The notes beneath the pieces are model-generated. The model was given only the letters and a program-made list of their open reading frames with translations. It was not told the DNA's origin and did not search any database. A DNA stretch of 64,000 nucleotides from Citrifermentans bremense (lineage in GTDB: Bacteria > Desulfobacterota > Desulfuromonadia > Geobacterales > Geobacteraceae): contig NZ_AP023213.1 of assembly GCF_014218275.1 (NCBI RefSeq), positions 1,652,001 to 1,716,000 of the forward strand, given 5' to 3'. The position numbers and the translations under genes were made by a program. Positions 1 to 64,000 of this stretch are shown here, one piece after another; positions within the stretch are counted from its first letter, which is position 1; every line of letters starts with the position of its first letter.

Positions 1-221
1 CCTGCGTAAAAGACCCAGCTTCCGCCAGCGTCAAGAGCCTTGTAGATTTCGGCGAGCTTCAGGTAATGAGTCTCCTCGCTGTCGGCGAGCCACCTGAAGA
101 TCCTTCTGCCTTCGGGATTGAAAGTCTTGTGTGCCGCGTCTACATAGAAGTCGAACGTTTCCTTCTCCATCTCCATCCCGAGCATCAGTGCATCCAGCAT
201 AGACTTTCTACTTTCACTCAT
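1..221 (-). CDS. Ferritin-like/rubrerythrin-type protein, 3' end outside window
   Basis: The reading frame starts at the ATG at 221 and runs off the left edge, leaving about 73 codons. The N-terminus MSESRKSMLDALMLGMEMEK leads into a helix with the spacing of a ferritin-like four-helix bundle: Glu and Phe-Tyr positions, then an S-E-E-T-H-Y motif near residue 55 that would supply the first E..H iron ligand pair. This matches the short rubrerythrin-like proteins common in anaerobic deltaproteobacteria, which handle iron or peroxide in the cytoplasm. The C-terminal metal ligands are not in the window, so catalytic competence cannot be judged. Confidence 0.72.
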   Translation of the reverse strand, partial: MSESRKSMLDALMLGMEMEKETFDFYVDAAHKTFNPEGRRIFRWLADSEETHYLKLAEIYKALDAGGSWVFYA

Positions 222-321
222 AGCGTCTTCTTCCTTTCGCCTTTTTGAGTTCTTGCCGAACGCGCAAAAGAGACACTGCCGGCATCACGTGTCAAGTATT
301 CTAGCTGACGCGGTTTGCCAG

Positions 322-969
322 TCAATGAGCCAATTGTTCGAGCGTCAGCAGTTCTTCAACTGTTTTGGTTTCGAAGACAGGGCAGCCGATGGATTTGGGA
401 ACGGAAAGGTCGACTTCATAGCGGTCGCCGACGAAGAGAGCTTCGGCAGGTTTAGCGTCGATCTTGGTGAGAATGTCGGTGATGAGTTTCGGGTCCGGCT
501 TGGGAAGCCAGTAATCTTCAATGGTGAAGATATCCCGGAAAAGGCCGGTGACGCCCAGCTGGGCCATGATGCGCCCGGAGAGGTCACGGTTGTTGTTGGT
601 ATAGAGGTAGAGTTGGAAGCGGGTAGCCAAAAGCTTCAGTAGCTTTGGCACCCGCTCGTCCTTTTTCAGCAATTCTTCCGGATGTATATCGAGCGCGAAC
701 CTGCGGTGCATCTCGGGGAGGTTCCCCCCGAGCGCCACCACGGCTCGGCTCAGGGTGCCGCCGTCTCCGCTCTTGGCGCGGGCACGCTGCAGCATCGCCT
801 CGGCCTCGGCCATCCCTACCTGCCGTAGCGCTGCCACGTAGCGGATAGCACTCTGGCTCACCTCTTCGCCCAGCCGGTCGTCCCGGTAGAGGGTCCCGTC
901 CAGGTCGAAGACGATCGCCTTCAGGCTCTCCGGGCGCGGGAGCGGCGAGGTCACAGCCCCATCCCCCAT
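322..969 (-). CDS. HAD-family hydrolase (phosphatase-like)
   Basis: A 215-residue haloacid dehalogenase superfamily protein. Motif I is FDLDGT (nucleophile Asp22, Asp24), motif II the Thr in YTNNN, motif III the Lys in KPDPK, and motif IV GDRYEVD. The helical cap between motifs I and II fits small-molecule phosphatases such as phosphoglycolate or nucleotide phosphatases; the substrate is not readable. The ATG at 969 overlaps the end of the upstream methyltransferase by 19 bases. A GTG at 954 overlapping that gene's stop (GTGA) is an equally possible start. The two genes are probably co-transcribed and translationally coupled. Confidence 0.85.
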   Translation of the reverse strand: MGDGAVTSPLPRPESLKAIVFDLDGTLYRDDRLGEEVSQSAIRYVAALRQVGMAEAEAMLQRARAKSGDGGTLSRAVVALGGNLPEMHRRFALDIHPEELLKKDERVPKLLKLLATRFQLYLYTNNNRDLSGRIMAQLGVTGLFRDIFTIEDYWLPKPDPKLITDILTKIDAKPAEALFVGDRYEVDLSVPKSIGCPVFETKTVEELLTLEQLAH

Positions 970-2111
970 TTCCTCATGCAGAGAAGCTGCGGGTTGTCGA
1001 CCCCCTTGGACTGGATCAGCACCTTGAAGGTATCGCCCATCCCACCTTCGGGAAGCATCAGCTTCTTGAGTGCCAGCCGGTGCTTGAGGCTTTCCTGCTC
1101 GTCTTTCGCCTGCGCCTCCAGCCTGATCAGCTCCTCCATGAGCCCCGCGGAGAGAAGGAAGCGGTACTGCTCTCCGTACCACGCCTTCTTGAGCCCCGCC
1201 TCCTCGCCGTCGACGATGAGCTGGCTGAAATTGATGTGGGTCGTGATGTCCTGCTCACCCACCAGCTGGTAGGGGTTCTCGTTGGTGGAGTGCTTGTAGT
1301 AGCAAAGGAGCGTCCCGTTTCTTCGTTGCGGCGCGTACAGTTCCCCCGCGAGGTAGCCGTAGTCGATGGTGAGCACGAAGCCGCGGGTGAGCGTGGCCGC
1401 CGCCTGGGCGATCCAGCCGGAGGCTGCGAGGTTGATCTCCGCGCGCTGCCCCGGCAAAAGCGCTACATCGTACTTGCGCAGGTACTTTTCCAGTTCCGGG
1501 GTGGACGGTGGGAGCAGCCTCTCGACGAAGCCCTTGTCGTTGGCGGATACGTAGACTTCCCGCAGACCCGCCTCGGTCAGCTCCACGATGTGCACCGGCA
1601 TGGCGTCGAACAGTTCGTTGGAGATGATGCAGCCGGTGAAGGAGAGCGTGCCTGCTGCGAGTTCGTCTGGGGAACTCCAGGCGAGCCTGTCGGCGTGGTG
1701 CGACAGGCGCGCGGCCTGGGCCTGCTGCAGGGAAGGTTCTTTCTCTATGAGGCGATAGGTGAGGGCGCGGTAGAACTCAGGCCTTTCCTCGCTGATGCCG
1801 TCCAGTATGTCCTGCGCCAGTTGGCCCCCGCCCGCGCCCGCCTCGGCGATGGTGAAAGAGGCGGGGGAGTCGAGCTGTTCCCAGAAGCGGCAGATCTCGC
1901 GGGCGATGAGCCGTCCGAAAGCGCTGTGGACGTTCATGCTGGTGTAGAAGTCCCCCTCAGCGCCGACCTTGCGGCCTGCCGAGGTGTAGTATCCGAGGCC
2001 CGGCTCGTACAGAGCCGCGTCCATGAAGGAAGCGAAGGTGATGTCCCCGCTGGTGCGGATGCGGTTGAGGATGATTTCGGCAAGTTTCGTAGTTGCAGCG
2101 CCATCGGCCAT
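951..2111 (-). CDS. MidA/NDUFAF7-type SAM-dependent methyltransferase
   Basis: A 386-residue protein with the glycine-rich SAM loop EAGAGGGQ at about residues 90-97, preceded by the family's N-terminal region with TSAGRKVGAEGDFYTS. This matches the MidA family (Methyltransf_28). Its mitochondrial member NDUFAF7 methylates an arginine of the complex I subunit NDUFS2, so a role in NADH dehydrogenase assembly is possible but only inferred here. Length is typical. The start ATG at 2111 follows an AGGAGGG ribosome-binding site. The HAD gene follows with an overlap. Confidence 0.85.
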   Translation of the reverse strand: MADGAATTKLAEIILNRIRTSGDITFASFMDAALYEPGLGYYTSAGRKVGAEGDFYTSMNVHSAFGRLIAREICRFWEQLDSPASFTIAEAGAGGGQLAQDILDGISEERPEFYRALTYRLIEKEPSLQQAQAARLSHHADRLAWSSPDELAAGTLSFTGCIISNELFDAMPVHIVELTEAGLREVYVSANDKGFVERLLPPSTPELEKYLRKYDVALLPGQRAEINLAASGWIAQAAATLTRGFVLTIDYGYLAGELYAPQRRNGTLLCYYKHSTNENPYQLVGEQDITTHINFSQLIVDGEEAGLKKAWYGEQYRFLLSAGLMEELIRLEAQAKDEQESLKHRLALKKLMLPEGGMGDTFKVLIQSKGVDNPQLLCMRKWGMGL

Positions 2112-2184
2112 TGAGAGCCCTCCTGAAGCACACTTTTATATACGGAACGTCAATTCTTGTCAACGAATGCGCCCCCATTCGCCT

Positions 2185-2213
2185 TTGACAATGATAAGAG
2201 ATGTCTATATATT
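2185..2213 (+). promoter_or_regulatory. Sigma-70-type promoter
   Basis: TTGACA at 2185-2190, a 17-base spacer and TATATT at 2208-2213. It lies about 75 bases upstream of the DUF4830-like gene at 2288 and points toward it. Both hexamers are near consensus. Confidence 0.6.
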
Positions 2214-2287
2214 GCGGGCTAATTTTAGGGCTTAGCTGGTCTGGTAGGTGCTGTCCCGCCATGTGAAACATACAACGGAGCGTCCGG

Positions 2288-2737
2288 ATGAAAATGTCTT
2301 GGTTTATTTCTCTGTTCGTCGCGGTCATCCTGCTTTTTGGCCCCTCTTCCTCTTTCTCATCAACAAGTGGGCCAATCGGGCTTGATATAATTCAAAAATA
2401 CAATTTGCATATCGTAGGCACGTCCAGCACACAGGAAATCTTCCTACCACAAAAACTGAGCGGTCCAAACTGGGGGCTCAAACAGTCTGTGTTGAAAAGG
2501 GCCGGTTTTGACTTGTCACCATATGCTGGGTCAAAGGTGTTACTTCTTAGATACGACCTTGTGGAAAAATATTATCAAACAAGTAATTTCGGGACTGGAA
2601 CTTACGATATATCGCTTTGGATAGTAGCTCAAGGACACAAAGCTATAGGCGCATATGTGACTTGCAGATGGTCTGATGGCCTCATTCCCGGAGTGTTTGC
2701 TGTCAATGACCCTGGCATAAGGTTACTGAAGAATTAG
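2288..2737 (+). CDS. Exported DUF4830-like protein
   Basis: A 149-residue protein with an N-terminal hydrophobic segment (about residues 3-25) ending in a Ser-rich stretch, consistent with a signal peptide. The mature part contains a block around GFDLSPYAGSKVLLLRYD and a C-terminal ICAYVTCRWSDG-like block, which resemble DUF4830 domains from memory. Function is unknown. Base composition is clearly AT-richer than in flanking housekeeping genes, as in the next three genes, suggesting acquired DNA. It is preceded by a good sigma-70 promoter and reads as a single-gene unit. Confidence 0.6.
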   Translation: MKMSWFISLFVAVILLFGPSSSFSSTSGPIGLDIIQKYNLHIVGTSSTQEIFLPQKLSGPNWGLKQSVLKRAGFDLSPYAGSKVLLLRYDLVEKYYQTSNFGTGTYDISLWIVAQGHKAIGAYVTCRWSDGLIPGVFAVNDPGIRLLKN

Positions 2738-2898
2738 GCTGCCCTACAGGGCAGGTCTAGAATCTCAACAAGCAACAAGATTTAACCCTCAGGCTTCGTG
2801 CGGCAACATAGACGTCCCCTTCGGCCTCGGAGACTATAGATTGCCGACATCCGCCCTACACCCCAAGACCGTAGAATATCTCAATCAAAGGAATCGTA

Positions 2899-3618
2899 AT
2901 GCTAAAAGGTGGAAGCCGGATTGTTAAGAATGGGTTGCTTTTTCTGATTCTGGTGCTTTTTACCGGTTGTGCCACCAGCAGAATATCCGGAGTAGATATG
3001 GCAACCCGGGATGTCGCAGCTATTGAACGTATTTCAAGCAATCGTGGTCTCTCCGAATTGTCTGACATTGAAGGTGTCGCTCTTCTGTCGCTTGTCAATG
3101 GTGGAATGGGTGGGTTCGGCGCCACCGGCTGGTCTGCCTCGGTCTTCGTGAAAGATCCTGTCAAAAAGGAATTCGGTCCCCCCTCTTTTTTAAATGCTGC
3201 CGGTGTTACCGTCGGATTGGGCTATCTCGGAGTAAACAATGCTGATTGCCTTCTTCTTTTCAGAAAGCGTGAAGATGCCGTAGGCTTTGCAAAGAAATCG
3301 ATTAATTTTAACTTCAGTAATGAGGCGAGTTTTCTGGTCTGGGGGCGAAAACAAATGACCATTTCAGATGCCGAGAGCTTCTCTGATGGAGCTGGCTTAT
3401 CATTCGGATTGATCGGACTAGAATTATTACTCGGCTGGCGGCGTGATTCTCTCCACGAGGAAATGTATCAACAAGGAGCAACAGTTGACACAATTCTTTC
3501 CGGTGAAGTTGCTATACCGGATGAGCTTAAACCTGCATTGGCAAAATTAAATCTACTGATGAAAAAGGCGCAAACAATTCAGAACGCGACGGGCGTATCA
3601 GATCATCTAGCTTTATAA
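2899..3618 (+). CDS. SYLF (Ysc84-like) domain lipoprotein
   Basis: A 239-residue protein whose start ATG at 2899 follows AAAGGA. Residues 10-25 form a signal peptide ending in the lipobox LFTGC, so it is probably a lipidated envelope protein. The mature region follows the SYLF/Ysc84 pattern: 'A-I-E...LSDIEGVALLS' then a Gly-rich stretch, 'PPSFLNAAGVTVGLGYLG', and 'CLLLFRKREDAVGFAK'. SYLF domains bind phosphoinositides in eukaryotes; the bacterial role is not established. Composition is AT-rich compared with the chromosome. Confidence 0.65.
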   Translation: MLKGGSRIVKNGLLFLILVLFTGCATSRISGVDMATRDVAAIERISSNRGLSELSDIEGVALLSLVNGGMGGFGATGWSASVFVKDPVKKEFGPPSFLNAAGVTVGLGYLGVNNADCLLLFRKREDAVGFAKKSINFNFSNEASFLVWGRKQMTISDAESFSDGAGLSFGLIGLELLLGWRRDSLHEEMYQQGATVDTILSGEVAIPDELKPALAKLNLLMKKAQTIQNATGVSDHLAL

Positions 3619-3991
3619 GTGGCTTGAGCAAGGGTGATGAGGGACGTCGTTAAGTCCAGCAAGCCCGATCTTTGCGCCATCATCTACGTCTATAAACGCT
3701 CTACCCTCCTGAGGCAGAGAACCAACCAGAGAGGTGGAGGCAGAAGGCTCAGCCGCCGCTCACGCTGAAGTCGGTTAGGATGGCAAGCCTTAGGGGTAAT
3801 TGTCGGAGAGGCAGTAATAGGGGCCTACGGGATTCTTCTGATAATGAAAAGCAAGCGTGACACCTAATGAGGAGATGGGACATAGGTCACTTCTGTAACT
3901 TATGAATGTGATGTGAAACGCAAAGTAGTTCAGCGAGGAAGTTGAACACTCTTATATATGAGACGAATTCCATGTTGGTAAGGATTCAAAG
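3619..3991 (+). other. Gene-free stretch, possibly decayed
   Basis: No open frame of useful length, no recognised RNA and no convincing terminator are visible in these 373 bases. Composition is moderately AT-rich, like the neighbouring genes. It may be the remains of a former gene or insertion but nothing identifies it. Confidence 0.4.
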
Positions 3992-4180
3992 ATGCTCGGA
4001 CCACTGAAAGCATTTGCATTTATATTCAGCTTTATGGTTGTTGGAACCATACTTAGTGAAGTTTCGTACAAAAGAAAGCCACTAGGCGAAGTAATAGCAA
4101 ATTGGCGCGCGCTTTTGTTGAAGATAGTTTTGGGATTCCTAGTTCTGATGGTATCGAGCTTCTTTTACTGGAAGGTGTAG
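3992..4180 (+). CDS. Small membrane protein, unknown
   Basis: A 62-residue frame with two hydrophobic segments, about residues 5-22 and 42-58, separated by a short basic loop containing YKRKP, which fits a two-pass inner-membrane protein. A weak ribosome-binding site (AAGGA) precedes the ATG. It lies in the AT-rich strip between the SYLF lipoprotein and Blc. No family is recognised. It could be a chance frame, but the two clean membrane segments and the upstream AAGGA favour a real gene. Confidence 0.4.
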   Translation: MLGPLKAFAFIFSFMVVGTILSEVSYKRKPLGEVIANWRALLLKIVLGFLVLMVSSFFYWKV

Positions 4181-4289
4181 CAACATTGAAGGTCAACAGG
4201 TGGAAGATTGGCGGGAAAAAGAACTTTCGGACATTATGCTGAAGGCGCCGTGAAGCCGCTGCGGACAAGGAAACGGAGGGGACATCGAT

Positions 4290-4802
4290 ATGAAAAAGCT
4301 ATCGCTATTATTATCTTTGCTCTTCACGGGTTGCGTGGGAATACCTGAAAATGTGAAACCTGTTAATAATTTCGATGTTCACAGGTATCTGGGGAAGTGG
4401 TATGAAATTGCTCGTCTGGATCATTCCTTTGAACGTGGCCTGACACGGGTCTCCGCTGAATATACGCTGCGGGAGGATGGCGGGCTGAATGTGGTAAACC
4501 GCGGCTATTCAGCTGAGAAGAACAAGTGGAAGGAAGCCGTTGGTAAGGCGTATTTTGTCGAAGAGCCGAGCAAAGGTTACCTGAAGGTATCTTTCTTCGG
4601 ACCTTTTTACGGTTCGTATGTGATCATGGATCTCGACCACGACAACTACCAATATTCTCTCGTCTGCGGCCCCGACAAGTCGTACTTATGGATTCTGTCG
4701 AGAACTCCTGCAATGCAGACAGAGGTAAAAGACCGATTGGTTGCAAAGGCTGCGGCACTTGGCTTTGACCCGAGCAAGTTAATCTATGTTACACAAGACT
4801 GA
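4290..4802 (+). CDS. blc: Outer-membrane lipocalin Blc-like lipoprotein
   Basis: A 170-residue lipocalin. The signal peptide ends in the lipobox LFTGC (Cys15). The lipocalin signature GKWYEIAR falls at residues 35-42, and the C-terminal block with YLWILSRTP is typical of the Blc family. Blc-type lipocalins sit in the outer membrane and bind fatty acids or lysophospholipids, probably for membrane repair. The ATG at 4290 is preceded by GGAGGGG. The rsgA gene follows 44 bases after the stop and could be cotranscribed. Confidence 0.88.
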   Translation: MKKLSLLLSLLFTGCVGIPENVKPVNNFDVHRYLGKWYEIARLDHSFERGLTRVSAEYTLREDGGLNVVNRGYSAEKNKWKEAVGKAYFVEEPSKGYLKVSFFGPFYGSYVIMDLDHDNYQYSLVCGPDKSYLWILSRTPAMQTEVKDRLVAKAAALGFDPSKLIYVTQD

Positions 4803-4846
4803 TCTCTCCTGTTTCGATCTCGTTTGTCTCAGGGAGGCTGAAATTC

Positions 4847-5914
4847 ATGAATAAGCACATCGAATTGAATCAACTGGGCTGGAGCGACTGGTTCGAGGAG
4901 CAGGCGAAAGACATGGCCGTGGGCAGTATCGCCCGCGTTGCGGCTGTGGATCGAGACCAGTTGTTGCTTGTGAATGAGTCGCATACTTTCCGGGGGAAAG
5001 TGGCAGGGAGTTATCTGCACCGCCATCACCTCTCCCATGAGCTCCCCTGTGTGGGCGATTGGGTCTGCCTGGAGAAGGCGCCGGGTGACGACGTGGCCTT
5101 GGTCCGCTCCCTTTTGGAGCGAAGGACGCTGCTGCGCAGAAAGTCCGCCGGAATCAGCATCGAATACCAAATGATAGCTGCCAACCTGGACTATGTGGTG
5201 ATCGTCCAGTCGTGCCACTTCGATTTCAATGTGAACCGATTGGAGCGCTACCTCGTAATGGTGCTGGATGGCGGGGCTGAGCCATGCATTCTGCTCACAA
5301 AGACGGACCTGGTTGATCCTGCTGTCGTCGCCGAGCAGATCGGCGAAATACGCTCTGCCGGTATCACCGCGCCGATACTCACGCTGAGCAATATTACGCG
5401 GGAGGGAGTGGATGAGCTGACCCGACTGTTGCTCCCCGGGAAGACCTATTGCTTCGTTGGCTCGTCGGGCGTTGGCAAGAGCACGCTGATCAACCAGTTG
5501 ATCGGAAATGAAAAGCTGGAAACGAAGGCCGTCAGCGGAAGCGGGGAAGGGCGGCATACCACGGTACGGCGGGAGCTGATACGCCTGGAGTCTGGTGCTC
5601 TCGTGATCGACAACCCGGGGATGCGCGAGTTCGGCATCATGGGAGCGGCGGAAGGGTTGGAGGGGAGCCATTCCGACATCGCTGCCCTGTCATCCAACTG
5701 CCGTTTTCGGGATTGCACTCATACCGGCGAGCCCGGTTGCGCTGTCGTCGAGGCCGTGCAGTCCGGCGCACTAAGCAGGGAGCACCTGGAGAACTACCTG
5801 AAGCTCACCGAAGAGTCCGAATTCCACCAGATGTCGTACGCGGAAAAGAGAAAGAAGGATAAGGACTTCGGCAAGTTCGTCAAGTCGGTAAAAAAGGACT
5901 TAAAGTTAAAGTAG
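4847..5914 (+). CDS. rsgA: Ribosome small-subunit GTPase RsgA
   Basis: A 355-residue circularly permuted GTPase that acts late in 30S subunit maturation. An N-terminal OB-fold is followed by the G motifs in permuted order: G4 TKTD (151-154), the P-loop GSSGVGKST (205-213) and G3 DNPG (255-258). The C-terminal zinc site has ligands Cys285, Cys290, His292 and Cys298. Length and order match the family. The start ATG at 4847 follows GGGAGG. It stands apart from other ribosome genes in this window. Confidence 0.95.
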   Translation: MNKHIELNQLGWSDWFEEQAKDMAVGSIARVAAVDRDQLLLVNESHTFRGKVAGSYLHRHHLSHELPCVGDWVCLEKAPGDDVALVRSLLERRTLLRRKSAGISIEYQMIAANLDYVVIVQSCHFDFNVNRLERYLVMVLDGGAEPCILLTKTDLVDPAVVAEQIGEIRSAGITAPILTLSNITREGVDELTRLLLPGKTYCFVGSSGVGKSTLINQLIGNEKLETKAVSGSGEGRHTTVRRELIRLESGALVIDNPGMREFGIMGAAEGLEGSHSDIAALSSNCRFRDCTHTGEPGCAVVEAVQSGALSREHLENYLKLTEESEFHQMSYAEKRKKDKDFGKFVKSVKKDLKLK

Positions 5915-5933
5915 GTATATCGCAAAAGGCGTT

Positions 5934-6012
5934 GCACACGGATCAAATCGGAAACATCTACGGATAAACTCGGATAAACCTTAAGCATAAAAATCTGCCT
6001 TTATCCGTGTGC
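5934..6012 (+). repeat. Intergenic inverted repeat with CGGATAAA units
   Basis: Ten-base outer arms GCACACGGAT (5934-5943) and ATCCGTGTGC (6003-6012) enclose direct CGGATAAA copies. A degenerate relative lies just past the next gene at about 7412-7452. Such ACGGATAAA strings recur between genes of many deltaproteobacteria. No coding capacity is seen. Confidence 0.6.
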
Positions 6013-6052
6013 TTTTTGCTTTTCCGTGTGCGTTAAGAAAGGTTTGTTTTCT

Positions 6053-7405
6053 ATGAAGGAGAACATCAAGATATTGTCAGCCATGAGGCCCTTTGCTCGC
6101 TTCACTCGCGTTTCACTGCGGGACCTCGTCTTTACCGTGCTCCCGGTACTGCTGGTGACCGCCCTCGGCATCTGCGCCGCCTACTGGTTCATGCGCCCGG
6201 CGCCGCCCAACACTCTCACCATTACGACCGGGCCGAAAGGGAGCACCTTCCAGCTCAACGCGGAAAAATACAAAAAAGCCCTGGCAAAGAAAGGGATCAA
6301 GCTCGTCATCCTGCCTTCCAATGGCTCTGTGGAGAACCTGAACCGATTGCTCAACCCGTCCTCCAAGGTAGACGTCGGCTTCGTCCAGGGAGGGCTTGCC
6401 AAGGGGAGGGAGATCGACCGGCTCGTCTCCCTTGGCAGTGTCTTCAATGAACCTCTCGCTCTTTTTTACAGCGCCAAGAAGCCCATCACCCTTATCTCGG
6501 AACTTGCAGGAAAGCGGCTGGCCATAGGCCCGGAAGGGAGCGGCACCCGGGCCGTTGCCATGGAACTTCTCAAGGCGAACGGTATAGACGCCAGCAACTC
6601 GACGCTCCTCGATATCAGCGGGGAAGCAGCTACCTGGGCCCTTATCGATGGAAAGGCCGACGCTGCTTTTCTCATGGGGGATTCCGCGACTCCCGGCGAC
6701 ATGCGGAGCCTCATCTGGAGTCCGGGTGTCCATCTCTTCAACTTCGTTCAAGCTGAGGCCTACTCGCGCCGCTACCAATACCTGAACCAATTGGTCATCC
6801 CGATGGGTGCCTTGGATTTCGGCAGGAACGTCCCCGCATCCGACGTTCACCTGGTGGCGCCGACCGTCGATCTCGTGGCGCGCGACACCCTCCATCCAGC
6901 GCTTTCCGACCTTTTGATCGAGGCCGCCAGGGAGGTTCACGGCCGGGCTACGCTGCTGCAGCGGGCAGGGGAATTCCCCGCCCCGGTGGAGCACGAGTAT
7001 CGCCTCAGCGAGGACGCGGTAAGGTACTACACCTCCGGCAAGAAGTTTCTTTACCGTTATCTTCCCTTCTGGCTGGCGACGCTCGTGGACCGGTTCCTCG
7101 TGGTGTTCGTCCCGATCGTCGTGCTGCTCATACCCGGCCTGAAGCTTGTGCCCGCGCTCTACAACTGGCGGGTCAGATCGCGCATCTACCGCTGGTACGG
7201 CAACCTGATCGCGCTGGAGAGAACCCTTCTATCTCAGCACACGGCCGAGGAGCGGGAGGAAACCCTCAAGCGGCTCGATGAGATCGAAGCAGAGGTGAAC
7301 AAGATGAAGATACCGCTGTCGTTCGCAGACCAGTTTTACGTGCTGCGCGATCACATCGCGTTCGTCAGAGAGCGGTACACGAAAGGGGAGGGGGGACCCC
7401 TTTAA
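6053..7405 (+). CDS. TAXI-family TRAP transporter solute-binding protein, membrane-anchored
   Basis: A 450-residue protein from the ATG at 6053, preceded by AAGAAAGG; an in-frame GTG at 6026 has poorer support. Residues about 21-42 form a membrane segment. The TAXI solute-binding domain follows, opening with ITTGPKGSTFQ and containing GFVQGG and the GPEGSGTRAVA loop. A second hydrophobic segment near residues 340-360 and a cytoplasmic C-terminal helical region distinguish it from simple secreted TAXI proteins. Family members bind substrates such as dicarboxylates or amino acids. No TRAP permease gene is adjacent, so its partner is unknown or it acts as a sensor. Confidence 0.85.
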   Translation: MKENIKILSAMRPFARFTRVSLRDLVFTVLPVLLVTALGICAAYWFMRPAPPNTLTITTGPKGSTFQLNAEKYKKALAKKGIKLVILPSNGSVENLNRLLNPSSKVDVGFVQGGLAKGREIDRLVSLGSVFNEPLALFYSAKKPITLISELAGKRLAIGPEGSGTRAVAMELLKANGIDASNSTLLDISGEAATWALIDGKADAAFLMGDSATPGDMRSLIWSPGVHLFNFVQAEAYSRRYQYLNQLVIPMGALDFGRNVPASDVHLVAPTVDLVARDTLHPALSDLLIEAAREVHGRATLLQRAGEFPAPVEHEYRLSEDAVRYYTSGKKFLYRYLPFWLATLVDRFLVVFVPIVVLLIPGLKLVPALYNWRVRSRIYRWYGNLIALERTLLSQHTAEEREETLKRLDEIEAEVNKMKIPLSFADQFYVLRDHIAFVRERYTKGEGGPL

Positions 7406-7411
7406 AGTCAA

Positions 7412-7452
7412 GTGCATCGCACGCGGATTGCGCGGATAAAACGGATAACTGC
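7412..7452 (+). repeat. Degenerate CGGATAAA-type intergenic repeat
   Basis: GCACGCGGATTGCGCGGATA followed by AAACGGATAAC resembles the repeat at 5934-6012. The two copies bracket the TAXI gene. This copy lacks a clear opposite arm. Confidence 0.45.
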
Positions 7453-7528
7453 CGGATACCCATAAAACCATCCGGGCTTCTTGCCCCAATGCCCCATTCT
7501 CCAAGTCCCTCCAAAGCGCCTTTTCTGA

Positions 7529-7738
7529 AAACTTGCCACTTCTTTTGAAGAACTCCCCACTTCTTTTGGAGAACTTGCCACTTCTTTTGGAAAACTTGCC
7601 ACTTCTTTTGGAGAACTTGCCACTTCTTTCGAAGAACTTGCCACTTCTTTCGAAGAACTTGCCACTTCTTTGGAAGACTTGGGCAAGTTCTCTGAACACT
7701 TGGGCAAGTGAGCTGAAGACTTGGCTAATATTTTTGAA
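7529..7738 (+). repeat. 21-bp tandem repeat array, about ten units
   Basis: The unit is GAACTTGCCACTTCTTTTGG plus A, 21 bases. Units begin at 7529, 7550, 7571, 7592, 7613, 7634 and 7655, with three degenerate units at 7676, 7697 and 7718. There are no spacers. Because 21 is divisible by three, several frames stay open on both strands and would give heptapeptide repeats, but none has a convincing start or ribosome-binding site. The period equals two DNA helical turns. Confidence 0.85.
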
Positions 7739-7882
7739 ACATGGCCTATTTTTTAATAAACTTCACCCTTTAGGAGGGGCGTGTAAAGGATTTTGTGTGA
7801 ATGACTAGGTGGGGACCGTCAAGCAACGAATAGGAAATGCAGAGGCTTTGGCGACGGAGAAGTCTTGATATAGATAGGAGCC

Positions 7883-8035
7883 CTACGTGCTTTGGTAAAG
7901 CCGGGAGGTATCTTCTACCAGGCGGGTCAGTTCCTCGCGCAGTTCGCGGGGGGAGAGGAGTTGAGCGTGGGCGCCGTGGGAGAGGAGCCAGGAGAAGAGA
8001 ATGTTATCTTCACGCAGGGTAGGTTTGGGAAGCCT
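7883..8035 (-). pseudogene. 3' relic of a WYL-domain transcriptional regulator
   Basis: Read on the minus strand from about 8035 to the stop at 7883-7885, this piece encodes a C-terminus containing FSWLLSHGAHAQLLSP, then RELREELTRLVEDTSRLYQ. It aligns residue for residue with the last 45 or so residues of the intact WYL regulator at 16774-17775 (LSWLLSYGAHAELISP ... LREELTRMVQDTSRLYQ). The rest of the gene is missing and similarity stops at a REP-like palindrome. It is a truncated copy of a paralogue, not a functional gene. Confidence 0.8.
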
Positions 8036-8038
8036 GGT

Positions 8039-8110
8039 AGGGGACTTCCATGCGATGATTCAATCTCGGGCGAATGAAGCCCCAAACTAATTAACGCATG
8101 GACGTCCCCT
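8039..8110 (+). repeat. REP-like imperfect palindrome
   Basis: Arms AGGGGACTTCCATGCG (8039-8054) and CGCATGGACGTCCCCT (8095-8110) are complementary at 15 of 16 positions around a 40-base centre. It lies immediately upstream, in minus-strand terms, of the WYL relic and immediately downstream of the outer-membrane protein gene. The form resembles palindromes mobilised by REP-associated tyrosine transposases; no transposase gene is present here. Confidence 0.65.
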
Positions 8111-8118
8111 GATCCAGG

Positions 8119-9033
8119 TTACATGATGTCGAAGGTTTTGCTCAGTTTCAACTCGATCCGGAAGCCTTCCGAAGGTGTATTTGCCTCGAACGAGCGGGCA
8201 AAGGGGAACATGGCCGCCAAGCCAGCCGCAAACCCTGCCGGCTTATACTTGAATGCCACCTTAGGCCCGGCATACCATTCGTTCTTCGAATCGTTCTGGC
8301 TTACGCCGTTTTTCTCACTCTCGTCATTCCAGTCGAACTGCGATTCAGCACCCATGTCGAAGTAATTGTTCACGGCGTAGCCCCAGGCTGTGGTGCTCCG
8401 GATATACATCGGCTTGCGGTAGTCATGAGACCCTTCGGTAAAGGTGTACACGTGGATCTCCTGGTCAAGGCGGTGGGAGCCGGTCGAGTAGGTAACACCA
8501 ACGGCGCCGCCGGCGCCCCAGGCACCGTTGCCGACGAAATCGACGCTTTTGCTGCTGACATCCGTAGTGGGCACCACCAGGCCGACGTCCACCGCCAGGT
8601 CGAGGGGAGCACCCTTAGCCTGTTTAAGGAGCACCTTGTGCAGTGCAATGGCCGTGTCGCCGATCCAGCCCAGATGCTGACCTTCGCCGGTGGCCCGGTT
8701 TTTTTTGTAAACATCGTAGATCGGGGTCGCCGTGCGTACGTCGAGACCTTCGGTGATGCCGTAGCGGAACTTCATCACGCCGACGTTTTTCGTCAGTTTG
8801 ACCGCATCGCTTACTTCACTGCCTCCCTTGCGGATGCCGTCCGTCTCACAGTACTGGTAATTGAGAAGTACACCAAGCTTTCCCACCGGGAATCCCGTCC
8901 CGGCCGGTCCGAAAGCGGAGATGGCAGGCCCGAAGGGCTGAGGAACGGCAGGGGCGTCAGCACCCCAGGAAAGGCCGGCGCAGGTGCAAAGTGCCGCTAA
9001 GGTAAGCGGTATGATGCGCTTGCTGAGTTTCAT
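8119..9033 (-). CDS. MetA-pathway-type outer-membrane beta-barrel protein
   Basis: A 304-residue protein with a signal peptide (about residues 1-24, ending SWGADA). Alternating hydrophobic strands follow, ending in a C-terminal ...LKLSKTFDIM strand. The pattern 'GKLGVLLNYQY', 'FRYGITEGLDVRTATPIYDVY' and 'WIGDTAIALHKVLL' matches the Phenol_MetA_deg family of outer-membrane proteins, thought to form channels or transporters. It is last in the minus-strand dsbL-dsbI-assT-tlpA-ccdA direction, 66 bases after ccdA, so it may supply substrate passage for the sulfotransferase; that is inference from position. Confidence 0.75.
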   Translation of the reverse strand: MKLSKRIIPLTLAALCTCAGLSWGADAPAVPQPFGPAISAFGPAGTGFPVGKLGVLLNYQYCETDGIRKGGSEVSDAVKLTKNVGVMKFRYGITEGLDVRTATPIYDVYKKNRATGEGQHLGWIGDTAIALHKVLLKQAKGAPLDLAVDVGLVVPTTDVSSKSVDFVGNGAWGAGGAVGVTYSTGSHRLDQEIHVYTFTEGSHDYRKPMYIRSTTAWGYAVNNYFDMGAESQFDWNDESEKNGVSQNDSKNEWYAGPKVAFKYKPAGFAAGLAAMFPFARSFEANTPSEGFRIELKLSKTFDIM

Positions 9034-9099
9034 AACGTGCTCCTTTTTTCTGTGCGGCAGCGTATGTCTGCCTTATTGCGGTGAATCCTGTGGGGTGAA

Positions 9100-9852
9100 T
9101 CAGTCCCCCGCCGGGAGCAGCCGGTAGAGGAATGTAGTCAAGTCGTTGAACAAGCCGAAAAAGAGGAGTATGCCTACGCCCATCAGCAGGAAGCCGGTAA
9201 AGAACTCCATCTTCCTGATGTGCGATTTGAAGCGTTTGAAAAAATCGAGAAAACTGTGAAACAGCAGTCCGGAGACGATGAAAGGTATTCCAAGCCCGGC
9301 AGCATAACAGCCCAGCAGCAGCATGCTCTTTGCCGTCGACCCCGAGGTGCCGGCCGCCATGGCGAGGATCGCCCCGAGTATGGGGCCGATGCAGGGGGTC
9401 CAGCCGGCGGCAAAGGCGATTCCGATCAGGAACGTCCCAGCGAGCCCTCCCGGCTTGTTCTGGATCTGCACCCGTTTATCCCCCATCAGGACACCGAAGT
9501 GGAAAACTCCTGACATGTGGATCCCGAAGAGGAAGATCAGCAGTCCTCCAGCCCGCTGCAGCCAGACAAGCCCGTCTTTCATGACCGTCTGGAAGGTGGA
9601 GGAGGCGACCCCGGCAAGAGCCCCCATGCCGATGAAGACCGCGGAGAACCCGAGCACGAAGGTGACCGAGTGGATGAGGACGGTCAGGCGCACCTTCCTG
9701 GCCGGATGGGCTTCCTGCAACTGCCCGAAGGAGAGTCCCGTTATGTAGGTGATGTAGGAGGGGATCAGCGGCAATACACAGGGGGAAAAGAAGGAGAGAA
9801 AGCCAGCCGAGAAAGCGATCCAGAAGGTTAGGTCGGAGCCGAAGAAGGTCAT
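9100..9852 (-). CDS. ccdA: CcdA/DsbD-like thiol-disulfide transmembrane transporter
   Basis: A 250-residue, about six-pass inner-membrane protein. The two redox cysteines sit in FSPCVLPLIPS (Cys25) and GWTPCIGPILGA (Cys154), the defining pair of CcdA, which carries electrons from cytoplasmic thioredoxin to periplasmic acceptors. It starts 13 bases after the tlpA-like gene, and the pair forms a reductive relay. The placement next to an oxidising DsbL/DsbI pair is unusual. The symbol refers to the cytochrome c biogenesis protein, not the antitoxin at 20154. Confidence 0.88.
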   Translation of the reverse strand: MTFFGSDLTFWIAFSAGFLSFFSPCVLPLIPSYITYITGLSFGQLQEAHPARKVRLTVLIHSVTFVLGFSAVFIGMGALAGVASSTFQTVMKDGLVWLQRAGGLLIFLFGIHMSGVFHFGVLMGDKRVQIQNKPGGLAGTFLIGIAFAAGWTPCIGPILGAILAMAAGTSGSTAKSMLLLGCYAAGLGIPFIVSGLLFHSFLDFFKRFKSHIRKMEFFTGFLLMGVGILLFFGLFNDLTTFLYRLLPAGD

Positions 9853-9865
9853 GGCGGTCCCTCCG

Positions 9866-10369
9866 CTACAGCAACTTCAGGTAGCTGACGACCTGGGGCG
9901 AATCCCATGCGATCCCGCCGGTCACCCGTTGCCGCAGCACACCCTTGCGGTCGACGATGAAGGTGTCTGGCAGGCGGTTTGCCCCGTACCTCTGCTGTAC
10001 TAATCCGTTCGCGTCGCTTAGAAAAACGAAGGTGAAGGGGAGCTTGCGAAATCTTTCCGGGACCCTTTTCTCGACGTTCACCGCGACGACCACCAGGTCC
10101 CCCTTGGGGAAGGACTTGACCAGCCGGTCCATGGAAGGCATCTCCTCGCGGCAGTAGGGGCACCAGGAAGCCCAGAAGTTCACGAGGACGATCTTGCCGC
10201 GGTACTGGGCTAGGCTTTTGCCTTCGCCGGCGAGGGTGGGAAGCCTGAAGTCAGGGGCCGGTGCGTCGATCCGGACGGAGGCGTCATCCTGGGCCTTGCC
10301 CGGCGCCGACACGGCGAGCGCCGCCAAGGTCAAAAGGCAGGCACAGATGTAGCGGACCAATCTTTTCAT
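9866..10369 (-). CDS. TlpA/ResA-like periplasmic thioredoxin-fold protein
   Basis: A 167-residue protein with a signal peptide (about residues 1-26) and the redox motif WCPYC (Cys70, Cys73) in NFWASWCPYCREEMPS. The cis-proline loop is in RLPDTFIVDRKG. It belongs to the TlpA/ResA reductases that take electrons from CcdA and reduce specific periplasmic disulfides. The CPYC dipeptide differs from the CEPC and CPPC forms often seen in haem-maturation members. The substrate may be a cysteine pair in AssT or the barrel protein, by position only. Confidence 0.88.
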   Translation of the reverse strand: MKRLVRYICACLLTLAALAVSAPGKAQDDASVRIDAPAPDFRLPTLAGEGKSLAQYRGKIVLVNFWASWCPYCREEMPSMDRLVKSFPKGDLVVVAVNVEKRVPERFRKLPFTFVFLSDANGLVQQRYGANRLPDTFIVDRKGVLRQRVTGGIAWDSPQVVSYLKLL

Positions 10370-10415
10370 GATGACAACCTCTCTGATGCAGTTTCCAGTG
10401 CCGTGGAGCCGGGTG

Positions 10416-10457
10416 GCGCCTCAGGCTGAAGGAGATCCTTCAACCTGAGGCGTTTTT
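10416..10457 (+). terminator. Hairpin between assT and tlpA with T-run on plus strand
   Basis: CGCCTCAGG (10417-10425) pairs with CCTGAGGCG (10444-10452), with an inner TGAAGGA/TCCTTCA stem, followed by TTTTT on the plus strand. In plus orientation it is a strong intrinsic terminator, probably against antisense transcription. On the minus strand the hairpin lacks a U-tract and could instead set the mRNA ratio of assT to tlpA. Confidence 0.6.
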
Positions 10458-10466
10458 GCAGGATGG

Positions 10467-12344
10467 TTACTTGGTGAAGGCCTTGTCCACGCTGAACGGC
10501 ATGGCCTGGTAGCCGGTCGTGTCCTTCAGCTGGATCTCAACCGCAGGCTCTTTGGAACCATAGTTGAACTCCATGATGTACGGGTTCGGGTCGCTCTTGA
10601 ACGCGCCGGTGGTGATGTCGAAATCTGCGCCGGCCGTTGCCGAGTAGACGAACACGGAGTCCTTGTCGGTCTGGTATTCGGTAAGCGAGGTAACCGGGCT
10701 GTACCAGCCGTTGCCGCGCTCTTTGCCGAACTCCCAGACCTGCTCGATGGTCATCTTCTTCTGGTCGATCTTGTAGATGACGGCGCGCGAGTACTTCATG
10801 CTCGGCAGGGCCGGCTGCTCCATGCCGCGGCTGTCGCCGTTGTCGAAGACGCTCAGGTAGAGGACGTCACCCTTGGACTTGCTGTCGATCTTGAACGCGG
10901 TGTGCTGCGTCCAGGTCCAGTCGAAACCACCCTCGTCGTTCTCGTAACCGGGGCACTTGGAGCCGCCGGCCTCACATACGATCTTGTTACCTTTGGAGTC
11001 CACCGGGGTCAGGAACTTGCCCAGGTATTCCTTCTTCCACCCTTCCGGGCTTCCCAGGATCCACTTCACCTGCTTGTCCCGGCCGATCTTGACGACCGCC
11101 GACTGGTGGCGGGAGCTGATGATGATGGAATCGTCCTCGGCGTCATGGTCGACGCTGTTCACGTGCGCCCAGTTCCGGCCCGGTCCGACGCCGACGATGT
11201 CGCCGAACTTGTCGCTTGCGTCCTGCTTGGCGAGCTCCTCGGCGGTCATGGTGTGGCCAGCCTTGCTGGCGTCGATGTTGAGGCACACAGCCCCCTGGTC
11301 GAGAACCTTCATGTTGACGTCGCGATACGGGTCGAGGATGTCGAAGAGGCGCCACTCGTCCTTGACCAGGCCGGTGCTAGGCTCGACCTCGATGATCACG
11401 TCGCGCACGGTGCGGACGTTTCTGCCGTCGGCACGCTTCAGGTTGGAGCTCGCCACGCGGAGGAAGTAGTTGCCGTTGGGGGAGTTGTCCATGGAGTGGG
11501 AGAAGTCGTTGTAGCCTGCCGGAAGCTCGCGGTTGAAGACTTCCTTGCCCAGGATGTCGTACTTCACGTAGCGCTGGCCGAAGCCCCAGCTCATGGCGCC
11601 GTCGTTGTTCTGTTTGAAGCCCATCATGACGCCGGCTTTGTAGATCGACTTCAGGTCGTAGATGGTGTCGACTTTCATGTACCAGCGGACTTCGCCCTTG
11701 GTGTCGACGATGAAGTTCTGCGGGTAGTAGTTCCATTCGAGGGCGCCGCCGGTCGGGTTGTTCCAGACTGCCCTAGTCCCCTTGCCCGCCTTGTGCAGGA
11801 AGTTGTTCACGAAATAGAGCCGGTCGCCGAATTTCTTGTCGACCTTCTTGACTTCAGCCCCGGAGAAGAGGGCGGCCTTCAGCGTCTTGGTGGCGTTGGG
11901 CTCGGAGTACACCGGGGGTGCGTAGAGGGTATAGCTTTCCTTGGCCTGTTCCCACTTGCCGTTGAAGAGCTTCGAGTATTCGACTTCGACCGTGTTGACG
12001 TAGTCCGCGTAAAGGCCGAAGACCGGGATGCCGCCGTGGGTCAGAAGATGCTTGTTGGCGACCTGATATTTGATTTCCTGCCCGTCCTTTTTAGGGACGA
12101 TCCGTACCGTGACGTCCTTGAGGACGTAGCCGCCGTTTTTGATGACCGCGGTCAGGGGGGCTAGGTCGTAGGGGTTCATGACGACCTCGCCGAGTTTCCC
12201 CTGGACCTGGTAGTCGACATGTGCGCCGCTCGCGCCGCCTATGGCCAGTGCCATGGTTGGGACTGCAGCTCCGAGCATGGCCGAGCACAACACCAGCCGC
12301 GCCACTCTTCCGGTTTTCACCAATGCTGCTTTTCGACAGTTCAT
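10467..12344 (-). CDS. assT: Arylsulfate sulfotransferase (AssT-like)
   Basis: A 625-residue periplasmic enzyme with a signal peptide (about residues 1-34). AssT enzymes transfer sulfate between phenols by a ping-pong mechanism through a sulfated histidine. The segment FDWTWTQHTAF places a candidate catalytic His at residue 481, with further conserved His/Arg-rich blocks NWAHVNSVDHD and SSRHQSAVVK. Cys457 and Cys464 (CEAGGSKC) are placed to form the structural disulfide that DsbL makes in uropathogenic E. coli; Cys354 is a third mature cysteine. The gene follows dsbL and dsbI, which supports the assignment. Length is slightly above the E. coli enzyme. Confidence 0.9.
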   Translation of the reverse strand: MNCRKAALVKTGRVARLVLCSAMLGAAVPTMALAIGGASGAHVDYQVQGKLGEVVMNPYDLAPLTAVIKNGGYVLKDVTVRIVPKKDGQEIKYQVANKHLLTHGGIPVFGLYADYVNTVEVEYSKLFNGKWEQAKESYTLYAPPVYSEPNATKTLKAALFSGAEVKKVDKKFGDRLYFVNNFLHKAGKGTRAVWNNPTGGALEWNYYPQNFIVDTKGEVRWYMKVDTIYDLKSIYKAGVMMGFKQNNDGAMSWGFGQRYVKYDILGKEVFNRELPAGYNDFSHSMDNSPNGNYFLRVASSNLKRADGRNVRTVRDVIIEVEPSTGLVKDEWRLFDILDPYRDVNMKVLDQGAVCLNIDASKAGHTMTAEELAKQDASDKFGDIVGVGPGRNWAHVNSVDHDAEDDSIIISSRHQSAVVKIGRDKQVKWILGSPEGWKKEYLGKFLTPVDSKGNKIVCEAGGSKCPGYENDEGGFDWTWTQHTAFKIDSKSKGDVLYLSVFDNGDSRGMEQPALPSMKYSRAVIYKIDQKKMTIEQVWEFGKERGNGWYSPVTSLTEYQTDKDSVFVYSATAGADFDITTGAFKSDPNPYIMEFNYGSKEPAVEIQLKDTTGYQAMPFSVDKAFTK

Positions 12345-12403
12345 ACTGTTCTCCTTTTTTGTTGTATGCGGCGGACTTGCCGCCCCTCACGCCGAGATTG
12401 CCG

Positions 12404-13111
12404 TTATGCCAACTTGCCTGTGTAGCCGGAAGTTTCTTCGTGTGCCGCGGATTGGCGCTTGCGCACCAGGGTGACGATCCAGCAGACTGCCGCCACCAGC
12501 AGGAACAGGAGGATCACGCCGAAGGTGATGACGGTGCACTGCGCCATGTTCATGAAGTGGGCAGGAGGCCAGAGGTACCACCCTTCGGAATAGAAGTCGG
12601 TGATGGCCTTCTGCAGCGAGCTCAGTTGCGCTCCGTCGGGGATGATCGGGTTGTCGTAGCCACAGTCGCCCGTCGGCTTGAACCATTCCGGAGACCACTT
12701 GTCCAGCGGCAGGTGGAACGGGAAGGTGGGCTCCGGGGAGCATCCCTGCACGCCGAAGATGTCTTCGCTGTGGGCGGCGTGGTGGATCTTGTCGAGCTTT
12801 ATGCTGTAGAGGACACCTTTGAAGCTTCCCCAGATGGCGAACAGGTAGCCTACGATCTTCAAGGCCGGGTTCGAAGGCTTGATAGCAGCGACGATGCCGC
12901 CGAAGGCCATGGCGAAGAAGGCGAGCCTTATGTAGACGCACTGTTCGCAGGGTCTCATGTAGAGCCAGACCTGGAAGACGGAGTGGGCCAGGATGACCAT
13001 GAACAGGCTGAGTGCCGCCATGAAGATCCAGAGAAACCGCTTGTCCTGCCATTGGCTGATGCTTCCTACCGGGTCCGACCTGAAGTTGCCGATCATTTCT
13101 GAGAGTTTCAC
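12404..13111 (-). CDS. dsbI: DsbI-type disulfide oxidoreductase (DsbB family)
   Basis: A 235-residue inner-membrane protein with about five hydrophobic segments. The periplasmic redox pairs are CEQC (Cys55, Cys58) and Cys124/Cys150. DsbI reoxidises DsbL and passes electrons to quinone. The GTG start at 13111 is preceded by AAGGAGA and lies 11 bases after the dsbL stop, indicating one operon. The long periplasmic loop between residues 110 and 155 resembles the AssT-associated DsbI subgroup rather than housekeeping DsbB, which is shorter. Confidence 0.85.
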   Translation of the reverse strand: MKLSEMIGNFRSDPVGSISQWQDKRFLWIFMAALSLFMVILAHSVFQVWLYMRPCEQCVYIRLAFFAMAFGGIVAAIKPSNPALKIVGYLFAIWGSFKGVLYSIKLDKIHHAAHSEDIFGVQGCSPEPTFPFHLPLDKWSPEWFKPTGDCGYDNPIIPDGAQLSSLQKAITDFYSEGWYLWPPAHFMNMAQCTVITFGVILLFLLVAAVCWIVTLVRKRQSAAHEETSGYTGKLA

Positions 13112-13122
13112 GACGCGTCTCC

Positions 13123-13788
13123 TTATTTGGTCTTCAGCTCGTTGATAAGCTTCAGCATCCCGTCGATGGAGGTGATGCTCTTGGTCATGATGAGGTATTT
13201 GCCGTTGACGACGAACCCGGGAACGCCCTGGACCTTGGCTACGTCATAGGACGCATCCCACTCCTTCAGCAGCGCCTTGACTTTGGGGTCAGTCTTAGCC
13301 TTATCGAACTCGGCCCTGGTCATGCCGACGGCGTCGAGGCCGGTCTTAAGATAGGCGTCGGGGCCCGAATCCCAGCGCTCCTTCTTGTCGTGGTAGGCGG
13401 TGTAGTAGGCCATCTTCGCTTTTTTCAGCAGGGATTTCGGTCCGTAAAGATCGCGGTCGGAGAGTCCGGCCTTCTGGTCCTTGAGTAGCAGCACGGCAAA
13501 GAGCTCACTCCCCTGGACCCCGTATTTCCCCTTTGTTTTGAGGTGGAACGGTCTGAAGGTAAGATCCTTCGGCAGCTTGGGAACCAGGTTTGGTGTGATC
13601 TTTTTGTCGTACTTGTAGCAGAAGGGGCAGTCGTAGCTGAACACCTTGATCAGGGTCCCCTGGGCGTTCGGGATCGGTTTTGCCAGCTTGACGTAGTCGG
13701 TCCCCTCGGTGAAGGCGAAGCTGGTGCCTGCAAAGAAAGCTACCAGTGCGAAACTCTTGGCGATCGTTTTGAGAAATTTGAAAGACAT
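13123..13788 (-). CDS. dsbL: DsbL-type thiol oxidase (DsbA family)
   Basis: A 221-residue protein from the ATG at 13788, preceded by AAGGAGAA; a longer frame to 13965 has no signal peptide and is rejected. Residues 1-25 form the signal peptide. The active site is CPFC (Cys54, Cys57) in VFSYDCPFCYKY and the cis-Pro loop is VQGVPGFVVNGKY. The chain is rich in Lys, as in known DsbL proteins. With dsbI and assT downstream this reproduces the DsbL-DsbI-AssT set known from uropathogenic E. coli, where the pair oxidises AssT specifically. Confidence 0.85.
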   Translation of the reverse strand: MSFKFLKTIAKSFALVAFFAGTSFAFTEGTDYVKLAKPIPNAQGTLIKVFSYDCPFCYKYDKKITPNLVPKLPKDLTFRPFHLKTKGKYGVQGSELFAVLLLKDQKAGLSDRDLYGPKSLLKKAKMAYYTAYHDKKERWDSGPDAYLKTGLDAVGMTRAEFDKAKTDPKVKALLKEWDASYDVAKVQGVPGFVVNGKYLIMTKSITSIDGMLKLINELKTK

Positions 13789-14338
13789 GGCTGTTCTCCT
13801 TATTCGTGAGTGGTTATCGTTGGTCCTGCTGATCCTCGCCTCATGTGACATGTCGTGTTGGATGTGGTATCTCCTCCTTTCTCCGGACTTTTTGTGGTGA
13901 TTGCCTTTTCTTTTTAGCAATAAAATTTTACTACTGAGCGGCTTAAGCGAGTTTCTCTCTGCCAAACTTGTTGTTTGGTTTATGTTTGTGCTTCCGTTTG
14001 CGTTTTGGTTTATTTAACAAAACCAAAAGGTGGATGTCAAGCATGTTTTTTTACTAAATTTGCATGCCGGAACCGGCGGATGCCCCTGGGTGCCGCCTCT
14101 GGTTTAGCCCCGTGGAGCCGCAGTGGACGGGGGTTCAGAGGGGATTGTCGAAAGTTGGGAGTGCTTCGGAAAGGTGGGTTCAGCGAGGGAGTAGGGACTT
14201 TTAGTATGGTTCGGGGTAAATTTACTTATTTCTATTTACAGGTGTTGGTAAACTGAAGTAAACTAAAAACGCTTTGGCGCGGAAGCTCTCGCACCTGCTC
14301 GAAATTTATTGGGAACCACCCGTAAGAGGGACAGCACC
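13789..14338 (+). promoter_or_regulatory. Divergent regulatory region between dsbL and the histidine kinase gene
   Basis: No gene is seen in these 550 bases. Notable sites are an inverted repeat TTTTGGTTT (14003-14011) and AAACCAAAA (14020-14028); an additional GTTTGGTTTATG near 13973; a palindrome GTAAATTTAC (14216-14225); and two direct GTAAACT copies spaced ten bases apart (14248 and 14258). These are candidate operators for the two-component pair or another regulator of the assT locus. Assignment of any site to a protein is inference. Confidence 0.45.
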
Positions 14339-16072
14339 ATGAGAAAATTTCTCGAAGCCAATAAAAACCGCATAGTCATCGTCACCTATGCCCTGCTCTT
14401 TTGCATGTTCTGCTTTTTTTCCCTGATGGATCTGCACAAGAGGACGTCGGACTACGCCTACTTCGCCGACAAGATCAACAGTTTCATCAAGAATGCGCAC
14501 GACAGTGAATCCGAATACCTCTCCTCGCGGATGGCCAACTACGTGACCGCCCTTGCCCAGAAAAAGAATTTTGCGCAACTTTTGAAAAACGGCGATTCGG
14601 AAGGCCTCAAAAAGGCGGCCGATCCTATTTTCGAGGATTTCGGGAAACGTTACGTGCCGGTTATTTCCGTGCTGATCTATGACGGCACCGGAAAGCTCAG
14701 GTACCACATGATCCATCCATCCATGCACCACGACGCGACAGGGCTCACGCCGAACGTTCCCAAAGAGGTCTTCAAAACAAAAAACTACACCTACGGGTAT
14801 GAGACCAACGTGGTTCCCCTTTACTTCTGCACGGCGCTTCCTGTCAGGGACAGCCTCTCGAACGTGGTCGGGACTATCGAAGTCGGTGTGGACCTCTCGT
14901 TTTTCCACTACAACCTCAAATGGTTTTTCAAGGATGTAAAGACGGCGATTGTTCTGGACGGCAAGCTCCTGGGAAACGGCAGCGACTACGCCTTTGACTC
15001 AGGAGAGTACGTTTATGACTACTACAGAAAGCTCAAGGCCAACGACACCAAGTTTTTCAACCTCTTCATTGACAGAATCAATTTCAAACAGGCGAAAAAT
15101 AACGTCGAAATCGGCGACAGGTACTACCTGGTAAGCACCTCGCAGATTTTAAGCAACAACGCAGGCCATGAAGTCGGCAAGTACCTCGTCGCCTATGACC
15201 TTACCGAGCTGCGGCGTCGTCACTGGGATTATTTCTACGTCTGGCTGCTGTTTTTTGCCATCACAGCTTCGGTCATGCTCTGCATCAACATGGTCGGATT
15301 CAGAAAGTACGAGCGGATCATCATGGAACAGAGCAAGCTGCTGGCGCAGCGCTCGAAACAGTGCGCGCTGGGCGAGATGCTTGGACATATCGGCCATCAG
15401 TGGCGGCAACCGCTCTACAACCTGTCGCTGATCGTTCAGAATATCGGGCTGCAGAACCAGTTCGGCAAGCTGGACGACGCCCTGCTCGAGAAGCAGATCA
15501 CCCAGGCAAACCAGAATATTCAGTACATGTCGAACATCATAGACGACTGGCGCTCCTTGCTGATGTCAGGCAGCAGCCGTGCGGTGATCGAGCTCCAGGA
15601 GTCTGTGGAGCGGGCCATCGCGATGGTGGAGCCGGTGATGGAACAAAGCCGTATCACCATTGAAAACCGGATCACCTCTCCAGTGCACACCATGGGTTTC
15701 GTCAACGACTTGGTGCAGTTGACCATCAACGTGCTTTTGAATGCACGCGATCAGCTCTCCATGGTGGACGGCGAGCGCGTCATACTCATCTGCTGCCGGG
15801 AGGAGGCCGATTCGCTGGTGACGGTGACCTTCCAGGACAACGGTGGCGGCATCCAGAACCAACTTTTGAAGCGTATTTTTGAACCCTACGTTACCACCAA
15901 GGATAAGGCGGACGGCACCGGGCTCGGCCTCTATCTCTGCCACCAGATCGTCGAAAATCTCGACCAGGGGAAGGTCTGGGCGGAAAACAGGTCTTTTGAG
16001 CTGCAGGGCAAAGAGCATTACGGTGCCTGTATCTGTCTGCAATTTGCCAAAATAAAATCGGAGGAACTATGA
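14339..16072 (+). CDS. Membrane sensor histidine kinase with Cache-like periplasmic domain
   Basis: A 577-residue protein from the ATG at 14339 after AAGAGGG; a TTG at 14309 is less likely. A first membrane segment (about residues 12-30) is followed by a roughly 260-residue periplasmic region of Cache type and a second membrane segment near 300-320. The H-box GHIGHQWRQPLYN has the phosphorylatable His at 353. The C-terminal ATPase domain has an N box (NVLLNARDQL), G1 (FQDNGGGI) and G2 (GTGLGLYLC). It overlaps the response regulator gene by four bases (ATGA). Divergence from dsbL-assT suggests it senses a related periplasmic signal, unproven. Confidence 0.88.
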   Translation: MRKFLEANKNRIVIVTYALLFCMFCFFSLMDLHKRTSDYAYFADKINSFIKNAHDSESEYLSSRMANYVTALAQKKNFAQLLKNGDSEGLKKAADPIFEDFGKRYVPVISVLIYDGTGKLRYHMIHPSMHHDATGLTPNVPKEVFKTKNYTYGYETNVVPLYFCTALPVRDSLSNVVGTIEVGVDLSFFHYNLKWFFKDVKTAIVLDGKLLGNGSDYAFDSGEYVYDYYRKLKANDTKFFNLFIDRINFKQAKNNVEIGDRYYLVSTSQILSNNAGHEVGKYLVAYDLTELRRRHWDYFYVWLLFFAITASVMLCINMVGFRKYERIIMEQSKLLAQRSKQCALGEMLGHIGHQWRQPLYNLSLIVQNIGLQNQFGKLDDALLEKQITQANQNIQYMSNIIDDWRSLLMSGSSRAVIELQESVERAIAMVEPVMEQSRITIENRITSPVHTMGFVNDLVQLTINVLLNARDQLSMVDGERVILICCREEADSLVTVTFQDNGGGIQNQLLKRIFEPYVTTKDKADGTGLGLYLCHQIVENLDQGKVWAENRSFELQGKEHYGACICLQFAKIKSEEL

Positions 16073-16737
16073 ACGTCGCTGCGTTGCAGGATATGACGGT
16101 ACTCTTTGTCGACGACGAAGAGGTTGCGCAGGAGCAGATGAAGCTGGTATTGAGCAGTTTTTGCAAAAACACCATCTGCGTCGGCAGTGCCGACCATGCC
16201 CTGAAAGTACTAGAAGAGCATCACCCCGACATCGTGCTGACCGATATCCGGATGCCCGGGTTGTCGGGCATTGAACTGCTTACGGCAATAAAACAGAAAG
16301 ATCCGGCAGTCGCCGTCGTCATGGTCTCGGCCCACTCCGAGCCTGACTACCTGCTGGATGCATTTCGTCACAAGGCAGACGGCTACCTTTTGAAACCGTT
16401 CAACTTCCACGAGCTGCTCGAGCTCCTCTCGGACATAGCGACCCAGAAGGTAGCCGCAAAGAAGGAAACGAAGCAGGGTGGGGTGAAAAACGAGTTTCTG
16501 CACAAGATCCTCGACACCCTGGGGGGCAGGCGGGCCGAGATCATCGAATACGTCATCAACCACCTCGACGCTGACAACATGTTCTATGGCACCTATGACG
16601 AGGTGGCCGAGGCGCTCGGCGCCAGCAAGCCTACAGTGGTCGCGACATTTCAGGTAATGCTGGAAAAGAACGTGCTGATTCGGATCAAGTACGGGACGTA
16701 CCGGATGAACATGGATGGTTCTGGTGAGAGCCGCTGA
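16069..16737 (+). CDS. Response regulator with RepL-like winged-helix output domain
   Basis: A 222-residue protein. Receiver domain at residues 1-122 with Asp15/Asp16, phosphoacceptor Asp59 in LTDIRMPG, Ser88 and Lys109. After a Lys-rich linker, residues about 145-215 form a predicted winged helix: IIEYVINHL, TYDEVAEALGASKPTVVATF, then a basic wing with IRIKYGTYRMN. This resembles the RepL/Crp-like DNA-binding fold rather than the usual OmpR, NarL or NtrC outputs. Translation is coupled to the kinase by the ATGA overlap. The likely targets are its own promoter or the divergent dsbL-assT operon. Confidence 0.82.
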   Translation: MNVAALQDMTVLFVDDEEVAQEQMKLVLSSFCKNTICVGSADHALKVLEEHHPDIVLTDIRMPGLSGIELLTAIKQKDPAVAVVMVSAHSEPDYLLDAFRHKADGYLLKPFNFHELLELLSDIATQKVAAKKETKQGGVKNEFLHKILDTLGGRRAEIIEYVINHLDADNMFYGTYDEVAEALGASKPTVVATFQVMLEKNVLIRIKYGTYRMNMDGSGESR

Positions 16738-16773
16738 CACATCGATTGCTAACGGTGTGTGGCTGCCAGGAGT

Positions 16774-17775
16774 TTAACCGGCTTGGTACAGTCGGGAGGT
16801 GTCCTGCACCATGCGGGTCAGTTCCTCGCGCAGATCGGGGGGGGAGATGAGTTCGGCGTGGGCGCCGTAGGAGAGGAGCCAGGAGAGGATCTCCATCTTC
16901 CCGCCGGCATGGAAGGTGAGGGAGAGGGAGCCGTCCCGCTCTTCCTTTACCTGCTGGGACGCGTGCCAGATCCGGTCCTTGATGGCGTGGGCGATGCCGG
17001 CGGAAAAACGTATCACCACGTCCATGGGAGGCTCGGCGACGATGCCGAAAGCGCCGCCCAAAGCCTCCCCGGGACGGAACCCTTCGGGGATCTCGAAGCG
17101 TTCCTGGCGCGGCTCGACCTTGACGATACGCTCGACGGCGAAGGTGCGCAGCGCCTGGCGCTGTTGCGCGTACCCCAGGAGGTAGATGCCACCTTTCTGG
17201 AACAGGAGGGTGTACGGGTCGACCAGGTACTCCACGGGCTCGGGGCGGTTGGGGGGGTGGTAGGTGATGACGATGCTCTGCTGGTACAAAAGGGCGTGGC
17301 GGATCAACTGCAGGGATTCGGCGCAGCGGCTGTAGTCCCTCTTCCCCTGCAATAGCGGCAGGGAGACCTCCGCTATCCGCTCCATGTGCGCGGCGAGCCG
17401 CGGCGGTAGGACCGAGTTCACCTTCCGGAAGACGCTCTGCATGTCCTCCAGGAAAGGGGTTCCCTTGAGCAGGTCGAGCTGGGAGCGGAGCAGGGAAAGG
17501 GTCATCAGCTCCTGCAGCGTGAAGCTGATGGGGGGGACGTCCTTGAAGCGGGTCAGGAAGCGGTAGACCTTCTCGCCGTCCTGCCAGTCGGAGATGAGCG
17601 GGTACCCCGCCTCCTGGATGGCGGCGAGGTCCCGATGTATGGTGCGCTTGTTGACGCCGGTCTCTTCGGCGAGTTCCGAAATCGAGATGCCGTGACGCGC
17701 CTCGATAAGGCGTATCACGTCATGCACTCTCCCTGCCTGGGAGTACTTCTTGGCGGGGCGTCCCTTGCCGGTCAC
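16774..17775 (-). CDS. DeoR/YafY-type HTH regulator with WYL domain
   Basis: A 333-residue transcription factor. An N-terminal helix-turn-helix contains ISELAEETGVNKRTIHRDL (about residues 30-48). The middle and C-terminal parts hold the WYL ligand-binding domain, including the QSIVITYHPPN strand, GGIYLLGYAQQ, and a WCX-like C-terminal end. WYL proteins often respond to nucleotides or nucleic acid damage. Its ATG overlaps the helicase stop by four bases (ATGA), so it is translated with the helicase upstream. A truncated paralogue lies at 7883-8035. Confidence 0.85.
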   Translation of the reverse strand: MTGKGRPAKKYSQAGRVHDVIRLIEARHGISISELAEETGVNKRTIHRDLAAIQEAGYPLISDWQDGEKVYRFLTRFKDVPPISFTLQELMTLSLLRSQLDLLKGTPFLEDMQSVFRKVNSVLPPRLAAHMERIAEVSLPLLQGKRDYSRCAESLQLIRHALLYQQSIVITYHPPNRPEPVEYLVDPYTLLFQKGGIYLLGYAQQRQALRTFAVERIVKVEPRQERFEIPEGFRPGEALGGAFGIVAEPPMDVVIRFSAGIAHAIKDRIWHASQQVKEERDGSLSLTFHAGGKMEILSWLLSYGAHAELISPPDLREELTRMVQDTSRLYQAG

Positions 17776-19223
17776 GGCTGATCGGGCTGGCTCGGCTGGT
17801 TGGATTGTGCACCCTCGGCACTCTGCTTCGGCTTGCGGCGGCGCGGCCTCTTGCGCTTCGCTGCCTCGGCTCCGGTTGCTTCTCCTGCCGTTGCGGCAGC
17901 CTCGGGCTTCTCGGCGGCAACCTTCTTCTCGCCTGCCGCGGGCTTGCTGCTCCCCGAAGCGGACCTGCTACGGCCTGCCGGTTTCCCCTTTTCGCCGGAC
18001 CTGCCCCTGTCGCCGGGCTTGCCCCCCTTGCCGTGAGGTTTCAACTCGGTGCGGGGGCGCGGCTTTGTCCTCTTGTAGTCGTGGACGAACATGTCGTCCT
18101 CGGCCCACTCGGTGGGGATCTTCTGCTTGATGAAGTCCTCGATGGGCTCGATGTAGAAGGCCCCGTCCTCGTCCGCAAACGAGATCGCCATCCCTTCGGC
18201 GCCGGCGCGGGCGGTCCTGCCGATGCGGTGCACGTAGTCCTCGCAGTCCTGGGGCAGGTCGTAGTTGATGACGTGCGAGACCCCCTCGATGTGGATGCCG
18301 CGGGAGGCGACGTCGGTGGCGATCATGATGGGGAGTGCCCCTTCCTTGAAGTCGGCCAGGATCTTCATCCGCTTTCTCTGCTCCACGTCTCCCGAGATAA
18401 CACGGCACGGAAACTCGTTTGCGTTCAGACGGTCCTGGAGGTATTCGGCTTCACGCTTCGTGTTCACGAAGATCATGGTCCGCTCCATTCCCATCTTTCT
18501 CAGCAGGCCCAAAAGCAGCGGGAACTTCTCCTTGCGCGAGACGTGATAGAGCACCTGCTCCACGCGCTCGGCGGTCATCTGCTCGGGGGTGACGGAGACC
18601 TTCTCCGGCATGTTCATGAACTCGTAGGCGAGCTCCATGACACGGGTGTTAAGCGTCGCGGAGAAGAGGAGGTTCTGCCTCTTGTCATAGGGGGGGAGCC
18701 TTCTCAGGATGAAGCGGAGGTCCGCGATGAACCCCATGTCGAACATGCGGTCCGCCTCGTCGATAACCAGCGCCTCGATGTCCTTCAGGGAATAGACCTT
18801 CTGTTTCAGGTAGTCGATGAGGCGCCCCGGGGTGCCGATGACGATGTCGGCGCCCGCCTTCAGCGCATCGCGCTGCTTCATGTAGTCGACGCCGCCGTAG
18901 ATCGCCTGGATGTTGAAGCCGGTGTATTTGCCGAGGGCCTGGGCGTCCTTTTCGATCTGGACCACCAGTTCACGGGTAGGGGCCAGGATGAGCGCCCTGG
19001 GATGGTGTTCGCCGCCGGTTTTTTTCTGGCTGAGGAGTTTCGTGAAGATGGAGATGAGGAAGGTGGCGGTCTTGCCGGTGCCGGTCTGTGCCTGCCCTGC
19101 GACGTCCTTCCCGGTGAGAGCCAGGGGAAGTGCCTTTTCCTGGATTGGTGTACATTGGGTGAAACCTGTTTCGTCGATCCCTTTTTGGACCTCCGCCGGT
19201 ATCTGCAGCTCGGTGAATTTCAT
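17772..19223 (-). CDS. DEAD-box RNA helicase (RhlB/RhlE type)
   Basis: A 483-residue ATP-dependent RNA helicase. The Q motif is FTQCTPIQ, motif I AQTGTGKT (45-52), Ib TPGR, motif II DEAD (155-158), motif III SAT (188-190), and motif VI HRIGRTARAG. Residues from about 375 on are a low-complexity tail rich in Lys, Arg, Pro, Gly and Ala, ending SNQPSQPDQP, probably for RNA binding. It would unwind RNA in ribosome assembly or decay. The start ATG at 19223 follows AAGGAAAG. A WYL regulator gene overlaps its end. Confidence 0.92.
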   Translation of the reverse strand: MKFTELQIPAEVQKGIDETGFTQCTPIQEKALPLALTGKDVAGQAQTGTGKTATFLISIFTKLLSQKKTGGEHHPRALILAPTRELVVQIEKDAQALGKYTGFNIQAIYGGVDYMKQRDALKAGADIVIGTPGRLIDYLKQKVYSLKDIEALVIDEADRMFDMGFIADLRFILRRLPPYDKRQNLLFSATLNTRVMELAYEFMNMPEKVSVTPEQMTAERVEQVLYHVSRKEKFPLLLGLLRKMGMERTMIFVNTKREAEYLQDRLNANEFPCRVISGDVEQRKRMKILADFKEGALPIMIATDVASRGIHIEGVSHVINYDLPQDCEDYVHRIGRTARAGAEGMAISFADEDGAFYIEPIEDFIKQKIPTEWAEDDMFVHDYKRTKPRPRTELKPHGKGGKPGDRGRSGEKGKPAGRSRSASGSSKPAAGEKKVAAEKPEAAATAGEATGAEAAKRKRPRRRKPKQSAEGAQSNQPSQPDQP

Positions 19224-19456
19224 GCTTGCTTTCCTTTTTTTGCCTTATTTCAACCGGATATAATTAACACGTCCGGGAGTAAATGGCAAGGAATGGGTGC
19301 CGTTACAGTGAATGCGGTCTGCGCGGCGGACAGATCTACGCTTTGGGCGCGCCGTGAGCCAGAGCGCCGGCCTTCGACTCAGTGCCGAAAAAATCCCCTT
19401 CACCGCAAGGCCTCGCTGTGCTATCTTCCCCCGCGACTAAAAAGCAAGAGGGGCAG

Positions 19457-20080
19457 ATGACGCAATCATTCATTCACATTGAATCACCCAATTACATCCG
19501 TCTGGAAGACCTGCCGAAGCCGCCCAACTGGGGTGCGGTTTTCGGCAACGACAACCCGCTCGCGCTCGAGATCGGCTGCGGCGTAGGCGATTTCATGCTG
19601 AAGACGGCGCTGGACCAGCCCGACACCAACTTCATCGCCATCGATTTCTACAACAAGGGTTGTTACAAGACCTGCCGCCGCATGGACCGGCACGAGGTCA
19701 AAAACGTGCGCGTTCTGCGCGACGAGGCGCGTCTTTTCGTCACCGACCGCATCCCGAAGGGGGGGCTGTCGGCCGTATATATCAACTGCCCCGATCCGTG
19801 GCCCAAGAAGCGGCACCGTAAGCGCCGCCTGGTGAACCGCGAGTTCGTCGAATTCATGATGGACTACATGCGTCCCGGCGCAGACTTCTATTTCGCCACC
19901 GACTTCGACGACTACGGCATCGACGTGGCGGAGATGCTCCCGAAGGTTTCCATGCTGGAAAACCAGTTCGGTTCCGACCTGTACCGGCACGAGTTTCCCG
20001 GATACCACCTCTCGAAGTACATGCGGAAATTCATGGCCGAGGGGAAAAAGATCTACTTCCTGCACTACAAGGTGAAGTAG
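19457..20080 (+). CDS. trmB: tRNA (guanine-N7)-methyltransferase TrmB
   Basis: A 207-residue enzyme that makes m7G46 in tRNA. The SAM loop is [10 protein letters not shown], the family motif [16 protein letters not shown] supplies tRNA and catalytic contacts, and the C-terminal block has FATDFDDYG. The ATG at 19457, preceded by AGAGGGG, matches the conserved N-terminus better than the upstream in-frame start. It stands alone between the divergent helicase gene and the toxin-antitoxin pair. Confidence 0.92.
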
Positions 20081-20153
20081 AAGAGGGCGGGTAACGAAGT
20101 TGACGCGCATGCTTATGCGTGTTAGGTTCGATTGTCAAATGTGGGAGGCTTTT

Positions 20154-20399
20154 ATGCGACATGCACCTGCTAAAATCGCGCGCCGCCTTCCGGTCAACTT
20201 AACTGCCGACCGAAACCTGGTGCAACGCGTGAAAGAAGAGAACGGCAATCTATCCAAGCTCTTGGAAGAAGCAATGGTGGCGTTCCTCGCCAGAAAGGAA
20301 ATGGAACGCTGGAGGGACGACAACCGCCAATCGTTTGAGTCTTACAACCAAATGATCCAGGAACATGGCCTTTTCTCTGATGACATGGGATTGCTCTGA
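20154..20399 (+). CDS. ccdA: CcdA-type antitoxin
   Basis: An 81-residue protein; the ATG at 20154 is preceded by GGGAGG. The N-terminal half (KIARRLPVNLTADRNLVQRV) fits the ribbon-helix-helix DNA-binding domain of CcdA antitoxins. The C-terminal half, with RWRDDNRQSFESYNQM and EHGLFSDDMGLL, fits the toxin-neutralising tail. It ends one base before the CcdB start, the usual antitoxin-first layout, and would autorepress the pair through the ribbon-helix-helix domain. Confidence 0.85.
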   Translation: MRHAPAKIARRLPVNLTADRNLVQRVKEENGNLSKLLEEAMVAFLARKEMERWRDDNRQSFESYNQMIQEHGLFSDDMGLL

Positions 20400-20400
20400 A

Positions 20401-20706
20401 ATGGCGCAGTTCGATGTCTACAGGAATCCGAGCAAGACTAGTTGGAACCGTGCGCCATACCTAGTCGAGATCCAGGGTAATTACTGTGACATCATAACCA
20501 CTTGTGTCGTCATTCCATTAGTGATTGTGGGGCAATTCATTCCCGCCCCTGTGCTTAATCCAGTCATCGAAATTAACGGCAGCAAGTATCTCCTCTCTAC
20601 CGCAGAGATGACAGCAGTTTCCCGTTCGAGGTTGGGCAGGCCTGTCGGCTCTCTGAAGCGGCTGCATTCCGAGATCATCCAGGCGATCGATCGTTTGCTA
20701 CTCTGA
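20401..20706 (+). CDS. ccdB: CcdB-type toxin (gyrase poison)
   Basis: A 101-residue protein that opens MAQFDVYRNPSK and continues with PYLVEIQG, VVIPLV and the C-terminal block around RLGRPVGSL, the CcdB pattern. The family traps DNA gyrase GyrA complexes. The F-plasmid CcdB ends with W-G-I residues needed for toxicity; here the last residues are RLLL, so gyrase poisoning strength cannot be assumed. It begins directly after the antitoxin. The chromosomal site between trmB and the glutamate dehydrogenase gene suggests a horizontally gained module. Confidence 0.85.
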   Translation: MAQFDVYRNPSKTSWNRAPYLVEIQGNYCDIITTCVVIPLVIVGQFIPAPVLNPVIEINGSKYLLSTAEMTAVSRSRLGRPVGSLKRLHSEIIQAIDRLLL

Positions 20707-20720
20707 CCATCTCCATGCAG

Positions 20721-23681
20721 TTACTCGAACTGCCGCATCAGGTGCCCCTTAAGCGTTGCCTCCAGATCGGCTTCCTTGTCTCCCCGGTAAACCAGCGAAG
20801 AACCTATTTCCGCAGCGAGTATGGCGAAGAGGTACTTGGGCGGCAGGTTCTTCACCCTTTTGGCGTACTTCGGTTCCTCCCTCAGCATCCGCGGCAGGTG
20901 TGACAGTATTGCTCTGCGGTAGATGGGCTGCAGGCAAAGGTTGGGCCGGTTCTGGAAGAAGCTGTAGATAGTCGCGTACTCCTCGTTGATCTCGCCGCTC
21001 AAGGCGTCGGAGATCTCGGTGCACAGAAGCCCCGGCTGCTCGCGGCGCCTCTTCAGTATCAGTCTCGCCTCGTCCCCCGCCCGCTTTTCCAGTATCTCCA
21101 GTACGTCCCTCACGTAGCGCTCTTTCTCCGCCAGGAACTCCGATTCGGAGAGGAGCAGGTTGGCGATGATCTCGTAAGAGGAAGAGATGACGCCGCACTT
21201 GTTGGCCGAGGCGTCGCGCATGATGATGACCCCTTTTTTCTGCAACTGGACGCGCGCCTCTGGGGTGATGAAGGAGTTCGCCCCCTCCACGATGGCCGCG
21301 GTCGACGGGGCGCCCCCCGGTAGCAGGTAGTTCTGCCAGTTGTCCTTGTCGATGGTTTCGGGCCTTCCTCCCGCCGGGATGAAGAGGTCCGCCTTCACGG
21401 TGAAGAGGAGGCTTTCGTACCACTTGGAGAACTCGTCGGTGGAGATCCACTCCTCGCGCACCCCGTCGCCGGTGCGGGTCACCTTCCTGAAAACCTCGCG
21501 CAGGCCGTCCCTGCGGCTGCCGCTCCTGTAGAGCATGAAGCCGCCGGGATGCAGCTTCAGCGGGTCGAAGCCGTCCAGGTCCTGCCGCAGCACGATGCGC
21601 CGCAGTTCCTCATGGTCGGCCCCTTCCGGGTCGCAAAGCGCGGCGGTGCCGTCCAGGATCAGCTTGATGGCTGCCTTGGGAGCACGGTTCAACAGGATGC
21701 GCATGGCGTTGCCCGCCACGTCGCCGTTGGGGCCGCCGGTGAATTTCACGCTGAAGGGGTCGCGGTAGATGTCGATCCCGAGTTCGGCCATGGTGATCTC
21801 GGCGAACTTGATCACCCCGGTGGATGTGACGCCGTACTCCTTGTGGTTGATGCCGACCTCCTTGCTGGACATGATGCCGATCCCAAGGATGTAGCCGCGC
21901 CGCTTGGAGATGCGGGCGATGTTCTCGATCATGGAGTCGTGCATGTTCTCGTCCGGGCCGAGCTCTATCGGCTCGTCCTCGCGGTAGTAATCGACGACGG
22001 CCGGGTTTTTAGCCACGCCGTCGCTGGTGACGAAGACGTCGAGGAAGGCGTTGGTGACGCCGTGCTGCAGCTTGTAGAGGTGGCAGACCTCGAGTTCGCG
22101 CTCACCGCCGCGCTGCAGGTCGGCGGCGTTCAGGATCAGCACCAGTTTCGATCCACCCTCGTAGATGTCCTTGTTCTTCAGGTGCTGGGTGTGGGCGAGC
22201 ACGAAGTTCTCCCTGAAGATGGTGTTGGAGTTGGTGATGTAGTCGTCCATGTTGCGCGCGATGACGGTGCGCCAGCCGCCTCGGGCGATGTCGGAGAAGC
22301 CGATGTGATAGCCGAAACCGTAGCGGCTGAAGAAGAAGGTGACCCGGAATGGCTGCGCCTGGGGGAGATCCGAGGTGGACGCGGGCCCCAGCGCCTTCAG
22401 GTAGGCCGGGTCCAGCCTGAAGGCGAGCGCCTGCTTCTCCAGCACGAAAAAGTTGGTCTTCAACGTATGGGTGATGAAGATGAGGCAGCAGCGGTAGATG
22501 GAGCGCCGCATCTCGTCCAGGTAGCGGTGACCCGTGTTGTATCCCTCAACCGCCTCGACGGTTTCCTTAAGTACCGGCTCGTAGCGCGGGTCGCTTGCTG
22601 TGACTGCGGGGTCGAAGCGCGCGCGGAAGAGCTTCACCAGTTGCAGGGACATCTCCGGGTGCGAGTGGAAGGCGCTTTGCACGTCCTCCAGCCCGAAGCG
22701 GTCCGGCTGGTTGTGGGCGAGGTTCGTGTGGCAGAAGGCGATAAAGGCGTTGGTCAGGGACGCCTCCTCGCCGGACATGACGCCGGTGGTGACGAACTCG
22801 CGGTAGGTGTACCCCCTGGCGGAGAGGATCTGGGTGTTGTAAAGCTCCTTTTGCAGGCGGAAGAAAAGCTCGGACCCCGCCTCCAGGACGCCGCCGTGAC
22901 GCCGGTTCACCAGGAAGGTTCCCAGGAAATACGGGTGGACCCCCGTAGTGACGGTGAGGCAATAGGCCCGGTTCACCGCTAGTTCCAGCCGGTTGAACAC
23001 CTCCATGAGCTGCAGCAGGAACTCCTTTTGCGGCGGGTTCCCCACGGCGAAGTGGACCCTCGACACCTGCTGTACGCTGCTAGGCTCGACGTAGAGGTAG
23101 AGCCCGCCGCTTCGGCTCGCCTGCTGCTGCAACTGGAGCACCTGGGCCACGCGCAAGGGCGATGAGACCCTGACGTAGCTTTCGTTGTTGAGCCAGAGGA
23201 TGCGCAGCAACCGGTCGAACTCCTTCATGTCGAAGGTGGGATAGCTCCTTCTCAGCTCGGCCGAAACCTTGCGCGCGATGCCGGTCGGAACCTCGGCCTC
23301 CTTCCAGCCGAGCACCTCCTCGTTTTTCTTGCGGTCGAACTCGAAGCGCTCAATCTCCAGCTCCTCCTGCATCCCGGGGAGCGGAGCGTCGGAATGGGTG
23401 ATCATGGCGTACGAGATTTCTCGGTCCTGGAAATGGCGCAGCGAGTCGTAGAGCGAGCCCGGTGCGTTGACCCGTGCCATGATGATGGATTTGTCCCGGT
23501 CGGCAAGTATCAGGCGCCGGTTGTGTTGCAGCGTCCCCAGCCCCCTTTCCAAAATGACCAGCGCCTCTGGTTCATCGCGCATCGCACTGAAGAAGTACGG
23601 ACTGATCGACTCTTTCAGCCACTTCCTGTTCTCTGCAAGCTCAGCAGATGTTCCTTTTTTCACATCACCGGTGCCGCTCAT
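20721..23681 (-). CDS. Large NAD-dependent glutamate dehydrogenase (about 115 kDa class)
   Basis: A 986-residue protein, the size of the L-GDH115 group, shorter than the 180 kDa actinobacterial and proteobacterial form. It converts glutamate to 2-oxoglutarate and ammonia with NAD. Catalytic-core blocks visible are FSDIARGGWRTVIARN, EGGSKLVLILNAAD, GPDENMHD, SKEVGINHKEYGVTSTGV and GGPNGDVAGNAMRILLN. The first 350 or so residues are a long N-terminal regulatory region. The gene converges on ccdB with only 14 bases between stops. It would link amino acid catabolism to 2-oxoglutarate supply. Confidence 0.9.
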   Translation of the reverse strand: MSGTGDVKKGTSAELAENRKWLKESISPYFFSAMRDEPEALVILERGLGTLQHNRRLILADRDKSIIMARVNAPGSLYDSLRHFQDREISYAMITHSDAPLPGMQEELEIERFEFDRKKNEEVLGWKEAEVPTGIARKVSAELRRSYPTFDMKEFDRLLRILWLNNESYVRVSSPLRVAQVLQLQQQASRSGGLYLYVEPSSVQQVSRVHFAVGNPPQKEFLLQLMEVFNRLELAVNRAYCLTVTTGVHPYFLGTFLVNRRHGGVLEAGSELFFRLQKELYNTQILSARGYTYREFVTTGVMSGEEASLTNAFIAFCHTNLAHNQPDRFGLEDVQSAFHSHPEMSLQLVKLFRARFDPAVTASDPRYEPVLKETVEAVEGYNTGHRYLDEMRRSIYRCCLIFITHTLKTNFFVLEKQALAFRLDPAYLKALGPASTSDLPQAQPFRVTFFFSRYGFGYHIGFSDIARGGWRTVIARNMDDYITNSNTIFRENFVLAHTQHLKNKDIYEGGSKLVLILNAADLQRGGERELEVCHLYKLQHGVTNAFLDVFVTSDGVAKNPAVVDYYREDEPIELGPDENMHDSMIENIARISKRRGYILGIGIMSSKEVGINHKEYGVTSTGVIKFAEITMAELGIDIYRDPFSVKFTGGPNGDVAGNAMRILLNRAPKAAIKLILDGTAALCDPEGADHEELRRIVLRQDLDGFDPLKLHPGGFMLYRSGSRRDGLREVFRKVTRTGDGVREEWISTDEFSKWYESLLFTVKADLFIPAGGRPETIDKDNWQNYLLPGGAPSTAAIVEGANSFITPEARVQLQKKGVIIMRDASANKCGVISSSYEIIANLLLSESEFLAEKERYVRDVLEILEKRAGDEARLILKRRREQPGLLCTEISDALSGEINEEYATIYSFFQNRPNLCLQPIYRRAILSHLPRMLREEPKYAKRVKNLPPKYLFAILAAEIGSSLVYRGDKEADLEATLKGHLMRQFE

Positions 23682-23949
23682 GCTTAGTTCCCCTTATCTG
23701 TCACTGTTGTCCTTGCTGGTGCCAGTATATCGAACCTGAAAGTTTTTGCTCAATCGGCGGTGCTGCCACCGCAAATAAATCTTCCTGTCAGAAAAAACGA
23801 TGACGATGCTTACTGCTCGGCCATTTCAACAATTTCTTTAGTCGCGGCTTGCACAGATTCTGTCGACGGGCGGCATGGGAAACATGTTGAAAGAGCAGCT
23901 GGTACTGGGTATGATGCTGCGGTTGAGGAAACGGTATCAGGGAGGCCCA

Positions 23950-25146
23950 TTGTCCATCTATCTCACAGCCGAGGTCCCGGGGACCGGCGGCACCATCAAA
24001 GGAGTCCCGGAAGATTTCCTGGTCGAGGAGATCCCGGCCTACCTGCCGAGCGGGCAGGGGGAGCACTGCTACGCGGTCCTGGAGAAACGCGGCATCGCCA
24101 CGCTTGAGGCGCTGCGCCGTCTTTCCAAGGCGCTGGGCGTCCAGGAGCGCGATCTGGGGTACGCCGGGATGAAGGACGCAGTCGGCGTCACCCGCCAGAC
24201 CGTCTCCATACCGCGCGTGCCGCCAGAGAAGGTGCTGGCGCTCGAGATCCCCGGGATCAAGATCCTTTCCGCCCGTCTGCACGGCAACAAGCTGAGGCTC
24301 GGGCATCTAAAGGGAAACCGTTTCTCCATCAGGGTCCGCGACGTGGCCCAGGGCGCGCTCAAAAACGCGGAAGCGGTCTTGGAGATCCTGGCAAAGCGGG
24401 GGGTGCCTAACCGCTTCGGCGTCCAGCGCTACGGCGTCCAGGGAAACACCCACGAGATCGGCGCGGCCATGCTGCGCCGCGAGTTCAAGTCGGCGATGGA
24501 CAGGGTCATCGGCGACCCCGCTGCGGTGAGCGACGAGCGCTGGAGCCGGGCCATCGAGTCGTACCGGCGCGGAGATGTGGAGGAAAGCCTCTCTTTGTTT
24601 CCGGGGCACTTCCGGGTCGAGCGCGAAATGCTCACCCGGCTGGTTCAGCGCCCCGACGGCTTCGAAAGGGCCTTCAACTCGGTGCAGCCGCGCATGAAGA
24701 GGTTGTATCTCTCCGCCTTCCAGTCCTCCCTGTTCGACCTGGTGCTGGAAAAAAGGCTCGACACCCTGGATCAGGTGAGCGTAGGCGACATCGCCTTCAA
24801 ACACGAAAACGGCGCCTGTTTCCTGGTGCAGGACGAGGCATCTGAGGCGCAGCGCGCCGAAGCCTTCGAGATTTCCCCCACCGGCCCCATGTTCGGCTGC
24901 ACCATGATGGAGGCTCAAGGAGCTGAGGGAGAGCTGGAGCGGGAGGTGCTGGCAGCGCAGGAGTTGAGTCTGGAGAGCTTCAACCTCCCGGGAGGTTTGC
25001 GCATGGAGGGGGAGCGGCGTCCCTTGCGGGTGCCGATCGCAGGGGCTGAGGTGCGGCAGGACGGCGCCGACCTGTTGCTCGGCTTCTCTCTCCCGAGAGG
25101 CGCCTACGCCACTTGCGTGCTGAGCGAAATTACGAAGAGCGAGTAG
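23950..25146 (+). CDS. truD: tRNA pseudouridine(13) synthase TruD
   Basis: A 398-residue enzyme. GYAGMKDAVGVTRQ carries the catalytic Asp, and NRFGVQRYG is the second TruD motif. Family proteins begin close to the Y-L-T-A..PGTGG..K..PEDF.VEEIP block, which here starts at residue 4 of the TTG start at 23950. That TTG has GGGAGG eight bases upstream. In-frame ATGs at 23875 and further would add an N-terminal tail foreign to the family. The TTG is therefore preferred though not proven. Confidence 0.85.
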   Translation: MSIYLTAEVPGTGGTIKGVPEDFLVEEIPAYLPSGQGEHCYAVLEKRGIATLEALRRLSKALGVQERDLGYAGMKDAVGVTRQTVSIPRVPPEKVLALEIPGIKILSARLHGNKLRLGHLKGNRFSIRVRDVAQGALKNAEAVLEILAKRGVPNRFGVQRYGVQGNTHEIGAAMLRREFKSAMDRVIGDPAAVSDERWSRAIESYRRGDVEESLSLFPGHFRVEREMLTRLVQRPDGFERAFNSVQPRMKRLYLSAFQSSLFDLVLEKRLDTLDQVSVGDIAFKHENGACFLVQDEASEAQRAEAFEISPTGPMFGCTMMEAQGAEGELEREVLAAQELSLESFNLPGGLRMEGERRPLRVPIAGAEVRQDGADLLLGFSLPRGAYATCVLSEITKSE

Positions 25147-25205
25147 TTTGAGGGGCCCCTTACCACCGCCCCTCTCCCGAAGGGCGAGGGGAGAAAAGCC
25201 GATTT

Positions 25206-25243
25206 CCTTCACATCCCTCTCCTTCTGGGAAGGGATGTGAAGG
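25206..25243 (+). repeat. Perfect 13-bp inverted repeat between truD and ispE
   Basis: CCTTCACATCCCT (25206-25218) and AGGGATGTGAAGG (25231-25243) enclose CTCCTTCTGGGA. No T-run follows, so it is not a classic terminator. It belongs to the CCCTCTCC...GGGAGAGG style of intergenic palindromes; a related string lies at about 59764-59800. Confidence 0.6.
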
Positions 25244-25316
25244 CCAGGCCTGCGCGCCGTAGCGCTTCGGTCCGCGTAGGCAGGCGAGGGGGGCAAAATA
25301 TCGGAAGGAGATTGGC

Positions 25317-26159
25317 GTGAAAAAACTGCAACTGCTGGCGCCTGCCAAGGTTAACTACCGGCTGGACGTTTTGGGCAAGAGGCCCGACGGCTATCACGAG
25401 CTGCGCATGATCATGCAGAGGGTCGATCTTTGCGACGAGATAGAGATTGCCCTCGCCGACTCCCCCGGCGTCCGGGTCACCTGCGGCAGGAAAGGGGTCC
25501 CCGACGGGCCGGGGAATATCGCCTGGCGCGCCGCCGACGCCCTGCTGAAGCTTTCAGGCCGTGAAGTCGGCATCGAGATCTCCATCGCCAAGAAGATACC
25601 TGTAGGCGCTGGGCTTGGAGGCGGCAGCAGCGACGCCGCCACCGTCCTCATGGGAGTGAACGAGTTGCTCGGCTTGGGGCTCTCCGACGAACGGCTGATG
25701 GAGGTCGGCGTGAAACTCGGCGCCGACGTCCCGTTCTTCATCTTCAAAAAGCCCGCTCTGGCCGAGGGGATCGGCGACCGGCTCACCGCGCTGGAAGGGG
25801 TTCCCTCTCTCTGGGTGGTGCTGGTGAATCCCGGAATCCACGTTTCCACCGCCTGGGTCTACCAAAATTTAAGGTTGACAACGAGGGAGCCCGCCACTAT
25901 AATCCCGCGTTCATACAGCAGCCTCGACGAGGTCTGTGCGCTCCTTTCCAACGATCTGGAGCCGGTCACCTGCGGCAGGTTTCCGCTGGTGGGCGAACTG
26001 AAGGAAGTGCTCATTGCAGCAGGTGCCCGCGGGTCGCTGATGTCGGGAAGCGGTTCCACCGTATTCGGTCTTTTCGACAAGGAGAGCGTGGCACGCCAGG
26101 CGGCAGCTGAGATAGGCAAAGAGTATGGCTGGTTCGCAGCCGCAGTAAGGACCATCTAG
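25317..26159 (+). CDS. ispE: 4-diphosphocytidyl-2-C-methyl-D-erythritol kinase IspE
   Basis: A 280-residue GHMP kinase of the MEP isoprenoid pathway, phosphorylating CDP-methylerythritol. The N-terminus [24 protein letters not shown], the ATP loop [14 protein letters not shown] and the C-terminal [13 protein letters not shown] are diagnostic. GTG start at 25317 after GGAAGGAG. tRNA-Gln follows 12 bases after the stop. Other MEP genes in the window are dxr and the downstream prenyl transferase uppS. Confidence 0.95.
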
Positions 26160-26171
26160 AAAACCAAATAT

Positions 26172-26246
26172 TGGGGCGTCGCCAAGCGGTAAGGCAACGG
26201 GTTTTGATCCCGTCATTCCCAGGTTCGATCCCTGGCGCCCCAGCCA
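26172..26246 (+). tRNA. tRNA-Gln (anticodon TTG)
   Basis: A 75-base cloverleaf. Acceptor stem TGGGGCG pairs with CGCCCCA, the anticodon stem ACGGG/CCCGT carries loop TTTTGAT, the T-loop is GGTTCGATCC, and the CCA end is encoded. The anticodon TTG reads CAA/CAG glutamine codons. It lies immediately after ispE. Confidence 0.96.
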
Positions 26247-26251
26247 ATAAT

Positions 26252-26290
26252 AACAGGGGACTAGCACACACGGCTGGTCCCCTGTTTCTT
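26252..26290 (+). terminator. Intrinsic terminator after tRNA-Gln
   Basis: AACAGGGGACTAGC pairs with GCTGGTCCCCTGTT (one G-T wobble) and is followed by TCTTT. It ends the ispE/tRNA transcript. Confidence 0.75.
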
Positions 26291-26402
26291 TACCTCCCTT
26301 TCTTTGTCAGCAGAGGGGGGAGCTTGCAGGCTCAAGTTCAATGTTCGATGATCCGAAGAGTTGTTTCAGCTGCACAATAAAGGTTCCGAGGTATTTACTT
26401 AG

Positions 26403-26891
26403 ATGGGAAAAGAAGCCGCTATCAGGCTGAGCATGGACCAACTCCACTTCCTGGACAGGTGCAAGCGGTTCGAGCTTAAATGCGCGGATCTCTACTACCA
26501 CTTTGCGCGCATTTTCGCCGACAACAAGGAGCTGGCAAAGCTTTGGAGCAAAACGGCGCTCGAAGAGGAGAGCCACGCGCAGCAGTTCGCCATGGCGGCG
26601 AGGATGCAGGGGGTGGGTATGTCGGGCGTGAACACCGACGTCACCCAGGCGGTGTCGACCTTGCAGAAGCTGGAAGAGAAGATCGACCAGTTGATGGCGT
26701 CGACTCTCTCAGAGGCGGAAGCGCTCACCTTGGCGATCAGGTTGGAAGACCAGATAGCGGTGCTGCACATGTCCACCATCGTCACCTTCGCAGACAGCGA
26801 ACTGGAGAAGCTCTTCAAGGCGATGATGGACCACGACCAGGAGCACGTGGAAGCGCTGCGGGAACAACTGGCGCTATTGTCGCAGAACTAA
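26403..26891 (+). CDS. Ferritin-like diiron protein
   Basis: A 162-residue all-helical protein. The Glu in KRFELKCADLYYHFA, the E-E-x-x-H in ALEEESHAQQFA, the Glu in RLEDQIAVLHM and the DHDQEH near the C-terminus reproduce the ligand spacing of rubrerythrin-type four-helix bundles. No C-terminal rubredoxin domain is present. It probably handles peroxide or iron in the cytoplasm. It is the first gene of the accessory block after tRNA-Gln and converges with a bacteriohemerythrin gene, another oxygen- or iron-linked protein. Confidence 0.78.
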   Translation: MGKEAAIRLSMDQLHFLDRCKRFELKCADLYYHFARIFADNKELAKLWSKTALEEESHAQQFAMAARMQGVGMSGVNTDVTQAVSTLQKLEEKIDQLMASTLSEAEALTLAIRLEDQIAVLHMSTIVTFADSELEKLFKAMMDHDQEHVEALREQLALLSQN

Positions 26892-26905
26892 CCTGCGCGA
26901 AAGCT

Positions 26906-27343
26906 TCAGGCGTCGCCGCCGGCCGGGCCCGTCTTGTCGCGCCTGGTGCTGATGTTGTGGACGTCGAAGAACCGGCCGAACTCGACGTCGGTTTCACCTA
27001 TGTGGTGCGTCACCCAGTTGCACAAAAACCAGAGCAGCTCCACCGAAACCTTCCCGTTACCTTTCAACTCCTTCTTGAACTCGACGACCCTGCCGGTGAA
27101 GTGGGCGTGCTCTTCCCGGTGGGCCTCCAGCTTGGGGTAGCCCGTCTTCTTCATCCACTGCTCTTCACAGCTGAAGTGGCGAGCGGCGTAGTCGATCAAT
27201 TCCTGCAGGAATGCCAGCTCGATCTCTTTGCCTTCCCGGAACTCGTCGTAGGCCCTGTTCAGGGATTGCACCAGGTGCTTGTGTTGCCGGTCGATCTCCT
27301 GTATCCCCACCAAGAGATTCACATTCCATTGAATTATAGGCAT
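26906..27343 (-). CDS. Bacteriohemerythrin
   Basis: A 145-residue hemerythrin-like protein that binds oxygen at a diiron site. The signature starts with WNVNLLVGIQEIDRQHKHLV, giving the first His, and continues with HFSCEEQWM, YPKLEAHREEH and a C-terminal WVTHHIGETD. These supply the family's five His, Glu and Asp ligands. It may buffer or deliver oxygen in a microaerobic lifestyle. The gene stands alone, convergent with the ferritin-like gene. Confidence 0.93.
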   Translation of the reverse strand: MPIIQWNVNLLVGIQEIDRQHKHLVQSLNRAYDEFREGKEIELAFLQELIDYAARHFSCEEQWMKKTGYPKLEAHREEHAHFTGRVVEFKKELKGNGKVSVELLWFLCNWVTHHIGETDVEFGRFFDVHNISTRRDKTGPAGGDA

Positions 27344-27402
27344 CCCGCTCTCCCAACTTCGGCGCCGCCCCCTCCGATAGGGGACGGCGCCTGATTTTGC
27401 TC

Positions 27403-28335
27403 TTACTGCGGCGTCAGCACTATCTCGCCCAGTTCGGTCGCATCACCCTGTGCCACCGATACTGCCTGGGACGAATACAAAGCGAAGCCGTTTGCCGTTA
27501 TGAACGTCTTGTAGCCGACGCTCCCGCTGGCTGGCGGCACGAAGACGGCAAACGGGGCCTGCCATCTACCGCTGGTGTAACTGGAGAAGATGCGCCCTGC
27601 TGCGATCGGGTCGCTGTCGTTCACGGTACCGCGCCTCTTGACGGAGACGGTGGCGCTGGACCACTGCGCGAAGCTGGAACTCACGTTGCCGATGATGGAG
27701 CCGAACTGCGGCAGCTCGCCTGCCATCTGCACCATCCTGATCCCGGTCGGTTTCAGGTTGTAGCCGCCGTTGCCCCGCGGGACTATGGCGGTATTGGGGT
27801 CGAAGTCGATCATGACCGCGTTGATGACACCGGCCTTGACCTCGACGGGGCCCAGCACCTTGAGCCCGGACTGCTGCCCGCTGGGTGTGTCGAGCGGGAT
27901 CGGGTTGCTGCCGTTTAGGTCGCTGCTGAGCGTGAGGTAGTTGACGGGAGGACGGTTGCCGTTCGGGTTCGGCTCCAGAACCAGTCGGATCTGGCTGTAG
28001 CTCCCGGCCGGGAGGACGATTTCGCCCAGGGGTTCCTGGAGAAAGCGCAGGGCCATGACATCTACGACCTTGGGCGTGGCAAACCGCACCAGTACAGGGA
28101 GGTTCGGATCGTTATCGGCTGCGCCTTCCAATCCCCTGGGGACCACCCGTATCTCGCGTATGGCGATCACGACCTTGCCGAAGCTGTCGCTCTGTCTGTC
28201 GGTGATGGCGAGCTTTAAGGTCCCCTTTGTGGCGTCGCTTCCTCCCCCGCTGCAACCCCCAAGGTACGCGAAGGCTGCCAGCAGCAAGCAGATAACTATG
28301 ACAGCCGGCTTAAACGCTGCAGTTTTCCCGCTCAT
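27403..28335 (-). CDS. DUF4382-domain lipoprotein
   Basis: A 310-residue envelope protein with a lipobox LGGC (Cys about 28) followed by SGGGSD. The DUF4382 domain opens with GTLKLAITDRQSDSFGKVVIAIREIRV and continues through GSYSQIRLVLEPN. A second beta-rich part follows with an SSYTSGRWQAPFAVFVPPASGS block, similar to carboxypeptidase-regulatory beta sandwiches. Function is unknown; such proteins are presumed surface or adhesion components. It is second in the unit behind the GEMM riboswitch, 30 bases after the His-rich gene. Confidence 0.8.
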   Translation of the reverse strand: MSGKTAAFKPAVIVICLLLAAFAYLGGCSGGGSDATKGTLKLAITDRQSDSFGKVVIAIREIRVVPRGLEGAADNDPNLPVLVRFATPKVVDVMALRFLQEPLGEIVLPAGSYSQIRLVLEPNPNGNRPPVNYLTLSSDLNGSNPIPLDTPSGQQSGLKVLGPVEVKAGVINAVMIDFDPNTAIVPRGNGGYNLKPTGIRMVQMAGELPQFGSIIGNVSSSFAQWSSATVSVKRRGTVNDSDPIAAGRIFSSYTSGRWQAPFAVFVPPASGSVGYKTFITANGFALYSSQAVSVAQGDATELGEIVLTPQ

Positions 28336-28365
28336 GGGTCATCCTCCTGTCGTTATCGACTTAGC

Positions 28366-28674
28366 TTAGTCGCGTCCGTGCTTATTGCCGTGCCCTTTGC
28401 CGTGCCCTTCTCCTTTGTGATGCCCTTCTCCTTTTTCGTGCCCGAGGTGCCTGCCGCGGTCATGATGGTCTCTCTTTTTCATGTAAATGCGCCTGTGGTC
28501 CTCCACGTAGTAGGGGCGCCCCGCGTCGACGTAGATCCTCACGCCCGGAGGGGCGGGAAGGTAGGCGCCCAGTTGGATGTTCAGGTCCACCCCGCCGGCG
28601 TGGGAGGCCTGCGGCGCCGCGAGGGCGAAGCATGCAGCTGTTGCAAAGGCCAGTGTTGTAAGCGCTTTTTTCAT
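28366..28674 (-). CDS. Small His/Gly/Lys-rich exported protein
   Basis: A 102-residue protein with a clean signal peptide (about residues 1-26, ending ASHA). The mature chain has a short conserved-looking core (GGVDLNIQLGAYLPAPPGVR, then a YVEDHRRIYMKKRDH block). Its tail is dominated by His, Lys and Gly (HKGEGHGKGHGNKHGRD). The tail could bind metal or haem. It is the first gene downstream of the GEMM riboswitch, so its expression should respond to a cyclic dinucleotide. No family is recognised beyond similar short exported Geobacter proteins. Confidence 0.7.
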   Translation of the reverse strand: MKKALTTLAFATAACFALAAPQASHAGGVDLNIQLGAYLPAPPGVRIYVDAGRPYYVEDHRRIYMKKRDHHDRGRHLGHEKGEGHHKGEGHGKGHGNKHGRD

Positions 28675-28741
28675 CTTTTCTCCTCCGTTTCAGGGCACCC
28701 CGTACTATTGCTCCGCTTCCATTTCCCTGGGTTGCGGCAAC

Positions 28742-28855
28742 AAAAAAGCCGGGGCCAAAAATATCGATCGATATTTCGGCGACCCGGCTGTCTCGTGGAG
28801 ACCCTGTAGGCTTTCCGTCCCATCCTCGCGGATGGTTTAGTATTGTCGTTTATCT
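28742..28855 (-). promoter_or_regulatory. GEMM-I riboswitch (cyclic dinucleotide) with intrinsic terminator
   Basis: On the minus strand, starting near 28855, the aptamer reads ACGACAATACTAAACC, then hairpin CCATCC-GCGA-GGATGG with a GNRA tetraloop, GGACGGAAAGCC, the stem GGTCTC-CAC-GAGAC, and AGCCGGGTCGCCGA. These are the conserved GEMM-I elements. The terminator is AGCCGGG (28788-28782) with CCCGGCT (28754-28748) plus six U, sharing the aptamer's 3' strand, so ligand binding should favour read-through. The position matching Vc2 G20 is A, the feature linked to 3',3'-cGAMP selectivity in Geobacter. Confidence 0.88.
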
Positions 28856-28860
28856 GTGCT

Positions 28861-29071
28861 GAATTTTGCAGGAACCATAGCGCAAGGCATGGGGCATGTC
28901 AAGGATGCTTTTAATCTGTTTTTTAGAGTCAATGTCATGCCTGAAAGGGTGAAACAGTAAAAAATCTAAAGTCCTATGCAGATGTGCCGAAGATATACCA
29001 GTGTAAATGGCAAATATGGCATGAAACTGTTTTATTGATTCAATGTTATATCCGTAGCACGAGGGGACAAA
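28861..29071 (+). promoter_or_regulatory. Divergent promoter region between riboswitch unit and 29072 gene
   Basis: AT-rich, with no gene or clear RNA. It must carry the promoter of the riboswitch transcript (minus) and of the gene at 29072 (plus). I could not assign confident hexamers. Confidence 0.35.
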
Positions 29072-29449
29072 ATGGTACGCAGTATTCTCGAGATCGGTAA
29101 TGCCAAGTATGAGATCGACCAGGACGCGCTGAAGAGGTTCATGAGGGAAGCGCGCCAGTCTGCGGCTCTACGCGGTGAGCTTGATGATGGCAAGGAGAAG
29201 GTGCTGACTTATTCGGCGAGCGTTTCACCACCGGCAGAAGCCTCCATTGATGCTGTTTTCGACGAGGTGCTGCAGCTGTATAACGAGTACGCGAGAAACG
29301 ATGACCTAGACGTGCTGATGCAGTTGAAGGCCAAGCTGGAGCAGGTTTCGTTGCGGTACAAGAGCCTGGCCCTTGCCGAAGAGGTACTTAACATCAACAG
29401 CTGTCTGCCCTACGAGCGGCGGGTGAACTGCATCCGTGGCGGCAGCTAG
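29072..29449 (+). CDS. Conserved-looking hypothetical protein, helical
   Basis: A 125-residue protein starting at the ATG at 29072 after GAGGGG. It begins VRSILEIGNAKYEIDQDALKR, followed by a low-complexity linker, then a helical, Leu- and Glu-rich second half (VLQLYNEYARNDDLDVLMQL ... LAEEVLNINSCLPYERR). No signal peptide or membrane segment is seen. No family is recognised. It is a single gene followed by a terminator and sits between a cyclic-dinucleotide riboswitch unit and a PilZ gene, which hints at a signalling link but does not show one. Confidence 0.6.
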   Translation: MVRSILEIGNAKYEIDQDALKRFMREARQSAALRGELDDGKEKVLTYSASVSPPAEASIDAVFDEVLQLYNEYARNDDLDVLMQLKAKLEQVSLRYKSLALAEEVLNINSCLPYERRVNCIRGGS

Positions 29450-29480
29450 TCAGGGAAGGCGGGTTGAACCGGAATCGATG

Positions 29481-29515
29481 AAGGCTTGTGCGCCGTTGGC
29501 TCGCAAGCCTTTTTA
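29481..29515 (+). terminator. Intrinsic terminator
   Basis: AAGGCTTG (29481-29488) pairs with CAAGCCTT (29504-29511), then TTTTA. It ends the transcript of the gene at 29072. Confidence 0.7.
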
Positions 29516-29533
29516 GCATCAAGAAGGGCCGGG

Positions 29534-29941
29534 TCAGGACCCGGTCGCCGAGGCATGGCAGGCGCACTCTCCAGGAAGATTGCTTCTTTTCTCCTGTATC
29601 ATCTCCCACTCCTGCTCCAGCTTTTCCGGTTCCGTGGTCGATTGCCGCAGGAAGTCGAGCAGGCGCTCCTCGGCGTCTCCGGAAAAGCTCACGAACTTGA
29701 TCCCCACCATGGAAAAAAAGCTATGCACGATGCAGGCTGTTATCACTACGGGCCCGGCCTGCGGCTCCAAGGTGACCGATAGCGTGCAGCAGTCGCCGAC
29801 AGGAATCATTATGCACTCATCAGCGCTGATCAGCGCGCCCCTCAAAGAAACGTTTTCCAGCCGGCACTTGTAGTTCATGCCTGAATGTGACAGTTCGCCG
29901 GGCGCTCTGCTTTGTACCCGGTGAAAACGCCGCTGGTTCAT
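29534..29941 (-). CDS. PilZ-domain protein
   Basis: A 135-residue protein from the ATG at 29941, preceded by AGGGGGAT; a longer frame to 30130 lacks support. The N-terminal RRFHRVQSR supplies the RxxxR motif and NVSLRGALI the [DN]xSxxG motif of PilZ domains, which bind cyclic di-GMP. The C-terminal tail (EECACHASATGS-like, Cys-containing) is unusual. It lies 0.7 kb from a GEMM-I riboswitch, so two cyclic-dinucleotide-responsive elements share this insert. The target process is unknown. Confidence 0.82.
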   Translation of the reverse strand: MNQRRFHRVQSRAPGELSHSGMNYKCRLENVSLRGALISADECIMIPVGDCCTLSVTLEPQAGPVVITACIVHSFFSMVGIKFVSFSGDAEERLLDFLRQSTTEPEKLEQEWEMIQEKRSNLPGECACHASATGS

Positions 29942-30113
29942 ATAGCATCCCCCTATGCAGTGTAATGGACAATTGGCAGGTCTCTTATCGTCAGCGACGC
30001 GGCCGGACTTCAGTTTTTTCTCAAACATTACCGTGTGCCAACGCTTTGCGGCCTCAACTTCTTCTGTCTGTGCCTTTGCGGGTAGGCGGGTGCGTCTTTG
30101 GGCAGCTTTTCCA

Positions 30114-30142
30114 TTGACTTCAGGGGGCAACTATTGTATTAA
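30114..30142 (+). promoter_or_regulatory. Sigma-70-type promoter for prs
   Basis: TTGACT at 30114-30119, a 17-base spacer and TATTAA at 30137-30142, about 100 bases upstream of the prs start. The remaining sequence between 29942 and 30242 shows nothing else. Confidence 0.55.
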
Positions 30143-30242
30143 GTAGCGTTTCCTGGATTTGTGATGCCGGTCTAGGTGGGATCGGGAAGCCTGCAGGCCG
30201 CGCAGAACCTAAATAAAAGAAGTCACGAGGGGCAGAGCTTCA

Positions 30243-31193
30243 ATGGAAAACAAGATCAGGGTGTTCAGCGGTAACTCGAATCCTATTCTGGCAGAAAAGA
30301 TCTGTGATTGCCTGAAAGTGCCCCTGGGCAAGGCCAAGGTCAAGACCTTCTCCGACGGCGAGATCATGGTCGAGATCGGCGAGAACGTGCGCGGGCGTGA
30401 TATCTACGTGGTGCAGTCCACCTGCTGCCCGACCAACAACAACTTGATGGAACTGCTGATCATGATCGACGCCCTAAAGAGGGCTTCGGCAGCAACCATC
30501 ACTGCCGTGATCCCTTATTACGGCTATGCGCGCCAGGACCGCAAGGCCGCCCCGAGAACCCCGATCACCTCCAAGCTCGTGGCCGACCTGATCACCACCG
30601 CCGGCGCCGCCAGGGTTGTGACCGTGGACCTTCACGCGGGGCAGATCCAGGGCTTTTTCAACATCCCGGTGGACAACCTCTACGCCGCGCCCGTTTTGCT
30701 CGCCCATCTGAAGAGCCGCTTCGCCGACGACCCCGACAACCTGGTCATGGTGTCGCCGGACGCAGGGGGGACCGAGCGCGCCAGGGCCTTCGCCAAGAGG
30801 CTCGGCTGCACGCTGGCCGTCATCGACAAGCGCCGCACCGGCCCCAACGTGGCCGAGATCATGCACCTGATCGGCGACGTGAAGGGTAAGAACGCCATCA
30901 TCCTGGACGATATGATCGACACGGCAGGGACGCTCACCCAGGCCGCCCTCGCCCTGAAGGAGCACGGCGCCGCCAACGTGTACGCCTGCGCCACCCACGG
31001 GGTCCTTTCCGGCCCCGCCATCGACAGGATCAACGCCTCGGTCATCGAGAAGGTGGTCATCACCGACACCGTCCCCCTGGGTGAGAAGGCCGAGCTTTCC
31101 GACAAGATCAGGGTGCTTTCCGTTGCAGAACTTCTGGGAGAGGCGATCCGCCGCATCCACGAGGATGAGTCGGTCAGCTCCCTTTTCGTTTAA
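30243..31193 (+). CDS. prs: Ribose-phosphate pyrophosphokinase
   Basis: A 316-residue enzyme making PRPP from ribose 5-phosphate and ATP for nucleotide, His and Trp synthesis. The N-terminus [16 protein letters not shown], the flexible loop [14 protein letters not shown], the metal site [14 protein letters not shown], and the PRPP loop [11 protein letters not shown] are all intact. Length is standard. It heads the series prs-rplY-pth-ychF, all on the same strand with short gaps. Confidence 0.97.
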
Positions 31194-31252
31194 TAAATTT
31201 CAATTCAAAAGTCATTGGGTCATCAAATACCAAGATCGACATCGGAGGATGT

Positions 31253-31843
31253 ATGAGTAAGCAGGTGCTGAAAGCTGAACTGAGAGAGAAAACTGGCAAG
31301 GGTATCTGCCGCCGCCTGAGGGCTGCCGGCCGTGTACCGGCCGTTGTTTACGGCAAAGGGATCGCTCCCGTCTCCATTTCCCTGGGGCAGAAGGAACTTT
31401 CCGAAGCCATCGCTGGCGAGGGTGGGCGCAACCACATCCTGACCCTCGAGTGCGCGGGCGAGCTGAACGGCGCCAACGTGATCGTAGCCGACCTGCTGCG
31501 CGACAGCCTGAAAAACCAGCCGCGCCACGTCGACCTGCACAAGATCAACCTGGCCGACAAGGTCAAGGTCCACGTCAAGCTGAACCTGGTCGGCACCCCG
31601 GCCGGCGTCAAAGCAGGCGGCTTCCTTGATTTCGCGATGCACGAAGTCGAAGTAGAGTGCCTCCCGGTCCACATCCCGGCCCACATCAACGTCGATGTGA
31701 CCGAGCTTGTCATCGGCCACTCCGTCCACGTCGGCGATATCACCGCTCCGATCGGCACCGCAATCCTCTCCGACCCCAAGGCGCCGGTGGTGAGCATCCT
31801 CGGCCGCAAGGCAGCAGAGGAAGAGGCTGCACCCGCCGCCTAA
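31253..31843 (+). CDS. rplY: 50S ribosomal protein L25/general stress protein Ctc
   Basis: A 196-residue long form of L25 (CTC family) that binds 5S rRNA. The N-terminal L25 domain includes [17 protein letters not shown]; the second beta domain includes [20 protein letters not shown] short Glu/Ala-rich tail ends it. The ATG at 31253 follows GGAGG. It sits between prs and pth, the order conserved in many bacteria. Confidence 0.96.
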
Positions 31844-31855
31844 TCCAGGTTACCT

Positions 31856-32422
31856 ATGGCAGCAAAACTGATCGTAGGGCTCGGCAACCCCGGGCCAAAG
31901 TACTCATGGACCCGCCACAACGCGGGTTTCATGGTTTTGGACCGCTTAGCCAGCCTCTCGGGAATCCAGGTCACCAGGAAGGCCTTCTCAGGCCTTTCTG
32001 GTGACGGCAACTGGGCCGGAGAGCGGGTCTACCTCCTCAAGCCGCAGACCTTCATGAACCTGTCGGGGCGCTCCGTCGCTGAGGCGCTTCGCTTCTACAA
32101 GTTGTCCCTCTCCGATCTCATCGTGATTCACGACGACCTGGATATCCCGTTCGGCAAGGTAAAGCTCAAGGAAGGCGGCGGTCATGGCGGGCACAACGGG
32201 CTGCGCTCTCTAGGCCAGGAGCTCGGCTCCTCCGCCTATGCGCGCATCCGCGTCGGTATCGGCCGTCCCGTTCACGGCGACGTGGTGAACTTCGTGCTCA
32301 CCAACTTCGCCAGGGAAGAGATGGATTCGCTCCTGGAGGTGCTGGATACCTCGGTCGACGCCATGGAGATGATGATCAAGGAGGGGATGCCCAAGGCCAT
32401 GAGCATCTTCAACGCGAGGTAA
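31856..32422 (+). CDS. pth: Peptidyl-tRNA hydrolase
   Basis: A 188-residue esterase that releases peptides from dropped-off peptidyl-tRNA. Motifs GLGNPGPKYSWTRHNAGF (catalytic His), KPQTFMNLSGRSV, IHDDLDIPFGKVKLK and GGHGGHNGLRS are all present. It begins 12 bases after rplY. Confidence 0.97.
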   Translation: MAAKLIVGLGNPGPKYSWTRHNAGFMVLDRLASLSGIQVTRKAFSGLSGDGNWAGERVYLLKPQTFMNLSGRSVAEALRFYKLSLSDLIVIHDDLDIPFGKVKLKEGGGHGGHNGLRSLGQELGSSAYARIRVGIGRPVHGDVVNFVLTNFAREEMDSLLEVLDTSVDAMEMMIKEGMPKAMSIFNAR

Positions 32423-32491
32423 CTCTCCCGCTGTAAAGGAAGAATCTAAAACCGCTCCCGGCACAGGGGCGGGTTCTCAAAAGGATACGTC

Positions 32492-33586
32492 ATGGGTTTC
32501 AATTGCGGTATCGTCGGCCTTCCCAACGTTGGGAAGTCCACCATCTTCAACGCGCTCACCTCGGCCGGTGCCGAGTCCGCCAACTACCCCTTCTGCACCA
32601 TCGACCCCAACGTCGGCATCGTGGCGGTCCCGGACCCGCGCATGGACCGGCTCGCCGAGATCGTCCACCCGGAGCGGATGCAGCCGACCACCATCGAGTT
32701 CCTCGACATCGCGGGGCTCGTCAAGGGCGCCAGCCAGGGTGAGGGGCTGGGGAACAAGTTCCTGGGGCACATCCGTTCGGTCGACGCGATCCTGCACGTG
32801 GTGCGCTGCTTCGACAACGAGAACGTGGTGCACGTAAGCGGCAGCGTTTCCCCGGTGCGCGACATCGAGGTGATCCAGACCGAGCTGGCCCTGGCCGACC
32901 TCGACACGGTGGAAAAGCGCCTCCAGCGTACCGAGAAGCAGGCCAGAAGCGGCGACAAGAAGGCGAAGGAAGACGTCGACTTCTGCCTCAAGGTGAAAGC
33001 GACCCTGGAGAAGGGGCTCTCGCCGCGCGACCTGGCCGAGACCGAGGACGAGAAGCTGATACTGCGGGACATGCATCTCATGACAGCGAAGCCGGTGCTC
33101 TACGTGGCCAACGTAGCCGAGGACGACCTGGAAGGGAAGCACCCCTACGTCGAGGAAGTGCGCAAGCTCGCGGCCAAGGAAGGAAACGGCGTGGTCTTCA
33201 TCTGCGGCTCCATCGAGGCCGAGATCTCCGAGTTGGAAGGGGAGGAGAAACAGGCGTTTCTCGAGGAGATGGGGCTCGCCGAGTCGGGGCTCGACCGCCT
33301 GATCCGCTCGGGCTACGAGCTTTTGGGTCTGATCACCTACTTCACCGCAGGCGTGAAGGAAGTCCGAGCCTGGACCATCACCAAGGGGACCAAGGCCCCC
33401 GGAGCCGCTGGCGTGATCCACTCCGACTTCGAGAAGGGGTTCATCCGCGCCGAGGTCATCGCCTACCAGGATTACATCGCCTCGGGCGGCGAGGCGGGCG
33501 CCAAGGAAAAGGGGCTGATGCGCCTGGAAGGTAAAGAGTACGTGGTGCAGGACGGCGACGTGATGCACTTCAGGTTCAACGTTTAA
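32492..33586 (+). CDS. ychF: Redox-regulated ATPase YchF (OLA1 family)
   Basis: A 364-residue Obg-like ATPase associated with ribosomes. P-loop [10 protein letters not shown]3 FLDIAGL, a nucleotide-specificity motif NVAE in place of NKxD (which explains ATP preference), and a C-terminal TGS domain with the ending [12 protein letters not shown]. Length matches the family. It closes the prs-rplY-pth-ychF group and is followed by a hairpin. Confidence 0.97.
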
Positions 33587-33597
33587 AGGCAGATTGA

Positions 33598-33635
33598 GAG
33601 GCAGATTAAGATTATCTGCTTCACCTCTGTTTTTT
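33598..33635 (+). terminator. Probable terminator after ychF
   Basis: GAGGCAGAT pairs with ATCTGCTTC across a seven-base loop, with a T-run at 33630-33635 after ACCTCTG. The gap between stem and T-run makes it a weak candidate. Confidence 0.45.
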
Positions 33636-33750
33636 AGTTGTCAAACCGGATTATCTGTAGTAAATAAATGCGTTCACCAGAACGGCCCAGTGCCGTATCT
33701 CCTTGCTCCGGGTCGGACCGGGGCTCAATTAACCGTGAGGAGGCTTAACA

Positions 33751-34155
33751 ATGAGCAGGATGTACGAGACGATCTACATCGTCCAGCCCGACCTCGGTGA
33801 CGAAGAGATCAAAGCTCTTTCCACCAAGGTACAGGACGTGATCGCCGGCATGAACGGCGATTTCAAAAGGCTTGAAGACTGGGGCACCAGGAAACTGGCT
33901 TACCCGATCAACAAGAACCCGCGCGGCCGTTACTTTTACCTCCGCTTCGACGGCGATTCCGGACTGATCGCCGAGCTGGAGCGCCGCCTGCGCCTTGACG
34001 ACAAGGTGATCAGGTACCAGAGCGTCAAGCTCGAAACTGAAGTGGTAGCCCCGGCCGCCGCTCCGGTGAAGAGCGCCGAGGAAGGGACCGAGGAAGTCGC
34101 CGCTGAGGCTGCTACCGAGGCACCGGCCGAAACGACTACTACGGTGGAGGGATAA
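33751..34155 (+). CDS. rpsF: 30S ribosomal protein S6
   Basis: A 134-residue S6. The core (MYETIYIVQPDL ... DWGTRKLAYPINKNPRGRYFYLRF ... LDDKVIRYQSVKL) is standard; residues about 100-134 form an acidic Ala/Glu/Thr tail. The ATG at 33751 follows GAGGAGG. It starts the operon rpsF-rpsR-DUF2232-rplI. Confidence 0.97.
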   Translation: MSRMYETIYIVQPDLGDEEIKALSTKVQDVIAGMNGDFKRLEDWGTRKLAYPINKNPRGRYFYLRFDGDSGLIAELERRLRLDDKVIRYQSVKLETEVVAPAAAPVKSAEEGTEEVAAEAATEAPAETTTTVEG

Positions 34156-34158
34156 AAG

Positions 34159-34437
34159 ATGGCTGACGAAAGAGCACCCCAGAGAAGCACCAGCGGCCCG
34201 AGGAAGAAGAGGCCGTTTCAGCGTCGCAAAGTTTGCCGTTTCTGCGCTGACAAGCAGGTAACCATCGATTACAAGGATCCGCGCACCCTGCGTTACTTCG
34301 TGTCCGAGCGCGGCAAGATCATCCCGCGCCGTATCTCCGGCAACTGCTCCAAGCACCAGAGGGAAATCACCGAAGCGATCAAGAGGGCAAGGAACATCGC
34401 CCTGCTTCCGATCGCCGGCAGCCACGCTACCGCCTAG
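34159..34437 (+). CDS. rpsR: 30S ribosomal protein S18
   Basis: A 92-residue S18 with the core [20 protein letters not shown] and [19 protein letters not shown]. The four cysteines suggest a zinc-binding form. It begins three bases after the rpsF stop and overlaps the next start by one base (TAGTG). S6 and S18 bind 16S rRNA as a pair. Confidence 0.97.
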
Positions 34438-35390
34438 TGTCGCTTCAGGTGAACCCAGTACAGGGGCAGATTCTTGATGTAGTGAAGGGGAGCGTCGCCA
34501 CGGTGACGCTCTTCCTTGCTTTCGTCTACTTCCCCGTGCTCGGCATGATCCCGGGCTTCTTCGCACCGGTGCCGGGCGCTTATTACACCCTGAAGAGCGG
34601 CAGGACGGTCGGGCTCCTGGTGCTGCTGGCGTCGTCAGCGCTCCTTCTGGCCCTGTCCGAACCCACGCTCCTGCTGGTCTACCTGCTGCAGGCCGGCGTT
34701 CTTTCGCTGGCGCTTCCCGAGTTCCTGCTCCGGCTGAAGGGTGGGGCACGCTCCGTCGTGTACTCGGTCGCCATCAACCTGGTGGTCATGCTCGCGGCCG
34801 CACTGCTCTACAGCTACGGCACGGGAATCGACCTGCAGGCCAAGGTGACCAAGGGGGTGCAGTCGAGCATCGCCCAGACCGTCCAGCTCTACCAGAAGGC
34901 GGGGGTTACCGGGGAAGAACTGAAGGCGATGCAGGGGTCGATGCAGCAGGCGGGCGAGCTGGTGCTAACCATCTACCCCGCGCTCGTCACCGTATCCCTG
35001 GCGCTGGTGGCCTGCATGAACCTCTCGGTTCTCGCCAGGATCGCCGCCAGGGTCCGCCTCCCGCTCTACGTGGGAGATTTCAAGAAGTACCGCAATCCCG
35101 AGCCGCTGGTATGGCTCCTGATTGCCTCGGGGTTCGGCATGCTGGCGCCGAGCACCCCGGTCTACCTGGTCTCGCTGAACGTGCTGATCGTGGTCGGCGC
35201 CCTCTACTCCGTGCAGGGATTCGCCGTTGTCAGCCACTACTTCCGCAGGTTCCAGGTCCCGATGTTCATCAGGCTTTTGTCCGCCCTGCTCCTGGTCCTC
35301 CAACCCTTCATGGTGCTGGTGGTCGCGGTGCTGGGTGTCTTCGATCTCTGGGGCGATTTCAGATCCCCCAAAAAACAGGAAAACCTGTAA
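34437..35390 (+). CDS. DUF2232 (YybS-like) membrane protein
   Basis: A 317-residue protein with about eight hydrophobic segments and few polar loops, the DUF2232/YybS pattern. It is typically found between rpsR and rplI, exactly as here. Function is not established; it may be a substrate-binding membrane component of an ECF-like transporter. The GTG start at 34437 overlaps the rpsR stop by one base, so translation is probably coupled. Confidence 0.85.
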   Translation: MSLQVNPVQGQILDVVKGSVATVTLFLAFVYFPVLGMIPGFFAPVPGAYYTLKSGRTVGLLVLLASSALLLALSEPTLLLVYLLQAGVLSLALPEFLLRLKGGARSVVYSVAINLVVMLAAALLYSYGTGIDLQAKVTKGVQSSIAQTVQLYQKAGVTGEELKAMQGSMQQAGELVLTIYPALVTVSLALVACMNLSVLARIAARVRLPLYVGDFKKYRNPEPLVWLLIASGFGMLAPSTPVYLVSLNVLIVVGALYSVQGFAVVSHYFRRFQVPMFIRLLSALLLVLQPFMVLVVAVLGVFDLWGDFRSPKKQENL

Positions 35391-35413
35391 ATAACCAGGC
35401 TAGGAGGCATCAC

Positions 35414-35857
35414 ATGAAGGTCATTCTCAAGGAAAACGTAGACAACCTCGGCCACATCGGCGACATCGTGAAGGTAGCACCCGGCTACGCCCGCAACTTC
35501 CTGCTCCCCAAAGGGTTCGCCATCGAGGCTACCGAGAAGAACGCGAAAGCGCTCGACCACGCCAAGCGTCACCTCGAATACAAGAAGAACAAGGTGCTCG
35601 AGGCAGCGAAACAGCTCGCCGCCAAGATCGAAGGTCTCTCCCTTTCCCTGGCTCATCAGGCAGGCGCAGACGACAGGCTCTTCGGCGCCGTCACCAACAT
35701 GGAACTGGCTGAGCAGCTCAAGGCAAACGGTATCGAAATTGACCGCAAGCGCATCGTCCTCGCCGAGCCGATCAAGCAGCTGGGCGAGTTCACCGCCACC
35801 GTCAAGATCCACCCGGAAGTGAGCGCAACCCTGAAAGTGGCCGTTACCAAGGCCTAA
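35414..35857 (+). CDS. rplI: 50S ribosomal protein L9
   Basis: A 147-residue L9. The N-terminal domain MKVILKENVDNLGHIGDIVK followed by PGYARNFLLPKGFA, a connecting helix and a C-terminal RNA-binding domain (RLFGAVTNMELAEQL ... VTKA) are complete. The ATG at 35414 follows TAGGAGG. It ends the S6 operon and is followed by a terminator. Confidence 0.97.
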   Translation: MKVILKENVDNLGHIGDIVKVAPGYARNFLLPKGFAIEATEKNAKALDHAKRHLEYKKNKVLEAAKQLAAKIEGLSLSLAHQAGADDRLFGAVTNMELAEQLKANGIEIDRKRIVLAEPIKQLGEFTATVKIHPEVSATLKVAVTKA

Positions 35858-35895
35858 GCGCGATCTGAGCTTTTAACAGCTTGCCGGCATCATCG

Positions 35896-35930
35896 AAAGG
35901 GCCGCCCTCCAAAGGAGAGCGGCCCTTTTT
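35896..35930 (+). terminator. Intrinsic terminator after rplI
   Basis: AAAGGGCCGC pairs with GCGGCCCTTT around a CCTCCAAAGGAGA centre, followed by TTTTT. Confidence 0.85.
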
Positions 35931-35961
35931 GTTAACCGGCAGCCGCAAACGGAGCTAGACC

Positions 35962-36342
35962 ATGGAAATAGGAAGGTTCCACAAGAAGGACATCGCAAAG
36001 AGGCAGCTTCAGACTGCGCTCGAGCTTTTTTTTGCCGGAGGCGACCTGTTCAGCGTCGTCACGCTGGCGGCGGCTGCGGAGGAGATGCTGGGCGAGTTGT
36101 TGCGCCAAGAGAGTGGGGGAGGCGGAGGAGTATTCAGGTCGGTGCTGCACCTTTTCACCAGCCGCAAAGGTGAGCCTGTCTCTTCAGGAACGCTCAAGGA
36201 AAGCGAATGCTACCTGCACATGGACCCGCGCCAGGAAGCGGTGTTTCTTCTGGGACGCTGCATCGACGACTACCGTGCACTCGAGGGGGATGCGACCGAG
36301 GAGATGCTCCGCTTCGACAGGGAAATCCGGGGAGAGGGGTAG
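35962..36342 (+). CDS. Small helical protein, HEPN-like pattern
   Basis: A 126-residue cytoplasmic protein. It opens with KKDIAKRQLQTALELFFAGG, followed by DLFSVVTLAAAAEEMLGELL, a helix pair seen in many short proteobacterial proteins resembling HEPN domains. A Gly-rich patch and a C-terminal helix with AVFLLGRCIDDYRAL follow. No catalytic RxxxxH of the HEPN ribonucleases is visible, so a nuclease role is not claimed. The ATG at 35962 follows GGAGCTAG. It is a single gene after the L9 terminator. Confidence 0.6.
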   Translation: MEIGRFHKKDIAKRQLQTALELFFAGGDLFSVVTLAAAAEEMLGELLRQESGGGGGVFRSVLHLFTSRKGEPVSSGTLKESECYLHMDPRQEAVFLLGRCIDDYRALEGDATEEMLRFDREIRGEG

Positions 36343-36397
36343 GGAGGGGTTGAGACCGCTGCCAGCGGCATGGCCACCGGCGGCGGGGTGACGGCGC

Positions 36398-37174
36398 TTA
36401 CTTCAGGTTCGCGTCCTGGATCAGGACGGTGTAGCGGTAGCCGGATCCGAAGTCGAGGTTGTTGTACAGGGTCCCGGTGGCGGTGACGATGTCGCCTTCC
36501 TTGGGTACCTGCTTGGAGGTTATCACCAGCTCGTCCGTCTTCTTTTTCTTGGAGCCGGTGCCGTCCTGGATGTGGATCCAGTTCTTCTTCATGATGCGCT
36601 CGGCGACCTTGGTCACCCGCCCACGCACCACCACCTGTTTTTTCTCAAGTTTTCCCTTCCTGGCATGGATCTCGGCGACGGTGTAGGCGTTGGCGCCGTT
36701 GGCCTTGGCCACCTTCTCGTTCTTTTTGGCCGCGGCCTTCGCAGGCTTCGCCTGCTTGGTGGGCTGCTGTGCCGCGGGCGCAGGCTGTGCGCCAGGCATC
36801 CCCTGGTGCGCCATCTTCACCGCGGAGTCGCTGAGATGGATCCTCTGGTTGGCGACGCCGGCCGAGAAGACGACCTTGTCGAACTTCCGGTTCCGCCCCT
36901 TGCTGGTGAAATTTTTCATCTCGAACCCGGGGACCAGGGAGAGCTCATGTCCGACCTTCACCTTGGTGAGGGGGATGGCGACCCACACTTTTCCCGGCCC
37001 GTTTTGCAGCAGCACATAGGTGTAGCCGCCGCCGTCCATGGTCTCGAGGACCTTGCCGGAGAGCTGGACCTCCTTGGGCTGTGCAGGCGCGGGGGAGCCG
37101 GCAGCCTGTACCTGTTGCGCGGTAAGTACCGCAATAACTACGAGCAAGAGGAGTTGCTTCAGTAGATGGTTCAT
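36398..37174 (-). CDS. Exported protein with two OB-fold-like domains (NrfJ-like)
   Basis: A 258-residue protein with a signal peptide (about residues 1-24). Residues 30-110 form one beta domain (QLSGKVLETMDGGGYTYVLL ... VWVAIP). An Ala/Lys/Gln linker follows, then a second OB-fold (KQVVVRGRVTKVAERIMKKN ... WIHIQDGTG ... GDIVTATGTLY). The tandem resembles periplasmic OB-fold proteins near c-type cytochrome genes (NrfJ type); there are no cytochrome genes here. Function is unknown. The gene stands alone. Confidence 0.65.
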   Translation of the reverse strand: MNHLLKQLLLLVVIAVLTAQQVQAAGSPAPAQPKEVQLSGKVLETMDGGGYTYVLLQNGPGKVWVAIPLTKVKVGHELSLVPGFEMKNFTSKGRNRKFDKVVFSAGVANQRIHLSDSAVKMAHQGMPGAQPAPAAQQPTKQAKPAKAAAKKNEKVAKANGANAYTVAEIHARKGKLEKKQVVVRGRVTKVAERIMKKNWIHIQDGTGSKKKKTDELVITSKQVPKEGDIVTATGTLYNNLDFGSGYRYTVLIQDANLK

Positions 37175-37477
37175 GTCATTGACTTCCTTGGAAGGTTCTT
37201 TGCTCAGGGCTGACTACTTTTTCGCGCCTGATTGACAAGTGTTTTATGCCAGCCTTGCACCCGAAGACAGCACAGTTCCCGGTACTGCGTCCAACTGGAC
37301 GAAGTTTCCAAAGCTGAGTCCGAAGCTTGCGCAGGTTGATTCTCCCGCTATATTTGTGTTGGCAAATTTAAAATAATCTAATTTGCAGCCGCGGCAGAGG
37401 ACAACGAGCGATGGGCTAGCGGGCGCCGGTGCAGCGTGGAGTCGACAGAAAAGGCGCCGGTGCCAGAGGGGGCATGA
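37175..37477 (+). other. Divergent intergenic region
   Basis: No gene is seen. A short inverted repeat GCAAATT (37362-37368) and AATTTGC (37380-37386) sits in an AT-rich patch about 100 bases upstream of the hydrolase gene and may be a regulator site or part of its promoter. Confidence 0.35.
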
Positions 37478-38347
37478 ATGAACAAGAGAGTGGGTGTGCT
37501 GTTGGTGCATGGGCTGGGGGCTGTATCCGACGACTTCGCGCACGACACCGTGTATGAACTGCGGGAGCGGATCGCCGGGCGCGGGCTGAACCGCGACGAG
37601 ATTGCCTGGCAATCGGTCTTCTGGAACCCGCTGCTCTCCGCCAAGGAGAACCGCCTCTGGGTGGACCTCTGTGCGGACAACGAACTCAACTGGGCCAAGT
37701 TGCGCAAGTTCTTCATCAACACCTTCGGCACCCTTACCGCCTACGAATCAGCGAAAGAGCAGCCGGATTCGCTGTATCAAAGGATCCACGGGGTGGTGCA
37801 CGACTCGATCAAGGAACTGCGCGCAAGCCTCGGCGCCGACCGGCCGCTATTGGTGATCGCCCATTCCCTTGGTTCCGTGATCATGTCCAACTACATCTGG
37901 GACCGCCAAAAAGGAAAAGATGAGGAGCGCTACGGTGCTTCCCCCTTCGAAAGGATGGAGACGCTGGCCGGGATGATCACCCTGGGAAGCAACATCCCGA
38001 TGATGACGGTGGCCCTGGACCAGGTCGAGGCGATAGAGTTTCCCCCCGCCTCGCTTGCCGAGGAATACCGGGAAAAGGCGAAATGGCTGAACCTTTACGA
38101 CTCCGACGACGTCCTCGGATGGCCCCTGAAGCCGCTCAGCCCCAGCTACGCAAAGGCGGTGAGCGAGGACATCGAGGTGAGCGTCGGGAACATCCTGACC
38201 GCATGGAACCCTACCAGTCACGCTACCTACTGGACCGACGACAGCGTCATCAAGCCGACCTTGTACCTTTTGGGGTCGCTTCTCGAGGCGCCGATGCGGA
38301 AGGTGCCCGTTGAGGAACAGCAGTCCATGATGGGCTACCCGGATTGA
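37478..38347 (+). CDS. Alpha/beta hydrolase (lipase/esterase-like)
   Basis: A 289-residue protein. VGVLLVHGLG supplies the oxyanion-hole HG motif and VIAHSLGSVIMSNY the nucleophile elbow (G/A-H-S-L-G). An Asp in NLYDSDDVLGWPL and the His in NPTSHATYW complete a plausible catalytic triad. There is no signal peptide, so it is cytoplasmic. The substrate is not readable. It shares a bidirectional terminator with the convergent ilvC gene. Confidence 0.78.
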   Translation: MNKRVGVLLVHGLGAVSDDFAHDTVYELRERIAGRGLNRDEIAWQSVFWNPLLSAKENRLWVDLCADNELNWAKLRKFFINTFGTLTAYESAKEQPDSLYQRIHGVVHDSIKELRASLGADRPLLVIAHSLGSVIMSNYIWDRQKGKDEERYGASPFERMETLAGMITLGSNIPMMTVALDQVEAIEFPPASLAEEYREKAKWLNLYDSDDVLGWPLKPLSPSYAKAVSEDIEVSVGNILTAWNPTSHATYWTDDSVIKPTLYLLGSLLEAPMRKVPVEEQQSMMGYPD

Positions 38348-38369
38348 CCCTGCTGCAATTTAAGTACGA

Positions 38370-38408
38370 AAAAAGGCGCTTCCCTGCTGCGAGGGAAGCG
38401 CCTTTTTT
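38370..38408 (+). terminator. Bidirectional terminator between hydrolase and ilvC
   Basis: AAAAAGGCGCTTCCCT pairs with AGGGAAGCGCCTTTTTT. A and T tracts flank both sides, so it can serve both converging genes. Confidence 0.88.
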
Positions 38409-38430
38409 GTCGTCTGCCGGCAGTATGAGA

Positions 38431-39903
38431 CTACACGATCTTCTGCATACCTTTCATGGCGGCGCGCAGCTCGGCGCCGACTTCCTCGACCAGGTGGCTG
38501 CGGATCTCGGCGTTGACCGCGACGAGGAGCTGGTTATCCACGCTGTTGTCGTTTACCGAAAGCCCCTTGCCGATCACGTCAGTGCCGACCTTGGACATGA
38601 AGTCCTTGAGCAGGGGCACGCAGGCGTGGGAGAAGAGGTAGCAGCCGTACTCGGCGGTGTCGGAGATGACGCGGTTCATCTCGTACAGCTTCTTTCTGGC
38701 GATGGTGTTGGCGATGAGCGGGGTCTCGTGCAGCGACTCGTAGTAGGCGCTCTCCGGCTCGATCCCGGTCTGCACCATGGTCTCGAAGGCGAGCTCCACG
38801 CCGGCTTTGACCATGGCGACCATGAGGATCGCCTTGTCGAAATACTCCTGCTCCGAGATCTCGCCGGCGGCCTCGGTCTTCTCGAACGCGGTCTGGCCGG
38901 TCTGCTCACGCCAGGTGAGGAGCTTCACGTCGTCGTTGGCCCAGTCCTCCATCATGGTGCGGGAGAACTCGCCGCTCATGATGTCGTCCATGTGCTTTTG
39001 GAACAGCGGGCGCATGATGTCTTTGAGCTCGTCGGCCAGCTTGAAGGCCACGAGTTTCGCCGGGTTGGAGAGGCGATCCATCATGTTGGTGATGCCGCCG
39101 TGCTTGAGCGCCTCGGTGATGGTTTCCCAGCCGTACTGGATCAGCTTGACGGCGTAGGGAGCGTCGATGCCGTTTTGGGTCATCTTGTCGAAGCAAAGAA
39201 GGGCGCCCGCCTGCAGCATGCCGCAGAGGATGGTCTGCTCGCCCATCAGGTCCGATTTGACCTCGGCGACGAAGGAGGACTCAAGGACACCTGCGCGGTC
39301 GCCCCCCTGCGCGGAGGCGATCGCCTTGGCGATTTCGAGGCCGTCGCTGTTGGGGTCGTTCTCGCCATGCACGGCGATCAGGGTCGGGACGCCGAAGCCG
39401 CGCTTGTACTCGGCGCGCACCTCGGAGCCGGGGCATTTCGGCGCCACCATGATCACGGTCAGGTCCTTGCGGATCTGGGTCCCTTCCTCGACGATGTTGA
39501 AGCCGTGGGCGTAGCTGAACACGGCGCCCTGCTTCATGAAGGGAATTACGGTCGCTACCACGTTGCTGTGCTGCTTGTCAGGGGCGAGGTTCATGACGAT
39601 GTCGGCGGTGGGGAGGAGTTCCTCGTAGGAGCCAACCTTGAACCCGTTCTCGGAGGCGTTCAGGTAGGACTGGCGCTTCTGCTCGATCGCTTCCTTTCTC
39701 AGGGTGTAGGAGACGTCCAGCCCGCTGTCGCGCATGTTGAGCCCCTGGTTGAGCCCCTGGGCGCCGCAGCCGACGATGACGATCTTCTTCCCTTTGACGT
39801 ACTCGCAGCCATTGGCGAACTCGGAGGCCTCCATGAAACGGCAGGTGCCCAGTTCCTGGAGTTGGCGGCGCAAAGGCAGGGTGTTGAAATAGTTCTCTCC
39901 CAT
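38431..39903 (-). CDS. ilvC: Ketol-acid reductoisomerase, class II (long form)
   Basis: A 490-residue enzyme, the second common step of Val/Ile synthesis. The Rossmann loop is [13 protein letters not shown] and Mg-ligand regions include [15 protein letters not shown]. The length (about 490 against 330-340 for class I) and a duplicated C-terminal knotted domain identify class II, the enterobacterial and plant type. The ATG at 39903 follows CAGGAGG. The gene is divergent from ilvY, as in E. coli, and lies away from the ilvD-ilvB-ilvN genes at 49-53 kb. Confidence 0.95.
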
Positions 39904-40041
39904 CGTAATCCTCCTGAATCTATGTTGTGGTGTGGTTACAAATCTGAAAGTGTGCCGACTGTATACTAAATTTCACATTGCGTAAATTGAATTATTGTGC
40001 ATATTGTATTGCGCCCAGCGCAACAAGGAAAGAGGAGAACC
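39904..40041 (+). promoter_or_regulatory. ilvC-ilvY intergenic operator region
   Basis: Two ATTGCG copies at 39977 and 40008, 31 bases (three helical turns) apart, lie in an AT-rich stretch with further ATTG repeats. This is the place where IlvY binds in E. coli to activate ilvC in response to acetolactate. Assignment of these exact repeats as IlvY sites is inference. Confidence 0.5.
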
Positions 40042-40932
40042 ATGGACCTGAGGGAACTGGAAGTATTTCTCACCGTCGCCGAGACCCTGCACTTTGGTCG
40101 CGCGAGCCAGGCCTGCAACCTGAGCCCGTCGGCTCTGACCAGGACCATCCAGCGCATGGAGGAGCAGTTAGAGCAGCCGCTGTTTCTGCGCGACAACCGG
40201 ACCGTCACCCTTTCGCCCGCCGGTGAGCGGCTGAAGAGTTACGCCCGGCTCTGCCTGCAGGAGTGGCAGAATTTCCGTGCCTCCATCAGGAACGAGCAGT
40301 CGGTGGCGGGAACGCTGTCTATATACGCGTCGATCACCGCCGTCTACGGTTTGCTACCCGAACTGCTGGAGTCCTACCGGGAAAGGTACCCGGAGGTCCA
40401 GCTGGAATTGAGGACGGGGGCGGCCGAGCAGGCGGTGGCGCAGGTGCAAAACGGCGAGATCGACCTTGCCGTCGCCGCGCTCCCCGAGCGGCACAGCGCG
40501 AACCTGGAATTTCTCCCCATCGTAACCATCCCGCTCATCTTCATCGCGCCGCGCCACACCGCCGCCGCGGACGTTCCGCAGGAAGGGGGCGAGCTCGACC
40601 TCTCCCGAGCCCCGCTGGTGCTGCCGCAGACCGGGCTTTCCCGCAGAAGGCTAGACCTCTGGCTCAAGGAGCACCGCATCACCCCCAACATCACCTCCGA
40701 GGTCTCCGGCAACGAGGCGATCATTGCCATGGTAAGGCTTGGCTGCGGGGTCGGCATCGTGCCGCAACTGGTCTGGGAGCGAAGCCCCTTCAGGGATGAG
40801 GTGGCGGTGCTGGATAAGGCTCCATGCCTGAAGCCTTACGAGGTGGGGCTTTGCTGTGGCAGGCGCAACCTGCAGCGACCCAGCGTCAAGGCGTTCTGGC
40901 AGCTGGCGGAGGATCGCTCGTTGAAGCCGTGA
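40042..40932 (+). CDS. ilvY: LysR-type activator IlvY
   Basis: A 296-residue LysR regulator. The N-terminal helix-turn-helix (DLRELEVFLTVAETLHFGRA, then SQACNLSPSALTRTIQRMEE) and the inducer-binding domain beginning GTLSIYASITAVYGLLPELL match IlvY closely. The ATG at 40042 has AGAGGAGA upstream; the earlier start at 39997 is unsupported. The divergent position next to class II ilvC supports the name. In E. coli it activates ilvC with acetolactate or acetohydroxybutyrate as inducer. Confidence 0.9.
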   Translation: MDLRELEVFLTVAETLHFGRASQACNLSPSALTRTIQRMEEQLEQPLFLRDNRTVTLSPAGERLKSYARLCLQEWQNFRASIRNEQSVAGTLSIYASITAVYGLLPELLESYRERYPEVQLELRTGAAEQAVAQVQNGEIDLAVAALPERHSANLEFLPIVTIPLIFIAPRHTAAADVPQEGGELDLSRAPLVLPQTGLSRRRLDLWLKEHRITPNITSEVSGNEAIIAMVRLGCGVGIVPQLVWERSPFRDEVAVLDKAPCLKPYEVGLCCGRRNLQRPSVKAFWQLAEDRSLKP

Positions 40933-40970
40933 CAAATTTGCCAATGAGACACTGATCCAGTCGATGAAAG

Positions 40971-41201
40971 CACTCACCACAGAATAACACAGAGGAATCA
41001 CAGAGGAATCACAGAGGAATCACAGAGGAATCACAGAGGAATCACAGAGGAAGGCAAAGCTGAAAACAAAAGGTCAAGGCAGAGGTTACACAGGATCTAG
41101 GAGGTTGCACAGAGCCAAAGACCTCTGGTTATGCCAGTAAAGCCTTTTGCTTTTGCCGTTCCTCAGATTTTCCTCTGTGTACCTCTGTGTCCACTGTGGT
41201 G
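40971..41201 (+). repeat. CACAGAGG repeat element with tandem units and inverted end
   Basis: Six near-identical 11-bp units CACAGAGGAAT run from 40988 to 41053. The left flank CACCACAG (about 40975) is complementary to CTGTGGTG near 41194, and CCTCTGTGT copies at 41172-41190 complement the units. The whole forms an imperfect long inverted repeat between ilvY and rpsB, a widespread class of intergenic repeat. Confidence 0.7.
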
Positions 41202-41228
41202 AAGGGTTTGTGTTGGGTACAAATGCCC

Positions 41229-41257
41229 TTGCCAATCATATGGCGCTGTGCTATATA
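41229..41257 (+). promoter_or_regulatory. Sigma-70-type promoter for rpsB
   Basis: TTGCCA at 41229-41234, a 17-base spacer and TATATA at 41252-41257. About 100 bases of leader follow before rpsB. Confidence 0.6.
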
Positions 41258-41292
41258 AGTTCGCTGTTTAAAATTCGCACGCCCCCTAATCA

Positions 41293-41328
41293 GTGCCGGC
41301 GGTGCCCGCCAAGCGGGTTCCGGCATTT
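41293..41328 (+). promoter_or_regulatory. Structured rpsB leader hairpin
   Basis: AGTGCCGG and CCGGCATT enclose an inner CCCGC/GCGGG stem in the short leader ahead of rpsB. This is a candidate autoregulatory S2-binding site; that role is inference from position. Confidence 0.4.
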
Positions 41329-41364
41329 CAGGTGGCGGAGGGAAAACCAAAAAGGAGAAACACC

Positions 41365-42132
41365 ATGTCGAACATCACCATGAAAGAACTGCTGGAAGCC
41401 GGTGTCCACTTCGGTCACCAAACCAAGAGATGGAACCCGAAAATGAAACCGTACATCTTCGGCGCTCGTAACGGGATCTACATCATCGACCTGCAGAAGA
41501 CCGTAAGGCTCTTCAAAAACGCTTACAGCTTCGTCACCGACGCAGCCCAGGCAGGCGAGACCGTTCTCTTCGTCGGCACCAAGAAGCAGGCACAGGACTC
41601 CGTGGCGGAAGAGGCACAGCGCTGCGGGCAGTTCTACGTCAACGACCGCTGGCTGGGCGGCATGCTCACCAACTTCGCTACCGTGAAGCAGTCCATCGAC
41701 CGTCTCAAGCGTCTGGACGCCATGATTGCTGACGGCACCATCGAGGCTTACACCAAGAAAGAGCAGTTGAAGCTTGCCAAGGAGCGCGAGAAGCTGGAGA
41801 AGACCCTGGGCGGCATCAAGGGCATGGGCAAAACCCCGGGCGTGCTGTTCGTAGTCGACCCGAAAAACGAAGAAATCGCAGTCAGCGAAGCTAAGAAACT
41901 GGGGATCCCGGTCGTCGCCATCGTCGACACCAACTGCGACCCGGACGACATCAACTACGTCATCCCGGGCAACGACGACGCTATCCGCGCCATCCGCCTT
42001 TTGACCAGCAAGATGGCTGACGCCGTCCTCGAAGGCGCTCAGGCAAGGAACGCACGCCTGCAGACCGGTGCCGAGGAAGAGTTCTCCACCGAGGGCGAAG
42101 AAGTCGTGGAAGAAACTCCGGCCGAGGCCTAA
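41365..42132 (+). CDS. rpsB: 30S ribosomal protein S2
   Basis: A 255-residue S2 from the ATG at 41365 after AAAGGAGA; the upstream in-frame start is not supported. The core [20 protein letters not shown], then [26 protein letters not shown] and DTNCDPD is typical, with an acidic tail. It heads rpsB-tsf-pyrH-frr. Confidence 0.97.
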
Positions 42133-42190
42133 TCGGCTCCGCCGCTTCCAGCGGCAACTGCAATAGTATCAACAACAACATATTAGAAGT

Positions 42191-42208
42191 CCGCGCCCAC
42201 GGGCGCGG
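42191..42208 (+). other. GC-rich hairpin between rpsB and tsf
   Basis: CCGCGCCC and GGGCGCGG form a tight stem 19 bases upstream of tsf, without a T-run. It may lower tsf expression relative to rpsB or protect the rpsB mRNA end. Confidence 0.5.
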
Positions 42209-42226
42209 GCGACTGTGGAGGATAAC

Positions 42227-42877
42227 GTGAGCATTACAGCGGCACAGGTAAACGAACTCAGAAAAGCAACTGGCGCGGGCCTCATGGACTGCAAGAAGGC
42301 GCTGACCGAAACCGGCGGCGATCACGAGAAGGCGATCGACTACCTGCGTACCAAGGGTCTGGCAGCCGCCTCCAAGAAGGCAGGCCGTGCGGCCACCGAA
42401 GGTCTCGTCGGCTCCTACATTCACGCCGGCGGCAAGATCGGCGTCCTGGTGGAAGTCAACTGCGAGACCGACTTCGTCGCCAAGAACGACAATTTCCAGA
42501 CCTTCGTGAAGGACATCGCGATGCACATCGCTGCGGCTTCCCCGCTCTACGTGCGTCGTGAAGAAGTGCCGGCGGAGCTGATCGAGCGCGAGAAGGCGAT
42601 CTACCGCGAGAAGGCGAAGGAAAGCGGCAAGCCCGCAGCCATCATCGAGAAGATCCTCGACGGCCAGATCAACAAGTTCTTCGCCGACATCTGCCTCCTC
42701 GAGCAGACCTACGTGAAGGACCCGGACAAGACCATCCAGACCTTCCTCAACGAGACCATCGCCTCCATCGGCGAGAACATGAGCATCCGCCGCTTCGCCA
42801 AGTTCGTCCTGGGCGAGGGGCTTGCCAAGAAAGAAAGCGACTTCGCGGCCGAGGTCGCCGCGGCAGCCGGCCAGTAA
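42227..42877 (+). CDS. tsf: Elongation factor Ts
   Basis: A 216-residue short-form EF-Ts, the nucleotide exchange factor of EF-Tu. The N-terminal UBA-like part [19 protein letters not shown] and the core [13 protein letters not shown] are diagnostic. GTG start at 42227, six bases after TGGAGGA; a second GTG at 42215 lies within the ribosome-binding site and is rejected. A terminator follows. Confidence 0.96.
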
Positions 42878-42885
42878 GACGTCCC

Positions 42886-42924
42886 AAAAGAGCCGGCCAT
42901 GAGACCATGGGCGGCTCTTTTTTT
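42886..42924 (+). terminator. Intrinsic terminator after tsf
   Basis: AAAAGAGCCG pairs with CGGCTCTTTT around a CCATG/CATGG inner stem, ending in seven T. Confidence 0.85.
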
Positions 42925-42973
42925 ATCTGCAAGATGGCCGGTGCCCCGGCACCGTCCGTTTTCCCCGCTATAA

Positions 42974-43774
<801 letters not shown>

Positions 43775-43775
43775 C

Positions 43776-44333
43776 ATGGTAAAGGATGTCATCTCCAACA
43801 TGAACGTCCACATGGGCAAATCCATAGAATCCCTCCGGAAGGAGTACCAGAAGGTGCGCACCGGCCGCGCCAGCACCTCCCTTTTGGACGATATCAAGGT
43901 CGACAGCTACGGCACGCTCTCGCCGCTGAACCAGGTCGCGACCCTCGCCATCCCCGAGGCGCGCACCATAACCATCCAGCCCTGGGACTCGAAGATGATC
44001 GCCCCCATCGAGAAGGCGATCATGAACTCCAACCTGGGGCTCAACCCGGCCAACGACGGCAAGCTGATCCGCCTGACCCTCCCCCCCCTCACCGAGGAGA
44101 GGCGCAAGGACATCGTGAAGCAGTTGAAGCGCGACGCCGAGGACGCCAAGGTCGCCCTCAGGAATATCCGCCGCGACGCCATCGACCAGCTGAAGAAGCT
44201 GGAGAAGGACAAATCCATCTCCGAGGACGAGCTGAAGCGCGCCGAGAAGGAAGTGCAGGACTCCACCAACAACCACGTCGCCAAGGTGGACGAGGTTCTG
44301 CTCCACAAGGAAAAAGAGGTCATGGAGGTCTAG
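43776..44333 (+). CDS. frr: Ribosome recycling factor
   Basis: A 185-residue RRF, which with EF-G splits post-termination ribosomes. Features: [37 protein letters not shown], and the long C-terminal helix with [20 protein letters not shown]. Same strand and tight spacing with pyrH. Confidence 0.97.
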
Positions 44334-44398
44334 CGGCCCGTGCGCAGGGGGGATCTCCCCCCCTGCCAGCCCTGCGGCCCCTCTCCATTTTTGCGCAA

Positions 44399-44426
44399 AC
44401 CCCCGACCCACCGGGGATTTTTTGTT
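44399..44426 (+). terminator. Hairpin with T-run between frr and uppS
   Basis: CCCC and GGGG flank GACCCACC and are followed by ATTTTTTG, a short-stem attenuator or weak terminator immediately ahead of uppS. Confidence 0.5.
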
Positions 44427-44438
44427 TTCAGGATGGTC

Positions 44439-45188
<750 letters not shown>

Positions 45189-45220
45189 TCTTCCCGGGGG
45201 ATGCCCCATAGGAGTCCGCC

Positions 45221-46012
45221 ATCAAACGACTAGCCACCGCAGCGGTGCTGCTGCCGCTTGTGATACTGTTCATCCTGAAGTCCTCGGCGTTCCAGTTCTC
45301 GCTGCTGGTTTTCCTCCTGGCCCTCCTGGGGCTCGACGAGTTCTACCGGATGGCGCTCCCGGCCCGTCGCGGCGAGGGGATGGCGGCTGCCGCCGCCGGC
45401 GCCTGCTCCATCTTCACCATTTTCTCGGGGAACCCCGTGTTCCCCCTCATGGCGCTTACCGTGGCTGTGCTCGCTTTCTGCCTGGTCTCGCTCTTCAGGC
45501 TCAAGGAGATACGGCAGGCCGCACCGGACGCGGCCCTGCTGCTAACCGGCTTTCTCTACGTGCCGCTGCTCCTTGCCCACCTGGTACTGATCAGGATGCT
45601 CCCGCACGGCGTCTCCTGGCTCTTCCTGATCATGGTCATCGTCATGGCGGGCGACAGCGCCGCCTACTACGTCGGCTCCACCTTCGGCAAAAACAGGCTT
45701 TACCCTGCGGTGAGCCCGAAAAAGAGCATCGAGGGGTCCGTGGGGGGACTCGCCGGCAGCCTGGTCGGCGCCCTGATCGCCAAGTACACCTTCTTCCCGG
45801 AGCTCTCCTTTGCAGACTGCGTCGCCACGGCGCTTCTTCTGGGGGTTCTGGGACAGCTGGGGGATCTCTTCGAATCGCTCATCAAGAGAAGCTGCGGCGT
45901 CAAGGATTCCGGCACAATAGTCCCCGGTCACGGAGGGATTCTGGACCGGCTGGACAGCATCCTTTTCGCGGCGCCTGCCGCGTATTACTACGCCTATTTC
46001 CTGCTTCGCTGA
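45221..46012 (+). CDS. cdsA: CDP-diglyceride synthase, probable ATC start
   Basis: A 263-residue membrane enzyme making CDP-diacylglycerol. The C-terminal signature LIKRSCGVKDSGTIVPGHGG followed by ILDRLDS is intact, with about seven membrane segments. Start choice: AGGAG at 45210-45214 is six bases before ATC at 45221, and translation from there gives (M)KRLATAAVLLPLV, the usual CdsA N-terminus. No ATG, GTG or TTG lies between the in-frame stop at 45209 and GTG 45245. That GTG is 30 bases from the ribosome-binding site and would cut into the first membrane segment. An AUC start is therefore likely. Confidence 0.9.
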   Translation: MKRLATAAVLLPLVILFILKSSAFQFSLLVFLLALLGLDEFYRMALPARRGEGMAAAAAGACSIFTIFSGNPVFPLMALTVAVLAFCLVSLFRLKEIRQAAPDAALLLTGFLYVPLLLAHLVLIRMLPHGVSWLFLIMVIVMAGDSAAYYVGSTFGKNRLYPAVSPKKSIEGSVGGLAGSLVGALIAKYTFFPELSFADCVATALLLGVLGQLGDLFESLIKRSCGVKDSGTIVPGHGGILDRLDSILFAAPAAYYYAYFLLR

Positions 46013-46119
46013 TCAAGCGGGGCGCCTCGGCGTCCCGGCAACTGCCGCCGCCCTGGCCGCTCCCGGCCCCGGTGTACGCGGGTTCCGGCGTACTTGACTT
46101 GAGATAACTGCGAGGGAAA

Positions 46120-47277
46120 ATGAAAAACCTCACCATTTTAGGATCCACAGGTTCCATAGGGGTCAGCACCCTCGACGTGGTCGCCGCGCATCCGGACATG
46201 TTCCGGGTGGTGGCGCTCACAGCCGGCAACAACCTCGAACTGTTGAAAAGCCAGATCGAGACCTTCAGGCCGGAGCTGGTTTCGGTTCTGACCGCCGAGA
46301 AGGCCCAGGTCCTGAGCCGCTCCCTGACTGGCAAAAAGCCGGAAATCATGCACGGCGTCGAGGGGATGATCGCCGCCGCCACCGCATCCGCAACCACCAT
46401 GGTGGTTGCGGCCATCGTCGGCGCAGCCGGGCTCGTCCCCACCACCGCCGCGATCATGGCGGGAAAGGACGTGGCGCTTGCCAACAAGGAGACGCTGGTC
46501 ACCGCGGGGCACCTGGTGATGCAGATGGTGCGCGATAAGAAGGTGAAGCTCTACCCGGTCGACAGCGAGCACTGCGCCGTGTTCCAGTCCATGGCGGGGC
46601 ACCGCTGCCAGGACATAGCGCGGGTGATCCTCACCGCTTCCGGCGGTCCCTTCCTCAACTGGGGACAGGAGCAGCTGCAAAAGGCGACGGTCTCAGACGC
46701 GCTCAACCATCCCAACTGGAGCATGGGGAAAAAGATCACCGTCGATTCCGCCACCATGATGAACAAGGGGCTGGAGGTGATCGAGGCGCGCTGGCTCTTC
46801 GACATCCCGGTGCAGAGAATAGCGGTAAACATCCACCCGCAGAGCATCATCCATTCCATGGTGGAATACGTGGACGGGAGCGTGATGGCGCAGCTTGGGA
46901 CCCCCGACATGAAGGGGCCCATCGCCTACGCGCTCAGCTACCCGGCACGTGTCACCTCCGGAGTAAAGCCGCTCGATCTCACCGCACTTTCGGGGCTCAC
47001 CTTCTTCAAGCCCGACACCGATCGGTTCCCGGCGCTGAAACTGGCCTACCGGGCGGCCGACGCCGGGGAGAGCATGCCGGCGGTCATGAACGCCGCCAAC
47101 GAGATCGCCGTCGAGACCTTCCTGGAAGGGAGGATCGGTTTCATGGCCATAGCAGAGGCCATCGAGAAGGTGATGGACCTGCACGCGCCGCACGCGCTGG
47201 CTTCCATCGAAGAGGTGCTGGAGGCCGACCGATGGGGCAGGAGAACCGCCAGGGAAGTCCTTGGCACAGGCAGCTGA
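46120..47277 (+). CDS. dxr: 1-deoxy-D-xylulose 5-phosphate reductoisomerase
   Basis: A 385-residue NADPH enzyme, the committed step of the MEP pathway. [15 protein letters not shown] is the NADPH loop, LANKETLV and [10 protein letters not shown] the metal and substrate site, and [18 protein letters not shown] the next signature. It works upstream of ispE in the same pathway. Spacing to cdsA is 107 bases. Confidence 0.97.
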
Positions 47278-47372
47278 AACAAAGACTTCTCTTCGGGTGC
47301 AATAGGGCACACGAAGGCACCAGCTTTCCGGTGCGGGCCGGCCGCCGGCCGCAATCCGGTTGAGGAAACGTT

Positions 47373-48437
47373 ATGAGCATACTTTTCGCGATCATCGCCC
47401 TCGGGGCACTGATTTTCTTCCATGAGCTCGGACACTTCCTCTTCGCCAAGGCTTTTGGAGTCGGGGTGGAGAAATTCTCTCTCGGCTTCGGCCCGAAGAT
47501 CTACGGGAAGAAGGTGGGCGAGACCGAGTACCTCTTGTCGGCACTCCCCTTGGGGGGGTACGTGAAAATGGTGGGGGAGGGGGAGGACGCCGAGATCTCA
47601 GACGAGGACCGCGCCCGCTCCTTTGCCGAAAAACCGGTGCTGCAGCGGATCGTCATCGTGGCGGCCGGGCCGGTCTTCAACCTGCTCTTCGCCTACATCC
47701 TTTTCATCATCATCTTCATGATCGGGGTCCCCGCCGTCACCACAAAGGTAGGGGACGTGGTTGCCGACAAGCCCGCAGCCAAGGCGGGCGTGAAGCCCGG
47801 CGACACCATCCGCTCCGTGAACGGCAAGCCCGTGGCGCGCTGGGACGACTTCGCCAAGATCATCGCCGAGGGGAAGCTCGCGCCGGTCGAGGTGGAGGTG
47901 CAGCGCGGCCAGACCCCCTTGAAGTTCACCATGGTCCCGGAGAGCCGCACCAGCAAGAACCTCCTGGGCGACACGGTGACCCAGCCGGTCATCGGCGTCG
48001 TCGCAGCCGGTGAAACGGTGATCGACCATTTCCCCCCAGGCGAGGCGATCTCCAGGGGAAGCGCCCAGTGCTGGAACGTGATCCGGCTCACCGTGCTGTC
48101 GCTGGTGCGCCTCGTGGAACGCGCCATCCCGCTGGACAACATCGGCGGCCCGATCATGATCGTGAAGATGGCGGGCGAGCAGGCGGCGGCAGGCGGGGTG
48201 AGCTTCCTCGCCTTCGTGGCGCTATTGTCGGTGAACCTCGGCGTCTTGAACCTTTTGCCGGTTCCGATTCTCGACGGCGGGCACCTCGCCTTTTTCGTCA
48301 TCGAACTGATGACTGGCAGGCCGGTCAGCAAGAGGGCCCGGGAGATAGCCCAGCAGGTGGGGCTCGTGCTCCTGATCGGGCTCATGATGCTCGCCTTCTA
48401 CAACGACATCGCCCGCATGTTCGCCCAGAAGGCGTAG
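47373..48437 (+). CDS. rseP: Site-2 protease RseP
   Basis: A 354-residue intramembrane zinc protease. HELGH is in the first membrane segment (IFFHELGHFLFAK), a single PDZ domain at about residues 125-200 (KAGVKPGDTIRSVNGKPV) and the NLLPVPILDGGHL motif in the third segment. It probably cleaves anti-sigma factors or signal peptide remnants. The position between dxr and tsaB is conserved in many bacteria. Confidence 0.95.
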   Translation: MSILFAIIALGALIFFHELGHFLFAKAFGVGVEKFSLGFGPKIYGKKVGETEYLLSALPLGGYVKMVGEGEDAEISDEDRARSFAEKPVLQRIVIVAAGPVFNLLFAYILFIIIFMIGVPAVTTKVGDVVADKPAAKAGVKPGDTIRSVNGKPVARWDDFAKIIAEGKLAPVEVEVQRGQTPLKFTMVPESRTSKNLLGDTVTQPVIGVVAAGETVIDHFPPGEAISRGSAQCWNVIRLTVLSLVRLVERAIPLDNIGGPIMIVKMAGEQAAAGGVSFLAFVALLSVNLGVLNLLPVPILDGGHLAFFVIELMTGRPVSKRAREIAQQVGLVLLIGLMMLAFYNDIARMFAQKA

Positions 48438-48457
48438 CGGCAGACAGGAAAACCCCA

Positions 48458-49150
48458 GTGAAGATACTCACCGTCGACACCTCCAGCAACTGCTCCTCCG
48501 TCTCCTTAAGCGACGGCTCCACCCTTCTGGGGGAGTGCGTCCTGGGCGAGGACCGCTCCAACTCCGGACGCCTGCTCGAATCCGTCTCCGGACTTTTGAA
48601 GGCGGCGCGGCTTGAACCGGAGGGGCTCGACGCCCTTGCGGTCTCCCTGGGGCCCGGTTCCTTCACCGGGGTCAGGGTCGGCATCGCGACGGTGAAGGGG
48701 CTTGCCATCGCCACCGGGAAGCCGGTCGTCGGTTTCTCTTCGCTCGCCATGCTGGCGATGAACCTCCCCTTCAGCTCCCACCCGGTCGCCCCCATGTACG
48801 ACGCCAGAAAGAGCGAGGTTTATGCGGCGCTTTACCGCTGCGGCTCGCTTCCCGAAGAGCTCGTTCCCGATGCGGTGATCGGGCCGCAGGAGTTTCTTTC
48901 GGGGATCACTCAACCCACCATCTTCGTCGGCGACGGCGCCGTTCGCTACCGCGAGCTGATCGTCTCGACCCTAGGGGAGCTCGCCATCTTTCCGCCCTGG
49001 CACTTGAACCTCCCGAGGGCCTGCGCCGGTGCCGTGATCGCCCGCGAGGCGGCCCTTTCCGGGAAGTTCACCCCCCTTGCTTTGCTCAACCCCACCTACC
49101 TGCGCGCCTCCGAGGCGGAGATAGCCAAACGCCGCCGCGAGGGGCTTTAA
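48458..49150 (+). CDS. tsaB: tRNA t6A synthesis protein TsaB
   Basis: A 230-residue ASKHA-fold partner of TsaD in N6-threonylcarbamoyladenosine formation. KILTVDTSSNCSSVSL, SLGPGSFTGVRVGIATVKGL and MYDARKSEVYAALY are family blocks. The GTG start at 48458 follows AGGAAAACC. It is 20 bases after rseP, probably in the same operon. Confidence 0.92.
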   Translation: MKILTVDTSSNCSSVSLSDGSTLLGECVLGEDRSNSGRLLESVSGLLKAARLEPEGLDALAVSLGPGSFTGVRVGIATVKGLAIATGKPVVGFSSLAMLAMNLPFSSHPVAPMYDARKSEVYAALYRCGSLPEELVPDAVIGPQEFLSGITQPTIFVGDGAVRYRELIVSTLGELAIFPPWHLNLPRACAGAVIAREAALSGKFTPLALLNPTYLRASEAEIAKRRREGL

Positions 49151-49166
49151 CGCCGTTTGGAAGCAG

Positions 49167-49195
49167 TTGACAGTTCGGTTTTAATGTATTATGTT
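49167..49195 (+). promoter_or_regulatory. Sigma-70-type promoter upstream of ilvD
   Basis: TTGACA at 49167-49172, a 17-base spacer and TATGTT at 49190-49195, leaving a leader of about 105 bases before ilvD. Confidence 0.6.
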
Positions 49196-49307
49196 GTCCT
49201 TTCCTTAGTTCTCCGATAACCCTTCTTAAACACTCAATTTTTAACCATATCAACGGCCGGTTTGACGATGCCGAACAGTGTCGCAGCCGGTTTAAGGGGA
49301 AATCTAT

Positions 49308-50969
49308 ATGCGTAGCGACACTATCACCCAAGGTTTGGAACGGACCCCGCACCGCGCGCTCCTGAAAGGAACGGGCCTGCCGCAAAGCGAGATGGGAAAG
49401 CCGTTCATCGGCATCGCTACCAGCTTCACCGATCTCATCCCGGGTCATGTTGGCATGCGCGACCTGGAGCGTTTCATCGAGAAGGGTGTCCACACAGGCG
49501 GCGGTTACTCCTTCTTCTTCGGGATCCCCGGGGTCTGCGACGGCATCTCTATGGGACACAAGGGGATGCACTACTCCCTCCCCACCCGCGAGCTGATCGC
49601 GGACATGGTCGAGTCCGTCGCCGAGGCGCATCGCCTGGACGGCCTGGTGCTTTTGACCAACTGCGACAAGATCACCCCGGGCATGCTCATGGCTGCCGCG
49701 AGGCTCGACATCCCCTGCATCGTCGTCACCGCAGGCCCCATGATGAGCGGCCGCGGCGACGCGGGTAGGAAGTACTCCTTCGTCACCGACACCTTCGAAG
49801 CGATGGCGCGCTACAAGGCAGGCGTCATCGACGACGCGGAACTCGCGCGTTGCGAAGAGAACGCCTGCCCGGGCATGGGTTCCTGCCAGGGGCTCTTCAC
49901 CGCCAACACCATGGCCATTCTCACCGAGACGCTCGGCATGAGCCTGCCGCGCTGCGGCACGGCACTCGCCGTCTCTGCGCTCAAGCGCCGCATCGCCTTC
50001 GCCTCCGGCGAGCGCATCGTCGACCTGGTGCGCCAGAACATCACCCCCCGCTCGATCATGACCCGCGAGGCGTTCGAGAACGCCATCAGGGTGGACCTGG
50101 CCCTTGGGGGCTCCTCCAACACGGTGCTGCACCTTCTCGCCATCGCCCACGAGGCTGGCGTAGAGCTCCCTCTTGAGACCTTCGACATCTTGGCCAAGGA
50201 GACCCCGCAGCTTGCCTCCATGAATCCGGCGGGCGAGCACTTCATGGAGGATCTCGACGTGGCCGGCGGCGTCGCAGGGGTGCTGAAGCAGTTGGGGGAC
50301 AAGATCCACGACTGCCCGACCCTCATGGGGCTCAGCACCAAGGAGATCGTTGCGAGCCTCAAGGGTGTCGACGAGGAAGTTATCCATCCGCTCTCCGACC
50401 CGGTCAAGAAGGAAGGGGGCATCGCCGTTCTCTTCGGCAACATCTGCCCCAAAGGCGCGGTGGTCAAGCAGTCGGGCGTTTCCGACAAGATGATGAAGTT
50501 TACCGGCACCGCGCGCTGCTTCGATTCCGAGGACAAGGCCATGGCCGCCATGATGGGCGGCGTGGTGAAGGGTGGCGACGTGGTCGTCATCCGCTACGAG
50601 GGGCCCAAAGGGGGGCCGGGTATGCGCGAGATGCTCGCTCCCACCGCGGCGCTCATGGGACTTGGCCTTGGGGACTCCGTGGCGCTCATCACCGACGGGC
50701 GCTTTTCCGGCGGCACCCGCGGCCCCTGCATCGGCCACATAGCACCCGAAGCTGCCGCAGGGGGACCTATCGGCCTCATCGAGGACGGCGACACCATTGA
50801 ACTGGACATCCCGGCACGTTCGCTCAAGGTACTTGTGAGCGACGAGGTGCTGGCAGAAAGGCGCGCCCGCTGGGTCGCCCCCGAGCCGAAGATCAAAAAG
50901 GGTTGGCTCGCCCGCTACGCGAAGGTGGTTACCTCGGCCCACACAGGCGCCATCACCACCGCTGAATAA
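49308..50969 (+). CDS. ilvD: Dihydroxy-acid dehydratase
   Basis: A 553-residue iron-sulfur dehydratase of Val/Ile/Leu synthesis. Cluster cysteines lie in [19 protein letters not shown] and near [31 protein letters not shown] is the C-terminal active-site signature. The ATG at 49308 is preceded by AAGGGGAA. It starts the ilvD-ilvB-ilvN run. Confidence 0.97.
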
Positions 50970-51125
50970 AACCTCGACCCCCTTTACCAAGGGGCAGGGG
51001 CAGGCCCGCCTTTACCATGGCGGCGTCGGCCTCAGGGGACGGCTTCATTACTAGTGGTTCCAGGCTTACCAAGCCCGGGATCGATCAATAGCAGGCAGGC
51101 AAACTGCCGCGGCATGGGGGAAAAC

Positions 51126-52826
51126 ATGAAAATGAACGGCGCACGAATTCTGTTGGAGTGCCTCAAACGGGAGGGGGTCGACACGATCTTCGGCTATCCC
51201 GGGGGTACGGTAATCAACCTCTACGACGAGCTCTTCTCGTTCAAGGAGATCAGGCACATCCTGCCGCGCCACGAGCAGGCGGGGGTCCACGCGGCGGACG
51301 GCTACGCGCGCGCGACGGGAAAGGTCGGCGTCGCCATCGCCACCTCCGGTCCGGGCGCCACCAACACCATCACCGGCATCGCCACCGCCTACATGGACTC
51401 CATCCCGATGGTGATCATCACCGGTCAGGTTCCCACCGCGCTGATCGGCAACGACGCCTTCCAGGAAGCCGACATCATCGGTATCACCCGTCCCTGCACC
51501 AAGCACAACTTCCTGGTGAAGGACGTCAAAGACCTCCCCACCATCATGAAGAAGGCGTTCTACATCGCCCGCACCGGCCGCCCCGGCCCGGTCCTCGTTG
51601 ACCTTCCCAAAGACGTGCAGATGGCGCAGGCCGAGTTCAAGTACCCGGAGACGGTAGAGATCCGCGGCTACAAGCCGAACCTCGAAGGGCACCCTAAGCA
51701 GGTGGAGAAGGCGGTCACCATGATCACCCAGGCCAAGCGCCCGGTGATCTACGTAGGGGGCGGCGTCATCCTCGGGAACGCCGCGGCTGAACTGACCGCC
51801 TTTGCCAAGCGGCTCGCCATCCCGGTTACCACAACCCTCATGGGGCTTGGGGCCTTCCCCGAGAACGACCCGCAGTCGCTGGGACTCCTCGGCATGCACG
51901 GCACCTATTACGCCAACATGGCGGTGTCGAACTGCGACGTCCTGATCGCCATCGGCGCCCGTTTCGACGACCGCGTCACCGGCAAGATCGCCTCCTTCGC
52001 GCCCCACGCGAAGATCGTGCATGTAGACGTCGATCCCACCTCGATCAAGAAGAACGTCCGCGTCGACCTCCCCATTGTCGGTGACGTCCGCGACGTCCTC
52101 GCAAAGATGCTTAAGGCCGCCGAGCAGGTTTGCCCCGATGCCAAGGCATGCCAGGACGCCATCGCCCCCTGGACCGCCGAGATCGAAGGGTGGAAGGCGA
52201 AGCACCCCATGTCCTACAAGCAGTCGACCACCACTATCAAGCCGCAGTACGTGATCCAGAGGCTGCGCGCCCTATCCGACGCCGACGCCATCGTCGCCAC
52301 CGACGTGGGGCAGCACCAGATGTGGACCGCCCAGTTCTTCGGCTTCACCACCCCGAGGACGCTTCTTTCCTCCGGCGGCCTCGGCACCATGGGTTACGGC
52401 CTTCCCGCAGCCATGGGAGCGCAGGCGGCCTTTCCCGAGCGCCAGGTGATGGTGGTCTGCGGTGACGGCGGCTTCCAGATGAACATGCAGGAATTGGCCA
52501 CCATAGTGCAGAACCGGCTCAACGTGAAGATCGTCATCCTGAACAACAACTTCCTGGGCATGGTGCGCCAGTGGCAGGAGCTCTTCTTCGACAAGCGCTA
52601 CTCCTCCACCTGCATGGAACTCCCCATCGATTTCATAAAGCTCGCCGAAGCCTTCGGCGCCACCGGTCTCCAGGCCACCAAGGTCGAGGAGGTCGACGAG
52701 GTGATCAAGAAAGGGTTCGCCACCAAGGGCCCGGTCCTGATGGAATTCAAGGTCGCCCGCGAGGAGAAGGTGCTCCCGATGGTTCCCGCCGGAGCGTCGC
52801 TCACCGAGATGGTTCTGGCGTCGTAG
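51126..52826 (+). CDS. ilvB: Acetolactate synthase, large subunit
   Basis: A 566-residue thiamine diphosphate enzyme. The N-terminal DTIFGYPGG, the catalytic Glu in PRHEQAGVHAADGYAR, and the TPP/Mg motif CGDGGFQMNMQEL ... NNNFLGMVRQWQ are complete. The ATG at 51126 follows GGGGGAA. The regulatory subunit ilvN follows after a repeat-rich gap of 218 bases. Confidence 0.97.
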   Translation: MKMNGARILLECLKREGVDTIFGYPGGTVINLYDELFSFKEIRHILPRHEQAGVHAADGYARATGKVGVAIATSGPGATNTITGIATAYMDSIPMVIITGQVPTALIGNDAFQEADIIGITRPCTKHNFLVKDVKDLPTIMKKAFYIARTGRPGPVLVDLPKDVQMAQAEFKYPETVEIRGYKPNLEGHPKQVEKAVTMITQAKRPVIYVGGGVILGNAAAELTAFAKRLAIPVTTTLMGLGAFPENDPQSLGLLGMHGTYYANMAVSNCDVLIAIGARFDDRVTGKIASFAPHAKIVHVDVDPTSIKKNVRVDLPIVGDVRDVLAKMLKAAEQVCPDAKACQDAIAPWTAEIEGWKAKHPMSYKQSTTTIKPQYVIQRLRALSDADAIVATDVGQHQMWTAQFFGFTTPRTLLSSGGLGTMGYGLPAAMGAQAAFPERQVMVVCGDGGFQMNMQELATIVQNRLNVKIVILNNNFLGMVRQWQELFFDKRYSSTCMELPIDFIKLAEAFGATGLQATKVEEVDEVIKKGFATKGPVLMEFKVAREEKVLPMVPAGASLTEMVLAS

Positions 52827-52838
52827 GCGAACGTCAGA

Positions 52839-53031
52839 ACCAATTGGCAATGGACAATTGACAATTGACGATGAAAGTCGTCTGTCATTGCTCTTGTCAC
52901 GGTTTCGGCGCCGCCACTTAGGCAAAGCGGCTTTCCACTCACTTCGGCGTTGTCAATTGTCAATCGTCAATTGTCAATTGCCTTTCAGGCTTTAAGCGTT
53001 GTCAATTGTCCATTGTCAATTGTCAATTGCC
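52839..53031 (+). repeat. CAATTGACAATTG inverted-repeat element between ilvB and ilvN
   Basis: CCAATTGGCAATGGACAATT plus GACAATTGACGATG at 52840-52874 is mirrored by TTGTCAATTGTCAATCGTCA (52946 onward) and by a second reverse copy at about 52998-53031. An almost identical forward copy lies after leuC at 62782-62815. In the ilvBN mRNA this can fold into a long hairpin. Confidence 0.75.
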
Positions 53032-53044
53032 TTTGGAGGGTTTT

Positions 53045-53536
53045 ATGAAACACACCATAGCAGTGCTCGTAGAGAATGAATTCGGGGTTCTCTCCCGCGT
53101 GGTCGGCCTTTTCTCCGGCCGCGGCTTCAACATAGATTCGCTTACCGTCGCTCCCACCAACGACGAGGCGCTTTCCAGGATCACGCTGGTCACCCGTGGG
53201 GACGAGCAGATCATCGAGCAGATCACCAAGCAGCTCAACAAGCTGATAGACGTCATCAAGGTCATCGACTTCGAACCGGAAAACGCCATCGAGCGCGAGA
53301 TGGTGCTGGTCAAGGTCTCGGCCGAGGACCAAAGCCGCGCCGAGGTGCTGAGGATCGCCGACATCTTCCGCGCCAAGGTCATCGACGTGACACCCAAATC
53401 CTACACGCTTGAGGCGACCGGGGCTCCGGCCAAGGTGAGCGCCATGGTCGAGCTTTTGAGGCCCTTGGGTCTCAAGGAGCTGGTCAGCACCGGGCCGGTA
53501 GTGATCGGGCGCGGCGCCAAGGGGTGGAAGGGGTAG
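53045..53536 (+). CDS. ilvN: Acetolactate synthase, small regulatory subunit
   Basis: A 163-residue protein (also called IlvH). The N-terminal ACT domain begins KHTIAVLVENEFGVLSRVVG, then LFSGRGFNIDSLTVAPT; the C-terminal domain ends with LRPLGLKELVSTGPVVIGRG. It mediates valine feedback on IlvB. The ATG at 53045 follows TTTGGAGGG. A terminator follows, where a class I ilvC is commonly found in Geobacter. Confidence 0.95.
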   Translation: MKHTIAVLVENEFGVLSRVVGLFSGRGFNIDSLTVAPTNDEALSRITLVTRGDEQIIEQITKQLNKLIDVIKVIDFEPENAIEREMVLVKVSAEDQSRAEVLRIADIFRAKVIDVTPKSYTLEATGAPAKVSAMVELLRPLGLKELVSTGPVVIGRGAKGWKG

Positions 53537-53570
53537 CCCGGAGGGGGCTGCTTCACCCGTTAATCTTTCA

Positions 53571-53600
53571 TTGCACCAAAGGCCGTTTTCGGGCTATACT
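53571..53600 (+). promoter_or_regulatory. Sigma-70-type promoter ahead of psd, overlapping a hairpin
   Basis: TTGCAC (53571-53576), an 18-base spacer and TATACT (53595-53600). The spacer and -10 lie inside the terminator hairpin 53578-53637. Confidence 0.5.
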
Positions 53601-53637
53601 CCCGCGTTGGTGTGGGAGGCCCGGACACGGCCTTTTT
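53578..53637 (+). terminator. Long terminator hairpin between ilvN and psd
   Basis: AAAGGCCGT pairs with ACGGCCTTT, with inner CGGGC/GCCCG and CTCCC/GGGAG stems, followed by TTTTT. It separates the acetolactate synthase transcript from psd-pssA. Confidence 0.75.
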
Positions 53638-53712
53638 ATCGCCCTCATTCCGGTCGGCATCCGCTCACGCCGACCAAGGCTTCGCGAAACTAACTGACAA
53701 TGAGGTACTTTG

Positions 53713-54372
53713 ATGCGCAACACTGATACCCCGGTCGCTGTCGAGGGGTACCCCTTCATAGCCGGATTCGCCGTGACGACCCTGCTGCTGGCGCTGCTCG
53801 GGCAGTTCCTGCACTGGGGATTCTTTATCCCCGCCACGCTCTTCTTCGTCCTCACCGTTTTCACCGTCTTCTTCTTCAGAAACCCGGAGCGCACCACGCC
53901 CGGCGACGACAACACCGTGGTCGCCCCCGCCGACGGCGAGGTGATATTCCTGGGGAAGGTTATCGAGCCCCACACAAACGGCGAGTTCGAGAAGATCAGC
54001 ATCTTCATGTCCGTCTTCAACGTCCACGTGAACCGCGCGCCTATCAGCGGCAAGGTGGTAGACGGCTTTTACACCAAGGGTAAATTCTTCGATGTAAGGG
54101 ACGAGCGCGCCAGCTTCGAGAACGAACAGCAGGGGCTCGTGCTGGAGACCGCCTCGGGGCTCAGGATGGTCGTGGTGCAGGTGGCCGGCCTCATCGCCCG
54201 GCGCATCGTCTGCTATGCGAAGACCGGCGACCTCCTGACCCGCGGGCGCCGTTACGGCCTGATCCGCTTCGGGTCGCGCCTGGACATCTACCTCCCGCTC
54301 GGGACCAGGATAGACGTGGTCATGGGACAGAAAACGGTTGCAGGGGAGACCGTACTGGGGATACTGCCGTGA
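53713..54372 (+). CDS. psd: Phosphatidylserine decarboxylase (short, archaeal-type)
   Basis: A 219-residue proenzyme. Two membrane segments at residues 14-55 are followed by FFRNPERTTP, APADGEV, ISIFMSVFNVHVNRAP and the self-cleavage site RFGS (Gly-Ser) near residue 195, which generates the pyruvoyl group. The ATG at 53713 is chosen over TTG 53710. Its stop overlaps pssA by four bases (GTGA), so substrate maker and user are co-translated. Confidence 0.93.
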   Translation: MRNTDTPVAVEGYPFIAGFAVTTLLLALLGQFLHWGFFIPATLFFVLTVFTVFFFRNPERTTPGDDNTVVAPADGEVIFLGKVIEPHTNGEFEKISIFMSVFNVHVNRAPISGKVVDGFYTKGKFFDVRDERASFENEQQGLVLETASGLRMVVVQVAGLIARRIVCYAKTGDLLTRGRRYGLIRFGSRLDIYLPLGTRIDVVMGQKTVAGETVLGILP

Positions 54373-55157
54373 GTGAAGAAACGCCTAGAGTCGAAAGGGA
54401 AGGAATGCGCAAGGGGATCTACATCCTCCCCAACCTGTTCACCGCCGGAAGCCTTTTCGCCGGATTTTACTGCATGGTCTCCACCGTCAACGGCGATTTC
54501 CGCACCGCCGCCCTCTGGATCCTTGCTTCCTCCATCTTCGACGGCCTGGACGGCAAGGTCGCCCGTCTGACCGGGACCTCCAGCAAGTTCGGCGTCGAGT
54601 TCGACTCACTGGCCGACGTGGTCTCCTTCGGGGCCGCGCCGGGGCTCCTCATGTACTGCTGGGCCCTGCGCCCCTTCGGGCGGCTCGGCTGGCTCGCCGG
54701 GTTCCTGTTCCTGGCGTGCGCCGCACTCAGGCTGGCCCGGTTCAACGTGCAGGTGGACACCGTCGAGAGCAAGCGCTTCGTGGGGCTTCCCACCCCGGCC
54801 GCCGCCAGCATGGTCTCGGCCACGGTGCTCTTCTTCTACCACATGGGATGGCCCGCCTCTTACAACAAGCTCCTCATCCTGGTCCTGATCTACTTCCTGG
54901 CGCTGCTCATGGTTTCCAACGTCCGCTACTATTCTTTCAAGGACCCGAGCCTGATCAAGCGGCAGCCGTTCGCCTTCCTGGTGCTGGCTGTGCTCCTTTT
55001 GATCGTCATCGCGGCCGAACCGGTGATCATGCTATTCACCATCTTCATCTGCTACATCCTTTCCGGGCCGGTCGGCTTCGTGCTCACCTACCCCCGCCGG
55101 CGCAGGCTGGAGCGGGCGATGCACCGCGGGCACGAGGGGATGAAAAGGCAGCTGTAG
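54369..55157 (+). CDS. pssA: CDP-diacylglycerol-serine O-phosphatidyltransferase
   Basis: A 262-residue integral membrane enzyme making phosphatidylserine. The CDP-alcohol phosphotransferase motif DGLDGKVARLTGTSSKFGVE followed by FDSLAD is complete. About seven membrane segments; a basic C-terminal end. The GTG start at 54369 overlaps the psd stop. It uses the CDP-diacylglycerol made by cdsA. Confidence 0.95.
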   Translation: MSEETPRVEREGMRKGIYILPNLFTAGSLFAGFYCMVSTVNGDFRTAALWILASSIFDGLDGKVARLTGTSSKFGVEFDSLADVVSFGAAPGLLMYCWALRPFGRLGWLAGFLFLACAALRLARFNVQVDTVESKRFVGLPTPAAASMVSATVLFFYHMGWPASYNKLLILVLIYFLALLMVSNVRYYSFKDPSLIKRQPFAFLVLAVLLLIVIAAEPVIMLFTIFICYILSGPVGFVLTYPRRRRLERAMHRGHEGMKRQL

Positions 55158-55236
55158 CGCCGCTGCAGGAGCGGTTTTCGACCCCGGCCTGAGCAGGGGC
55201 TGCCTGCCGCCAACATTGTTTTAATGGTTCAAACAG

Positions 55237-55275
55237 AAAAACCGCTTGACAGCAGTCGGCGGTTTTTCCTATTAT
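55237..55275 (+). promoter_or_regulatory. leuA promoter nested in a terminator-like hairpin
   Basis: TTGACA (55246-55251), an 18-base spacer and TATTAT (55270-55275). AAAAACCGC (55237-55245) and GCGGTTTTT (55259-55267) form a hairpin whose loop contains the -35 element. The hairpin probably ends pssA transcription. Confidence 0.6.
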
Positions 55276-55284
55276 CGCTTGAAA

Positions 55285-55547
55285 TGTAAAGGCAGTGACG
55301 AGGAGTAGTAGCCTTTTCCTTCCCCTTCAGAGAGCCGGTGGTTGGTGCGAACCGGTGAGGAAGCAAGGTGAACTCGCCTTTGAGCCGCCGCAGTGAAACA
55401 CGTGTTTTACTACCATGACGCGTGCTAGCTGGGGCCGTCCACCCGCGTAAAGGGTCAATGAGGTCCGCCAGAGGCGGATGAATGAGGGTGGTACCGCGGA
55501 AGCTTTCTGAAAGCCTTCGCCCCTTGCTGGGGCGGAGGCTTTTTTTA
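55285..55547 (+). promoter_or_regulatory. T-box leader, leucine-specific, upstream of leuA
   Basis: The T-box core GGGTGGTACCGCG is at 55486-55498. Stem I spans about 55290-55385 and carries a candidate CTC (Leu) specifier at 55373-55375 within GTGAACTCGCC. The terminator AAGCCTTCGCCCC/GGGGCGGAGGCTT with seven T occupies 55511-55547. Uncharged tRNA-Leu (GAG) should stabilise the antiterminator and allow leuA expression. Confidence 0.9.
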
Positions 55548-55666
55548 TTTTCAGCAACCACGGCTCGCTGAACTCTCCTGACACACCTGCTTGCGCGGTC
55601 ACAAGCCGCCCGGGGGGCAGGGGAGGGGAATCTGATGCAGCCCAACTTCACACAGGGGGAGCGCAC

Positions 55667-57214
55667 GTGAACAACACGGAACCAAGAACCATCAAGATCT
55701 TCGACACCACGCTCAGAGACGGGGAGCAGTCCCCAGGCGCCAGCATGAACATCGAGGAGAAACTTCGCCTCGCCAAGCAGCTGCAGAAACTGAACGTCGA
55801 CGTCATCGAGGCCGGGTTCCCCATTGCCTCCGAGGGTGATTTCGAGGCGGTCAAGAAGGTGGCCCAGACCATCAAGGGACCCGAGATCGCCGGCCTGTGC
55901 CGCTCCGGTTTCAAGGACATCGACCGCGCCTGGGAGGCGCTCAAGTACGCCGAGGAGAAGGGGCGCATCCACACCTTCATCGCGACCTCCGACATCCACA
56001 TGAAGTACAAGCTGCAGATGTCGCCTGCGCAGGTGCTGGAGAGCGCCATCAAGGGGGTGAAGAGGGCGCGCTCCTACACCGCAAACGTGGAGTTCTCCTG
56101 CGAGGACGCCGTGCGCACCGACCTCAAGTTCCTGGCCGAAGTGGTCGGCGCGGTGATCGACGCCGGCGCCTCCGTGGTCAACATCCCGGACACGGTCGGC
56201 TACACCATCCCCTTCGAGTACTTCAACATCATCAAGTACCTGAAGGACAACGTTAAGAACATCGACGACGCCATCATCTCGGTGCACTGCCACAACGACC
56301 TGGGTCTCTCGGTCGCCAATTCCATCGCCGCGGTCCAGGCGGGTGCGGGGCAGGTGGAGTGCACCATTAACGGCATCGGCGAGCGCGCCGGCAACTGCTC
56401 CTTGGAAGAGTTCGTCATGGCGATCAGGACCCGCGGCGACATCCTTCCCTTCAAGACCAACGTAGTCACCGAGCAGCTCACTCCGGCCAGCCGCCTGCTG
56501 ACCCAGGTCACCGGCATCGCGGTGCAGCAGAACAAGGCGATCGTCGGCGCCAATGCCTTCGCCCACGAGGCGGGGATCCACCAGCACGGCATGCTGATGG
56601 AGAAGTCGACCTACGAGATCATGACCCCGGAGTCGGTGGGCCTCAAGGCGAGCGCGCTGGTGCTCGGCAAGCACTCCGGCCGCCACGCCTTCAAAAAGAG
56701 GCTCGAGGAGCTCGGGCACGAGTTGGACGAGGAGGCGCTCAACAAGGCGTTCACCAGATTCAAGGCGCTCGCGGACCTGAAGAAAGAGGTCTTCGACGAG
56801 GACCTGGACGCAATCGTCCTGGACGAGGCGAAGAACATCGAGGAGAAGTACAAGCTCTCCCACATCACCGTCACCTGCGGTTCCTTCGCCGTCGCCACCG
56901 CGACGGTGCAGATGGAAATCGACGGCATGCAGGTGCGCGCGGCTGAGCTCGGCGACGGGCCGGTGGACGCGACCATGAAGGCGATCAAGAAGCTCGCCAA
57001 GCGCGACGTGAAGCTTTTGCAGTACAACGTCGGCGCGATCACCGGCGGCACCGACGCCATCGGCGAGGTCACGGTGCGCATCACCGACGAGGAGCGCACC
57101 CCGGTCGTCGGCCGCGGCTCCTCGACCGACATCATCGAGGCTTCGGCGAAAGCGTACATCGACGCCCTGAACCGGCTCTACTTCGCCACCGACCGCGACC
57201 TGGAAACGCTGTAA
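55667..57214 (+). CDS. leuA: 2-isopropylmalate synthase
   Basis: A 515-residue enzyme condensing acetyl-CoA and 2-oxoisovalerate. FDTTLRDGEQSPGASM is the catalytic opening, SVHCHNDLGLSVAN the metal site, and GGIGERAGNCSLEE-type sequence follows. The C-terminal part (from about residue 390, SHITVTCGSFAVATATVQME) is the LeuA regulatory domain for leucine feedback. GTG start at 55667 after GGGGGAG. Expression is controlled by the T-box. Confidence 0.96.
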   Translation: MNNTEPRTIKIFDTTLRDGEQSPGASMNIEEKLRLAKQLQKLNVDVIEAGFPIASEGDFEAVKKVAQTIKGPEIAGLCRSGFKDIDRAWEALKYAEEKGRIHTFIATSDIHMKYKLQMSPAQVLESAIKGVKRARSYTANVEFSCEDAVRTDLKFLAEVVGAVIDAGASVVNIPDTVGYTIPFEYFNIIKYLKDNVKNIDDAIISVHCHNDLGLSVANSIAAVQAGAGQVECTINGIGERAGNCSLEEFVMAIRTRGDILPFKTNVVTEQLTPASRLLTQVTGIAVQQNKAIVGANAFAHEAGIHQHGMLMEKSTYEIMTPESVGLKASALVLGKHSGRHAFKKRLEELGHELDEEALNKAFTRFKALADLKKEVFDEDLDAIVLDEAKNIEEKYKLSHITVTCGSFAVATATVQMEIDGMQVRAAELGDGPVDATMKAIKKLAKRDVKLLQYNVGAITGGTDAIGEVTVRITDEERTPVVGRGSSTDIIEASAKAYIDALNRLYFATDRDLETL

Positions 57215-57235
57215 AAACCAAACACAGGCAGAGAT

Positions 57236-57273
57236 AAAAAGGGAAGTCCCGCTCAGGGGGCTTCCTTTTTTTT
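57236..57273 (+). terminator. Intrinsic terminator after leuA
   Basis: GGAAG and CTTCC with inner CCC/GGG arms, flanked by AAAAA and followed by about nine T. Confidence 0.8.
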
Positions 57274-57425
57274 GCTGTTAATTGTCAGCTACCTGTGTAA
57301 TGCTACCGATATTTTTGCGGCGTCACTTTTTAAATGCTCCCATGCCTTTGGCTTTCCTTCGGATTGCCAGCGAGCATTTTCTTTCAACCATTTCGACCTG
57401 CGACCTGATACAAACGGTACCTGCC

Positions 57426-57932
57426 ATGAGAACCTTTCTTTGTTTACTGCTATTGCCTTTGAGTGCGATGCTGTTCAGCCTTGACGCCGCCGCGCTGGCC
57501 AGGCGCCCCGCCGGGCAGTGGGCCTACTTTCATTTCGACGGGGGACAGTTCGTGCCCGGAAAGCCCGAGGCAGGGACCTTCGTCGCGGTACAGGACGGGG
57601 TGCAGCCCATGGTGACGGCCCGGGCGGACAAGCTCCAGGCGGTGCCGCTTCCCGCCGGGACCGGGGCTGTAGTGGGGATCTGCTATGTACAGTCCTCCGG
57701 GGGAAAGCTTCGCACCGGCGCCGGCTTCGACGCTGTGCCGCTGATCCCGGTGGAAATCTCTACCGGCGGCAGGAACTTCGCGACGGTGGAGACCGACGGC
57801 AACGGCTACTTCATGACGGCACTTCCCCCCGGCAGCTATAAGATCGGCGCCAGGGGGGCAGTCGAGGTCAAGGTTTCAAAAGGGAGTACAATATTCGTTC
57901 CGCTTCGCGTGGGCAAAAGGATGGTGGACTAG
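57426..57932 (+). CDS. Exported protein with carboxypeptidase-regulatory-like domain
   Basis: A 168-residue protein from the ATG at 57426. Residues 1-23 form a signal peptide. The second half, with [20 protein letters not shown] and [17 protein letters not shown], has the pattern of carboxypeptidase-regulatory-like (transthyretin-like) beta domains. Its stop overlaps the metalloprotease start (TAGTG), so the two are coupled. It may be an adaptor or inhibitor for the protease, by position only. Confidence 0.65.
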
Positions 57933-59746
57933 TGACTCTTTTTTCTTCGATGCGCGTCGCACTCATGTTGCTTCTCATTCCGGTTGCCGCTTCCGCGGCG
58001 CCGTTGGACGACTACTACCTTTCGAAGTTCGGGGAGCGGGCCCAACTCGCCAGGGCCTTGAGCACCGTGGTGGGGTTGGAAGCCGAGCCTGCCGAGCGTT
58101 GCCGCACCGGCCTGTACCGCAGCCTGAAGCGCGACTTCAAGACGCTGGAGCCTGCGACCCAGAAGGCCCTGGCGAAGTACGTATCCAGGCCTACCCTGGA
58201 AAACGTGCGCTCTTACGCCTCGCCGGGCGGCCACTTCAACATCCACTACGCGACCACTGGAGCAGATACTCCTGTTCTCACCGACACGACCCCTGCCAAC
58301 GGCACACCGGATTGGGTCGAGAGGGTGGCGCAGGTGTTCGAGGATGTCTATGCCTCAGAGGTGACCACGAAGGGATACCGGCCGCCACCGGTCTCCAGGT
58401 ATGACGTCTACCTCAGGGACTTGAGAGCAGACCTTGCTTACGGCCTTACCAGCGATGACGGTGCGTTCTCCTCGGGGGTTTCTGTCGGAAGCTATATCGA
58501 GATCGACAAGGCCTTCACCGATTCCATCTTCACCGTTAACGGTCTATACACAGCTGACCAGATGCTGCAAATCACTGCTGCTCACGAGTACAATCACGCC
58601 ATCCAGTTCGGCTACAACTACTACTTCGACCTCTGGTACGGCGAAGTTACCTCCACCTGGATGGAGGACGAGGTCTACGACTCGGTTAACCAGCTCTACA
58701 GCTACCTCCACAACTACTTGCCGTTAGCGAGCACAATTTCACTGAACCGGGGGCTGTACCAAAGTTCCGAGTACGGCCGGTGGATCTTCAACCGCCACCT
58801 TGCCGAAAGCCACGGCGCAGGGATGGTGAAGGCGGCCTGGGAGAGGCTGGCCACGATGCAGCCTTCGGGCGGAGCGGACATCCCGATGGCGCCGGTCCTG
58901 GACTCGGTGCTCTCCACCTCCTACGGCAGCAGCCTCGGCGCAGATTTCCTTGCCTTCGCCAAGAAGATCTACACTCGGGGCTGGACCAGCCATGCCAACG
59001 AAACCGCGAGGATCCCGACCTATACGGTCGCTGCGAGTTACTCCTCTTATCCGGTCAACGTCAGTTCCTTGCCCGGGCCGTCCGTTACCCTGCCGCGGTA
59101 CACCTTCGCCTTCTACCGCTTCGTTCCCTCGCCGGTGATCACCACCTTCAACGTGATGATCAACAAGACCAGCGGGATACAGACCGCACTCTTCAGGAAA
59201 GCGAACGGCGTAGTGAGCGAAATAGCGCCGGACACAGGTGGCAACGCCTACTCCGTGATAGGGTTCAACGCGCTCGACCGAACCACCGACGAGGTGGTGC
59301 TGCTCATCGCCAATACAACCGACGTCGACAACCACCAGGCCAATTTCAGCACCGATGGGAGCACCTTGGCTGTCAATGACCCTGGTGTGGCAGCGCCGGC
59401 GGGGGGCGGGGGAGGCTCGGGCGGCGGCTGCTTCATCGCCACAGCAGCCTACGGGAGCTACCTGCATCCCAAGGTCGCCGAACTGAGGGCGTTCCGTGAC
59501 CGTCACCTTCTCACCAACGCGCCGGGGCGGCTCTTCGTTTTGCTCTATTACCGGCTCAGCCCGCCGATCGCTGGGGTGATCGCGCAGCACGAATGGATGA
59601 AGGGCGGGGTGAGGGTGCTGATGGTGCCGGTGGTGCTGTCGGTCGAGCACCCGGCGTGGGCGCTGGGGGTGGTATTGCTGCTGGTGGGAGGAAGAGCCTG
59701 GCTGGTGCAGCGAAGGAAGCCTGCTTTGATTCGGGTACCAAGGTGA
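57932..59746 (+). CDS. Exported zinc metalloprotease-like protein with CFI-box C-terminus
   Basis: A 604-residue protein with a signal peptide (to about residue 22). The catalytic-type motif [12 protein letters not shown] starts at residue 218, the HExxH pattern seen in the MXAN_6640 family of putative metalloproteases. At residue 498-509 a Gly-rich hinge leads to [13 protein letters not shown], the CFI-box, and the end of the chain holds two hydrophobic segments and a basic finish. CFI-box C-termini are thought to be sorting or processing signals in delta-group bacteria. GTG start at 57932. Confidence 0.8.
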
Positions 59747-59821
59747 TGCGTAACTCAGTCGATTCACCCTTTCCCTTTGGGAGAAGGCTGGGGTGAGGGT
59801 AAGCCTCAAATGCCGCTGAAA

Positions 59822-59862
59822 CAAAAAAAGCCCCACCGGAGGAATCCGGCGGGGCCTTTTTG
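59822..59862 (+). terminator. Bidirectional terminator between metalloprotease and cold shock gene
   Basis: AAAAAGCCCCACCGGA pairs with TCCGGCGGGGCCTTTTT, with A and T tracts on both sides for converging genes. Confidence 0.85.
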
Positions 59863-59877
59863 CATTTGTGCCGACTG

Positions 59878-60084
59878 TTAGGCGCCGATCTTCTTCACGT
59901 TGGCAGCCTGCAGACCCTTCGGCCCGTTGGTGACGTCGAAGGAAACAGATTCCCCTTCGGCCAGGGACTTGAAGCCTTCCCCGGTGATAGCGGAGAAGTG
60001 TACGAACACGTCCTCGCCGTTATCCTGCTCGATGAAGCCGAATCCTTTTGCGTCGTTAAACCATTTCACTTTCCCCTGTGCCAT
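59878..60084 (-). CDS. Cold shock protein (CspA family)
   Basis: A 68-residue OB-fold nucleic-acid chaperone. RNP1 KGFGFI and RNP2 VFVHF are intact in [17 protein letters not shown] and [10 protein letters not shown]. The ATG at 60084 follows AGGAGGC; the longer frame is rejected. The region 60085-60305 upstream is AT-rich and could be a long structured leader as in cspA genes. Confidence 0.96.
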
Positions 60085-60305
60085 TGTCCTGCCTCCTTTT
60101 TGTTGCCTCCGGTACTCTGCCGGATCTACGTTTGATGCTGCAATTTCCGGAGAGTTTCTAGGCTGGAAACGGCTCAAAGTGGCTGGAACCCTTTGGCTTT
60201 TCGACGCTGTCAACTTCCGAAACTAGCTGCTGGGATAAAAATTAACATCGTATAATAACCTTGTCAAGAAAATATTTTCAGAACAGTTTTTTTATGATCG
60301 CCCTC

Positions 60306-61334
60306 TCAGAAGGTGTTCAGCCGCCTAATGAAGGCCATGAGTAGCCCGTAGTGCTGGTGATGGAAGTGGAAGGCGATCCTCGGCAGATCAAGGAGATCCG
60401 GCTCGTCCGCTTCCTCCGGCCGGGCGCTAATTAGTTCGATGCGGCTGTTGTCTAATCGTAATTCAGGGAATTCGTTCTCCAGCATCTCGATCTGGTCGGG
60501 AGCCAAAATTTTAGTTAAGCGGAGGATGAGCTCGCCGTTAACGAACCGCATAGAATGGTAGTTGGTATAGAACTCCTCGATGACCTGGACCGCCTCTTCG
60601 TAGCTCTTGGTGATGGTGAAGATGGAGAAATCCTCGGCCGAGATGAACCCCATAACCAGCAGTCTTTCCTTGATGAACCTGAAGAATTGCTCCCAGTACC
60701 CCTCCTCGTCGTCAACCAGAACCAGCGGTTTGGGCGAGGTCTTCCCCGTCTGGATCAGGGTGAACACCTCCATCGCTTCGTCGAGGGTGCCGAATCCGCC
60801 GGGAAAAACGGCGATGGCGTCGGCCTCTTTGACGAACGCGACCTTGCGGTTGAAGAAGTACTTGTAGGTGATGAGCCGCGGGTTTTTCAGCATCACGGGG
60901 TTTGCGGACTGCTCGAAGGGAAGCCGGATGTTCGCGGCAAAGGACGATTCGCTTCCTGCCCCCTCGTTTCCTGCCTGCATGATTCCGCCGCCGCCGCCGG
61001 TGATGATCATGTACCCCCTCTCCGCGAGGAGCGCGGCGAAGTCGATGCACTTCCTGTACATCGGCTCCTCGGGGCGGGTGCGGGCCGAGCCGAAGATGGT
61101 CACCTTCTTCTTCTGACGGTAGGGAGCGAAGATCTTCGTGGTGTAGCGCATCTCCTTCATGGTGTTGCTGAGAAGCTTGAGATCGGCGAGGTAATCCGTA
61201 TCCTGCCCGGCCTTCAGGGCCGAGATGATCATCTCGCGCGCAAGGTCGGGGTGGTGCACCCCCCCTGCCTTCTCCATCAATTGGTCGATCATCTGGTCGA
61301 TTTCACCGTTTGTTCTGTTAAAACGAAGTTGCAT
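60306..61334 (-). CDS. LOG-family protein (nucleotide 5'-monophosphate nucleosidase-like)
   Basis: A 342-residue protein. The LOG signatures are TGGGGGIMQAGNEGA (PGGxGTxxE partner region) and FPGGFGTLDEAMEVFTLIQTG. The enzyme family hydrolyses nucleoside monophosphates to ribose 5-phosphate, like PpnN, although annotated historically as lysine decarboxylase. N-terminal 90 and C-terminal 90 residues flank the Rossmann-like core. The ATG at 61334 follows GGGAG; the upstream start at 61406 is not supported. Confidence 0.85.
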   Translation of the reverse strand: MQLRFNRTNGEIDQMIDQLMEKAGGVHHPDLAREMIISALKAGQDTDYLADLKLLSNTMKEMRYTTKIFAPYRQKKKVTIFGSARTRPEEPMYRKCIDFAALLAERGYMIITGGGGGIMQAGNEGAGSESSFAANIRLPFEQSANPVMLKNPRLITYKYFFNRKVAFVKEADAIAVFPGGFGTLDEAMEVFTLIQTGKTSPKPLVLVDDEEGYWEQFFRFIKERLLVMGFISAEDFSIFTITKSYEEAVQVIEEFYTNYHSMRFVNGELILRLTKILAPDQIEMLENEFPELRLDNSRIELISARPEEADEPDLLDLPRIAFHFHHQHYGLLMAFIRRLNTF

Positions 61335-61449
61335 GAGGGCGCTCCCTGTTGGAATGAGGCGGCCATTATAGCACGGCGAATCCTGAGGGCAAATGTTTAA
61401 TAACATTGAACAATTATTAGTTTGATTTGTATGCCATATTTTATTATTG

Positions 61450-61482
61450 TTGCGATTGGTAAAACCTCCAATCCAATCGCAA
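61450..61482 (+). promoter_or_regulatory. Inverted repeat just upstream of leuC
   Basis: TTGCGATTGG (61450-61459) and CCAATCGCAA (61473-61482) are perfect 10-bp arms ending three bases before the ribosome-binding site AAAGGAAG. It may be an operator or an RNA hairpin that affects leuC translation. Confidence 0.55.
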
Positions 61483-61497
61483 AAGGAAGCACTATTT

Positions 61498-62781
61498 ATG
61501 GGTATGACTACGGCTCAAAAAATATTTGCGGCCCATCTGGTTGATGAGCCTTTTGCTGGCACCAAGGTGCTCAGCATCGACGTCGTGATGTGCCACGAGA
61601 TCACGACCCCGATCGCCATCGCGGACCTCATGTCGCGCGGCAAGGACAGGGTTTTCGACCCCTCGAAGATCAAGGCGGTTATCGACCATGTGACTCCGAG
61701 CAAGGACTCCAAGACCGCCACCCAGGCGAAGATGCTGCGCGACTGGGCCAGGCGCCACGACATCAAGGACTTCTTCGATATTGGCGCCAACGGCGTCTGC
61801 CATGCGCTCTTCCCGGAGAAGGGTTTCATCCGCCCGGGGAACACGGTGATCATGGGTGATTCCCATACCTGCACCCACGGCGCCTTCGGGGCCTTCGCCG
61901 CCGGCGTCGGCACCACCGACCTTGAAGTGGGGATCCTGAAAGGGGTCTGCGCCTTCCGCGAGCCGAAGACCATCCGCGTCAACCTGAACGGCACCCTCCC
62001 CAAAGGGGTCTTCGCTAAGGACGCCATCCTGCGCGTGATCGGGCACCTGGGGGTGAACGGCGCCACCGACCGCGTCATCGAGTTCGGCGGTCCCATCGTG
62101 GCCCAGATGTCGATGGAATCCAGGATGACCCTCTGCAACATGGCGATCGAGGCGGGGGGCACCTCCGGCATCTGCATGCCGGACCAGGTGACCGTCGACT
62201 ACCTCTGGCCCTTCATCTCCGGATCCTTTGCTTCCAAGGAAGAGGCGCTTGCCGCCTACAGCGTCTGGTGCTCCGACGCCGACGCCGAGTACGAGCAGGT
62301 GATCGACCTCGACCTCTCCGACCTCGCCCCGCTTTGCACCTTCGGCTACAAGCCGGACCAGGTGAAGAGCGTGGCCGAGATGGCCGGCACCCAGGTGGAC
62401 CAGGTCTACCTCGGCTCCTGCACCAACGGCCGCCTGGAGGACCTCAGGATCGCCGCCCAGATCCTCAAGGGAAAGAAGATCGCCTCCAACGTGCGCGCCA
62501 TCCTTTCCCCGGCCACCCCGCAGATCTACAAGGACGCGGTCGCCGAGGGTCTGATCCAGATCTTCATGGACGCAGGGTTCTGCGTCACCAACCCGACCTG
62601 CGGCGCCTGCCTGGGGATGAGCAACGGCGTCCTCGCCGAGGGCGAGGTCTGCGCCTCCACCACCAACCGCAACTTCATGGGTAGGATGGGCAAGGGGGGG
62701 ATGGTGCATCTCCTCTCCCCTGCGACCGCAGCCGCCTCCGCCATCGAGGGGATGATCGCCGATCCGCGCAAGTACCTGTAA
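61498..62781 (+). CDS. leuC: 3-isopropylmalate dehydratase, large subunit
   Basis: A 427-residue aconitase-superfamily protein. HTCTHGAFGAFAAGVGTTD and the cluster cysteines in YLGSCTNGRLEDL and NPTCGACLGMSNG are present. The length near 430 fits the homoaconitase/LeuC type of archaea and deltaproteobacteria rather than the 466-residue enterobacterial type. The ATG at 61498 follows AAAGGAAGC. leuD follows after a 96-base gap. Confidence 0.93.
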   Translation: MGMTTAQKIFAAHLVDEPFAGTKVLSIDVVMCHEITTPIAIADLMSRGKDRVFDPSKIKAVIDHVTPSKDSKTATQAKMLRDWARRHDIKDFFDIGANGVCHALFPEKGFIRPGNTVIMGDSHTCTHGAFGAFAAGVGTTDLEVGILKGVCAFREPKTIRVNLNGTLPKGVFAKDAILRVIGHLGVNGATDRVIEFGGPIVAQMSMESRMTLCNMAIEAGGTSGICMPDQVTVDYLWPFISGSFASKEEALAAYSVWCSDADAEYEQVIDLDLSDLAPLCTFGYKPDQVKSVAEMAGTQVDQVYLGSCTNGRLEDLRIAAQILKGKKIASNVRAILSPATPQIYKDAVAEGLIQIFMDAGFCVTNPTCGACLGMSNGVLAEGEVCASTTNRNFMGRMGKGGMVHLLSPATAAASAIEGMIADPRKYL

Positions 62782-62818
62782 ACCAATTGACAATGGACAA
62801 TTGACAATTGACGATGGA
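62782..62818 (+). repeat. CAATTGACAATTG repeat after leuC
   Basis: A single forward copy nearly identical to the left half of the element at 52839-53031, here between leuC and leuD. There is no reverse copy nearby. Confidence 0.7.
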
Positions 62819-62877
62819 CGCCCGCAGCTATGCCGCGCGTTCCTCTGATTCGCACTTCGACTTTCAGGAGATGAGAT

Positions 62878-63405
62878 ATGAAAAAATTTGGCGGCCCGGC
62901 CCTCTTTCTGGACCGTAGCGACATAAACACCGACGAGATCATCCCGGCCAAGTACCTGACCGAGATCACCAAGGAAGACCTGAAGCCCTACCTGCTCGAA
63001 GACCTGAAACTACCGGGCTTCGATCCCAAGTCGGATAAGACTTTCGGCGCAGGCGTGGTCATCACCCGCGCCAACTTCGGCTGCGGCTCCTCCCGCGAGC
63101 ACGCACCCTGGGTCTTCGAGGTCAACGGCATCAACGTGGTGCTGGCGCAGTCGTTTGCCAGGATCTTCAGGCAGAACATGTTCAACTGCGGCATGGCCGC
63201 CATCGAGCTTTCCGCGGAGCAGATCGACCGCCTCTTCGGCTTTGCCGGTGCAGCCGACGCCACCGTCGACGTGGACGTGGAGAAAGGCACCCTCACCATC
63301 AAGGGGGGAGGGCGCGAGGAGTCGATGCAGTTCGAGATCTCTCCCTTCGACAAGGCTCTGGTTCTGGCCGGCGGCTGGGTGGATTACGCCGACAGCAAAT
63401 ACTAG
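62878..63405 (+). CDS. leuD: 3-isopropylmalate dehydratase, small subunit
   Basis: A 175-residue aconitase swivel-domain protein. DINTDEIIPAKYL, TRANFGCGSSREHAPW and the QSFARIFRQNMFNCGM block are typical. Together with LeuC it isomerises 2- and 3-isopropylmalate. Same strand as leuC. leuB is not in the window. Confidence 0.94.
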   Translation: MKKFGGPALFLDRSDINTDEIIPAKYLTEITKEDLKPYLLEDLKLPGFDPKSDKTFGAGVVITRANFGCGSSREHAPWVFEVNGINVVLAQSFARIFRQNMFNCGMAAIELSAEQIDRLFGFAGAADATVDVDVEKGTLTIKGGGREESMQFEISPFDKALVLAGGWVDYADSKY

Positions 63406-63436
63406 CAAGCCGGGTACGACAGCGTCTGAAAACTGT

Positions 63437-63470
63437 GAGGCAGGAGACCCGAAGGTCTCCTGCCTCTTTC
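63437..63470 (+). terminator. Intrinsic terminator after leuD
   Basis: GAGGCAGGAGACC (63437-63449) pairs perfectly with GGTCTCCTGCCTC (63454-63466), followed by TTTCTTT. Confidence 0.88.
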
Positions 63471-63637
63471 TTTATCTGCCCAGGCTGATTGACAGTCGCG
63501 ACTTTGTTGACATAATCACCAATCAAGCTTTGCCGTTGTCACAGGCATCGCACACATTTATTTTGGTTGACTAGCCGCGACGGCAGCAGTTACTATCCGG
63601 GGCTGTCCCTATAACGAAAGGTTACGCCAAGAGGTTC

Positions 63638-64000
63638 ATGCCAGTTCTCAGGAAGTTCATAGCGGCATCTTTGTTGATGCTTGCCTTTGCCGGCTCAAGC
63701 AGCGCCGACGAGGGCGAGGGCAAGGTCGACGGCAAGGTCGAGGGAGAGAAAGGGAGCATCTTCACTATCTGGCCGCTCGTGGACTACCGCGAGAGCCCGG
63801 CTGAGGGCTTCAGCAACCTATCGCTTTTGGGCCCCATCGTGAAGTACCAGAAAAAGGGGGAGGATACCGACTTCGCCATCCGCCCCCTTTTCTACACGAG
63901 CAGCCACGAGAAGGAGAAGTCCGACTCCACCTATTACCTCTATCCCCTCGCGTACCACGAGAGCACCCCCGAGTCCGACACGACGACCATGCTTGGGCTC
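63638..64000 (+). CDS. Exported protein, 3' end outside window
   Basis: The frame opens at the ATG at 63638 and stays open for 121 codons to the edge. Residues 1-24 (PVLRKFIAASLLMLAFAG ... SSA) form a signal peptide. The mature part begins with a Glu/Gly/Lys/Val repeat (GEGKVDGKVEGE), then GSIFTIWPLVDYRESPAEGF and FAIRPLFYTSSHEK. The repeated 'PL.Y' and 'P..DYRES' pattern suggests beta-strands of an outer-membrane or cell-surface protein. It was recognised from the raw sequence. Family not identified. Confidence 0.7.
   Translation, partial: MPVLRKFIAASLLMLAFAGSSSADEGEGKVDGKVEGEKGSIFTIWPLVDYRESPAEGFSNLSLLGPIVKYQKKGEDTDFAIRPLFYTSSHEKEKSDSTYYLYPLAYHESTPESDTTTMLGL

Follow-up and report, generated by a model that had tools for sequence, protein, structure and literature searches.

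The window, by which we mean the whole 64-kb stretch of DNA that was analysed, contains on its minus strand an RNA leader with a GEMM-I aptamer followed by three genes. The first gene (28366..28674, minus strand) encodes a putatively exported protein of 102 aa with a signal-like N-terminus, a conserved core around PAPPGV and GRPYYVE, and a His/Lys/Gly-rich tail that has 9 His and 6 Lys among the last 37 residues. Neither Pfam nor NCBIfam matched this His-rich protein at E values up to 1, and a sequence search of its own genome returned no convincing paralogue (next best E value 0.21).

The second gene (27403..28335, minus strand) encodes a 310-aa lipoprotein that matches DUF4382 (PF14321, 110 bits against a cut-off of 25) and has a lipobox, LGGC, at residues 25-28 as read by eye; it is the sole DUF4382 match in the genome. 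Pfam and NCBIfam gave no functional annotation of the first two proteins beyond DUF4382, and a sequence search for solved relatives of the lipoprotein returned a single, unconvincing match (E value 0.4). An AlphaFold model built from 13 sequences reached a mean pLDDT of 62.4 and a pTM of 0.52. In a Foldseek search with this model, the best 50 of 1801 matches (E values up to 10) were headed by a streptococcal pilin (E value 7.8e-4, probability 0.33, TM-score 0.14) and included many immunoglobulin-like chains, and the only TM-score above 0.3 among them belonged to the transthyretin-like domain of carboxypeptidase D (5aq0, TMt 0.69, E value 0.035). The C-terminal part of the lipoprotein may thus be weakly transthyretin-like, which we take as a hint from a low-confidence model.

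The third gene (26906..27343, minus strand) starts 59 bases past the DUF4382 gene and encodes a bacteriohemerythrin (NF033749, 122 bits). A G+C-rich inverted repeat that is not followed by a T-run can be read from the sequence between the two genes. An earlier note on this DNA had named a His/Lys-rich exported protein and a DUF4382 lipoprotein as the gene content; both are present, and its title omitted the bacteriohemerythrin gene (27343-26906), which lies in the same range. Elsewhere in the window, a gene for a PilZ-domain protein (29534-30130, minus strand, 45 bits), a likely c-di-GMP binder, lies upstream of the leader on the same strand, and a T-box leader occupies 55286-55527 of the plus strand (116 bits).

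A conserved GEMM-I aptamer precedes the putative operon

We searched the 64-kb window with the Rfam covariance models, and RF01051 (c-di-GMP-I, GEMM-I) matched at 28851-28775 of the minus strand with 43.6 bits against a gathering score of 35 (E value 3.2e-5 for the 64-kb window against 4227 families). This is the sole GEMM-I aptamer above the Rfam cut-off within the window. The earlier note had placed the aptamer at 28855 to about 28776 of the minus strand, a reading that the covariance model bears out above its curated cut-off, with P1 starting at 28854. From the RF01051 match and the helix pair counts over the 41 aligned rows described below, the GEMM-Ib aptamer spans 28770..28854 (minus strand), with an extended P1 formed by 28854-28847 and 28778-28770.

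Positions are numbered as in the Vc2 scheme, placed on the window with the Rfam alignment; the pilM riboswitch of Geobacter metallireducens and Gmet_0970 are the same RNA. Read in this way, positions 20 and 47, both called A in the earlier note, are indeed A, at 28841 and 28814, and the C predicted to pair with the ligand is 28779 (C92 of Vc2 and C75 of the cGAMP riboswitch). The leader, comprising aptamer and terminator, folds at -45.2 kcal/mol compared with -29.4 +/- 3.55 kcal/mol for shuffled sequences (z -4.45), and none of 200 shuffles folded as low.

Above the Rfam cut-off, the genome contains 13 GEMM-I matches, 11 with A20 and 2 with G20. We aligned ten of these with 26 upstream copies from relatives and with five of the 14 scanned loci from named records, giving 41 rows. 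The canonical copy L001 and the copies with longer leaders, L005 and L006, were left out, as were nine named loci that look like repeats of same-genus loci and eight second copies in relatives. In the aptamer, 99.0% of the 874 cells in P1, P2 and P3 are paired (38 of the 41 rows being distinct), and pairing falls to 36-50% once the partners are slid. Both sides have changed in six of the 23 aptamer pairs, a count that none of 500 shuffles equalled; because the rows are related by descent, this result is not a probability. The sole aligned copy with a base other than A at position 20 is L002 of the same genome.

Predicted competition of aptamer and terminator for the same strand

The earlier note had described an intrinsic terminator fused to the aptamer, and both the sequence and the predicted folds agree with it. 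The terminator (28742..28788, minus strand) consists of a stem (28788-28748), with an outer part GCCGGG..CCCGGC and an inner part that uses the 3' strand of P1, GCCGAAAUAUC, followed by a run of six T (28747-28742). The hairpin was absent from the output of a simple terminator pattern scan, whose only match was a plus-strand site inside P2 (2.4 expected by chance). We attribute the omission to bulges in the stem, and the terminator rests on the predicted folds. In these, 28780-28770 pairs with 28765-28754 and C28779 pairs with G28755, so that the terminator takes up both the 3' strand of P1 (28778-28770) and the ligand-pairing C. Aptamer and terminator are thus mutually exclusive in the folding predictions, with the ligand-pairing C sequestered in the terminator.

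When the RNA was folded stepwise from 28862, the terminator stem appeared from about transcript position 112-116. Enforcing P1 and P2 gave -18.3 kcal/mol at 93 nt, 4.4 less stable than the free fold at -22.7 kcal/mol, and -20.4 compared with -44.9 kcal/mol at full length. Because the enforced fold is less stable in the ligand-free calculation, P1 probably needs the ligand and tertiary contacts, which the folding program ignores. The terminator hairpin folds in all 41 rows (-18.2 to -33.6 kcal/mol, each taken from GCCGGG onward). Its outer stem showed no covariation on these rows, a count that says little because four of the six outer-stem pairs never vary.

For the pilM riboswitch, measurements showed that P1 needs the ligand, and there, too, the terminator sequesters C75 (PMC9262584). 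The reuse of the P1 3' strand and of C75 in the terminator is common to that ON switch and, by prediction, to the RNA in the window (PMC9262584), and because of this reuse an ON switch is expected here as well. The ON switch proposed in the earlier note thus gains support from competing predicted folds and from published work on close homologues. We rejected an OFF-switch reading because the aptamer and the terminator share strands and the folds show no separate antiterminator.

Just upstream of the aptamer lies a sigma-70-like, promoter-like site, TTGACA-17-TATGGT (28874..28902, minus strand, 10/12 match). A promoter scan of the region found one site where 0.7 were expected by shuffling, which is weak alone. 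An exact TTGACA occurs within 70 nt upstream of the aptamer at six of the 13 GEMM-I loci of the genome, and L008 has TTGACT. With 13 copies in one genome relics are conceivable, and the aptamer could be a decayed or inactive copy downstream of a promoter that governs the operon alone; we consider this very improbable, since both alternative folds are intact by prediction and since the A20 core and the pairs of P1, P2 and P3 are kept in aligned copies from other genera.

GEMM-I RNAs and candidate cGAMP synthases

GEMM-I RNAs were found in 57 of the 58 genomes of the order that we searched, with 1 to 39 matches each. In the genome that contains the window we counted 25 GGDEF domains (26 matches, as L037 and L038 together make up a single domain). 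The Hypr serine, a Ser in place of the Asp of GHxxGD, is present in two of these: L028, a REC-GGDEF protein of 458 residues (GHLIGS..GGDEY), and L039, a HAMP-GGDDF protein (GYAKGS..GGDDF); L036 has a Thr at this position. The cGAMP synthases of G. sulfurreducens are GacA and GSU1937 (PMC6456294; PMC8835794). L028 and L039 fit the published descriptions of these two enzymes and are likely candidates for cGAMP production. Because the other 23 GGDEF domains do not have the Hypr serine, c-di-GMP is probably present too.

Reported cGAMP targets in Geobacter comprise cytochromes, pilus genes, transpeptidase lipoproteins and hypothetical genes (PMC6456294). In our genome, the gene downstream of L009/L013 encodes an L,D-transpeptidase with a lipoprotein-like start and the gene downstream of L008/L002 encodes a protein with fibronectin type III domains; they resemble the G. 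sulfurreducens riboswitch targets GSU0181-0183 and GSU1945, respectively. We had considered GSU1945 as the G. sulfurreducens orthologue of the DUF4382 gene and dropped it, as it encodes a fibronectin type III or repeat protein. A further A20 GEMM-I copy, L003 (C1:3388845-3388921 of the genome), precedes a gene for an exported protein with the segment GVDVNIHLG, similar to GVDLNIQLG in the core of the His-rich protein; the sequence search with the His-rich protein did not report it.

Pairing of GEMM-I and DUF4382 in ten genera

To define the distribution of this arrangement, we searched the 58 genomes, our own included, for DUF4382 and obtained 43 matches, one of which is that of the window. 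Among the 42 matches in relatives, 27 have a GEMM-I RNA upstream, and all 27 of these RNAs have A20. The pairing spans ten genera in three families. In the set of 29 loci fetched first, the RNA is upstream at 26, and lax scanning of the three others (L056, L079 and L085) gave none either; it is upstream at one of the remaining 13, lower-scoring matches. The 15 matches that have no upstream GEMM-I RNA include L131, with nearly no upstream sequence, and L132, below the Pfam cut-off. From 13 copies in 4.46 Mb, simple arithmetic gives a chance expectation of about 0.1% per gene for a GEMM-I RNA on the same strand within 0.7 kb upstream, a figure that is only a guide because the loci in relatives share descent. 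Among named records (Geomonas species, Citrifermentans bremense and metagenome bins, overlapping the set of 42), 16 loci were found, and the aptamer is upstream at all 14 that were scanned. Among named relatives, C. bremense R1 is the closest, at 85% identity.

The other two genes have a narrower distribution. The order riboswitch, His-rich gene, DUF4382 gene and hemerythrin gene is present in 14 of the 17 same-genus loci fetched, and a pattern search found neither the His-rich motif nor the hemerythrin start in any of the 12 other-genus loci of the first 29. Since these two genes were seen in the window's own genus only, the pairing with DUF4382 is the more widespread trait, and they look as if one genus had acquired them later.

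The switch could accordingly operate as we propose and yet have the DUF4382 lipoprotein as its only physiological target, with the His-rich and hemerythrin genes as passengers. The His-rich motif is missing between riboswitch and DUF4382 at 12 of the 26 first-fetched riboswitch loci (ten outside the genus, and L064 and L067 inside it), and the G+C-rich hairpin between the DUF4382 and hemerythrin genes, with no T-run behind it, also points this way; against it, the four-part order kept in most same-genus loci suggests a working unit in that genus. This reading is compatible with our main explanation and may be correct, although we would stop short of calling it probable.

Eight same-genus relatives carry a second A20 GEMM-I RNA past the hemerythrin gene, some 1.9-2.0 kb downstream of the first, near position 2800-2960 in gene orientation (L065, L069, L071, L072, L075, L076, L077 and L080). 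At named loci with this second copy, it is followed by a gene whose product has a segment like KIEDCIEVVKAIK; in our genome, a similar protein follows the GEMM-I copy L010. One metagenome bin has a c-di-GMP-I-GGC riboswitch (RF03167, 61.6 bits) behind its DUF4382 gene (L050, 2611-2689).

Predicted ligand selectivity

In the crystallised 3',3'-cGAMP riboswitch, the ligand is contacted by G8, A11, A12, U13, A14, C15, A41, A42, G74, C75 and C76 (PMC7288161), with A9 and G40 as further contacts (PMC6274999). We placed P1, J1/2 and P2 on the window according to the published descriptions, and all 13 listed contact nucleotides are identical in the window, where the numbering is transferred from these descriptions and not from the crystallised sequence. 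The lower P2 pairs of the window's aptamer are C-G and U.G, and a U.G wobble in lower P2 is also described for the pilM riboswitch (PMC9262584). A20, the lower P2 wobble and the listed contact bases are therefore common to the window and to Gmet_0970 (PMC9262584, PMC7288161, PMC6274999). Between A42 and G74, the window's aptamer has one nucleotide more than Gmet_0970 and the crystallised cGAMP riboswitch.

The assignment to GEMM-Ib (3',3'-cGAMP-type) made in the earlier note is supported by this comparison, by folding and by the published close homologues; the ligand itself is predicted. A switch that binds c-di-GMP only is disfavoured by the A at position 20 and by the C-G and U.G pairs of lower P2; for contrast, the genome holds a canonical G20 copy, L001.

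Substituting G for A20 in Gmet_0970 shifts selectivity from cGAMP to c-di-GMP (PMC6456294). The GEMM-Ib riboswitch before omcST in G. sulfurreducens was reported to be sensitive to both cGAMP and c-di-GMP (PMC6456294), so A20 alone is no guarantee and the selectivity of the window's RNA is a prediction. With this published example, and with many of the 23 GGDEF domains that are missing the Hypr serine probably making c-di-GMP, the RNA could be an ON switch that is promiscuous for both ligands, and the operon would then track the total level of cyclic dinucleotides. We regard this as unlikely, given that the 13 listed contacts and the lower P2 wobble agree with cGAMP-selective homologues and that A20 is present in every DUF4382-associated upstream copy found in relatives. 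Because G20 exists on the same scaffold, in L002, A20 in those 27 copies looks kept rather than drifting.

Proposed mechanism

We therefore think it highly probable that the leader belongs to the GEMM-Ib (3',3'-cGAMP) subclass and acts as a transcriptional ON switch, controlling the His-rich/DUF4382 operon through competition with a terminator. RNA polymerase would start just upstream of 28854 and transcribe the aptamer first. cGAMP, probably supplied by the two Hypr-type GGDEF enzymes, would bridge A20 (28841), which would contact its adenine, and C28779, which would pair with its guanine, with A47 stacked between. The bound ligand would stabilise P1 and thereby deny 28780-28770 to the terminator, so that transcription would read into the His-rich protein gene, the DUF4382 lipoprotein gene and possibly the hemerythrin gene. 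In the ligand-free RNA, 28780-28770 would pair with 28765-28754 and transcription would stop at the T-run 28747-28742.

Comparison with known riboswitches and possible functions

The window's RNA adds another member to a riboswitch class whose mechanism and ligand are already known. It has the same three-helix fold, A47 and ligand-pairing C as the Vc2 c-di-GMP-I riboswitch of Vibrio cholerae (RF01051). Vc2 has G20 and GC pairs below P2, whereas the window has A20, the C-G and U.G pairs at this site, and a terminator. Vc2 is described as a translational switch (PMC9262584).

GSUR3008, which precedes pgcA (GSU1761) in G. sulfurreducens and is cGAMP-induced in a GacA-dependent manner, is a GEMM-Ib RNA with a terminator (PMC6456294), as is, by prediction, the window's RNA. 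GSUR3008 controls an extracellular cytochrome, whereas none of the window's three genes matched a cytochrome family in Pfam or NCBIfam. The Gmet_0970 switch controls pilM, whereas that of the window precedes the genes for the exported His-rich protein and the DUF4382 lipoprotein.

Text searches of the open literature returned no link between DUF4382 and a riboswitch, which the supplements of the 2015 founding riboswitch papers could list, and no match for DUF4382 together with Geobacter; DUF4382 itself turned up in a single paper, on archaeal glycoproteins. Its pairing with a cGAMP-type riboswitch across ten genera makes the DUF4382 gene a good candidate for a shared component of the cGAMP response other than a cytochrome.

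Because cGAMP has a published role in the growth of G. sulfurreducens on Fe(III) particles (PMC6456294), a surface role of the encoded proteins is a reasonable guess, no more, and they might serve in surface attachment or electron transfer. We tentatively suggest, with more doubt than conviction, that the DUF4382 lipoprotein of about 300 residues is a core and previously unrecognised cGAMP effector in Geobacter relatives that serves brief contact with mineral particles, and that a His-rich, metal-binding secreted protein and a hemerythrin joined the unit in one genus.

Tandem GEMM-I copies elsewhere in the genome

Upstream of the fibronectin type III protein gene, L090 (1152-1413; C1:2699017-2699278 of the genome) contains two GEMM-I RNAs in tandem. 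They share a scaffold, the first has A20 and the second G20, and behind each lie a hairpin that can fold and a T-run. L091 and L092, the two closest orthologous loci, have the A20-then-G20 tandem as well. All other tandems in which both key bases were read are A20/A20 (L095, L096, L100 and the genome's own L013/L009); L093 has a single G20 copy, and further GEMM-I copies were found in L094, L097, L099, L104 and L106. If the bases of the A20-then-G20 tandem act as in Gmet_0970, the fibronectin type III gene would need both cGAMP and c-di-GMP.
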